From positions 1 to 36,357 of the IMG/VR virus record IMGVR_UViG_3300031728_000002: a stretch of DNA of 36,357 nucleotides. One strand, 5' to 3'. Position numbers and translations under genes: made by a program. The notes beneath the pieces were generated by a model. It was not told the origin of the DNA. It saw nothing but the letters and a program-made list of their open reading frames with translations, and did no database searches. The stretch is from a virus. How positions within the stretch are numbered: the first letter of the stretch is position 1; every line of letters starts with the position of its first letter. Shown piece after piece: positions 1-36,357 of the stretch.

Positions 1-1724
1 AGGTTGAATTGAGTATTTGTAATATTGGTAGCGCTTATTTTGGTACATCTGGAGCTTATTATTTCTATGCTTATTATGTTGGTGCTTCTGTTTCTCTTGG
101 GTCTTCAGGTTGTTTACAAAAATCTTTATATTATAATTGTGTAATTATAAATGACCCATTTGCGTTAGCATCAAATCCTAATTCTGCTATTGGTATAGTG
201 GATTGTGGTAATGGAGCAGATATAATAGATTGTTTGGTTGTTCAAGCATATGCTTATTGGATGTATCTTGGAGCGGATACTTCTGCGAATGTATTGATAG
301 AAAAATGTATCTCTATTATAGGAGGTAATACATATGGAACAAATACATATCTGTTTTGTTATTATGCTAGAAGATGTGAAAATGTAACTATAAATAATTG
401 TGTTGGTATATCTGGAGATATACATTCTAATGCCAAGGTTTTGGTTATTAGAGATACTAATGATATTGTTGTGAAAGATATAATTGGAGCATCATCACAA
501 GATTATCAAAATCCTACTTTGACTACAAATGCTATTGCTTTGGAAAATGCTAAGGATGTTTATCTTCGTGGATGGAAAGTCTTAGGTCCACCAGGTTATA
601 GAGCTTTTTATTTTACTGATTGTGTTAGGGTAAATTTTAGATGTATTGGTATAATTGATAATCCTGATAATTTTAATAGTAAAAGCAGAGAATTATTTAC
701 TTTGGTTGGAAGTTGTTCAGATATAAATATTTCTAGAATTTGGGCTGAAGATACAAATTATGATTTTTTGACTTCTATTCCTACAACAGCTATAAGAACT
801 ACAATTCAAAATTGTAGTTATGATTATGATCAAACATTTGACATCTCTGGTGTTGATACTCTTATAAAAGGGTTACATGCAGGTTCGGCTAATCCAGGTG
901 GACCAGGTGGTATAAACGAAAATTATCCTGGTGATATTGGAATACAAATTCATGATGGATTTAAATCTGATACATATGGATTTATCGTATGTATATTAAT
1001 ACCACCATCTGATGATAATAATTATATAACTATAATTAGTGGTAATTCTTATTTTAATGGTGATGGTTCTTTGAATATGTCCAATGGAGATATAATAGAA
1101 GTAGAACAAAGTTATTTTTCAAAAGGCCATATTTCGTTTACCGGTAATATAACATCCATGTTAGGTTCAGGAGCTATTTCTTGGGGAACAGATGAATGGA
1201 CGGACGTTACAGTAGAATTTCAATACGACACAGGAAGCGGTTGGAGTGGAAGTTGGTTGAACGCAAGAACAGTGGGCAATTGGACCGGAATAAGTAGTAT
1301 TTCTGGTGGTGTTAAATTAAAATATAGATTTACAGCTACTGCTGATGTTGCAGATATGCGTATGTTTATCACAGAAACTACTACTAGTATTGCCACACAA
1401 GAAGCTAATTTGTATTCTATTGACCAGACATTGGTTGATTTGACAATAACAGTTGTTGATAAAAATCAAGACCCAATAAGTGGTGTTCAAACTGCTATTT
1501 TTAGACAAGATAATGGTAATCCGTTGATGAATGAAGATACTAATATATTAGGTGTTGCTACTGAAGAATTTGTGTATTCATCAGATGTTGCGATAATAAT
1601 TAGATGTAGAAAATCAGAAGATATAGATGATCCTAGATATAAGCCATTTAGTACTACTGGTACAATTAGGTCTACTGGTTTTGATTTAAAAGTGACAATG
1701 CAAGAAAGTCTTGTCCTGAATTAG
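1..1724 (+). CDS. Beta-helix tail fibre/spike protein, 5' partial
   Basis: The frame is open to the left edge, so this is probably the C-terminal part of a larger protein (about 570 residues visible). Residues 1-300 show the short alternating hydrophobic/Asn/Cys turns of a right-handed parallel beta-helix, the pectate-lyase-like fold of many phage tailspikes, with runs such as NVTINNCVGI and DIVVKDIIGAS. The last ~90 residues (LTITVVDKNQDPISGVQTAI onward) look like a small transthyretin/Ig-like beta-sandwich. By analogy with tailspikes it would bind or cleave a surface glycan, but I see no identifiable catalytic residues. It is followed after 11 bases by the next gene, with GGAG as ribosome binding site. 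A TTG at position 9 could serve as a start, but a start in mid-fold is unlikely. Confidence 0.7.
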   Translation, partial: VELSICNIGSAYFGTSGAYYFYAYYVGASVSLGSSGCLQKSLYYNCVIINDPFALASNPNSAIGIVDCGNGADIIDCLVVQAYAYWMYLGADTSANVLIEKCISIIGGNTYGTNTYLFCYYARRCENVTINNCVGISGDIHSNAKVLVIRDTNDIVVKDIIGASSQDYQNPTLTTNAIALENAKDVYLRGWKVLGPPGYRAFYFTDCVRVNFRCIGIIDNPDNFNSKSRELFTLVGSCSDINISRIWAEDTNYDFLTSIPTTAIRTTIQNCSYDYDQTFDISGVDTLIKGLHAGSANPGGPGGINENYPGDIGIQIHDGFKSDTYGFIVCILIPPSDDNNYITIISGNSYFNGDGSLNMSNGDIIEVEQSYFSKGHISFTGNITSMLGSGAISWGTDEWTDVTVEFQYDTGSGWSGSWLNARTVGNWTGISSISGGVKLKYRFTATADVADMRMFITETTTSIATQEANLYSIDQTLVDLTITVVDKNQDPISGVQTAIFRQDNGNPLMNEDTNILGVATEEFVYSSDVAIIIRCRKSEDIDDPRYKPFSTTGTIRSTGFDLKVTMQESLVLN

Positions 1725-1735
1725 GAGATATATAC

Positions 1736-4207
1736 ATGAGTAATACAATTTTATCAGGTGATTTAACAATTTATTATTTGTCTGAAAATAGAAGAAAACA
1801 GATTACATGGAGTGGTGGTAGTACTAAAGCAGATACACAGAAGATGATTGATGTTTATTCTGCGATGCAGGATTTATTTTCTTCTGCTCCTCAAATGGAT
1901 GATGGGGTTATTTTTTCAGCTGAAACACCTGGTGAATATACAATTGGTAAAATTGATGCTGCAGATGCTGAGCCATGGTTTATAGATTTGAGAACTATGC
2001 AGCATATAATAGGTGATTATGAGAATTTTACTGGATGTGCTTTAAAGACATCAGGATGGAAAAGAATAGTTGATAGTAATACTGGTATAGTTGTTGTTCC
2101 TGTTACAAATGCTAGTAATAATATAGTATTAGGTGATGTTGGAAATGCAATAACTCATACAGATGGAGATGCTGGTATATTATTAGATGTTGTTGTTCCA
2201 GGTGGTACAACAGATTATTTGTTTGTAAGACCTGATTCTAGCGCTGCTGCGAATAATTTTGACAGTAGTAGTGGAACTTTGACTTGTAATGCACATACAG
2301 CAACTCAATCGGCGGTTTCTGTTACAGGAGAGATGATTTGGGGAAATGTATATACGCAGGGTGGAATTTTATCTGATACTCATATTTACCTTTATCAAAA
2401 TGGTGAGCGTGTTACATCTTTTGACCAGACAAATCAAGATTGGTGGGAAGATGGTCATTTGGATAGAGCTATTCCTATAACAGATTATACTACAGATGAT
2501 TTTCCAGTTATAGATAGTGGTTATTTGACGGTTTATGCTAGATGTTACACGAGTGGATATTCATTTGTTGAAATTAGAATGAATACAACTTCAGGAGGTA
2601 ATGTTTCTGCTCCATTGTCTTCTAGCACAGATTCTAATAATTCTACTGGATATGCAAGTATTACTCTTTCTGGAGGGTCTGGTAATTGGAATATTGGAGA
2701 TGAAATTTCAGGAGATACATCAGGTGCAAGAGGTATAATAACTCTTGTTTCAGGTACTAATCCTACCCCAACGTTGCATTTTTATTATGTAGGAGACCCA
2801 TTTATAGCCTTTAATGGGTCTGAAGCAATTACAAATGAGGATGATACTGGTGCAGCAACTGGGTCTGGGTCTGTTGCTAATCAAGGTCCAGCATTAACCA
2901 CTTGGTTTGATGGAAATGTTTTACCAACAGTTGCTTTTACTGCGGTTACAGCCGATATTGATGATGATGGTTCAGATGAGCCATATAGTATAACATGGGA
3001 TTTAAACCAAGCAAGTTTAGCTCAATTTTATGAGTATATGAAATATGTATGTAGAAGAGGTTCCACATATAATTTGGATGATCTTGATGGTCAAGAGTAT
3101 ATTGGTGTCACATATAGAGTAAATTATACTGGAACAGTTACAGGTACTGTAGACGAAGGGGATTCAGTAACTGGAGTTACTTCTGGTGCTATTGGTGTAG
3201 TTCTATCTCATGATACAACTAATAAGGTTATACTTCTTAGAAATACAAGGGGTACTTTTATAGATGGAGAGCAAATTCAGGTTGATGCAGGTAATTATAT
3301 ACCAGCAAGTGGAACTACTGTTTCAACAATTACTCCTATTTCTGAATGTCCGTTTGGAACATTAGCTGGTGGTATTTTCTTTGGGTCTGTTGGGGTTTTA
3401 ATTTCTGATTATAAAAGTTCAGAAGAGAATTATTTTCAGCTAAAAGATTCAAATGGAGTAACTAGATCAAGGCCAACTTCTACATCTATGACTGTTTCGA
3501 ATGTTGCACCATATGATTGGGTTGGAGTTTACAGGTTGTTATCTCAAGGTGGAAATATAAACAAAACAGAGTATTCCGCTGCTGGAGGGGAAACATCTGG
3601 TGATAGTACATTAGATGTGAGTGGGTCTGTAACTGTTGATACTCCAGGGAAGACAGCTGGAGGAAGATTGGTTCTTATTGATGCTAGTGAAAATAATGCT
3701 GAATATATATTAAGATATTCTTCTTGGTCTGGTTCGCAATTTATTTTGGCAAATTTTGCTGATACAGCAGAAGCAGGAACCAATTCAACAACGATTGTTG
3801 CTGTTGGTGCATTTTCATCTTCTGAAGTTGGAGACCTGATTTATAATGTTACTAGAGACGAAGTATCTTATATATCAGAGGTTACAAGTAATGATGAAGT
3901 TCAACTTGACCAAAATTATCCAATAGTTGGACAGACTACTGGAGATTCATTTGAGGTTAACGCTGTTCCTATAACGGTTACATCTAGTGATTATATATTT
4001 GTTCCTATTATTTTAACGTTTGTCACATCTGGTACAACAGTAAGTGCTTCGATGGTTTTTGTTTCTCCTATTTATGGAAGAACAAGAGTTAGGAATACAT
4101 CTGGTGCATCAGTTAAAATTGAGCCATTTACATCAGAGGTAACGATTCCTGCTACTGGTGGTGAAACTGTTGCTGTTAGGAATCCTGATACGGTTTATAA
4201 TGGATAA
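1736..4207 (+). CDS. Large beta-rich virion structural protein with GxTSGAxG repeats
   Basis: 823 residues, starting at an ATG behind GGAGATATATAC. The N-terminal ~110 residues (from TILSGDLTIYYLSENRRKQ) look like a conserved virion module. The middle contains two copies of a short beta-turn motif, GDEISGDTSGARGIITL near residue 320 and GDSVTGVTSGAIGVVL near residue 473. This type of repeat is common in structural proteins of large phages. The C-terminus is beta-rich, with no signal peptide or membrane segment. Its place after a fibre-like gene and before small coiled-coil genes suggests an adhesin, fibre or neck component. I cannot assign a precise role; the structural class is inferred from composition and context. 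Confidence 0.6.
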   Translation: MSNTILSGDLTIYYLSENRRKQITWSGGSTKADTQKMIDVYSAMQDLFSSAPQMDDGVIFSAETPGEYTIGKIDAADAEPWFIDLRTMQHIIGDYENFTGCALKTSGWKRIVDSNTGIVVVPVTNASNNIVLGDVGNAITHTDGDAGILLDVVVPGGTTDYLFVRPDSSAAANNFDSSSGTLTCNAHTATQSAVSVTGEMIWGNVYTQGGILSDTHIYLYQNGERVTSFDQTNQDWWEDGHLDRAIPITDYTTDDFPVIDSGYLTVYARCYTSGYSFVEIRMNTTSGGNVSAPLSSSTDSNNSTGYASITLSGGSGNWNIGDEISGDTSGARGIITLVSGTNPTPTLHFYYVGDPFIAFNGSEAITNEDDTGAATGSGSVANQGPALTTWFDGNVLPTVAFTAVTADIDDDGSDEPYSITWDLNQASLAQFYEYMKYVCRRGSTYNLDDLDGQEYIGVTYRVNYTGTVTGTVDEGDSVTGVTSGAIGVVLSHDTTNKVILLRNTRGTFIDGEQIQVDAGNYIPASGTTVSTITPISECPFGTLAGGIFFGSVGVLISDYKSSEENYFQLKDSNGVTRSRPTSTSMTVSNVAPYDWVGVYRLLSQGGNINKTEYSAAGGETSGDSTLDVSGSVTVDTPGKTAGGRLVLIDASENNAEYILRYSSWSGSQFILANFADTAEAGTNSTTIVAVGAFSSSEVGDLIYNVTRDEVSYISEVTSNDEVQLDQNYPIVGQTTGDSFEVNAVPITVTSSDYIFVPIILTFVTSGTTVSASMVFVSPIYGRTRVRNTSGASVKIEPFTSEVTIPATGGETVAVRNPDTVYNG

Positions 4208-4484
4208 AAATATAAATATTGTAGAGATAAAAAGAGTTGCATCTGTTTTGTCATGTCTAGAAAATGATTTTTTAGAGTTGGAAAAGGTAAAACATCATTT
4301 ATCTAGACGAAGAGATAATTTAAATCGTCTTTTGAATGGTAGTGAATATGACAAAACTGCATTAAAATCTCAACTTGAAATGATTCCGGTTGAGGAACGA
4401 AAAGTTGATGATTTGATGTGTGAGAACAGAAGGAAAATGACGATATATAGTAATGCAATGAAAAGATTGACATCTATAGTATAG
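4200..4484 (+). CDS. Small coiled-coil protein, unknown function
   Basis: 94 residues from the ATG at 4200, which overlaps the end of the previous gene by 8 bases. A longer upstream reading would start at 4158 inside that gene and is less likely. The sequence is charged and helical, with heptad-like spacing of Leu/Val (VASVLSCLENDFLELEKVKH), so a coiled coil is likely. It has no membrane segment or known motif. The overlap suggests translational coupling to the upstream structural gene. It could be an assembly chaperone or a minor virion component; the function is unknown. Confidence 0.55.
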   Translation: MDKNINIVEIKRVASVLSCLENDFLELEKVKHHLSRRRDNLNRLLNGSEYDKTALKSQLEMIPVEERKVDDLMCENRRKMTIYSNAMKRLTSIV

Positions 4485-4486
4485 TT

Positions 4487-4873
4487 ATGAGAATAAAAAT
4501 AAAAAATAAAGATAAGGATGAGAATATTAGAAAAAAATTAAGAGCTTCTAATATTGATAAAACTGATACTATTGAACAAAGTATAGAAGAGGTTAGATCT
4601 CTTAAAAAAGAACGTTTGAAATATATTGAAATGCGTGAAGCGTGTTCTATACAGTATGAATATATTGACCAGATTTATTATGATGGAGAAATAGATGAGG
4701 ATAATAGAGATGATATAATGGATAAGATTGAAGTAAATAAAGAGCGATTTGAGAATTTAATTGAATCTTATGATTTGTTGATAGAAACTAGTGAGGATAT
4801 ATTAAAAAGTTTGACTGGAAGTAATTCTTTAACTGGAAAGATAAAAGATAATGGCAAGGTAAGCAAAAAATAA
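4487..4873 (+). CDS. Charged helical protein, unknown function
   Basis: 128 residues, rich in Lys, Glu, Asp and Ile, with a basic N-terminus (MRIKIKNKDKDENIRKK) and a long predicted helix over residues 30-110. It starts two bases after the previous stop, and its own TAA overlaps the next ATG (TAATG). No recognisable domain is visible. Such small highly charged coiled-coil proteins in tail operons are often assembly factors or minor structural proteins, but nothing here lets me choose. Confidence 0.55.
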   Translation: MRIKIKNKDKDENIRKKLRASNIDKTDTIEQSIEEVRSLKKERLKYIEMREACSIQYEYIDQIYYDGEIDEDNRDDIMDKIEVNKERFENLIESYDLLIETSEDILKSLTGSNSLTGKIKDNGKVSKK

Positions 4874-5493
4874 TGTCTTATTATGTAGATTGGCATAATC
4901 ATTTGATTCATATTTTGGCTCCTCAAGTTGAGGTTATTGTGCAAGATTTGTATGATTTTCTTAGTGATATTATGCAGTCTCCTGTTGGTATGAATTATGA
5001 TGAAATATGTTTTGCTACTGGGAAAGATTTATTGGATGAAGATATTACTACTGGTATAACATTGACTTTGTATTCTCCATGGCAATTGAGATTTTGGGAT
5101 GGTGCTTATGTTGCTGTAATTAAGGGTGGAAATCTTACTGGTGGATTAGATGGTGACCCTATTGCATATACTCCTAATATTCAGGTTATGGTTATTCAGG
5201 CTGTTTCTTCGACGATAGTACAAACAGGAGGTACGGCACTTACTCAGGATGAACATGATAAGTTGATGACGGGTCTTGATGAGAGTATTCCGGAAGGTGT
5301 TTGGAATGATACATCTCTTGGTGAATATCTAACAAAAGTTTTAAATATAGAGGAGGGTGATTGGCGAATAATAAATAATCAGATGATTTTTTTTGAAACA
5401 GACGGTGTTACAGAGGTAGTAAGATTTGATTTGTTTGATGAAAATGGAAATCCATCGATGGAATCAGTATATTATAGAAAGCGTGTAACATAG
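4873..5493 (+). CDS. Putative virion/fibre-associated protein
   Basis: 206 residues starting at an ATG that shares a base with the preceding stop. The N-terminal half has the pattern of a small family often found beside phage fibre and neck genes: a short beta hairpin, a helix with LYDFLSDI, a segment TLYSPWQLRFWDGAYVAVIK, then GxNxTGGL...NIQVMVIQAVSSTIV. The middle carries LTQDEHDKLM, resembling the trimeric coiled-coil stalk that follows this domain in fibre-proximal proteins. The C-terminal 60 residues are beta-rich. The assignment as virion-associated is from the family pattern and context, not from a decisive motif. Confidence 0.5.
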   Translation: MSYYVDWHNHLIHILAPQVEVIVQDLYDFLSDIMQSPVGMNYDEICFATGKDLLDEDITTGITLTLYSPWQLRFWDGAYVAVIKGGNLTGGLDGDPIAYTPNIQVMVIQAVSSTIVQTGGTALTQDEHDKLMTGLDESIPEGVWNDTSLGEYLTKVLNIEEGDWRIINNQMIFFETDGVTEVVRFDLFDENGNPSMESVYYRKRVT

Positions 5494-5585
5494 TTTTTGG
5501 ACATGGTAATTTTGAAATTGTAGTATATTTGTATATGTAGTATTTTGTATATGTTTGTAATATATTTAAAAATCAGGAGAATATC
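5494..5585 (+). promoter_or_regulatory. AT-rich intergenic gap with tandem imperfect repeat; possible promoter
   Basis: This 92-base gap is one of the longest between + strand genes. It holds two nearly identical units, TGTAGTATATTTGTATATG (5519-5537) and TGTAGTATTTTGTATATG (5536-5553), followed by TATATTTAAAA and a GGAG ribosome binding site for the next gene. The repeats could be a phage promoter or activator site for the membrane-protein genes that follow. I see no convincing -35 element, so the promoter call is weak. Confidence 0.3.
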
Positions 5586-5915
5586 ATGACTAAAACTTTT
5601 GAAACTGTAATCTTTGTTGACCCAGTAATTTTGATTGTATCTGTATTTATTTTAACGGTTGTTAGTATTTCTACTTTAGTAATTGTTTATAAAATATATA
5701 AGATGCATGATGTTAGGAATTCTGATGGCTCTTATGCCTGGATGGTACCTACTAATTTTTTTGATATTCAAAAGCAAATTACTGATAGCCAAAATAATAT
5801 GGTTGTTTTAATTAAAGAAATGAATGAGCAACAGAGTCAGATTTGTGAAATTTTAAGTAATTTAGTTAGTGAAACGTCATCTTGGAGAGAACAAAAAGAT
5901 GTCGAAAAAGAGTGA
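5586..5915 (+). CDS. Small membrane-anchored protein with one N-terminal TM segment
   Basis: 109 residues, starting behind CAGGAGAATATC. Residues ~11-36 (DPVILIVSVFILTVVSISTL) form one strong transmembrane helix. The remaining ~70 residues are polar and probably helical (DIQKQITDSQNNMVVLIKEM). The topology would be a short N-terminus, one TM helix and a soluble coiled-coil tail. It overlaps the next gene, which also encodes a single-TM coiled-coil protein in the opposite topology, so the two may act as a pair. Holin-like, spanin-like or superinfection-exclusion roles are possible, but no family motif identifies it. Confidence 0.6.
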   Translation: MTKTFETVIFVDPVILIVSVFILTVVSISTLVIVYKIYKMHDVRNSDGSYAWMVPTNFFDIQKQITDSQNNMVVLIKEMNEQQSQICEILSNLVSETSSWREQKDVEKE

Positions 5916-6453
5916 TGAATATGATATTCGATATTTAGGAACTCTATATGAGGATTTATCAGAAGTTACTAAACGTCAAACTATTACTCTTCAGTCATTA
6001 GAGAGAATTGCTATAGAGACACAGACTTTTCTAGAAGCACAAGGAGAGAAGGTTGATGATAATAAGAAAACGATAAAAGATCATGATGTTAGAATAAGAA
6101 GTGTTGAGAGAAAACAGGATTTGTGTAATGCATCAGATGATATTAGTGGAATAAAGAAACAGTTGAATCGTCTTATAGTTTTTAAAGATATGATTTTGTC
6201 TAAAACAAATGAAGATAGTGGAGTCTTAGATATTCATGCATTGAGGATGAAGAAAGCTGTTGATGATGCGATGCTTAATCAAATACCTGTTAAGCTTTTG
6301 TTGATAAAAATGTTACCTTGGATGATTCTTGTTTTTGTAGTAGGTATTGTATTAGCTACTATTATTACTACTAAAATGTTTTATGATGATAAAATTATTG
6401 TTCCTAATCCGCCAATTTCGCCAATAGAAACAGAAACGAACTCGAGTTCGTGA
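5899..6453 (+). CDS. Coiled-coil protein with C-terminal TM anchor
   Basis: 184 residues from the ATG at 5899, which has GGAG ten bases upstream; a longer reading from 5869 lacks such a site. Residues 1-130 are helical and polar (TKRQTITLQSLERIAIETQT, then KDHDVRIRSVERKQDL). Residues ~132-160 (MLPWMILVFVVGIVLATIIT) are a clear TM helix, and the tail is short and Pro/Ser/Thr-rich. A coiled coil with a C-terminal membrane anchor resembles XhlA-type lysis accessory proteins, though it is longer. The last codons and the TGA lie in a 16-bp palindrome (6436-6451). It overlaps the preceding membrane protein by 17 bases. Confidence 0.6.
   Translation: MSKKSDEYDIRYLGTLYEDLSEVTKRQTITLQSLERIAIETQTFLEAQGEKVDDNKKTIKDHDVRIRSVERKQDLCNASDDISGIKKQLNRLIVFKDMILSKTNEDSGVLDIHALRMKKAVDDAMLNQIPVKLLLIKMLPWMILVFVVGIVLATIITTKMFYDDKIIVPNPPISPIETETNSSS
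6436..6451. promoter_or_regulatory. 16-bp palindrome ACGAACTCGAGTTCGT, copy 1
   Basis: This is a perfect inverted repeat at the end of the preceding gene; its last base starts the TGA stop codon. The ribosome binding site AAAGGAG of the next reading frame starts 6 bases downstream. It is one of five copies of the core CGAACTCGAGTTCG in the window. The form GAAC-N4-GTTC matches LexA (SOS) boxes of Gram-positive type. As RNA it could form a 6-bp stem with a UCGA loop. Confidence 0.85.
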
Positions 6454-6465
6454 GTCAAAGGAGAA

Positions 6466-6710
6466 TTGATAGAAAAAACAAATATTGATTCAAAATTAAA
6501 AATATCATGGAATAAAATTTTTAAACAATTAAGTGATACTTCTGAACTTGATACTGTTATTTTCATTTTTCAAAGTCTATTTTGAGAGCTGGAATTAATA
6601 ATAAAGAATTAGAAGAAAAAAGGAAGGAATTTAGAAAAGTTGCTGATGAATTAACAGAAATAATGCATGATATTGTTTATGGATATTTAGAGAAAAGATC
6701 TAATATATGA
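6466..6710 (+). pseudogene. Small helical protein gene with a frame break at 6580-6585
   Basis: Reading from TTG 6466, behind AAAGG, gives 39 codons ending in TGA at 6583-6585. In the -1 frame an open frame runs from 6582 to a TGA at 6708-6710 (RAGINNKELEEKRKEFRKVA and on). One extra T in the TTTT run at 6580-6583 would join them into one ~81-residue helical protein, so the gene looks like a single one split by a one-base deletion. Alternatively it is two coupled genes (TTG overlapping TGA as TTGA), or a recoded one. The site is not a canonical slippery heptamer. The stop at 6708-6710 overlaps the next ATG, as in intact neighbours. The function is unknown. Confidence 0.4.
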
Positions 6711-6877
6711 ATAGGATTGTTACAAGAGGATTAGGTCCAACGCAATTATTGATTACTCGAGGTTATGGGTTTACTGGTGCAATAGTAAAAATTTATAGAG
6801 AAGTTTTAAGATTAGTGTCAAAAGTTACTACTAGATTGGGATTAGTATCACAATGTCAGAAGAAAAATTGTGTTTAG
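6707..6877 (+). CDS. Small conserved phage protein of the ITRGYG type
   Basis: 56 residues starting at an ATG that overlaps the preceding TGA (ATGA). The N-terminus MNRIVTRGLG followed by LLITRGYG is a pattern I recognise from very short proteins encoded inside structural operons of many tailed phages, usually next to Ig-like and neck proteins. The rest is short, and the C-terminus ends in a Lys/Cys stretch. The function is not known to me. It overlaps the next small gene by 25 bases. The intact start/stop couplings support that it is a real gene in spite of its size. Confidence 0.55.
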   Translation: MNRIVTRGLGPTQLLITRGYGFTGAIVKIYREVLRLVSKVTTRLGLVSQCQKKNCV

Positions 6878-7029
6878 TATCAGAAATTACTAAAGAAGTA
6901 GATTTGACATCTAATCTTAACATATCTGTTAATATTGTATCAAATATAGGATTGGTGATAGAGGAGGTTTCTATGATATCTCCAGGATTGATTTTGACAT
7001 CAGCATTTCATTTAGAGGAGTGCACATAA
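6853..7029 (+). CDS. Small hypothetical protein
   Basis: 58 residues from ATG 6853 to TAA 7027-7029. The sequence alternates polar and beta-branched residues (LTSNLNISVNIVSNIGLVIE), suggesting a small beta-rich protein. It has no signal or TM segment. It overlaps the preceding 56-residue gene by 25 bases, and its TAA overlaps the next ATG (TAATG). I do not recognise a family. Its place between the ITRGYG-type protein and an Ig-like protein suggests a minor structural or assembly role. Confidence 0.5.
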   Translation: MSEEKLCLVSEITKEVDLTSNLNISVNIVSNIGLVIEEVSMISPGLILTSAFHLEECT

Positions 7030-7346
7030 TGGCTACAGTTTGTTCTAATTGTGATCTTGATGGTAAATATTATATAGGAGATATAGGTACTGAGATAATT
7101 GTAGATACTTGTGTTGATTTAGTTGAAGCTGGAGCTACAGTTACAAATTTGATTGTTGAAAAGCCAGATAGGACAGTTGAAATATGGGTTGGTTCTATTT
7201 ATGGAACAACAAGTATTAAATATGTTGTTCAGGTTGGTGATTTTGACCAGGCAGGTCCATATAGAATTCAAGCATATGTTGAGATGCCTGGTTGGACTGG
7301 TAGGGGTAATACAGCAACATTCCAAGTAACGGATTTGTTTGGTTAG
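7029..7346 (+). CDS. Short Ig-like beta-sandwich structural protein
   Basis: 105 residues from ATG 7029, with GAGGAG upstream (7014-7019); a GTG at 7020 overlaps that site and is less likely. The chain reads as a single beta-sandwich: YIGDIGTEIIVDTCVDL, then TNLIVEKPDRTVEIW, then YVVQVGDFDQAGPYRIQAYV, then ATFQVTDLF. This resembles the small Ig-like or BppU-N-type domains often encoded near phage neck and baseplate genes. It probably decorates the virion or joins fibre parts. The exact position is unknown. Confidence 0.55.
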   Translation: MATVCSNCDLDGKYYIGDIGTEIIVDTCVDLVEAGATVTNLIVEKPDRTVEIWVGSIYGTTSIKYVVQVGDFDQAGPYRIQAYVEMPGWTGRGNTATFQVTDLFG

Positions 7347-7348
7347 TT

Positions 7349-8200
7349 TTGAGACGAATAAGAAAATATAAATGTACTAATGGGCCATCTACGTTGTGTC
7401 AGTTTTCATTAAGTAGTAAGACAATAAAATTAATGAAAGAAATTGAGAATGAATGGCCTAAAAGATTAAAGGAATCTCGTTTCTTTTTTTTACTAGATGT
7501 AGCAAATTTTTTAGTAGAGGAAGTTAAAAAGGCGAATGTATCAATTAGTATTGACGGAAAAGATAAATTATATGCAGAAGATTTGAGAATAGGGATAGTA
7601 GATAGTGAAGAAGAAAATGATGTAATTGCTATTTATTTAGATGGTGAAAATGCAGAAGTAACAGAAGAATATGCTACAAAAACAGTATTATATTTTAATT
7701 CACATAATGGTTCACCTGAATGGATATCTGTATTAAATAGATATGGTCCTTGGCCATCAAATATGGTTCCTATTGAAGTTAATTCGACACATGCTAGAAT
7801 TGTTTCGAGATTGGCAAGAAAAGATGAAATTTTAGCATTACAAGAGAGAATATTTAAGAATAGAGGTAAGATTGAATTGGATTTTTTACGGTCAGGAATT
7901 CCAAATGTTGATATTGGTGAAACAACAAATGGAATAGGGCTTAAAGTTCATGAAGATTTGGGATATAATGTACTTAGAAAGGAATTTGGGTTTGATGGTG
8001 AAAAAGGAAGAGCGCATTGGAGGCCAGCTTTTAATAAAACAAAAGAATATGCTATGAAGTGCATGGAAAAGGTTGTAGAATATATACAGACTGGTGATAA
8101 AAATATATTTAATTTATCATTAAAAGCTGATAGAATTAATTCGTCTGTAGTTAAATCAGGAGAGGGTTTTGCAAAAGAACTAGCTCCTTTTTTGAAATAA
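7349..8200 (+). CDS. Putative neck / tail-completion type protein
   Basis: 283 residues starting at TTG 7349, two bases after the previous stop; a later in-frame ATG near residue 29 (MKEIENEWPKRLKES) is an alternative. The N-terminal helical part has a lysine-rich segment LVEEVKKANVSISIDGK, and a middle beta part ends in LYFNSHNGSPEWISVL. The C-terminal part (GRAHWRPAFNKTKEYAMKCM) has the shape of HK97-gp10/minor-tail 'virion morphogenesis' proteins, which bear a conserved AHWRPAF-like element and a terminal helix. Placed just before the terminator candidate and sheath, a role at the head-tail joint is plausible. This is inferred from context. Confidence 0.5.
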   Translation: MRRIRKYKCTNGPSTLCQFSLSSKTIKLMKEIENEWPKRLKESRFFFLLDVANFLVEEVKKANVSISIDGKDKLYAEDLRIGIVDSEEENDVIAIYLDGENAEVTEEYATKTVLYFNSHNGSPEWISVLNRYGPWPSNMVPIEVNSTHARIVSRLARKDEILALQERIFKNRGKIELDFLRSGIPNVDIGETTNGIGLKVHEDLGYNVLRKEFGFDGEKGRAHWRPAFNKTKEYAMKCMEKVVEYIQTGDKNIFNLSLKADRINSSVVKSGEGFAKELAPFLK

Positions 8201-8217
8201 GAGTTGAGAGGTGAAAG

Positions 8218-8514
8218 ATGACAAAATCGGTTGATATAAATCCTAATAATGTTGATAAGAATAGTAGTAAGGTTAGTAGGTTAGATGATTTGAATATTAC
8301 TTTGATGGGAGTAGAGAATGATTTGATGGGTAGAGCTTTGGATAGAAGTAGAGATGAAGTAGAAAGAGCATATGATTTTATAAATAAAGCTGCAGAGAAT
8401 GATGTGATAGAAATAGATTGTGATGGTTGTGATGATGAATCTAATAATGTACAATCATCCAGTGATGAAGATAAAGATAAGAATAATGAGCCTGTTAAAG
8501 AGCCATCTGATTAA
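8218..8514 (+). CDS. Small acidic protein, unknown function
   Basis: 98 residues, starting at an ATG behind GAGAGGTGAAAG. It is strongly acidic, with a helical middle (LMGRALDRSRDEVERAYDFI) and a disordered Asp/Glu/Ser tail with two cysteines (DCDGCDD). Nothing resembles a known enzyme. A disordered acidic tail is common in phage assembly chaperones and in head-tail joining factors. It is followed by a 34-base gap that contains palindrome copy 2. Confidence 0.5.
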   Translation: MTKSVDINPNNVDKNSSKVSRLDDLNITLMGVENDLMGRALDRSRDEVERAYDFINKAAENDVIEIDCDGCDDESNNVQSSSDEDKDKNNEPVKEPSD

Positions 8515-8521
8515 TTTTTTG

Positions 8522-8537
8522 GCGAACTCGAGTTCGC
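8522..8537. promoter_or_regulatory. 16-bp palindrome GCGAACTCGAGTTCGC, copy 2
   Basis: This is a perfect inverted repeat lying wholly between the stop at 8514 and the ribosome binding site AAGAGG, which begins at the next base (8538). The gene start is at 8549. The outer base pair is G/C instead of A/T as in other copies, so the pairing is kept while the base changes. That is the kind of covariation expected for a protein-binding dyad or an RNA stem. Confidence 0.85.
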
Positions 8538-8548
8538 AAGAGGATTAA

Positions 8549-9247
8549 ATGACAGTAATAGGCACTTTGGATGTTAGGGATTTTGATTTGGGGTGTATGC
8601 TTACCATTGGTGCTGAAATTGTATATTATTCTATTGACGGTGATTTTAGAGCGCAATATGTAGTTGATGTTGATGGTGTAAATACAGATATAGATAGGTT
8701 TCAAAACAATGTTCCTGCTTTTTTTGATTCTCCTGAAGATGCCTATCAAGATTATATTCTTCCATGTTTTGTGTTTAAATCTAACAGTATGAATGATGCT
8801 TTTAATAGGCAACCATATGCTGGTACTGTTGGGCGTGCTCCTTCTAAGGATGCGATTCCAATATATGGAGATAATGGTATCATAATAGGTTATAATAAAT
8901 ATGAAGAGCAGATTAGGCCAGACCCATATGATATAGGTTTTGACCTTATGATTTATGCACGAAGGAAACAAGAATTAAATAGAATGGTATCTCATGTAAT
9001 GAAAAAGATGAGACCGCCATACTTTAATTTTAAAGTTGTTGACAGTTTGGGAGATGTGAGAGAATATGATGCAGGAGATATGTCATATTCTAACGCATCA
9101 GAATTGGCTGATATTGCTGACAGAATTGCTGCTTGGACGTTGTCTTTTACTGTGCGTGGTGAAATTGACACATTTGATGGGATTTGTTCTCCATCTATGA
9201 CAGATCCTTATTCTAGCGTTCAAACGGGCGTTGAAATGGAGAATTGA
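8549..9247 (+). CDS. Putative neck protein / tail terminator
   Basis: 232 residues, behind AAGAGGATTAA. The C-terminal half has the mixed alpha/beta pattern of tail terminator proteins: DIGFDLMIYARRKQELNRMV, then HVMKKMRPPYF, then a beta hairpin ending in WTLSFTVRGEIDTFDG. A motif of the form '(F)xLxIxARxKxELN' followed by a closing beta strand fits T4 gp15-like or related neck proteins. It precedes a small conserved protein and the sheath gene, where the terminator or sheath stabiliser is often encoded. The assignment is by pattern and synteny. The palindrome upstream might control its expression. Confidence 0.5.
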   Translation: MTVIGTLDVRDFDLGCMLTIGAEIVYYSIDGDFRAQYVVDVDGVNTDIDRFQNNVPAFFDSPEDAYQDYILPCFVFKSNSMNDAFNRQPYAGTVGRAPSKDAIPIYGDNGIIIGYNKYEEQIRPDPYDIGFDLMIYARRKQELNRMVSHVMKKMRPPYFNFKVVDSLGDVREYDAGDMSYSNASELADIADRIAAWTLSFTVRGEIDTFDGICSPSMTDPYSSVQTGVEMEN

Positions 9248-9248
9248 T

Positions 9249-9707
9249 ATGTCTTGGTATTATTATTCAGGAAGAGTTGTTAGGCCTGTTATGGTTGAGA
9301 AAGGACGATCTGTTTCTGTTAGACCTAATACAAAGGTTGAAATTATAGATGAATCTACGATTGAATTTAAATCGCTTTGTAGAAGAGGTTTTTTTCGTAG
9401 GACGAGTAGACCAAAAGATTTAAATGTAGATAAAAAGAATATTTCTGATAAAACATTTAAAGATGTTATTAAGAAATCAAAGATGGCAAAGCTTATTGCT
9501 GAAAAAGGTGTTACAATAGCTATGGATGTTCCTCCAGTATCGAAAGTTAAAGTTGAATTAACTGAAGGTGAAATGGAGAATATTTCATTGGATGAAATGA
9601 GTGAAGAGAAGAAAGTTGATATAGGTGATTTTTTAGATGTTGACCAGGATGAAGCGTTGCCGAATATTGAAATAAAAAAAGAAGAAAAAAAGAAGAAACG
9701 CCGTTAG
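9249..9707 (+). CDS. Conserved small protein preceding the tail sheath
   Basis: 152 residues from ATG 9249 behind GGAGAATTGAT; an in-frame TTG at 9231 would overlap the previous gene and is less likely. The N-terminus MSWYYYSGRVVRPVMVEKG looks like a small beta-barrel seen in phage proteins encoded next to the sheath. The middle is basic (RRGFFRRTSRPKD), and the C-terminus is highly charged, ending in a run of Lys/Arg. The basic tail could bind nucleic acid or acidic partners. No enzymatic motif is visible. It sits 26 bases before the sheath gene. Confidence 0.5.
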   Translation: MSWYYYSGRVVRPVMVEKGRSVSVRPNTKVEIIDESTIEFKSLCRRGFFRRTSRPKDLNVDKKNISDKTFKDVIKKSKMAKLIAEKGVTIAMDVPPVSKVKVELTEGEMENISLDEMSEEKKVDIGDFLDVDQDEALPNIEIKKEEKKKKRR

Positions 9708-9733
9708 GTCGGCTTGGCAACATGGAGTAAAAA

Positions 9734-12529
9734 ATGACTGATTACACATATCCTGGGGTATATATTCAAGAGGTTCCTAGTGGTCCTGGTCCGATTACTG
9801 GTGTTTCAACATCTAATTTGGGTCTTATTGGTTTTTCTACCAAAGGTCCAGTTAATGAACCAATTATATCGACAAGTTTTCAGGAATTTTCGAACAGATT
9901 TGGAAGCTTTACAGAGAAGGGTTTATCTGCTCATGAAGCGTTTGCTTTTTTCTCTAATGGTGGACAAGTTTTGTATTTTGTTAGGGTTGTGGCTAGTGAT
10001 GCTGCAACAGCTTATTGGGATTTTGCTGCAACAGTATCAAGTGAAAATGTATCAAATACTGCTGAAGGAACAGGGATTTATGATTTGGAATTAGATCATT
10101 CCCCGGTTGTTCCTGCTACGTTGACATTGACGTTTACAAATTCTGGTACACCAGCAAATCAAAACGTATTTGTTGCTGATGCTAGTGGTGTGTTAACGTT
10201 AGATACAACAGCATCGGGTGGTTCAGCTGATGGTGGTACTGGTTCTGTTGATATGGAAACAGGGGAGATTCATGTAGAATTGACTACACCTGGTCAATTT
10301 ACAGGAAGTACTGATTATATTGTAGCTGAATATAATTATACGATATTCAGGTTTAGAATGGCATGGCCAGGATTGGCTGGGAATTATTTTAGAGTAAGGA
10401 TAATTCCAGGAAGTGATGACTATCTTGTTCAGGCTGAAGCTAGGTGGACAAGATTTACAGTAATCGTTGAAGAAGATGTAAATTATGATGCAACAAATCG
10501 TTCATGGTCAATTGTTGAGACATGGGCAGATCTTGTATTTGATGATTCAGAGGATCCAAATTTTGTTGCTACAGTAATAAATGCTGATGGTGCTGGGTCT
10601 GATTATATCGAAGTAGTTGATTATGGAAACGGAATGAATCCTGCAGCGCTTGCAGGAACACAAATTACGTCTGAGGATATTTCTGATACTCAATTACCAC
10701 AAGGCAGCACTTCTACTCCTCCTGTTGCATATGACGGAACAACAAAGGCTTGGGAATATACATTGGCAAATGCTCCATTTCAGAAGACTTTGAATATGGA
10801 TTTTCAGATGGCTGATGGCTTAGTATCTTTTACTGGTGCAGCCACAGCGGATAATGTAGTTCTTACAGATTCTGGAGCAAATTTTACTGGTGGTGGGGCA
10901 GCAGATAATTTAGCTGGTAAGATTGTTGTAAATATATCAAAAGGAGCTTCTGCTGTTATTACAGCTAATACGGCTACAACAATTACAGGTGTTTTAACAG
11001 GTGGGGCTGTAACATGGTTAATTGGTGATTTATATGCTGTTATTGAGGCATCAACAAAGATAGGGATAGGTACTGCTGATGCTGGTGGTGAAGAATCTGT
11101 AATATCACCTGGTAATGCATCAAATCCGGTTCAGATTGTTCCTGGTTCTGTTGTAATGGAATTGACTATTGCTGGTCCTGCAACTATTCATGTTATAGAT
11201 GATGGTTCAGGTAATTTATGGGATGGTGTATCAGGTAAATTAGCTACTATTAATTATACGACTGGTCAAATTACTGGTGCAAGTCCTACAACTGATGATT
11301 TGATTACAATACAGGAAGTAGCGGCATGGTCAACTGCTGTTACTGTTGTTGGATCAGAAATAAAGTTTGGTTGTATATATGCAGTTCCAATTGCATTGGA
11401 GGATGATGCAGATGGGAATATGGTAATGTCAGATACCCAAGCAACTGGGTATCCTGTTAAGTTTTCGCTTAATCTTGTTTCTGGTGTAAATACTGTTAAT
11501 TATACAACTGGTGTTGTTGATTTAACATGGAAAATTGAGGGTAATCCAGTTGCAGGTCCAGCAGGAGTATATTCTGAAACAGCTGATTATTATACAAATC
11601 CAGATGATGAGATAGCAACGGTATTAACAGGAGGGTCTGATGGGTCTTCTGTTTCTAGTGATGATGTTGTAGGTGCAGATTTGGCAGTTGACCAGGAAGG
11701 CATATATGCTTTTGGAAAAGTAAATGCCTTGATGCAACTTGTAGCTGCTGATTTTCAGACAGATACAAATGTTGCTGATGCACTTATTACATATGCTGAA
11801 TTGGTGAAGGATAAATTTGTTATTTTGACGGTTCCTCATGGTCTTAGTTATCAAGAGGCTGTTAATTGGAAGAAATTTCAACTTAACAAATATACTTCAT
11901 ATGCTGCTTTGTATTATCCGCATATCAAGATTAAGGACCCTGTGAGTGGAGTAAATCAGGATATTCCTGTTGGTGGACATGTAGCTGGGGTTTACGCAAG
12001 GACTGATACTATAAGAAATGTTGGTGAAGCTCCTGCTGGTACCGAAAAGGGTGTTTTGAATTGGTCAACTGGTCTTGAAGTTGAGTTGACTGATACACAG
12101 GTTGGTATTATATATCCAGAAAAGATAAATGCTTTAGTAGCATGGGCTAATACTGGACGTGTTGTATGGGGTGCTAGAACATTAGATATTTCTGGAGGTG
12201 AATGGCCATATATTCAGATGCGTAGGCTTTTCATGTTTGTTGAAAAATCAGTGTTTAATAGTACTCATTTGCATGTATTTAAAAACAATGGTTCTTCATT
12301 ATGGAGTGCAATAAGAACTCAGGTCGTTTCTTTCTTGTTAGGTTTGCACCAATCAGGATATTTTGCTGGAAATAGTCCAGATGAGTCATTCTTTGTGATT
12401 TGTGACCGGTCAAATAATCCTCAGAATACAGTGGACCAAGGTATCGTGTTTTGTGATGTAGGAATTGCACCTAATAAGCCAGCGGAATTCATAGTGTTCA
12501 GATTTCAGCAAAAGGCACTAACTAGTTAA
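9734..12529 (+). CDS. Contractile tail sheath protein
   Basis: 931 residues, behind GGAGTAAAAA. The N-terminus carries the hallmark of sheath proteins, YTYPGVYIQEVPSGPGPI followed by GLIGFSTKGPVNEP. The C-terminal third has the conserved core FVILTVPHGLSYQEAVNWKK, INALVAWANTGRVVWGARTL, WPYIQMRRLFMFVEKS and a last strand with FRFQQKA. It polymerises around the tail tube and contracts on infection. It is long for the family (T4 gp18 is 659 residues); the extra length is a beta-rich insertion, roughly residues 95-640, that should form surface domains on the sheath. This is one of the most certain assignments in the window and shows that the phage has a contractile tail. Confidence 0.95.
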   Translation: MTDYTYPGVYIQEVPSGPGPITGVSTSNLGLIGFSTKGPVNEPIISTSFQEFSNRFGSFTEKGLSAHEAFAFFSNGGQVLYFVRVVASDAATAYWDFAATVSSENVSNTAEGTGIYDLELDHSPVVPATLTLTFTNSGTPANQNVFVADASGVLTLDTTASGGSADGGTGSVDMETGEIHVELTTPGQFTGSTDYIVAEYNYTIFRFRMAWPGLAGNYFRVRIIPGSDDYLVQAEARWTRFTVIVEEDVNYDATNRSWSIVETWADLVFDDSEDPNFVATVINADGAGSDYIEVVDYGNGMNPAALAGTQITSEDISDTQLPQGSTSTPPVAYDGTTKAWEYTLANAPFQKTLNMDFQMADGLVSFTGAATADNVVLTDSGANFTGGGAADNLAGKIVVNISKGASAVITANTATTITGVLTGGAVTWLIGDLYAVIEASTKIGIGTADAGGEESVISPGNASNPVQIVPGSVVMELTIAGPATIHVIDDGSGNLWDGVSGKLATINYTTGQITGASPTTDDLITIQEVAAWSTAVTVVGSEIKFGCIYAVPIALEDDADGNMVMSDTQATGYPVKFSLNLVSGVNTVNYTTGVVDLTWKIEGNPVAGPAGVYSETADYYTNPDDEIATVLTGGSDGSSVSSDDVVGADLAVDQEGIYAFGKVNALMQLVAADFQTDTNVADALITYAELVKDKFVILTVPHGLSYQEAVNWKKFQLNKYTSYAALYYPHIKIKDPVSGVNQDIPVGGHVAGVYARTDTIRNVGEAPAGTEKGVLNWSTGLEVELTDTQVGIIYPEKINALVAWANTGRVVWGARTLDISGGEWPYIQMRRLFMFVEKSVFNSTHLHVFKNNGSSLWSAIRTQVVSFLLGLHQSGYFAGNSPDESFFVICDRSNNPQNTVDQGIVFCDVGIAPNKPAEFIVFRFQQKALTS

Positions 12530-12541
12530 TAGGGGTTTAAA

Positions 12542-13270
12542 ATGGCTCTAATAAAGGTAATTCCAAATGTGCTCATTCATGAGTTTTTGATTGGAGCTTC
12601 TTTATCAGGTGTTGCTCCAGTCAATGTAGAATATTCATTTGATTATGATAATGAAGCTAGTGGACCATTTGTAGTTGGTGACGCATTATCTTGGACTGGT
12701 GGAACAGGTCTTTTAGCAGATTTAGTAGATAATGGTACTACGGGAAGTATGACTATTGTATTGATAAGTGGAGTTGTACCAACTGATGGTTTGACTATTA
12801 CAGGGGCACCGTCTGGTGCTACTTGTGATGTTGATGGTGTTGTAACATTAGTAGGTGATTGTGATTCTAATGAGACTATAAAGAGAGGGCGTTATAGAAG
12901 ATATTGTAATTTGGCAGATGGTGGATTGATAGATATTGAAGAGTCTGTTGCAATAAATGGTTTCAGAGTAAAAGATGTTTTGATTAGTGCACCTGGTATT
13001 ACTGCGGTTATTTTTTATGTTGTTGATAGGGATTCGAATGCTGTATGTGCTGGTAGTGCAACTGTTACAACAGGGAATGGTTTTAATGAATGGATAGAAC
13101 CTGGTTTACTTGTTGCTCCAGGATGTAAATTTAAAGTAGTTGGCACAGGTACATTAACTGATGCTGGAAGAATAATGTTTATTCTTGATAATGGATGGGG
13201 AGCAAGTGTATTTGATTTTGCACCATCGATAGGCAGGGAAAGTCGGCCTCCTGGTATGGATAGGCCATAA
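12542..13270 (+). CDS. Beta-rich structural protein between sheath and tube
   Basis: 242 residues, behind AGGGGTTTAAA. It is Gly/Val/Thr-rich and probably all beta. Residues ~35-80 (GDALSWTGGTGLLADLVDNG and GSMTIVLISGVVPTDGLTIT) resemble the G-x-TSGAxG type repeat of the protein at 1736-4207. Residues 110-240 look like a second beta-sandwich. It lies between sheath and tube genes and is therefore probably a virion component, perhaps a decoration or a neck/tail accessory protein. No catalytic motif is seen and I do not recognise a named family. Confidence 0.5.
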   Translation: MALIKVIPNVLIHEFLIGASLSGVAPVNVEYSFDYDNEASGPFVVGDALSWTGGTGLLADLVDNGTTGSMTIVLISGVVPTDGLTITGAPSGATCDVDGVVTLVGDCDSNETIKRGRYRRYCNLADGGLIDIEESVAINGFRVKDVLISAPGITAVIFYVVDRDSNAVCAGSATVTTGNGFNEWIEPGLLVAPGCKFKVVGTGTLTDAGRIMFILDNGWGASVFDFAPSIGRESRPPGMDRP

Positions 13271-13282
13271 GGAGTTAATGAA

Positions 13283-13810
13283 ATGCGAGCAGCAAATACA
13301 GATTTCATGCAAGGTTTTAGATATCATGTTGTGGCAAATAATGGGGAGGGTGATCCACTTCAACCATCAGTTCAATCTGATCGTGATGGTCATGATACAA
13401 ATGGTCAAGCTGGTTTTCAATCGGTTACAATTCCAGAAATTTCGGTGGAAGCAGCTGAATATAGAGAAGGTATTTTTAAATGGACAGAAAAAGTTCCTGG
13501 TCCACCTACTGTATCAGAATTGACTATGATGAGAGGTATTACAAAGCGTGATACTACATTTTATGATATGGTAATGGCATCTGTTGAAGGTGCGGAATAT
13601 CGAGCAGATGTAATAATATATCATTATCAGAGATCTGAGATGGATTTAGCTACATCAGCTACAGTTGGTGATGATATTCGTAGGATTGAGTGTGGAGAAT
13701 GTTTTGCTATTCGTGCTAAACCAAATGGAGATTTGGATTCTACGGCTGGAGATGTTTCTTTAGGTGAAGTAGATCTTGCAGTGGAAAAATTTGTAGTGAA
13801 ATATTCTTAA
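13283..13810 (+). CDS. Tail tube protein (T4 gp19-like)
   Basis: 175 residues, from an ATG 9 bases behind AGGAGTTAATGAA. The pattern is that of T4 gp19-type tube proteins: an N-terminal beta strand (FRYHVVANNG), the element QSVTIPEISVEAAEYREG (family form 'VSG-x-E-x-EYREG'), then ITKRDTTFYDMVMASVEG, then a closing beta hairpin LGEVDLAVEKFVVKYS. Tube subunits stack as hexameric rings inside the sheath around the tape measure. It lies 753 bases after the sheath stop, which is usual order. The assignment is firm at the family level. Confidence 0.8.
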   Translation: MRAANTDFMQGFRYHVVANNGEGDPLQPSVQSDRDGHDTNGQAGFQSVTIPEISVEAAEYREGIFKWTEKVPGPPTVSELTMMRGITKRDTTFYDMVMASVEGAEYRADVIIYHYQRSEMDLATSATVGDDIRRIECGECFAIRAKPNGDLDSTAGDVSLGEVDLAVEKFVVKYS

Positions 13811-13831
13811 TATTTTTATGAAGGTGCATAA

Positions 13832-14389
13832 ATGGCAAGAAATCGTTTATTGGATTTTATGCAAACTCATAAATTTTGGCTATTCGATGTAGTTCCAAGT
13901 TTGTCGCCTCCTTTTTGGGTTTTAGGGACACCCTTTTTAGGTTTTTCGAGTATTACAGCACCACAATATACTGCTGAAGTTGATAATATAAAACAGATCA
14001 ATTCTATGTTTCGGAAATATGCTTATTCTGGAGGACAAGTTGATCCAATAGTATTAACAAGAGGTGTTCGTGGTTTTGATGATACTATGTGGGAATGGAT
14101 GTATAGGGCAATAACTGGTCTAGAGGTTACAAATAGACATTTGTTATTGCTTCATTTTACGAATATTAGATTATCTGATAGTCCTTTTCCAAATGTGGCT
14201 GAAGGATTTCAATTTCCGATGACTGCTGGAATTTTTCTTCCTGGTAAAGCATGGCTTCTTTGGAATTCTATTCCAATACGGTATAAAGCTGGATCAGATT
14301 TTGATGGCAAAAGTGGTGAAGTTAGTTTGGCTGAATTAGAGGTCCAGCCAGAAGCTATAACAGAATTTACATTGTTAGATCCTGTATGA
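13832..14389 (+). CDS. Second tail tube-like protein (gp19 family paralogue)
   Basis: 185 residues, behind GAAGGTGCATAA. It has the same fold signature as the upstream tube protein, in another arrangement: INSMFRKYAYSGGQVDPIVLTRG, then FDDTMWEWMYRAITG, then a C-terminal beta hairpin with GEVSLAELEVQPEAITEFTLL. Tube-like paralogues in contractile systems can form the tube initiator or the terminal ring at the baseplate (as T4 gp54/gp48 or PVC tube variants do). Which of the two genes encodes the bulk tube cannot be told from sequence alone. The tandem arrangement supports duplication and specialisation. Confidence 0.65.
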   Translation: MARNRLLDFMQTHKFWLFDVVPSLSPPFWVLGTPFLGFSSITAPQYTAEVDNIKQINSMFRKYAYSGGQVDPIVLTRGVRGFDDTMWEWMYRAITGLEVTNRHLLLLHFTNIRLSDSPFPNVAEGFQFPMTAGIFLPGKAWLLWNSIPIRYKAGSDFDGKSGEVSLAELEVQPEAITEFTLLDPV

Positions 14390-14402
14390 TAATTTATAGA
14401 TA

Positions 14403-14882
14403 ATGGAATTTCAATATACTTCAACAATGACGAGGAGAGAACTTGCTGTAAAACTAATGAATGTTTTACGTGAAGGGTTTAATAAAAGATTCACAAAGAG
14501 AGCTTTTATTTCTCCTGTTCCAAGATCTTTTCCTGGTGGTCATGTAATGGTTATGTTGTCTCCGTTATATAATAAAAAAGGTGAAAATGTTGGTGAAATA
14601 AGGATTTATATCTATGTTTCAGAAGATGAAAATATACCAATTCTTATAAGATCAGAATGGACAAGAAATGCATTTGGTTTTTGGTATAGATACGATAATA
14701 GATTATTTGATAAAGATAATGTAATAGTTGATTTATATTCAAAAATAAGAGACATTTCAAAATGGTTTTCTGTTACAGCAGATGGGACAGTTAAAGTTTC
14801 GTCAATGAATCGTATGTTTAGAAAAATAAAGAAAACATCTGCTCGTGACAAAGCAGTCAGAGTTGGAATGGTAATGGGATAA
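14403..14882 (+). CDS. Hypothetical tail-module protein
   Basis: 159 residues. It starts with MEFQYTSTMTRRELAVKLMN, followed by an alpha/beta part with VGEIRIYIYVSEDENIPILI, an aromatic segment NAFGFWYRYDNR and a basic C-terminus. It starts 13 bases after the tube-paralogue stop without a strong ribosome binding site. It has no TM or signal segment and no recognised family. Its position among tube, chaperone and tape measure genes suggests a tail assembly role, but this is context only. Confidence 0.5.
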   Translation: MEFQYTSTMTRRELAVKLMNVLREGFNKRFTKRAFISPVPRSFPGGHVMVMLSPLYNKKGENVGEIRIYIYVSEDENIPILIRSEWTRNAFGFWYRYDNRLFDKDNVIVDLYSKIRDISKWFSVTADGTVKVSSMNRMFRKIKKTSARDKAVRVGMVMG

Positions 14883-14894
14883 GGAATTGGTAAA

Positions 14895-15218
14895 ATGAGG
14901 AATAGATTATCTGATTTTATTATTGATAAGCCGGTTAAAGAGGAACATGTATTATCTTACAAAGGTAAACGTCTTTTTAGGGCATTAAAATCCTTGGGAG
15001 AGCGTTCCATCAAAGGACGTGATGTTGATAAATATATTTTTGAAGTTGTATATAAAAATGGTGTAGAAACATTAAGAATGCTTATCGAAGGTAGACATGC
15101 TTTATCTATTAGTAATCAGATAGCAAAAGGACTTTCAAATATGGACGAACTCGAGTTCGTTGATGTTGTGAAAACAAAGAATGGTGCGAAGATTGTACTT
15201 CGTTCTATTGGAGAGTAG
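14895..15218 (+). CDS. Hypothetical protein containing palindrome copy 3 in its coding sequence
   Basis: 107 residues, behind AAGGAATTGGTAAA. It is mixed alpha/beta and basic (KGKRLFRALKSLGERSIKGR), with a C-terminal beta hairpin (VDVVKTKNGAKIVLRSI). No family is recognised. Codons ~84-89 (DELEFV) lie in the 16-bp palindrome ACGAACTCGAGTTCGT at 15145-15160, identical to intergenic copies. The DNA motif thus seems to be kept inside a coding region. It lies about 70 bases before the next start. Confidence 0.5.
   Translation: MRNRLSDFIIDKPVKEEHVLSYKGKRLFRALKSLGERSIKGRDVDKYIFEVVYKNGVETLRMLIEGRHALSISNQIAKGLSNMDELEFVDVVKTKNGAKIVLRSIGE
15145..15160. promoter_or_regulatory. 16-bp palindrome ACGAACTCGAGTTCGT, copy 3 (intragenic)
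   Basis: This is identical to copies 1 and 4, but lies in the coding sequence of the gene at 14895-15218 and 67 bases before the next start codon at 15228. It is the only copy not directly in front of a ribosome binding site, so a strict ribosome-site-linked RNA function would not explain it. A DNA-binding site would be less restricted. Confidence 0.8.
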
Positions 15219-15227
15219 GAGAGTAAA

Positions 15228-15638
15228 ATGGGAAAATTAAAGGTATATTCTGATAGTATAGATGAGTTACTGGTTAATAGGGTTGATGCTGATGTAATTA
15301 GTGAATCATCTGAGTTAGGTAATGATGATGAAAAGATTGATGAGGCTTGGAAGATTGAAGACTATATGTCTAATTTCGTTTCGGTAAAAGCTTTGGTTGC
15401 GTTGTCATTGTCGATAGTAAAGCGAATGAAAGGAAGTGCTCTTTCTAAATTTCAAGGAAAATTATCTGATATTGATAATGAGATGGAAAAAGAAATAGAC
15501 AGAATGGATAGCAAAAAAGAGATGGAATTTAATAAATTATATATGAAAAAGATAAAAGGTGTTAAGGCTAAAATATTAGAAGAATTTGGTGGCGATTTTT
15601 TGAAAGAAATTGAAGAAGATAAAAGGGAAAAAGAATGA
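15228..15638 (+). CDS. Coiled-coil protein, possible tail assembly factor
   Basis: 136 residues, behind GGAGAGTAAA. It is acidic at the N-terminus and helical afterwards (SVKALVALSLSIVKRMKGSA), with a long charged coiled coil from residue 80 (DIDNEMEKEIDRMDSKKEME). Its last four bases overlap the next ATG (ATGA). Small helical proteins of this kind between the tube and tape measure genes are commonly tail assembly chaperones, yet the better chaperone candidate is at 17572. The function is not established. Confidence 0.5.
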   Translation: MGKLKVYSDSIDELLVNRVDADVISESSELGNDDEKIDEAWKIEDYMSNFVSVKALVALSLSIVKRMKGSALSKFQGKLSDIDNEMEKEIDRMDSKKEMEFNKLYMKKIKGVKAKILEEFGGDFLKEIEEDKREKE

Positions 15639-15937
15639 CAATATCTTCTGGTAATATTGCTGGTGTGATAAAACCTATTGGAATGTTAAAATTACCATGG
15701 TGTCCATGTAGTGGTAGAATTTGTAAAATTGAAGAAATTCAAGTTAATAAAAAGAAGAAGAGAAAGATTAGTGTGTATGAGATATTGAATATTGATGGTC
15801 ATACTATGCTTGAAGAAGCAAGAGAAAAACGTCATATTGTGAACGGTAAACGTGGAATATGGCGCACAATAAGAGGAAGGCATTATTTTTTTCCAGATGA
15901 TAAATCAGGTGTTATTCCTCCAATTAAGGGTAAATAA
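15635..15937 (+). CDS. Small basic protein with GIWRTIRGR motif
   Basis: 100 residues, ATGA-overlapped with the previous gene. It has a cysteine pair (CPCSGRIC), a lysine-rich middle (VNKKKKRKISVYEILNIDG) and the terminal motif GKRGIWRTIRGRHYFFPDD. That motif closely resembles the short beta element (W-R-T-I-x-G-R-x-x-F/I) found at the C-terminus of MuF/SPP1-gp7-type minor head proteins and of various phage accessory proteins. Here it forms a small stand-alone protein. Its TAA overlaps the next ATG. The function is unknown. Confidence 0.5.
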   Translation: MTISSGNIAGVIKPIGMLKLPWCPCSGRICKIEEIQVNKKKKRKISVYEILNIDGHTMLEEAREKRHIVNGKRGIWRTIRGRHYFFPDDKSGVIPPIKGK

Positions 15938-16146
15938 TGACTATTATGAAGGATATTATAGAGTCTAGTGGTTCAGAAATTATGGAAGGTCTTTCATATG
16001 GTGCTGCTGAGAAGTTAGCAGACAATATGATAAAAAATCCTAGAAGTGTAGCTATGTTGGATAGATATGGTGTTGAGGCATCTGAGGATATTACTAGACT
16101 GAAAGATGCTTTAGTTAAATTTTTAATAAATTATTTTAAGAGATAA
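15937..16146 (+). CDS. Small helical hypothetical protein
   Basis: 69 residues starting at TAATG, sharing one base with the previous stop. It is mostly helical (SEIMEGLSYGAAEKLADNMI, then ITRLKDALVKFLINYFKR), with an amphipathic C-terminal helix and no TM segment of full length. No known family. It is followed by an 11-base spacer and a perfect parS-like palindrome before the next gene. Confidence 0.5.
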   Translation: MTIMKDIIESSGSEIMEGLSYGAAEKLADNMIKNPRSVAMLDRYGVEASEDITRLKDALVKFLINYFKR

Positions 16147-16157
16147 TAAAAAATTGA

Positions 16158-16173
16158 TGTTTCACGTGAAACA
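16158..16173. promoter_or_regulatory. parS: parS-like site TGTTTCACGTGAAACA
   Basis: This is a perfect 16-bp palindrome that matches the bacterial chromosomal parS consensus (TGTTNCACGTGAAACA, the ParB/Spo0J binding site) at every position. It lies between the stop at 16146 and the ribosome binding site GAGAGG (16174-16179) of the next gene. No ParA or ParB gene is in the window. A chance exact match in 36 kb is about 1 in 100,000 for equal base use. Whether ParB binds here is inference. Confidence 0.85.
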
Positions 16174-16188
16174 GAGAGGATGTGTAAG

Positions 16189-16479
16189 ATGTGTAAAAAG
16201 AAGACTGTAAATGTTGTGAATTCTGATGATTTGAGGAAGAAAGTTTCTGATGTTGAGATATTTGGTAATCCAGATACTTTTCAGTTAATTTGTAAGGCAA
16301 GTTCCAAAAATGAAGGATGGATGAAGTCAACAAAGGCTATGGAGATTCCCGGAAGAGGATGTATAATACAAGTTTCTACACAGCAAGGTGATAATGTTGC
16401 AGAAGCTATTTGTTTTGTTCCAGATGTTGTTATTTTAGTTGATGATGAAAGTGGAAATAAAAAGATAGTAAAAAGATAA
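16189..16479 (+). CDS. Hypothetical protein downstream of parS-like site
   Basis: 96 residues from ATG 16189. An in-frame ATG at 16180 (MCKMC) abuts the GAGAGG site directly, so the second ATG, 9 bases away, is preferred. After a short lysine/asparagine region the chain is a beta-rich fold (DTFQLICKASSKNEGWMKST, then RGCIIQVSTQQGDNVAEAIC, then DVVILVDDES). It has no membrane segment or recognised family. It is the last + strand gene before the opposite-strand cassette and ends 10 bases before the convergent receiver-protein gene. Confidence 0.5.
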   Translation: MCKKKTVNVVNSDDLRKKVSDVEIFGNPDTFQLICKASSKNEGWMKSTKAMEIPGRGCIIQVSTQQGDNVAEAICFVPDVVILVDDESGNKKIVKR

Positions 16480-16484
16480 TAATT

Positions 16485-16502
16485 GTGTTTTATGTCAAAC
16501 AC
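16485..16502. terminator. Possible weak bidirectional terminator hairpin
   Basis: GTGTTT at 16485-16490 pairs with AAACAC at 16497-16502 around a 6-base loop, between two convergent genes. On the minus strand a TTTTT run follows within about 15 bases. The stem is only 6 bp and AT-rich, so termination would be weak. The stop codon of the receiver-protein gene lies in the hairpin. Confidence 0.3.
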
Positions 16503-16840
16503 TTATTGACCCATTCAGTAACGAGAGCATCATATATTTCACAGACATCGCATGGTTTAGTAAGAATATGTATATTGGGCATATCATATTTGAGTGTATA
16601 GTTTGCTGTGTATATTACGAAGGGTATTGTTGAATGTTGAACTATCTTTAGTCCGTCTGATTTGTTTGGACAATCCCAATCACTAAGGATTATGTCAAAA
16701 TTTCCGTCTTGAAGAGCTATTAGTCCATCATCACAGGAATGTTTGACTGTTATACTTTTCCAAGTATTTTTCATTACTCTGGAAAGCATACGAGTAATTT
16801 GTTCATCATCATCAATGATTAGTAAATTTAGATTTTTCAT
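16490..16840 (-). CDS. CheY-like single-domain response regulator
   Basis: 116 residues from the ATG at 16840, directly after the stop of the upstream minus-strand gene; an in-frame ATG 12 codons earlier overlaps that gene. All receiver-domain landmarks are present: the acidic pocket D10/D11 in NLLIIDDDEQ, the phospho-acceptor D54 in ILSDWDCP, T78 in FVIYTAN, and K95-P96 in HILTKPCD. It has no output domain. As in CheY or Spo0F, it would be phosphorylated by a histidine kinase, presumably of the host, and act by protein contact. It lies in a three-gene opposite-strand cassette inserted in the late operon, read from the promoter at 17283-17310. A receiver protein is unusual in a phage tail region. 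Confidence 0.85.
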   Translation of the reverse strand: MKNLNLLIIDDDEQITRMLSRVMKNTWKSITVKHSCDDGLIALQDGNFDIILSDWDCPNKSDGLKIVQHSTIPFVIYTANYTLKYDMPNIHILTKPCDVCEIYDALVTEWVNKCLT

Positions 16841-16841
16841 T

Positions 16842-17021
16842 TTATTGTCTTTCTGTTTGGATCGTTGTTTCCACAAAATGGATAGTTAGTTTTATGATGT
16901 CTTCATGTGTTGGATTTTGTACCCACCAGTTGATTTCATTTTCGGCATATGCAAAACTGTTTGACCAACTAGGATGTTTTTTGGCTTCTTTGAATGATAT
17001 TGATGTTTTTGGGAGTGACAT
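16842..17021 (-). CDS. Small hypothetical protein of the opposite-strand cassette
   Basis: 59 residues from ATG 17021 to TAA 16842. The sequence starts MSLPKTSISFKEAKKHPSWS and includes the aromatic segment INWWVQNPTHEDIIKL; it is soluble and probably helical. The start lies 5 bases after the stop of the Cys-rich gene upstream, and the stop is 1 base before the ATG of the receiver protein, so the three genes form one tight unit. No strong ribosome binding site is visible, so translational coupling is likely. No family is recognised. It might be a partner of the receiver protein. Confidence 0.5.
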   Translation of the reverse strand: MSLPKTSISFKEAKKHPSWSNSFAYAENEINWWVQNPTHEDIIKLTIHFVETTIQTERQ

Positions 17022-17025
17022 TTAT

Positions 17026-17238
17026 TTACCATGCGATAGGGATTGATTTTTTGCATGAATCACAAGGTTCAGTATTTGCTTTGGAAAGATGTGAATTCAT
17101 AACATAAATAGCATTTCCTTCTTTTTCTAGTCGTTTAGCACATTCTGTACAGTAGAGATAACCTCTGTTGTCGACTATTCCTGTAATTGTATTATTTGGG
17201 TCATTTTTTTGATAGATATAAATTTCTGAGGCTTTCAT
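17026..17238 (-). CDS. Small Cys-rich, probably zinc-binding protein
   Basis: 70 residues from ATG 17238, behind AAAGGAACAAACTA on the minus strand. Two CxxC pairs (YCTEC at residues 29-33 and PCDSC near 58-62) are spaced as in a zinc ribbon. The N-terminus is MKASEIYIYQKNDPNNT. It is the first gene after the minus-strand promoter, so it is probably the best expressed of the three. Small zinc-ribbon proteins in phages often modulate host proteins such as RNA polymerase, but no specific family is recognised. Confidence 0.6.
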   Translation of the reverse strand: MKASEIYIYQKNDPNNTITGIVDNRGYLYCTECAKRLEKEGNAIYVMNSHLSKANTEPCDSCKKSIPIAW

Positions 17239-17254
17239 TAGTTTGTTCCTTTCT

Positions 17255-17271
17255 GTCGAAATCTTATCGAC
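17255..17271. repeat. Short inverted repeat in the minus-strand leader
   Basis: GTCGA and TCGAC form 5-bp arms around a 7-base centre (17255-17271). They lie between the minus-strand promoter and the ribosome binding site of the Cys-rich gene. It could be an operator for the neighbouring RHH protein or a leader hairpin. The arms are short, so this could be chance. Confidence 0.3.
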
Positions 17272-17282
17272 TATCTATATGA

Positions 17283-17310
17283 ATATTAACATTATGATAA
17301 AGTTTGTCAA
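17283..17310 (-). promoter_or_regulatory. Sigma70-type promoter for the opposite-strand cassette
   Basis: Read on the minus strand, TTGACA (17305-17310) is a perfect -35 hexamer. TAATAT (17283-17288) lies 16 bases downstream as a -10-like hexamer, 4 of 6 to consensus. The first cassette gene starts about 45 bases further on. The site suggests that host RNA polymerase transcribes the cassette independently of the late operon. Confidence 0.6.
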
Positions 17311-17337
17311 TTTTTTTGATAAAAAAATGCAAAAGTG

Positions 17338-17367
17338 TTGATAATAATAGCAGAAAAGTGGTATTAT
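17338..17367 (+). promoter_or_regulatory. Possible sigma70-type promoter for the RHH gene
   Basis: TTGATA (17338-17343) and TATTAT (17362-17367) are separated by 18 bases, which is acceptable for a vegetative promoter. The RHH gene starts at 17400 behind AGGAAGG. With the minus-strand promoter it makes a divergent control region of 161 bases (17239-17399) with no other gene. Confidence 0.45.
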
Positions 17368-17399
17368 TTACTCAAGTAGTGTTTTAGGAAGGTTGTTGT

Positions 17400-17579
17400 A
17401 TGCCAAGGTTGAATGTTGAAATAAAAAGTGGTGTATATAAGAGGTTTCTTGATCAATGTAAGGAGGATGGTAGAAGTGCTAGTGATGTTGTTAGAGAGTT
17501 GATTTTAGATTATGTGGAGAGAAGAGTTAGGGAAAAATTTAGGATTGCTAAAATAGAGAAAGAAGTTACAGATGAATGA
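17400..17579 (+). CDS. Ribbon-helix-helix (CopG/Arc-type) DNA-binding protein
   Basis: 59 residues from ATG 17400, behind AGGAAGGTTGTTGT. The sequence follows the RHH plan: a beta strand (RLNVEIK, residues 3-9), helix A (VYKRFLDQCKEDG), then a turn and helix B (SASDVVRELILDYVERRV). Such proteins dimerise and insert the paired strand into the DNA major groove at palindromic or tandem half-sites; Arc, CopG and MetJ are models. It overlaps the next gene by 8 bases and has its own promoter-like element next to the divergent cassette promoter. Autoregulation or control of the palindromes seen elsewhere in the window is possible. Targets are not shown by the sequence. Confidence 0.8.
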   Translation: MPRLNVEIKSGVYKRFLDQCKEDGRSASDVVRELILDYVERRVREKFRIAKIEKEVTDE

Positions 17580-18399
17580 GATGAATGATGAAAAGATTAT
17601 CGATGATAAAATTGTATTAGATAAGACAAAAGGTCATGTTCTTGATATAGGGCCAGGTTGTATTACTATTGAATTGCCAGCGGGATATATTCATGATGAT
17701 GGAGATCTTCACGTGCATGCTGTATTACGTGAGATGAAGGGACCAGAAGAAGAATTGTTGGCTAGTAAAGGTTCAATAGTTTCTAGATTGAATGTTATAA
17801 TTGGGAATTGCTTAGAGCAAATAGGGTCTATTAGTGATAAGTCTTTATTAAGAAAAATAGCTTGTAATCTGATAGCTCAAGATAGAATGGCTATTCTTTT
17901 GGCTCTTCGTAGAATATCACTTGGTGATTTTTATGATTGTACAGTTACATGTCCAGAGTGTAATGTGAGTCAGCATGTTACGGTAAATTTATCAGAAATT
18001 GAAATTTCACCAATGCCAAATAGGATGGAAAGAGAAATGGTTAATGTTCTTCCTAGTGGAAGAGAAGTAAAATGGCATGTGATAAGGATAGAAGATGAAG
18101 AATGGCTTACAGAGCAGCGTAAAAGAAAAAGAGATAAAGAACTTTTAACATTACATTTATTGTCTCGTGTTGATTCGATTGATGATATTGAAGTAGATAG
18201 AAAGAATAAGTATAAAGAAGCTATTGATTTGTTGATGGATTTACCGATAAGGGATAGAGCTACTTTGAGAGATCTTTTTGATAAAAAAGAAGATAATATA
18301 GATACGTTGGTGCAGTTTATGTGTGAGAGGTGTGGACATGAATGGGAAGGTAAGTTGGATGTTGGTCAGCCAAGTTTTTTCTTCCCATCGGTCAAATAG
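17572..18399 (+). CDS. T4 gp26/gp51-like baseplate assembly protein / tail assembly chaperone
   Basis: 275 residues in the zero frame. The ATG at 17572 overlaps the RHH stop; an in-frame ATG at 17581 is possible. The middle is helical (RLNVIIGNCLEQIG, then LALRRISLGDFYDCTV). A zinc-ribbon-like pair of knuckles, CPEC near residue 129 and CERCGHEWEG near 251, brackets a helical domain. The end, VGQPSFFFPSVK, is typical of these T4-gp26-like proteins, which normally continue into a helical '..E-x-Y-x-L...MP..RR..' segment. Here that segment is in the -1 frame, just behind a T TTT TTC slippery heptamer. The next intact gene is the tape measure, the expected neighbour of a tail assembly chaperone. 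Confidence 0.75.
   Translation: MNEMNDEKIIDDKIVLDKTKGHVLDIGPGCITIELPAGYIHDDGDLHVHAVLREMKGPEEELLASKGSIVSRLNVIIGNCLEQIGSISDKSLLRKIACNLIAQDRMAILLALRRISLGDFYDCTVTCPECNVSQHVTVNLSEIEISPMPNRMEREMVNVLPSGREVKWHVIRIEDEEWLTEQRKRKRDKELLTLHLLSRVDSIDDIEVDRKNKYKEAIDLLMDLPIRDRATLRDLFDKKEDNIDTLVQFMCERCGHEWEGKLDVGQPSFFFPSVK
18375..18381 (+). promoter_or_regulatory. -1 frameshift slippery heptamer T TTT TTC
   Basis: The zero frame reads AGT TTT TTC TTC, so bases 18375-18381 form the canonical X XXY YYZ heptamer T TTT TTC. After a -1 slip, translation enters an open frame with CTT CCC ATC GGT and continues to TAA 18579-18581. The zero-frame stop is only 16 bases beyond the heptamer. Recoding of this kind is well known in tail assembly chaperone genes next to the tape measure (lambda G/GT). 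Confidence 0.65.
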
Positions 18400-18581
18400 A
18401 TGTCCTTGAGGATGAAATGTTTTATTTAATGGAAAGACAAGGACAGAGTTATTTGACCATTATGAATATGCCATATTCAAGAAGAAAGCGGTTTGTAGAA
18501 AAAAAATCTTCATTAGATAGATCTGCTATGAATGTTAAAAAGAATCAGCAAAGTTATAGCAGACCAAGACGAAGAAGGTAA
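18381..18581 (+). CDS. -1 frame extension of the baseplate assembly protein
   Basis: 66 codons open from the slippery site to TAA 18579-18581. The reading is LPIGQIDVLEDEMFYLMERQ, a Met-Pro turn in TIMNMPYSRRKRF and a basic tail ending in PRRRR. This is the helical C-terminal segment expected in intact homologues. The ten residues before the first ATG (IGQIDVLEDE) already fit the family, which favours a frameshift product of about 336 residues. An internal restart at ATG 18417, with GAGG five bases ahead, would give a separate 54-residue protein. Both products may be made. Confidence 0.65.
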   Translation, partial: LPIGQIDVLEDEMFYLMERQGQSYLTIMNMPYSRRKRFVEKKSSLDRSAMNVKKNQQSYSRPRRRR

Positions 18582-18596
18582 CGAACTCGAGTTCGT
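18581..18596. promoter_or_regulatory. 16-bp palindrome ACGAACTCGAGTTCGT, copy 4
   Basis: This is a perfect inverted repeat whose first base is the last base of the TAA that closes the frameshift extension. The GAGG ribosome binding site of the tape measure gene follows directly at 18597-18600. It is placed exactly between two tightly linked tail genes. Confidence 0.85.
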
Positions 18597-18606
18597 GAGG
18601 TAAATA

Positions 18607-21600
18607 ATGGGTTTTCTTGGTATATCATTGGAGATGGCAGCTGTTGATGCTGGAATGAAGGATGGCATTGTAAAGGCTGCAAAAGCACTTGATGATGTTA
18701 ACAAAATGTTAATAGACCAGGATAGTGTTATCAAGAAAATCAAGAAAGAGAATTTTTTTGAAGATACAGAAAAAAATGCCGGTAAAGCATCTAATAAAGT
18801 AGGTATTTTATCTAAGACATTTAAAGAGCTTGGCAATATTGGGTCAAAATCTGCAAATAAAATAAAATCATCTTTTGATAAAATAAGAAATTCTGTGATG
18901 CAATTTAATATTGCTGATATGGCATCAAATGTTAGAACATTAACTGGAGAGACTGGTAATCTTACAAATAGTTTGGAAGCTACAATGGTGAGTATGCTTC
19001 AGTCTACTAAACCAGTTGCTGCATCATTGAATTTATCAGGAAAGGAGATGAGGAAGTTTGCAAGTCAAGCGGCAAGTATGGCCTATGGTATGAATACATC
19101 GGCTGATGCTGTTGCAGAGACAATGAGGTCAATTCATGTAGCTAATAAGGGAGCAACAGAGGCTATGAATGAATTGGGATTGTCTACAAAAGATTGGGTA
19201 AAAGTTGTTCAAACAACTAACGTTCCTATGTCTGAATATACAGCTATTCTTGGTGATATGACAACAAGTTGGCAAGCTTCACCAAAAGAGGCCGCTAATA
19301 TGATTGACAGCCTTATGGCAATAGGAAAGGCTGCTGGAACTGGAACTGGTGCTGTAAAGAATGCAAAAGTTCAGTTGGATGAATTAGGGGAAGTTTTTAA
19401 AACATTGCCTCCTTCTATGGCAAGAACTTCTGACGAGATAATGAGTTTAATGCAATCATCAGCTAGAATGTCTGGTGTATTTAGAGAGATGGGAGATACG
19501 CAAGAAGAAGCTATAACAAAGGCAAATACTGTAGCAAGAATGTTTGCTGAACAGGATGTAGCTATTAGAAAAGCTTTAAATATTGGTGACGAACGTGCTC
19601 TTATGGATAATCCATTGCTTAAGTATCTCATGAGACTTGGTATTGGATTTGATTCGGCTAGAAAAATTATTGAAACTGGTAGTCGTGACGTAGTTGCTGG
19701 TATGAAGATGGTTAATAATGTTTATGCACGTTTTGGGACTGATGTGTCTCCACAGGTTCAAAGAGCTTTATCTGGATTAAGTGGTGCTCTTGGAGAAGGA
19801 GCTGCTGGATTATCATATTTGGCAGCTAATACAAAACAAGGAACTGCTGCATTAGATAAAATGGCAAAAATGTCTGTTGAGGGGTCTGGTGCATTAAAGA
19901 AATTTGGAAAAGATGCATATAGTTCTGGATTGACATTACAGGAAACATATGACCGAGCAAAGGAAGCTTTTGATACAACCATTAGAAGTATAGCTAGACG
20001 AAATGTAAGAAATCTTGTTGGAAAACAAATTGCTGGTATGCGTGAAGCAGGAAAAGAAATAAAAGAACTTGGTTCTGATAAAACTTGGGGACCATGGGTA
20101 AATGCATTATCTCAATTTCGTCAGATGGGTATTAGTGGTGTATTTGCATCTATGGCTGAATATACAGGGGTTGGTGCTAAAAACGCGGCAAAATTTGGAT
20201 CTAAAATTGGATTAGTATTTGATACAGTTAGTCAGTTTGGAAGTGAACTTGCTCCAATAATGCATATGTTGGGTATGGCAGGTCCTCTTGCTCCATTAAT
20301 TGCTGCTGGAGGTATTGGTGCTTTATTATTTATGGATGATTCGTCTGTTAGACAAATTTTAGGTCCATTTTATAAAATTTTTAATGATTTAAAAAATAAG
20401 GCTGCAGAAATATGGGATTATTTTATAGGTATTTGGGATAATAAAGTTGTTCCTAGGATTAAAGTATTTTGGAAATATGATATGAAACCAGCAATGATTG
20501 ATTTTTGGAATGAAGATTTTATTCCTTTTTTGAAAGAAAATATTCCTAAATTGGGGATGGCAATATGGGATGGAATTAAGTGGGCTTGGAATAAATTAGG
20601 AGAGATGACAGGAACTACTGGTCAGGCAGGTGTTATAGGTGGAGCTATGTTGGCTGGTTTTGGACCAGGAATGGTCGGAGCTGGTACTCAAGCTGGAATA
20701 GCTTTTTTGAAAGCTGTTGCATCTCATCCAACTGCTGCTGGTGCTACAGGTCTTGCTGGTTTAGCTGCTTATGCTGGGTGGAAAATGGCAGAGTCTATTT
20801 TTGGGCCAAAATCTGTTAGTAATGCAATAGCTGAAGCTGAGGTAATAGCTGGTGGAAGTGCTGATAAGTTTGGAATGTATAAGTTGGCATGGCAACGTAA
20901 ACCGGAAGAGATGGCAGGTCAATTGGGCAGATTAAGAGCTGCTCTTAAGGCGGAAAAGGAAAGTTGGTTTCCTGATAGTGATGATGTTAAAATTCTTGAA
21001 AAAGCTATATCTTTATTAACGGATGCCCAAAGTGAGCTTATTCTTGATAAGACGGAATCTAATGTTGAAAAATATACTTTGGGTGGAAAGACGACAGCAG
21101 AGCAATTTATAAATGGTTTAACATCAGGATTAGAAGAAGGTAGGCAATCTGTTGATGATGGTCTTGATTTTATAGCAGATGGAATGATAGCACATTCTCC
21201 AATAAAATCTGGTCCTCTTGCTGGTGAAGGAGAGTCTAACGCTGCATATCGTGGTGGATATTTTACGATGGAACAGTTTGCTTTAGGTATTACAGATAGT
21301 ACTGATATTATTAGGAGAGCAATTGAAACAACTCTTAATGATTCTGTTATACTTACTATAGATACATATGCTGCTAAAATGAGAGATCTTGCTAAACAAA
21401 AGATGTTTTTGGCATCTGTTGCTAAAGCAATGGTAAAAGATTTAGGTGGAAATATAGAAACATCTATTGATTCCGAATCTGATATAAATGTTAAAAAGAA
21501 TTTTGAAGCTGCTATGAATTTACCTGGTCTTGCTAGTGTTGTTTTGGCTGTTTCAAATGAAGGTGCTCAAACAAGGAAATTATTAAAACGTATTTTAGAA

Positions 21601-21681
21601 GAAAATATACGTCAAACTAGTGTAATGAGTGGTGGTGTGAGTATTCCTGTGACAGGAACTACTACTCCACCACCAAGTTGA
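18607..21681 (+). CDS. Tail tape measure protein
   Basis: 1024 residues, behind GTGAGGTAAATA. The sequence is helical, with an N-terminal coiled coil (residues ~20-100) and long repetitive helices (FASQAASMAYGMNTSADAVA, then TTSWQASPKEAANMIDSLMA). Hydrophobic stretches occur near residues 555-580 (GMAGPLAPLIAAGGIGALLF) and 680-735. The C-terminal element HSPIKSGPLAGEG...YRGGYFTMEQF is common in tape measures. It sets tail length and probably leaves the virion with the DNA. With the usual ~0.15 nm per residue, a tail of roughly 150 nm would follow. The gene follows the assembly chaperone, the standard order. Confidence 0.9.
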   Translation: MGFLGISLEMAAVDAGMKDGIVKAAKALDDVNKMLIDQDSVIKKIKKENFFEDTEKNAGKASNKVGILSKTFKELGNIGSKSANKIKSSFDKIRNSVMQFNIADMASNVRTLTGETGNLTNSLEATMVSMLQSTKPVAASLNLSGKEMRKFASQAASMAYGMNTSADAVAETMRSIHVANKGATEAMNELGLSTKDWVKVVQTTNVPMSEYTAILGDMTTSWQASPKEAANMIDSLMAIGKAAGTGTGAVKNAKVQLDELGEVFKTLPPSMARTSDEIMSLMQSSARMSGVFREMGDTQEEAITKANTVARMFAEQDVAIRKALNIGDERALMDNPLLKYLMRLGIGFDSARKIIETGSRDVVAGMKMVNNVYARFGTDVSPQVQRALSGLSGALGEGAAGLSYLAANTKQGTAALDKMAKMSVEGSGALKKFGKDAYSSGLTLQETYDRAKEAFDTTIRSIARRNVRNLVGKQIAGMREAGKEIKELGSDKTWGPWVNALSQFRQMGISGVFASMAEYTGVGAKNAAKFGSKIGLVFDTVSQFGSELAPIMHMLGMAGPLAPLIAAGGIGALLFMDDSSVRQILGPFYKIFNDLKNKAAEIWDYFIGIWDNKVVPRIKVFWKYDMKPAMIDFWNEDFIPFLKENIPKLGMAIWDGIKWAWNKLGEMTGTTGQAGVIGGAMLAGFGPGMVGAGTQAGIAFLKAVASHPTAAGATGLAGLAAYAGWKMAESIFGPKSVSNAIAEAEVIAGGSADKFGMYKLAWQRKPEEMAGQLGRLRAALKAEKESWFPDSDDVKILEKAISLLTDAQSELILDKTESNVEKYTLGGKTTAEQFINGLTSGLEEGRQSVDDGLDFIADGMIAHSPIKSGPLAGEGESNAAYRGGYFTMEQFALGITDSTDIIRRAIETTLNDSVILTIDTYAAKMRDLAKQKMFLASVAKAMVKDLGGNIETSIDSESDINVKKNFEAAMNLPGLASVVLAVSNEGAQTRKLLKRILEENIRQTSVMSGGVSIPVTGTTTPPPS

Positions 21682-21689
21682 GATAAAAA

Positions 21690-22079
21690 ATGAGTATTGG
21701 AACAGACCCAAATCCAAAGAAGAATTTATTGAGAGCTAGTACATTTTCTTATATGAATTTTATGCCTGAGCAGTTGATTTATGATAAGGAAAAGAATAAT
21801 TTGATTAGATTTAGATCTATGTTTGAAATGCCTAATTGGGATGGTGTGGAGGATGGAGAATTTAGTTATGTTATTAGTGGACAAAATGAACGTTTGGATA
21901 AAATAGCTGCGAAATTTTGGGGAATTGATAGACAGGAGCTTTATTGGGTAATTGCAGCAAGAAACAATTTAGATCTTCCAGATGTTCAACTTTATCAAGG
22001 TAGGACAATAAAAATTCCATCTAAAAGTTGGATAGATACATATTTGTTACCTCAAACACAGGATTATATTGAAAGATGA
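21690..22079 (+). CDS. Baseplate wedge protein with LysM-like domain (gp53-like)
   Basis: 129 residues starting 8 bases after the tape measure stop, without a strong ribosome binding site. The C-terminal half reads FSYVISGQNERLDKIAAKFW, ELYWVIAARNNLDLP, then LYQGRTIKIPS. That is the LysM-like pattern of T4 gp53 and of the small protein that links tube and hub in contractile injection systems. It is probably part of the inner baseplate. It overlaps the next gene by 4 bases (ATGA). Confidence 0.7.
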   Translation: MSIGTDPNPKKNLLRASTFSYMNFMPEQLIYDKEKNNLIRFRSMFEMPNWDGVEDGEFSYVISGQNERLDKIAAKFWGIDRQELYWVIAARNNLDLPDVQLYQGRTIKIPSKSWIDTYLLPQTQDYIER

Positions 22080-23404
22080 CAGTTAGATTTATAGACCCTG
22101 TTGCACAAGTAATAATAAAAGACCATGAAAGTGGTGCAGAATGGCATTGGGGGTCTTCATCACATCCTTTTTTGACTTCTCTTACTATGACATGGGAAGG
22201 TGATATGGTTATAACTGGCATAGTTATAGGCGTAGATATGCCTTATGATTATGCTATGACTGCGCTTGATGCATCAAAAACGCCGTTTAAAAAAGATAAT
22301 CTTGTGAGAGTTAGAATGGGATATGCATCAGGAGAATGGACAGAATGGGCTCATGGTGTATTAGCTGTTGGAGGAAAAGGATTATCAATAGGACCAGATG
22401 GTTTATCTGGTAATTTAGAAGTTAGTCATGTATCGATGAAGTTATTGGGATATACAGTTTCGAAAGATATCTTGAAGAATGCTGGATATGATGTTGAAAA
22501 ATTATTAAAATTACTAGGGGAAGAGATAGGTTGTGAAGTTGATATAACATCAAATGCTTTATCAAATATGAATGCATGGAAGCTTGCTGAACCAAGAACG
22601 ATTTCTTATAAAGAAAAGGCTAATTTTTATGCTGGTCTTGAAGGTATGAGTATTTGGCAAATTTTTAGAACTGTTTGCAAAGATAATGATTGTTCATTTT
22701 TTATTAAGAAATATAAGGGTGAGAAGACAATAATTATTCATACTGAAAAAGATATAACGAGTGGTAATTTGAATGAAACTGATTATGTAAATAAATATGT
22801 AATAAGAGGTATTGTAGATCCTTTAAATAATCAATATCCTTGTTTTGGATTTACACCTAAATCTGATGAGGCAGTGTGGTTGAGTAGGATACCTAGTTCT
22901 GCATCAGCAGGAACAAATGGTAGGGGAATAGATTCTGAGACTGCTGAAGATGTTGAATATGATGTTAGGTCTGAAGATCAAGAAGATGCAAGAGATGGTA
23001 AAGTTGAGAATACTGAGCCACAAGATATAAAAGCATCTGATGGATATGAAAAATATATAGCTGATGCTTTTAAAAATGATGGTTCTCTTGGAACTTTTAT
23101 GAGTGCACCAATTTTACCATATGGAACAGAAATTTTTAAAAATCAGGTTAGAAAATTTCAACGCCAAGGTGATCCTGGTATGCATATGGAAATAAACAGT
23201 ATTGGTGTTCCTGATGAAATGGTTGGTAATCTTTGTCAGTTATGGGGTGCTGGTGTGTTATTTAATGGTACGTTTTGTATAGAGAAGATGGTTCATTCAT
23301 GGAGTCCAGGTTCATGGGAAATGAGGTTAAATGTTTATCATCGTGGTAGTAAGGCTGTGTCTGGTGAACAGAAAGAACCCGCTGGAGGTCAACTTCCAAA
23401 ATGA
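22076..23404 (+). CDS. Baseplate hub protein (gpD / gp27-like)
   Basis: 442 residues, ATGA-overlapped with both neighbours. It has the alternating beta-barrel layout of the P2 gpD / T4 gp27 family: an N-terminal barrel (LTMTWEGDMVITGIVIGVDM), a middle with SIWQIFRTVCKDNDCSFFIK, and a C-terminal part with MEINSIGVPDEMVGNLCQL and MRLNVYHRG. It forms the trimer that joins the hexameric tube to the central spike. The adjacent spike gene supports this. A linker rich in Asp and Glu (EDVEYDVRSEDQEDARDGKV) near residue 300 is unusual and probably flexible. Confidence 0.75.
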   Translation: MTVRFIDPVAQVIIKDHESGAEWHWGSSSHPFLTSLTMTWEGDMVITGIVIGVDMPYDYAMTALDASKTPFKKDNLVRVRMGYASGEWTEWAHGVLAVGGKGLSIGPDGLSGNLEVSHVSMKLLGYTVSKDILKNAGYDVEKLLKLLGEEIGCEVDITSNALSNMNAWKLAEPRTISYKEKANFYAGLEGMSIWQIFRTVCKDNDCSFFIKKYKGEKTIIIHTEKDITSGNLNETDYVNKYVIRGIVDPLNNQYPCFGFTPKSDEAVWLSRIPSSASAGTNGRGIDSETAEDVEYDVRSEDQEDARDGKVENTEPQDIKASDGYEKYIADAFKNDGSLGTFMSAPILPYGTEIFKNQVRKFQRQGDPGMHMEINSIGVPDEMVGNLCQLWGAGVLFNGTFCIEKMVHSWSPGSWEMRLNVYHRGSKAVSGEQKEPAGGQLPK

Positions 23405-24351
23405 AATGGATTGAATGGCTTAGGGATTATCTTTCAGATGTTACGCATGGTCTAGAGAGGTTCTGTGGTAGATATTATGGTAGTTATTTGGGAAGGGTAA
23501 TTGATATAGCAGACCCTGATAACAGGGGAAGGATAAGGGCTACATGTCCAGCTATAAATATGCCAAAGGCTGAAGATGTTCCAGGTGGATATTGGATATT
23601 GCCATGTATGCCAGGATTAGGAGAGGATTCTGATGGAAAAATGACTGGTATATTTCATCCTCCTGAAGAAGGTTCCCTTGTATGGATTCAGTTTGAATTT
23701 GGTGATCCAAGAAAACCTTTATATATGGGAGGATTTTTAACAACTAGAAATACTTCCGATACATTTTTTTCTGATGATGCTGAAAAAAAAGGGCCATCAA
23801 AGAGAGGTATAAGAACAAAAGCTGGTCATTTTTTAAGATTCAATGATGACCCAGATAAGTTGGAAATTACAATTGCTAGAGGAGATGGTGAAGGAGAGTC
23901 AACATCTCAGTTTATAAGTATGACAACAGAAGGTCATACACTGATAACGAATAGTAATGGGTCTTCATTATATATGAATGCTGAAGATAATGAAACTACA
24001 CTTCAGACATTGGATTCTAATGGAAATGTATTATCGATGCTTTTTCTAGGTGATGACAAGATTACTTTGACTACAAAGTCAGGTGGTGCAATAGGTATAG
24101 ATGGGAAAGATATTGTGTTAACAGGGGATAATGTTGTTGCAGATGCAAATAAACAATTTTCTGCAAATGCTGGTACTGTAATGCTTGGAAAAGGTGCATC
24201 TGAGCCAGCAATTAGGGGAAATAAGTTTGCCATTGGTTGGGGAATTATGCATCAGCATACTTCTACTGCTCCAGGAAGCCCTACAACACCAGGTGCAACA
24301 CCTCCTGTGATGCTTTATAGAGAATTAAGTGAGAATGTTTTTATATCATGA
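23401..24351 (+). CDS. Central spike protein (gp5 / gpV / VgrG-like OB-fold)
   Basis: 316 residues. Residues ~20-125 contain the OB-fold signature of gp5/VgrG spikes: YLGRVIDIADPDNRGRIRAT, then GGYWILPCMPGLGE, then GSLVWIQFEFGDPRKPLYMG. Residues ~180-275 are a repetitive beta stretch (GHTLITNSNGSSLYMNAED and on), likely the triple-stranded beta-prism needle. No lysozyme domain is inserted, in contrast to T4 gp5. It pierces the outer membrane or cell wall. It overlaps the hub gene by 4 bases and the proline-rich gene by 4 bases. Confidence 0.8.
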   Translation: MKWIEWLRDYLSDVTHGLERFCGRYYGSYLGRVIDIADPDNRGRIRATCPAINMPKAEDVPGGYWILPCMPGLGEDSDGKMTGIFHPPEEGSLVWIQFEFGDPRKPLYMGGFLTTRNTSDTFFSDDAEKKGPSKRGIRTKAGHFLRFNDDPDKLEITIARGDGEGESTSQFISMTTEGHTLITNSNGSSLYMNAEDNETTLQTLDSNGNVLSMLFLGDDKITLTTKSGGAIGIDGKDIVLTGDNVVADANKQFSANAGTVMLGKGASEPAIRGNKFAIGWGIMHQHTSTAPGSPTTPGATPPVMLYRELSENVFIS

Positions 24352-24701
24352 GTAAATGTAAAATTGCATTATTACCTGTTCCTGGATTAGCTATACCTAT
24401 TCCACAACCACCATTTAGTATGCCGTCAAGGCCAAAGATACCTGGGATTCCAAAGACTCCTAATATACCTGGAATAAGTATTGATGTTAAAATTCCAAAG
24501 TTAGCTATACCTATTCCACAACCACCGTTTAGTATGCCGGCAATACCTAAGATACCTAGGATTCCCGGTAAAGTACCTGGTATTGCGGTTAGGGATTTTT
24601 CTGTTAAATTGGCAGTTCCTATACCGCAACCACCATTTAGTATGCCAGCAAGGCCAAAGATACCTAATGTTCCTAAATTGCCAAGATGTCCTTTGGATTA
24701 A
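24348..24701 (+). CDS. Proline-rich tandem repeat protein next to the spike
   Basis: 117 residues, ATGA-overlapped with the spike gene. It contains three copies of a ~37-residue repeat, core IPIPQPPFSMP followed by xxPKIPxxP, starting near residues 14, 52 and 88. Almost every third residue is Pro, so polyproline-II or collagen-like rods are likely. The position after the spike is where a PAAR-like tip is often encoded, but no PAAR pattern (metal-binding His/Cys) is seen. It may be a tip, sheath or adhesion element. The stop at 24699-24701 is followed directly by palindrome copy 5. Confidence 0.6.
   Translation: MSKCKIALLPVPGLAIPIPQPPFSMPSRPKIPGIPKTPNIPGISIDVKIPKLAIPIPQPPFSMPAIPKIPRIPGKVPGIAVRDFSVKLAVPIPQPPFSMPARPKIPNVPKLPRCPLD
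24387..24648 (+). repeat. Three imperfect DNA/protein repeats of the Pro-rich gene
   Basis: Units start at 24387, 24501 and 24609 (spacings 114 and 108 bases). Each encodes LA-I/V-PIPQPPFSMP. The first two are nearly identical at the DNA level, and the third differs in several silent positions. The repeats keep frame and vary in length by two codons, which suggests in-frame duplication. Confidence 0.8.
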
Positions 24702-24703
24702 TT

Positions 24704-24719
24704 GCGAACTCGAGTTCGT
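24704..24719. promoter_or_regulatory. Palindrome copy 5, core CGAACTCGAGTTCG
   Basis: The 14-bp core 24705-24718 is perfect; the outer pair is G/T, so the full 16-mer is imperfect here. It starts two bases after the TAA of the Pro-rich gene. The next gene begins at 24738, with a weak ribosome site ATAGGG between them. It marks the boundary between spike and wedge genes. Confidence 0.85.
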
Positions 24720-24737
24720 TGTGATAGGGTATATAAT

Positions 24738-25166
24738 ATGAGTATTGTTAATACGGTTCCTTCTGCAAAAGATTTGGATATTATTAAGACGTTCAAGTTT
24801 CCATTTCAAATTGGTGCTGTTGGTTTTCCAGAAATGGAAGATCCAACAAAATATAGTTTTGCAAATATTGTAGCATTACTTTTGACTGGTGTTGGGGAAA
24901 GGGTTATGAATGTTTATTTAGGAGTGAATATTCATGATTTTTTGTTTTCAAATATGACGCCTATACAACAGGTTCGTCTTTCAAGTATGGTATCTACTGC
25001 TATCGAAACATTTATTCCTTGGGTTAATGTTATGAGTGTAATTCCTAGTCAATTGAAGTATGATGATGGTATTGGTTCTAAAATAACGTTTGATATTACG
25101 TATTCTGTTGGAGGTCAGGACAGTACTCAACAAATAATTTATCCACCAACTGTACAAGGGTATTAA
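24738..25166 (+). CDS. Baseplate wedge protein gp25-like
   Basis: 142 residues from ATG 24738; an upstream in-frame GTG/TTG would run through the palindrome and is rejected. The pattern fits the gp25/gpW family: FPFQIGAVGFPEMEDPTKYSFANIVALLLTG is followed by GVGERVMNVYLGVNIHDFLF, with the typical 'GxR-x-M-x-P/YLG' loop, and a closing TFDITYSVGG. gp25 is the central lysozyme-like wedge component that initiates sheath polymerisation. It lies one base ahead of the baseplate J gene, which matches the usual order. Confidence 0.7.
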   Translation: MSIVNTVPSAKDLDIIKTFKFPFQIGAVGFPEMEDPTKYSFANIVALLLTGVGERVMNVYLGVNIHDFLFSNMTPIQQVRLSSMVSTAIETFIPWVNVMSVIPSQLKYDDGIGSKITFDITYSVGGQDSTQQIIYPPTVQGY

Positions 25167-25167
25167 A

Positions 25168-27348
25168 ATGTCAGATGACCAATATAGTCCGTTAGTTCCA
25201 GATCAAACGTTTTTGAATGAAGTGAAATATGCTGCTCGAGATTTTGTTTCTATTGCTGATGATTTGCTTCGTAGATTAAAAATAGAATATGGTACCGTAT
25301 ATAATGATTATGCAAGTACTTCTCAGGGGATAATGTTGAGAGACCTTGTGGCATGGGCTTATGCTGCTTTAACATGGTATTTAGATAGGACTGCATCAGA
25401 TTGTTTTTTATCTACAGCAAGGACCAGAAGTGCAGTAGAACGGCTTGTAGAACAAATTGCATATAAGATGACACCTGCTTCTCCTGCCGGAACTACGTTG
25501 GTTTTGACTTTTCCTGGTGGAACTACATCAGGATTCATAATGAAAGATCGGTGGAGATTTCAAGGACCAAATGGATTGACTTTTGAGTCTTATGCTAAAA
25601 TAACGCAACCATCTGCTTTGTCAGAAGGTGCAACAATAAATGTGGATGTAAGGCAAGGTGATACTAGGATATTAACTTATACTGCAAATGGTAGTAAGAA
25701 TCAGACATATAGATTAGCCAATATTTTAGAAGATCGTTTTCTTGCTGTAGACGCTACTGAAGTATGGGTTGATGGTCAATTGTGGGAAGAAAAGGATTTT
25801 TTAGAGTATGAAAAAACGAATCATTATGAGATTAGTTATTTAGCTAATCCACCAATTATTAGATTTGGTGATGGATTGGCAGGTAATATACCTGCATCTG
25901 GTTCTGAGATAAAGATTCGTTTTTTGATTATTGATGGTAAAAATGGTAATGTAAGAAGTAATACAATACAATCTTCTATTGATACTTTGACGATAAATGG
26001 GCAACCTGTTTTATTTGATGTTAACAATCCAAATCGTGCTGTAGGTGGATTGGACCCAGAAGATGCTGAGAAAGCAAAACGTTTTGCTCCTTCGAGTTTT
26101 GCTGCTCGGGGTGCTGCAATAACACAACAAGATTACGAGGCTCTTTCAAATAGTTTTGTAGATCCAGCATATGGGGCAGTTGCAAAAGCATATGCTGTTA
26201 ATCCAAGGAGTTTTTATAGTGATACAGTATTTAATGCATTAGTTGTTGATATTCAAACGTTGCTTTTATCTTTTTCTAGTATTATTGGAGCAATGGAAGA
26301 TTCAATAATTATTGATGCTGCATCTTTGACAACAGCTTTAGCATCAATAGAGACATCAGTAGATGTATTAGATACATTAAGACAACAAATATATAGTTGG
26401 TCTGGGGCTGCTTCTGCTGGTGCTTCTTCTGCTAGAAGTTCAATGAATGAGGCTGCTTCTAGAAGTACATTGGCAATGAATTTAGCTAATGATGCAATAA
26501 ATACTGGTACAGCATTAGTTAAATATATTCAAGATGGAAATACTAATCTTGATCATATTTTGACAGAAGTTAATAGTATGCTTGTAGATATAACGGGTTC
26601 TCATCAGGAATCTACACAAGCTGCATCTTCTGCATCTTCTGCATCTTCTGCTATAGAAAATGTTGTATTGTCAAATTCTGATAATATAATGAGTGCTACT
26701 GATACAGATGGGACTGTAGATGTAGAAGTTAATAATATAGTTTCTCAATTATCTTCTTTGGCTATTCATATTAATAATATTCAAAGTACCTTATCTTCTA
26801 TAGATGGGAATTTTGATTCATTATCTTCTCAAATTCATTTAATTATGTCAGATATGAAGGATAGAATAGGTGTTTTATTTTCTGATGATTGTTTGTCAAA
26901 TTATGTTCAGGTTCCTATTTTGTCATTAGACTTGGATGGCAATTATGCTTCTCCATCTATTGGATTAAGGTCTTCATTACAAAAATATTTGGATGGAATA
27001 AAGGAAGTTACACAGGTTGTGGAAGTTGTTGATGGAATTTCTGTTCTTATTTTGGCTGATATTTCTATACAGGTTAAGATTGTTGAAGCATATGTTATAT
27101 CTGAAGTGAAATCTCAGATTGAATCTGTTGTTATAAGTATTTTAAAGGGGAGAGATTTTAATCAGCCATTATATTTATCTGATTTATATGATTCAATTAT
27201 GGAATCTTCAAGTGGGATTAATTATGTGAATATTTCTATAACTGGACCAACTGATTATTTGGTAGATGGAAATCTTATTCCAGATTCAAATCAAGTAATA
27301 GTATTGGGAAGTCTTGTTATAAAAAATGAAATAGGAGAAATATTATAA
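25168..27348 (+). CDS. Baseplate J-like wedge protein with large helical insertion
   Basis: 726 residues. The N-terminal part (LLRRLKIEYGTVYNDYASTS, MLRDLVAWAYAALTWYLDRT) and the block ERLVEQIAYKMTPASPAGTT fit the baseplate J (P2 gpJ/T4 gp6-like) family. The core ends with FAARGAAITQQDYEALS near residue 317 and continues AKAYAVNPRS. The C-terminal part (VEAYVISEVKSQIESVVISI) is also typical. Between residues ~350 and ~610 lies a Ser/Ala-rich helical segment with heptads and a small repeat, which is foreign to the compact family. It forms the wedge ring around the hub. Its TAA overlaps the next ATG. Confidence 0.75.
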   Translation: MSDDQYSPLVPDQTFLNEVKYAARDFVSIADDLLRRLKIEYGTVYNDYASTSQGIMLRDLVAWAYAALTWYLDRTASDCFLSTARTRSAVERLVEQIAYKMTPASPAGTTLVLTFPGGTTSGFIMKDRWRFQGPNGLTFESYAKITQPSALSEGATINVDVRQGDTRILTYTANGSKNQTYRLANILEDRFLAVDATEVWVDGQLWEEKDFLEYEKTNHYEISYLANPPIIRFGDGLAGNIPASGSEIKIRFLIIDGKNGNVRSNTIQSSIDTLTINGQPVLFDVNNPNRAVGGLDPEDAEKAKRFAPSSFAARGAAITQQDYEALSNSFVDPAYGAVAKAYAVNPRSFYSDTVFNALVVDIQTLLLSFSSIIGAMEDSIIIDAASLTTALASIETSVDVLDTLRQQIYSWSGAASAGASSARSSMNEAASRSTLAMNLANDAINTGTALVKYIQDGNTNLDHILTEVNSMLVDITGSHQESTQAASSASSASSAIENVVLSNSDNIMSATDTDGTVDVEVNNIVSQLSSLAIHINNIQSTLSSIDGNFDSLSSQIHLIMSDMKDRIGVLFSDDCLSNYVQVPILSLDLDGNYASPSIGLRSSLQKYLDGIKEVTQVVEVVDGISVLILADISIQVKIVEAYVISEVKSQIESVVISILKGRDFNQPLYLSDLYDSIMESSSGINYVNISITGPTDYLVDGNLIPDSNQVIVLGSLVIKNEIGEIL
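26623..26649 (+). repeat. Three tandem copies of a 9-base unit in the J gene
   Basis: GCATCTTCT is repeated three times without change at 26623-26649, encoding ASS-ASS-ASS in the Ser/Ala-rich insertion of the J-like wedge gene. The exact repeat suggests recent slippage. Confidence 0.7.
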
Positions 27349-30300
27349 TGTCAGAAAGTCCAAGATATAATTGGCCTATTCCACAATGGAATGCTGATTG
27401 GCAATCATGGCAGCAAAGATTTGAAGATCTTTCAGATGATATTGATTCTACTGTATTTTCAAATATGGAAGGATCTAAATGTATATTTTATCAGCTTCCA
27501 AATGCTAGAGTTTATGATGATTCAGGTACCTATAAACTTGAGATGCTTTCTGATTTGATTCTTATTTCAAGAACTTATAATATGAAAGTTACGGTTGATT
27601 CATCAAGTGATTTAGTACTGATTCCATATAATTTGATAGGATTAACGTTTACTGCTGGAACCGTGGAAGAAACCACGGTTGAGTTCGAATTATTTAATAC
27701 AGCACCAATAGATTCAGATGTTCATATTTTTGGATATGTTACAGCGGATTATTCAGTAAATTGGTTTAATGGTTCAGTATTTGCTGATGGTGAAGATGCT
27801 AGACAAATTTTTTCTTTTTTGGCATCTACAGGTGTAGATACAAATAAAGTAAAAGTTACCAATGCTGATACTACGGCTGATTTTTTGAGTAGTAAAATAA
27901 CTTCTGGTTCAAATATTACGATTAATGTTTTAAATCCAGGTGGTGATGAAGAATTAGAAATAGTTGCAACTAGTGGGTATTGGAGTAGAAATGCAGTTCC
28001 AGCATATGTGTATCCAACTACAGATACTGATGCTATGAGAATAGGAGATGGTAGTGTTTCAGTTCCGGGTATTGCATCGAAAACGTATGTTGATACAGGG
28101 TTTAGATGGGATGTAACAGAATCTCCATCTTTTAATAATGAAGATAGTATATATTTTGTTTCAAGTGGTAGTGATGTTGCGTCAGTTTATTATGATAGTA
28201 TTACTTCAGAACAGGTTGTTTCTTTTGTTGATGAAGGAGGTAATGATAATGCAACAATACGCAAGAGGATGAATCCTGGTACAGTATCAGATTTGGTTAT
28301 TTTAAATATAGAAGTGGATGGTGGTGTAAATACTGATGGTTCTCAGTTGATTTTAAAATCAATGACTAATGATGATATGTATAATCTTCAGACTTCTGTT
28401 GTTGAAATTGAGAGTATTGCTTCAGGATTGGATGCTCTTTCTGTATTGAAGGCAAGTACTGGTGTTGCTGCAACATCTGGTACTGCTGAAGTACAAATTT
28501 TAGCAGAGGGATATAATGAAGTAAAATGTTTAATTAGAGCACAAGATTTGGCTGCAAATGATACAACTTCTTTAGTTATTTTATCTGATGGTGGGATACA
28601 ATCAGATGTTTCGATTAAAGCAGAAGGAACTACTATATCAAATGCAGAATTTGGTACAGATCCAAGTACTGGTTATGCATATACTGATTTGTTTGCTATA
28701 TCAACAGATTCGTTATCAAGTATGGAGATAATTTCACAATCTGGTGGTGGTGGAAATATTGATGCTGAACTTGATATAAAGGCATTAAATAATGGTACAA
28801 ATGCGTATGATGATGCAACTGTAGTTGTTAGAAGTTATGCTGCTACAGGTTATGCATCTGTAGTAATTGGTGCTACAACTACTGAGGATGTTATATTATC
28901 TGTAAGTGATTCTGTATTTTTTAAATTTGCAGATGTAGATAAACTAGAGGTTTATCATTCTACTGATACAGTAGTGTTTAGTACATTTGAACCAGATGAT
29001 ACTTTATCTGTATTAGAATTTAGTCATAAGAAGTATGTTGGAACAAGTGAAGCTGCAGTTGAATTTAATGTTATTGGTGACACTGGAACAGGCGGGTCTA
29101 GATTTACCATAAACAGTTATAATTATGAGGATACAGATAAGGCTGATATTGAAATTTATGCAAATGGTGGTACTCCAAGAATTGATATTGTAGCAACTTC
29201 TACAGGTAGCGGATTAGCAGAAGCAAATTTGTATGCTGATGGTAATGTAACTGGGGATGGTGAAGTTATTATAGAAGCGACAAGTGCAACATCTAATGCT
29301 GCTGTTTATATTTCCGCAGAAGGAAGTGCAAGTGGGTTAGTATTGTTGGGGTCTCCTTCAACAAATATAGTAGCATTTACTGATGTTAATTCATCTGTTA
29401 TTTCTGGAACATGGACAAATCAAAGAATTGATTTTTCTAGTGCTACTTCAGAATGGACAACGTACAATTCAAATTTTGGTGAAGTATCATTATTGGCTGC
29501 ATTAAATGTGGCATATACTTCTGGTGGTGGTAGTGTATCTGAGCCTGCTGGACAGATTGTATATGGTACAGGAACTGGTGTTGATTCTTCTTCTATATTT
29601 ATGTGGGATACTGTAAACAGTGTTTTTATAGTAGGTCATAATGGTACTAGACAAGCTACATCTTTAGATAGTAAGGCTGAAATTCAAGATGGAATAACAT
29701 CAGGAAAGTGGACAACTACATTAGCAGATTCATCAGCGTTATCATTTATAAGAAGTTATAATGTTTCTGTAGGTTCTCATACTGCTGTTCCTACAGGTGG
29801 TTATCTTGGTGAGATTAATTTTTATGGGTCAAGTGGAAGTGATTGGGTTGAAGGTGCTCGTATTATAGCTTCTGCTGCTAGTACTTTTTCTGGAACAAAT
29901 TCTGGGTCTGATTTAAGTTTTTATATAACAGAAAAAACTACTACTACTCCAGCATTGGCTATGCGTCTTGATTCTAATGGATATCTTTCGATTACGGATT
30001 CATCTTCTGCTGCAGCAACGGCTGCTCTTGAGATATTTGGCAATGGAGAGAATACATATGATAATATATTAGCTTTGTCGTTTTTTAGTGATTATACAGG
30101 TGAACAACCGATAGTTAGGATAAGAAAATCTCAGACTGATACAATTGGGTATAATTATGCTGTTTCTAATGGGTCAGCTTTAGGACAGATAAGTTTTGAA
30201 GCATCAAATGGAACATCATTTGAAAGTGCTATTGAATTTAGGGTTGTTGCTACAAGTACATGGTCTGGGTCATCAGAAGGAGCAAGATTAGAATTATGGC

Positions 30301-31334
30301 AATCTCTTGTTGGAGATACTGGTATTGAAAAATCGGTTGTAATTTATAGAGGTGATGAAGTATTAACACCAAGTGGATATTCAACAGTACATATGCATAT
30401 AGGTGATGATGGTGACCATGAATCACTTGTTGTAAGAGCTAATAATTTATTTGTATTTCAAGATGCTAATACTTTAGATGATTCTTATATGGGTGGTAAT
30501 ATTGTTGTTGGTGGTGGAAATGATTTTGATGGGTCATATTTATCTGATTCTATAATTGTTGGTGATTCTAATAGTTTCACTACTTGTTCAAAATTGATTT
30601 ATAGAGGAAGTTCTAATACTATATCATCAGTTTATGATTCAGTATTATCGTTGACTAGTACGAATCCAATTAATATTACAAAATCTATTGCTATTTGTAC
30701 TAGTTCTACATTTCAAAACTGTAGTAATACAATTGTTGTTGGTTATGCGCATACTTGTAAAGACAGTAGTTATAGTCTTATGACAGGTTATGAGTGTTAT
30801 AGTGATTCGCATCCTGGTGTAGTTGTTAGAGGACAAAGATCAAAAGCTGATTTTGATTATGGTGAATTTTTTACAGCTGGAAGACTTGATGGTTCTACAT
30901 TAGGTAGTTCTCAAGCATTTAAAGCTATTCCGATGATGTATAGGACTACTGATACTACACCAACTGTTCTTACTACTACTGGTTCTGGAGCTACTTCTCC
31001 TTTGGTTATAGAAGAAGAATATCTATATTGTTTTGAATGTCGTTTAGTTGGTACAGCACATGGGGCTACTGTTGATGCAATTGAGGTTTGGGTTTGGGAT
31101 GTTGAAGTGTGGAGGAATTCTGTGAATGGTATACAATTTCATGAAACAGAGAGATATCATATTGCTTTAAGCGGTGGAGTTGGGAATGCAAGTTGGCAAA
31201 AAAATGATACGGATCATACATTAGAACTTGAAGTCCAAGGTACAGGTAGTGAGCTTCTTGAAGTTGATTGGTTTGCTCATATATGGGGAGGAGTTAAGCT
31301 TAAAACTACTTATGATGAAATATATGGTGGGTAG
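27348..31334 (+). CDS. Very large tail fibre protein, beta-repeat shaft
   Basis: 1328 residues, starting at the ATG that shares a base with the J-gene stop. The N-terminal ~130 residues (NWPIPQWNADWQSWQQRFED) are probably the baseplate-attachment domain. Residues ~130-1040 are Ser/Thr/Asp/Gly-rich short beta strands, a triple-stranded shaft. Residues ~1045-1160 resemble the trimeric-autotransporter head repeats (GNIVVGGGNDF, SDSIIVGDSNSF, NTIVVGYAHTC). The C-terminal beta domain (YCFECRLVGTAHGATVDAIE) is probably the receptor-binding tip. The next gene encodes a glycosyltransferase. Confidence 0.7.
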   Translation: MSESPRYNWPIPQWNADWQSWQQRFEDLSDDIDSTVFSNMEGSKCIFYQLPNARVYDDSGTYKLEMLSDLILISRTYNMKVTVDSSSDLVLIPYNLIGLTFTAGTVEETTVEFELFNTAPIDSDVHIFGYVTADYSVNWFNGSVFADGEDARQIFSFLASTGVDTNKVKVTNADTTADFLSSKITSGSNITINVLNPGGDEELEIVATSGYWSRNAVPAYVYPTTDTDAMRIGDGSVSVPGIASKTYVDTGFRWDVTESPSFNNEDSIYFVSSGSDVASVYYDSITSEQVVSFVDEGGNDNATIRKRMNPGTVSDLVILNIEVDGGVNTDGSQLILKSMTNDDMYNLQTSVVEIESIASGLDALSVLKASTGVAATSGTAEVQILAEGYNEVKCLIRAQDLAANDTTSLVILSDGGIQSDVSIKAEGTTISNAEFGTDPSTGYAYTDLFAISTDSLSSMEIISQSGGGGNIDAELDIKALNNGTNAYDDATVVVRSYAATGYASVVIGATTTEDVILSVSDSVFFKFADVDKLEVYHSTDTVVFSTFEPDDTLSVLEFSHKKYVGTSEAAVEFNVIGDTGTGGSRFTINSYNYEDTDKADIEIYANGGTPRIDIVATSTGSGLAEANLYADGNVTGDGEVIIEATSATSNAAVYISAEGSASGLVLLGSPSTNIVAFTDVNSSVISGTWTNQRIDFSSATSEWTTYNSNFGEVSLLAALNVAYTSGGGSVSEPAGQIVYGTGTGVDSSSIFMWDTVNSVFIVGHNGTRQATSLDSKAEIQDGITSGKWTTTLADSSALSFIRSYNVSVGSHTAVPTGGYLGEINFYGSSGSDWVEGARIIASAASTFSGTNSGSDLSFYITEKTTTTPALAMRLDSNGYLSITDSSSAAATAALEIFGNGENTYDNILALSFFSDYTGEQPIVRIRKSQTDTIGYNYAVSNGSALGQISFEASNGTSFESAIEFRVVATSTWSGSSEGARLELWQSLVGDTGIEKSVVIYRGDEVLTPSGYSTVHMHIGDDGDHESLVVRANNLFVFQDANTLDDSYMGGNIVVGGGNDFDGSYLSDSIIVGDSNSFTTCSKLIYRGSSNTISSVYDSVLSLTSTNPINITKSIAICTSSTFQNCSNTIVVGYAHTCKDSSYSLMTGYECYSDSHPGVVVRGQRSKADFDYGEFFTAGRLDGSTLGSSQAFKAIPMMYRTTDTTPTVLTTTGSGATSPLVIEEEYLYCFECRLVGTAHGATVDAIEVWVWDVEVWRNSVNGIQFHETERYHIALSGGVGNASWQKNDTDHTLELEVQGTGSELLEVDWFAHIWGGVKLKTTYDEIYGG

Positions 31335-31355
31335 TAATAATATGAGAGGTATTTG

Positions 31356-32234
31356 ATGAATATATATTATATAAATTTGGATCGTTCAGAAGATAGAAGA
31401 GAAAAAATGGAGAAATCTTTTGAGCATGAAAAATTAATAAGGATATCCGCTATAGATGGTATGGAATGGGCTATTGAAGATACGTTTGATAATAGAGGTT
31501 TTCTTGTATGGAATTTGGAATATCGTGATAAATTTGTTAATGAAGGTATATTGCTTGAAAACAGTATTCTTCCACCAACCCATGTTGCGTGTAATTTAAG
31601 TCATAGAAAAGCTATTCAGGAATTTTTGAATACTGATGATGAATGGGCAGTTATTATGGAGGATGATGTTGAAAGGTCAAAAGTTTATTTGAAAGATGGA
31701 GAATTGATAGAAAAAAAAGTAGTTATTCCTAGTGATGCTGATATGTTTTATTTATGTGGAACAAGACCAGATAGACGGATATACGTTTTTGATGATGGTC
31801 AAGTTAGAAAAACTAGAACATTGATGGGATATTGTATATCAAGAAGAGGTGCTGAATTATTTTTAAAATCAACAATACCAATGATGTGGCTTTCTGATTA
31901 TCAATTTCCTGTTTGTTGTTTTGATAGTATGTCGAATAATATAAGAGAGAACAAAATAAGAGATAGGAGAATAGTTTTTAAAAAGCGTACATTATTTAAA
32001 GAGAACAAAGATGATAAAGGAAATATTACGAGAAAGAAAAAGGAATGTGTTTCATTTTCAATTCCAAGTAGAGATAAATATAGGATTATAAAATCAATTT
32101 TACCAAATGAAATAGAAAGTGAAGAAAAGATAAAAGCTTTTGCTGATAAAAAAAATGGTTTAATAAAGCATTCTATTTTGTCTAAGCAATCATTGCTTGG
32201 TCATTACAAAGGACATGGGAAAAGGTTTCATTGA
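31356..32234 (+). CDS. Glycosyltransferase family 25-like (LPS biosynthesis type)
   Basis: 292 residues from ATG 31356 behind GAGAGGTATTTG; a TTG directly before it is less likely. It fits family GT25: YYINLDRSEDRREKMEK at the start, AIDG near 34, LSHRKAIQEF near 85, and the catalytic acidic motif VIMEDDVE near 105, then GYCISRRGAELFL. GT25 enzymes transfer galactose or glucose to LPS or to protein. Placed between fibre genes, it might glycosylate the fibre or alter the host surface against superinfection. The C-terminal ~70 residues are basic and low in motifs. Confidence 0.75.
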   Translation: MNIYYINLDRSEDRREKMEKSFEHEKLIRISAIDGMEWAIEDTFDNRGFLVWNLEYRDKFVNEGILLENSILPPTHVACNLSHRKAIQEFLNTDDEWAVIMEDDVERSKVYLKDGELIEKKVVIPSDADMFYLCGTRPDRRIYVFDDGQVRKTRTLMGYCISRRGAELFLKSTIPMMWLSDYQFPVCCFDSMSNNIRENKIRDRRIVFKKRTLFKENKDDKGNITRKKKECVSFSIPSRDKYRIIKSILPNEIESEEKIKAFADKKNGLIKHSILSKQSLLGHYKGHGKRFH

Positions 32235-32237
32235 TAA

Positions 32238-32804
32238 ATGAAGAAAGAAGAGGGTTATAAAGGTATGAAATATCGAGATGTTGATGCGTTGTTGAAGATT
32301 TTTAAGAAGCTTGCTAAGACAGTTGAAGTTATTCCAAGGTGGGAAAATGCTAAACGTGTAAAAATATTAAAGGAAATTATTGGACCTATTGATATAGCAC
32401 GTGAAGTAACTGATGAGATGAAATCTTATTATGAGAAACAAGATAAGATATTTGAAAAACATGGTACGCCAGTTTCTAGTCAAGGTGGAATGGGTTACAG
32501 GATTGAAAATTGGGGACCAGTTAATGAAGAAATTGCTATCTTAAAAGAAGAGAATAAAGATCTTTTAGAGAAGGAAATAGAAAGGAAAAAAGATATAGAA
32601 CTTTTACTTGATAAGGATGTTGAAGTTAATATTGAACCAATTGATTATGAATGGTGTGGAGATTTAATTGATGGAAATGATCTTGTAGTATTAATGGATT
32701 TTGATCTTGTCAATGAACCTATGTCTGATGAAGAAGCTGAAGAAGCTGAAGATGCAAAACTTAAAAATATTAGGAATTCAAAAAAAAGAGCAAGAAAGAA
32801 ATAA
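32238..32804 (+). CDS. Hypothetical charged helical protein
   Basis: 188 residues from ATG 32238; an in-frame ATG at 32265 is an alternative, and neither has a strong ribosome site. It is helical and charged (KYRDVDALLKIFKKLAKTVE, ILKEENKDLLEKEIERKKDI), with an acidic stretch SDEEAEEAEDAK and a basic end KKRARKK. No enzyme motif is recognised. It may assist the glycosyltransferase or fibre assembly. It starts 3 bases after the glycosyltransferase stop. Confidence 0.5.
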   Translation: MKKEEGYKGMKYRDVDALLKIFKKLAKTVEVIPRWENAKRVKILKEIIGPIDIAREVTDEMKSYYEKQDKIFEKHGTPVSSQGGMGYRIENWGPVNEEIAILKEENKDLLEKEIERKKDIELLLDKDVEVNIEPIDYEWCGDLIDGNDLVVLMDFDLVNEPMSDEEAEEAEDAKLKNIRNSKKRARKK

Positions 32805-32822
32805 TAGGGAGTAAAGTAAAAA

Positions 32823-35087
32823 ATGTCTTTAGCTTCTAGTAGTATAAATAAGTCTAGGATAAAGTTTCGTTTTGCTGAACGGTATGCTAGTGATGCAGCA
32901 AATGTTCAAACAGGAGTGAACATTCCTGGTGTTTATAGGGGTGCAGAAGTATTAGAATCTGAAGGTGGAGCAGACACTTCTTTTAGAATTGAGCTTGGAC
33001 CAGAAAATGATTCATTGATTCTTCATCAGAATACTACAAATGGAATGGCCACAGTTGTTAGATTGGAATCAAGAGTCATATTGGATATGAGTTCTCAAAC
33101 ATGGCCTATTCCTTCAGATGTTGAATGGGTTGTATATATGATTGTTGATTATCAAGATTTTAAGGATACGACTGGTGCATTTGAAGTTGATATTCCATCT
33201 AATGTTCCTGATGATGCAGTTATTCTTGCTCATATATTGATGCAATCTGGTGATATTTCTATATTGCAATCAAGAATTAGGACTGATGGTAGTTATAGAG
33301 ATAAGGTTTTAGGTAAGAAAGGGATACTTGTAAGAAGAAAAGTTGAAAAAACTACTAGTAGTGCAACAAGATTTCAACTTACAGGTAGGATATCTTTTGT
33401 TGATAAAACGTATAATTGGTCTGGAAAGATTAAGCTTGCAGGTGGAATAAATAATAATGTGGTGATGATTGGAAGTAATGGTGGTGAAATATATGCTGGG
33501 TCATGGTATACACAAGAAACAGGTGGTAGTGTAATAAGTTTATCAGATTTGGATGAAGATGGTTGTTATACTGACCCATGGATTTCTATGGTATTTCTTG
33601 ATGTTTCTGAATCTAGTTGGACAGGAACATTTGCTGTTGTTTACTGGGAATTTGTAGAACTTGAAGATCTTGATACTGACGATGCTATTGCTACAGATGT
33701 AAATCTGCATGCAAATAATATTTATTGTAAAGAAAACAAGACGTATACTGATGAACAATTATATTTGGGTTCATTAACTAGTCAAATTAGTAGTTTGTTG
33801 TATTTTATACAACAGAGGATTAAGAATATTCATCCAGATTCTGTTTCATCTTCATGGACTTTATTATGGAGGTCAAACAATGTTATATTTGATTCTAATG
33901 TAGATGAAAAAACTGTATCGGTTTATTTTTCTAGTGAGGGTATTCTTGTATGCAAGGGTGGGTATATGAGTGGTACCAATGATTTTCATGTAAATGAAAT
34001 TGGTTATTGTTCTGTAGTATTTATAGATGATGACAAAATTTATAAAATGGTGAGGTCATTTATAAGTGCTCCTACTTCTGTAGATATACGTTATGATGGA
34101 GATTGGGATTCTTGGGATAGATATGGGGCAGGTCTTTTTACATTTGGGAAAAGTGGTGTTCAACGTTTATTTAATTTTTTTGAGTATGGAACTGCAAAAA
34201 TGGCAGCATTGCCTAATGAAGGAGGAAGAGATTTTCGTTTAGAAATTCTTCGTTTGGCAGAACATGTTCGTGTTTATTATACAAATCCTGATGATGGTGC
34301 ATCTTTTGAAATTGCATGTGGTTGTTATTGGGATGATTCAGTCAATTTATGGAAAAGAGTAGGTATACAAGAATTTAATAGTGTATTATATTCTTTTAGT
34401 AGGTCTGGATTTGTTTTTTTTAATAAAAATCGTAATGATGCAAATTGGACAACTGGTTGGAGTTCAACAGATTTTTCTGTATCATGGTCATTTTCAGATG
34501 ATACGAGTTTTTCACCAATTAAGTTAGTTGGTTCAATAAAAGAAGAATGGGATATAGATTTTAAGGTTGTTTTATCAAATGATTTGATAAAGGCAATGGG
34601 AAGATCTTCAGGATGGGAAGGTGTTGAGAGAGGAAGGAAGCTTTTTTATAGAGGTGAAAGATTAATTGTACCTTCAACTGGAAATTTTTCAGTAGTAAAA
34701 AAAAGTGGTCTTAATGCGGACATAGTAGTAAGTGCTCCAACTAGTTGGGGATTTACTGCTGGAGGTCTTATATATTTGGTTGATTCTTTAGAAGGTGCAG
34801 CTATTTATAATCTTGCTATTGATAGAATAAATTTAATTGGATGGAATTTAGGAATAAATCCTGGTTCTCATATTTGTTTGAGAGGTGATGGAGTTAATAA
34901 ATCATGGTTGGTTAAAGAAGTTTATGAAGTGGGTGGTGCAACAAATAATACATCATGTATCGTAGAAACTAATAGTGGTATTGATAATGTTCCGACATCT
35001 GTAGGAACAAAAAAAGCGTATTATGTTTCCAATGAAGATTTAGGAAGTGAAGCAACAGCCGTTTATACTATAAAAGTGTTTGGATGA
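32823..35087 (+). CDS. Baseplate/fibre-associated structural protein
   Basis: 754 residues, behind AGGGAGTAAAGTAAAA. The N-terminal 120 residues (SRIKFRFAERYASDAANVQT, PGVYRGAEVLESE) look like a virion-attachment module. The rest is beta-rich, with Trp- and Tyr-rich blocks (WTLLWRSNNVIF, GWSSTDFSVSWSFSDD), and ends in a small beta-domain (KKAYYVSNEDLGSEATAVYT). It is plausibly a fibre, or a baseplate protein joining fibres to the wedges. I cannot match it to T4 gp9, gp10 or gp12 with confidence. Confidence 0.5.
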   Translation: MSLASSSINKSRIKFRFAERYASDAANVQTGVNIPGVYRGAEVLESEGGADTSFRIELGPENDSLILHQNTTNGMATVVRLESRVILDMSSQTWPIPSDVEWVVYMIVDYQDFKDTTGAFEVDIPSNVPDDAVILAHILMQSGDISILQSRIRTDGSYRDKVLGKKGILVRRKVEKTTSSATRFQLTGRISFVDKTYNWSGKIKLAGGINNNVVMIGSNGGEIYAGSWYTQETGGSVISLSDLDEDGCYTDPWISMVFLDVSESSWTGTFAVVYWEFVELEDLDTDDAIATDVNLHANNIYCKENKTYTDEQLYLGSLTSQISSLLYFIQQRIKNIHPDSVSSSWTLLWRSNNVIFDSNVDEKTVSVYFSSEGILVCKGGYMSGTNDFHVNEIGYCSVVFIDDDKIYKMVRSFISAPTSVDIRYDGDWDSWDRYGAGLFTFGKSGVQRLFNFFEYGTAKMAALPNEGGRDFRLEILRLAEHVRVYYTNPDDGASFEIACGCYWDDSVNLWKRVGIQEFNSVLYSFSRSGFVFFNKNRNDANWTTGWSSTDFSVSWSFSDDTSFSPIKLVGSIKEEWDIDFKVVLSNDLIKAMGRSSGWEGVERGRKLFYRGERLIVPSTGNFSVVKKSGLNADIVVSAPTSWGFTAGGLIYLVDSLEGAAIYNLAIDRINLIGWNLGINPGSHICLRGDGVNKSWLVKEVYEVGGATNNTSCIVETNSGIDNVPTSVGTKKAYYVSNEDLGSEATAVYTIKVFG

Positions 35088-35093
35088 TAAAAT

Positions 35094-36357
35094 ATGACAA
35101 CAACTTTAAATTATCCAAGTGGGACTGGTTTTTTTGGGAGGGGATATTGGGGAAGAAAAGTATTTTGGTTAAATGTACCATCTCAATGGAGGAATTTAGA
35201 CCAGTATAATTATTTGCAAATGTTGCTTAATACATGGGGAGATGTAGGTGAGAATTTAATTGAATATATTAAACTTCTTCCTAAACAAAGAGATCCATAT
35301 GAAGTTAGGACATTAAATACTATAGTAAAATGGTTTTATGTAACAGAAGCATTTAATTATTATGATAAAGATAAAGGAAATATAATTAGATTAATAGGAG
35401 AGAAAGATCCAGATAGATTGCCAGGTGCCAATTTACTTGCTGAACAAAATTATACTGAATATTTATTTGGTGAAACAATAGATGCGACTTATCAACATAA
35501 TGCTAATAGAATATTTATTAGACAGTTTTATTCATCAAATGATTCGTTAGTATCTAAAATTATAGTGTATTCTTTATTGAGTGGTAATGTTAAGGTTATG
35601 GTATATGATGATAATGCTGGTACACCTGGTAAATTATTATCATCAAATGATTCTAGTGTTGCAGTTATTGGTGGTCAATGGAATTTAATATCTGTACCAA
35701 AATTTAATGTTTTATCTGATACATATTATTGGATAGGAGCGATTACAGATACTGACCAGGCAATTGGTAGACATTCTTCTACTGGGGGAGTAACAGAATA
35801 TTTAGATGCTTTATATTCTGATTGGTCGGCACCAAACATATGGCCAGGGGGTTCATCGATTACATATCAATCTTGTTTTTCTGCATATGGAGCATTTTTA
35901 TATACAGAAGCAGATTTAATTTCGGATGGATTTGATTGGTATCCGTATGAGCCATTATCTGAAGTAAGCAGATATTGGCAATTAAGATGGAATGATGCAC
36001 AATATGAAGTCATGAATGTTCGTTCCAGGAATTTTGACCAAGAAAATATATATAATTCAAATAATTCTTTAGCAAATGAGATATGGGTAAAGGGTGGAGA
36101 TTTAACGTTATTATTTGATTATTTAACAAATAGATTATGGAATAAGTCTATAGAAGATGACCTAATTCAAGGTACTGTAGAAATAGGTATTACTGACGGG
36201 TCTCAAAGGCCATATATTGAATTGCCTGTTACTCCGATAAGACTTGAGAATAGGTGGTCTAGTTTGGTTGCTCCATCTTCTTTAATAGAAGCTTCTACAT
36301 TAAGGATTTATATTCCATTGCAAGGGGGAGGTAATAGAATACTTTATGATTATCCAA
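35094..36357 (+). CDS. Large baseplate/tail protein, 3' truncated at window end
   Basis: At least 421 residues, open to the right edge; the start is the ATG at 35094, six bases after the stop at 35087. The N-terminal part (FFGRGYWGRKVFWLNVPSQW, MLLNTWGDVGENLIEYIKLL) resembles the first domain of tail proteins that follow gpJ (tail protein I type). Residues ~165-230 form a beta-sandwich of the carbohydrate-binding kind (SKIIVYSLLSGNVKVMVYDD, then AGTPGKLLSS). A fibre connector or wedge-associated adhesin is likely. Truncation prevents a firmer call. Confidence 0.6.
   Translation, partial: MTTTLNYPSGTGFFGRGYWGRKVFWLNVPSQWRNLDQYNYLQMLLNTWGDVGENLIEYIKLLPKQRDPYEVRTLNTIVKWFYVTEAFNYYDKDKGNIIRLIGEKDPDRLPGANLLAEQNYTEYLFGETIDATYQHNANRIFIRQFYSSNDSLVSKIIVYSLLSGNVKVMVYDDNAGTPGKLLSSNDSSVAVIGGQWNLISVPKFNVLSDTYYWIGAITDTDQAIGRHSSTGGVTEYLDALYSDWSAPNIWPGGSSITYQSCFSAYGAFLYTEADLISDGFDWYPYEPLSEVSRYWQLRWNDAQYEVMNVRSRNFDQENIYNSNNSLANEIWVKGGDLTLLFDYLTNRLWNKSIEDDLIQGTVEIGITDGSQRPYIELPVTPIRLENRWSSLVAPSSLIEASTLRIYIPLQGGGNRILYDYP

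Follow-up and report, generated by a model that had tools for sequence, protein, structure and literature searches.

Organization of the Cassette and Its Neighbors

The window, i.e. the whole stretch of DNA analyzed here (36,357 nucleotides, a 36-kb IMG/VR virus record), carries a three-gene cassette on the minus strand, surrounded by contractile-tail genes that all lie on the plus strand (sheath, two tube proteins, a gp26/gp51-like baseplate protein, tape measure, and wedge proteins). The first cassette gene (17026–17238, minus strand) encodes a 70-residue protein with two CxxC pairs (C30/C33 and C59/C62), probably a zinc ribbon, for which no Pfam family scored over cut-off. The second (16842–17021, minus strand) encodes a 59-residue protein of no family, and the last (16490–16840, minus strand, ATG at 16840) a stand-alone receiver of 116 residues. 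A preliminary description of this DNA had proposed such a receiver, without an output domain and directed against the tail genes, with D10/D11, D54, T78, and K95 as its catalytic residues; the open reading frame, its orientation, and the residues are confirmed.

On the promoter side the cassette is adjoined by a divergent gene (17400–17579, plus strand) for a 59-residue ribbon-helix-helix (RHH; CopG/Arc-like) protein, a candidate regulator on the basis of sub-threshold family matches, and then by the gene for the T4 gp26/gp51-like baseplate protein (17572–18399, plus strand). At the other end a 99-residue gene (16180–16479, plus strand, with its start probably at 16189) converges with the receiver gene. 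No consensus terminator was called at the convergent gene ends; an inverted repeat, TGTTT...AAACA (16486–16501, unstranded; GTGTTT...AAACAC with its outer letters), is possibly a weak terminator there.

Scans of viral contigs recovered the receiver from ten other viral records (G001–G010): two phages near-identical to the window (G001 and G002), a pair at 50% receiver identity (G003 and G004), and G005, G006, G007, G008, G009, and G010. The window, G001–G004, and G007 share the antisense receiver between tube-side and RHH-baseplate genes, and one phage, with a 69% identical adjoining baseplate protein, has all three cassette genes in this order. The 59-residue cassette protein has a 46% identical homologue in G003/G004 and is absent from the near-identical G001 and G002, and the 99-residue convergent gene was not found in G003/G004/G007. 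In the G007 cassette (L107:15853–16677 plus a small upstream ORF), a 57-residue putative membrane protein and a 274-residue cysteine-containing protein of no known family replace the CxxC and 59-residue genes. The receiver genes of G005, G006, G009, and G010 precede an ATP-dependent DNA ligase gene and the terminase-portal region and are co-directional with them. Since the receiver gene is antisense among tail genes in some lineages and near the DNA ligase in others, it has been kept though its place has changed.

The RHH gene accompanies the antisense cassette in the window, G001–G004, and G007, i.e. in every lineage with this arrangement, and no RHH match was detected in the contigs with the receiver elsewhere (G005, G006, G009, and G010). 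This association would fit a sensor on the phage side, in which the receiver relays the host phosphorylation state to a phage protein (for example the RHH protein encoded divergently or a further product of the cassette) and so times phage gene expression. However, the receivers near the DNA ligase have no RHH match beside them and the cassette partners vary between lineages, and we consider such a role improbable.

Two further genes of the window may be recorded. The tail sheath (9734–12529) is very large, at 931 residues, and in a pairwise search its C-terminal part (approximately 655–926) alone aligned with the sheaths of isolated phages. A family 25 glycosyltransferase (31353–32234; PHROG annotation "glucosyltransferase, host takeover") follows the baseplate and fibre-sized genes.

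Fold of the 116-Residue Protein

The structure prediction and homology searches that the preliminary description had proposed as a check return a receiver. The window protein matches the Pfam Response_reg profile (PF00072) with E=1e-6 and 29.3 bits, just under the gathering score of 30.2, and 8 of the 11 records of the family exceed this cut-off. Solved CheY sequences match it at 1e-5 in a search of PDB sequences, CheY being the best match among sequences of solved structure. Its AlphaFold2 (AF2) model, built on a six-sequence alignment (pLDDT 88), has a receiver fold and superposes on the best solved receivers with Z of about 17 over 109–115 residues. With regard to the (β-α)5 arrangement, the window model fits receivers minus α4, and that of the G004 homologue has all five helices. 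From the concordance of the Pfam, PDB-sequence, and fold searches, a receiver fold is predicted with good confidence, and the open reading frame did not arise by chance.

The PHROG matches (phrog_731 and phrog_5982), which also count toward receiver identity, are both of unknown function. The NCBIfam search gave no specific subfamily, every score being far below the cut-offs. Fold comparison rules out a structural-protein identity for the 116-residue protein. The cyclic-phosphate receiver of jumbo phages, cREC (PMC7824862), gave only weak fold matches (TM about 0.5) and was set aside, the Response_reg profile and the catalytic residues fitting instead.

The Catalytic Side Is Kept and the Output Side Largely Lost

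Comparisons within the family used nine distinct receiver sequences from seven phage lineages, with 34–50% identity between lineages. The window protein has the acidic residues D10/D11/D12, the phospho-acceptor D54, T78, and K95 followed by P96; the five catalytic positions (the acidic pair, the acceptor Asp, Thr/Ser, and Lys) are kept in all nine sequences. The residue two positions after the acceptor (D+2) is Asp or Glu in the phage receivers, and that at T+2 is mostly Asn, with Thr in one; hydrophilic residues at these positions are predicted to speed dephosphorylation (PMC8510515).

The region between β4 and β5 is different. The spacing from T78 to K95 is 14–17 in eight of the nine phage receivers and 21 in G004, compared with 20–23, mostly 22, in all 58 bacterial receivers sampled; a linker of 14–17 residues leaves too little room for a normal α4. 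The β5 switch position (K-3) is Ile or Val in 9/9 phage sequences (I92 in the window, where the switch aromatic is expected) and aromatic (Tyr/Phe) in 53/58 of the bacterial ones. AF2 predicts no α4 for the window protein and a short α4 (residues 82–90) for G004. Loss of the β5 aromatic is thus universal in the phage family; loss of α4 is common but, because G004 has a 21-residue linker and a predicted α4, not universal. The family therefore lacks what characterizes a switching receiver of the CheY/OmpR type, namely the β5 aromatic of Y-T coupling together with α4, the linker being short in 8/9. The receiver had been described as complete, which is true of its phosphorylation site and not of its output side, where α4 and the β5 aromatic are missing.

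Could the protein nevertheless act as an effector that, whether phosphorylated or not, binds one particular host target (for instance a motor, a protease, or a polymerase) and directly alters the activity of that target, as do CheY and CpdR? Many single-domain response regulators work by protein binding, among them CpdR, an atypical FATGUY-like receiver, and positions M18, R21, and L106 in α1 and α5 (window numbering) are conserved in the phage family. The parts of the canonical switch are gone, however (the K-3 aromatic in 9/9 and the normal linker in 8/9), and no output-face patch is obviously conserved; we judge direct action as an effector rather unlikely.

Receivers use helix α1 to dock on kinases, and in this family that helix holds the invariant M18 and R21. 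A receiver that inhibits host histidine kinases by binding and occupying them, its phosphorylation being incidental, would have a parallel in PIT4 of the Pseudomonas phage LSL4, which binds several histidine kinase domains and changes two-component output (PMC10714779). PIT4 is thus comparable as a phage protein that acts on several host histidine kinases, but it is not described as a receiver in that work. Pure blocking needs none of D54, T78, and K95, yet all three are invariant across 34–50% identity, which makes simple occupancy a quite unlikely mode of action.

A Conserved Predicted Promoter and Leader Precede the Cassette

Upstream of the cassette is a predicted sigma70-type promoter (17283–17310, minus strand; TTGACA-16/17-TAATAT/AATATT), the TTGACA of which is kept in G001, G004, and G007. 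It is followed by a conserved 5' leader (17245–17279, minus strand) consisting of TATAGATAG, a hairpin (TCGAT-AAGAT-TTCGA), and a GAAAGGA ribosome-binding sequence. The same upstream layout is observed in the window, G001, G004, and G007: TTGACA, a plausible -10, a TATAGATAG-like sequence, a 5–6 bp hairpin with an (A/G)AGAT loop, and GAAAGGA. Among five variants of the hairpin, 90% of pairs are kept and 3/6 pairs show changes on both sides; this covariation was reached by 1/500 shuffles, in a sample of few (five) and related sequences.

The promoter-leader element also precedes two non-tail genes at the far end of the sister phage G001 (contig 2051 and 336), one for a 118-residue protein and the other for a cysteine-containing protein with a frame running off the contig end. 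The gene at G001 L012:1–267, which has the cassette promoter element and is incomplete at the contig end, encodes the C-terminal letters SMPGARWNPDEKH, which are reminiscent of SNF2/HARP helicases. The promoter search turned up nine further TTGACA sites across the window; visual comparison with the ORF list and gene-start table showed none with a fitting -10 before the starts of the plus-strand (tail) genes of the window. T4-late-like TATA boxes were considered as a late promoter of the cassette and rejected; because plus-strand copies of TATAGAT are frequent and bear no relation to gene starts, this motif was left out as promoter evidence. On this evidence the cassette would belong to a gene set transcribed by the host RNA polymerase, probably early and separately from the tail genes.

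Two other short elements recur in these phages. The exact 16-mer TGTTTCACGTGAAACA (16158–16173) is also found at G001:5994–6009 (L012) and at the homologous G002 site (L016 5775–5790), and in two phage genes it immediately precedes the ribosome-binding site. It is identical to the canonical consensus of the bacterial parS (ParB) site; at least 120 other stretches of viral contigs contain it, and no ParB gene to pair with it was found in the phage contigs. The perfect palindrome CGAACTCGAGTTCG is present five times in the window (6437–6450, 8523–8536, 15146–15159, 18582–18595, and 24705–24718), mostly just before gene starts, a repetition seen in 0 of 100 shuffles; G001 and G002 have six copies each, and G003 and G004 three each. 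It fits the CGAAC-N4-GTTCG form of the LexA box of Gram-positives, and it would be foldable as an RNA hairpin too.

Relationships, Selection, and Exchange

When placed in one tree with 58 bacterial receivers, the phage proteins group as a single clade with support of 100/100 and a long stem, the backbone being weakly supported. The bacterial set (n=58) was chosen for resemblance to the phage proteins and so was not sampled at random, a choice that should bias it toward phage-likeness, not away from it. By this comparison the phage receivers appear as a phage-only clade, remote from the bacterial receivers sampled. Direct descent from a bacterial receiver was considered and rejected: genome scan matches are at most 39% identical and mostly cover a partial domain, and with the long stem and weak backbone support it is not possible to name a bacterial donor. 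Isolated phages gave no relative of the window receiver at 1e-5 and, against one family member, weak matches alone (27–35% identity) at 1e-2; no DNA similarity of the region 15.0–18.6 kb to isolated phages was found.

Between the window and G001 the receiver gene shows eight synonymous and two non-synonymous differences (ω 0.06), and between G009 and G010 an ω of 0.28; more distant pairs are saturated. The first of these ratios places the receiver frame under purifying selection. A passenger gene, degenerate or neutral and currently without function, might be suspected from the shortened α4 region, the lost switch residue, and the cassette genes that come and go, but it is disfavored by this selection (ω about 0.06 between near-identical phages), by the invariance of the catalytic site across lineages, and by the conserved promoter, so that we regard it as scarcely credible.

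Synonymous divergence is 0.12–0.16 for the receiver and CxxC genes and 0.02 for the adjoining 99-residue and baseplate genes, on small counts. This difference, together with the lack of the 59-residue gene in G001 and G002, fits exchange of the cassette among phages. The GC content of the cassette (0.33) is close to that of its surroundings (0.34–0.36), i.e. the anomalous base composition expected of a moron is not seen, and this speaks against a recent import from another type of genome. Two other properties of morons are found: a putative promoter of its own, independent of the neighbors, as indicated by the conserved TTGACA and leader hairpin, and variable presence and content (near-identical phages lack the 59-residue gene, G007 has other partners, and the receiver lies elsewhere in G005/G006/G009/G010). 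The suggestion that the cassette is a moron-like acquired unit is therefore retained as regards its promoter and variable gene content, and recent acquisition is doubtful in view of the long-stemmed phage-only clade and the matching GC. In what we regard as the best reading of the locus, the cassette forms an accessory, moron-like transcription unit, self-contained within the genome of a contractile-tailed phage, and the receiver is its main recognizable product.

Comparison with Known Receivers

CheY-like proteins in phage tail modules are already known from the Alteromonas phages V22 (gp30) and A5 (gp11), where they lie in the host-recognition/tail module and are proposed class II AMGs (PMC7289586; PMC10579305); the window receiver is a further variant. 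It differs from these proteins, which have 147–149 residues, show 17% identity in the structural match, and were not recovered by tblastn with clade members. Its similarity to CheY includes the DWxxP around the acceptor Asp and a polar D+2; however, the Y106 equivalent and α4, parts of the FliM-binding face of CheY, are missing.

Like Spo0F, a single-domain receiver able to serve as a phosphorelay intermediary (PMC9981736), the phage protein could be an intermediary, and the analogy to Spo0F drawn in the preliminary description is sharpened by the loss of output-side elements. Nothing links the two by descent: no specific sequence kinship was found, no evidence points to a sporulating host, and the phage linker is 14–17 residues compared with 20–23 in the bacterial receivers sampled.

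Closer parallels are Sma0114, SdrG, and MrrA of the FATGUY group and CckA-Rec, which have no output domain or are intermediary receivers, and retain an intact phospho-acceptor site; in these, α4 is absent or disordered, the Y-T coupling residue is lacking, or both (PMC9981736; PMC5964349). Absence of α4 has been noted in Rec-only proteins, and intermediary receivers have been argued to take a passive part in phosphotransfer, their 4-5-5 face not being under allosteric control (PMC9981736); MrrA, LovR, and SdrG are precedents for hub and sink roles, MrrA exemplifying a hub and LovR a sink (PMC5964349). Absence of α4 and/or of the β5 aromatic, the second mark of the FATGUY group, is seen in the phage family. 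In contrast to these bacterial proteins, the window receiver is phage-encoded, falls in a clade apart from the bacterial receivers sampled, and matches the PFxFATG[G/Y] motif only loosely in β4 (PFVIYTANY in the window and PVV[VI]xTG[NT] in relatives). Because this motif is lacking, we claim a similar way of working and not membership of the group.

A Candidate Phosphate Drain on Host Signaling

No HATPase_c domain was found in nine phage records and no HPt in eleven, all of them fragments. With neither a kinase nor an HPt found in these partial contigs, a host kinase or HPt is the simplest assumption for the phosphate donor. Interception of host phosphate by the receiver, as judged from its sequence, is plausible. 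The particular pathways once suggested for it (sporulation, motility, or stress) find no support in this analysis.

The combination of a kept catalytic side with a lost output side is best fitted by a receiver-only protein that draws phosphate off a host phosphorelay, as a shunt or sink, a function for which we put the chances at about even. In the proposed mechanism the sigma70 RNA polymerase of the host would transcribe the cassette from its own TTGACA promoter, apart from the tail genes and presumably early. The protein is predicted to adopt a receiver fold with an intact Mg/phospho-acceptor site, and a host histidine kinase or HPt would phosphorylate D54. Judging from published work on receiver kinetics, the hydrophilic D+2 (Asp/Glu) and T+2 (mostly Asn) would favor fast hydrolysis of the phospho-aspartate. 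Without the β5 aromatic, and mostly without α4, the output face would not switch, and the net effect would therefore be less phosphate on the host's own regulator. Several observations stand against such a sink: in G004 the linker still has 21 residues and α4 is predicted, the receiver may still bind a partner via other faces (CpdR, a Rec-only protein, acts by protein binding), the bacterial receivers compared were selected for similarity and not at random, and the contigs are incomplete, so that a phage kinase could be encoded elsewhere.

The fuller proposal is that a phage-only receiver family, stripped of its output switch, serves as a phosphate drain on host two-component signaling, is expressed early from a host-type promoter common to non-tail genes, and is kept by several contractile-tailed lineages; we hold this tentatively, at somewhat short of an even chance. 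It predicts that a phosphorylatable receiver without a working switch lowers phosphate on the host regulator during infection, and that D54A abolishes the effect. Phage proteins that bind host kinases have precedents, and those resembling CheY carry the annotation of auxiliary genes with no mechanism attached; the literature searched yielded no described example of a phosphate drain encoded by a phage. If the proposal is correct, the receiver would be a compact natural tool to damp two-component signaling and would represent a distinct phage strategy, in which the host phosphorelay is silenced by competing for its phosphate and not by inhibiting its proteins.
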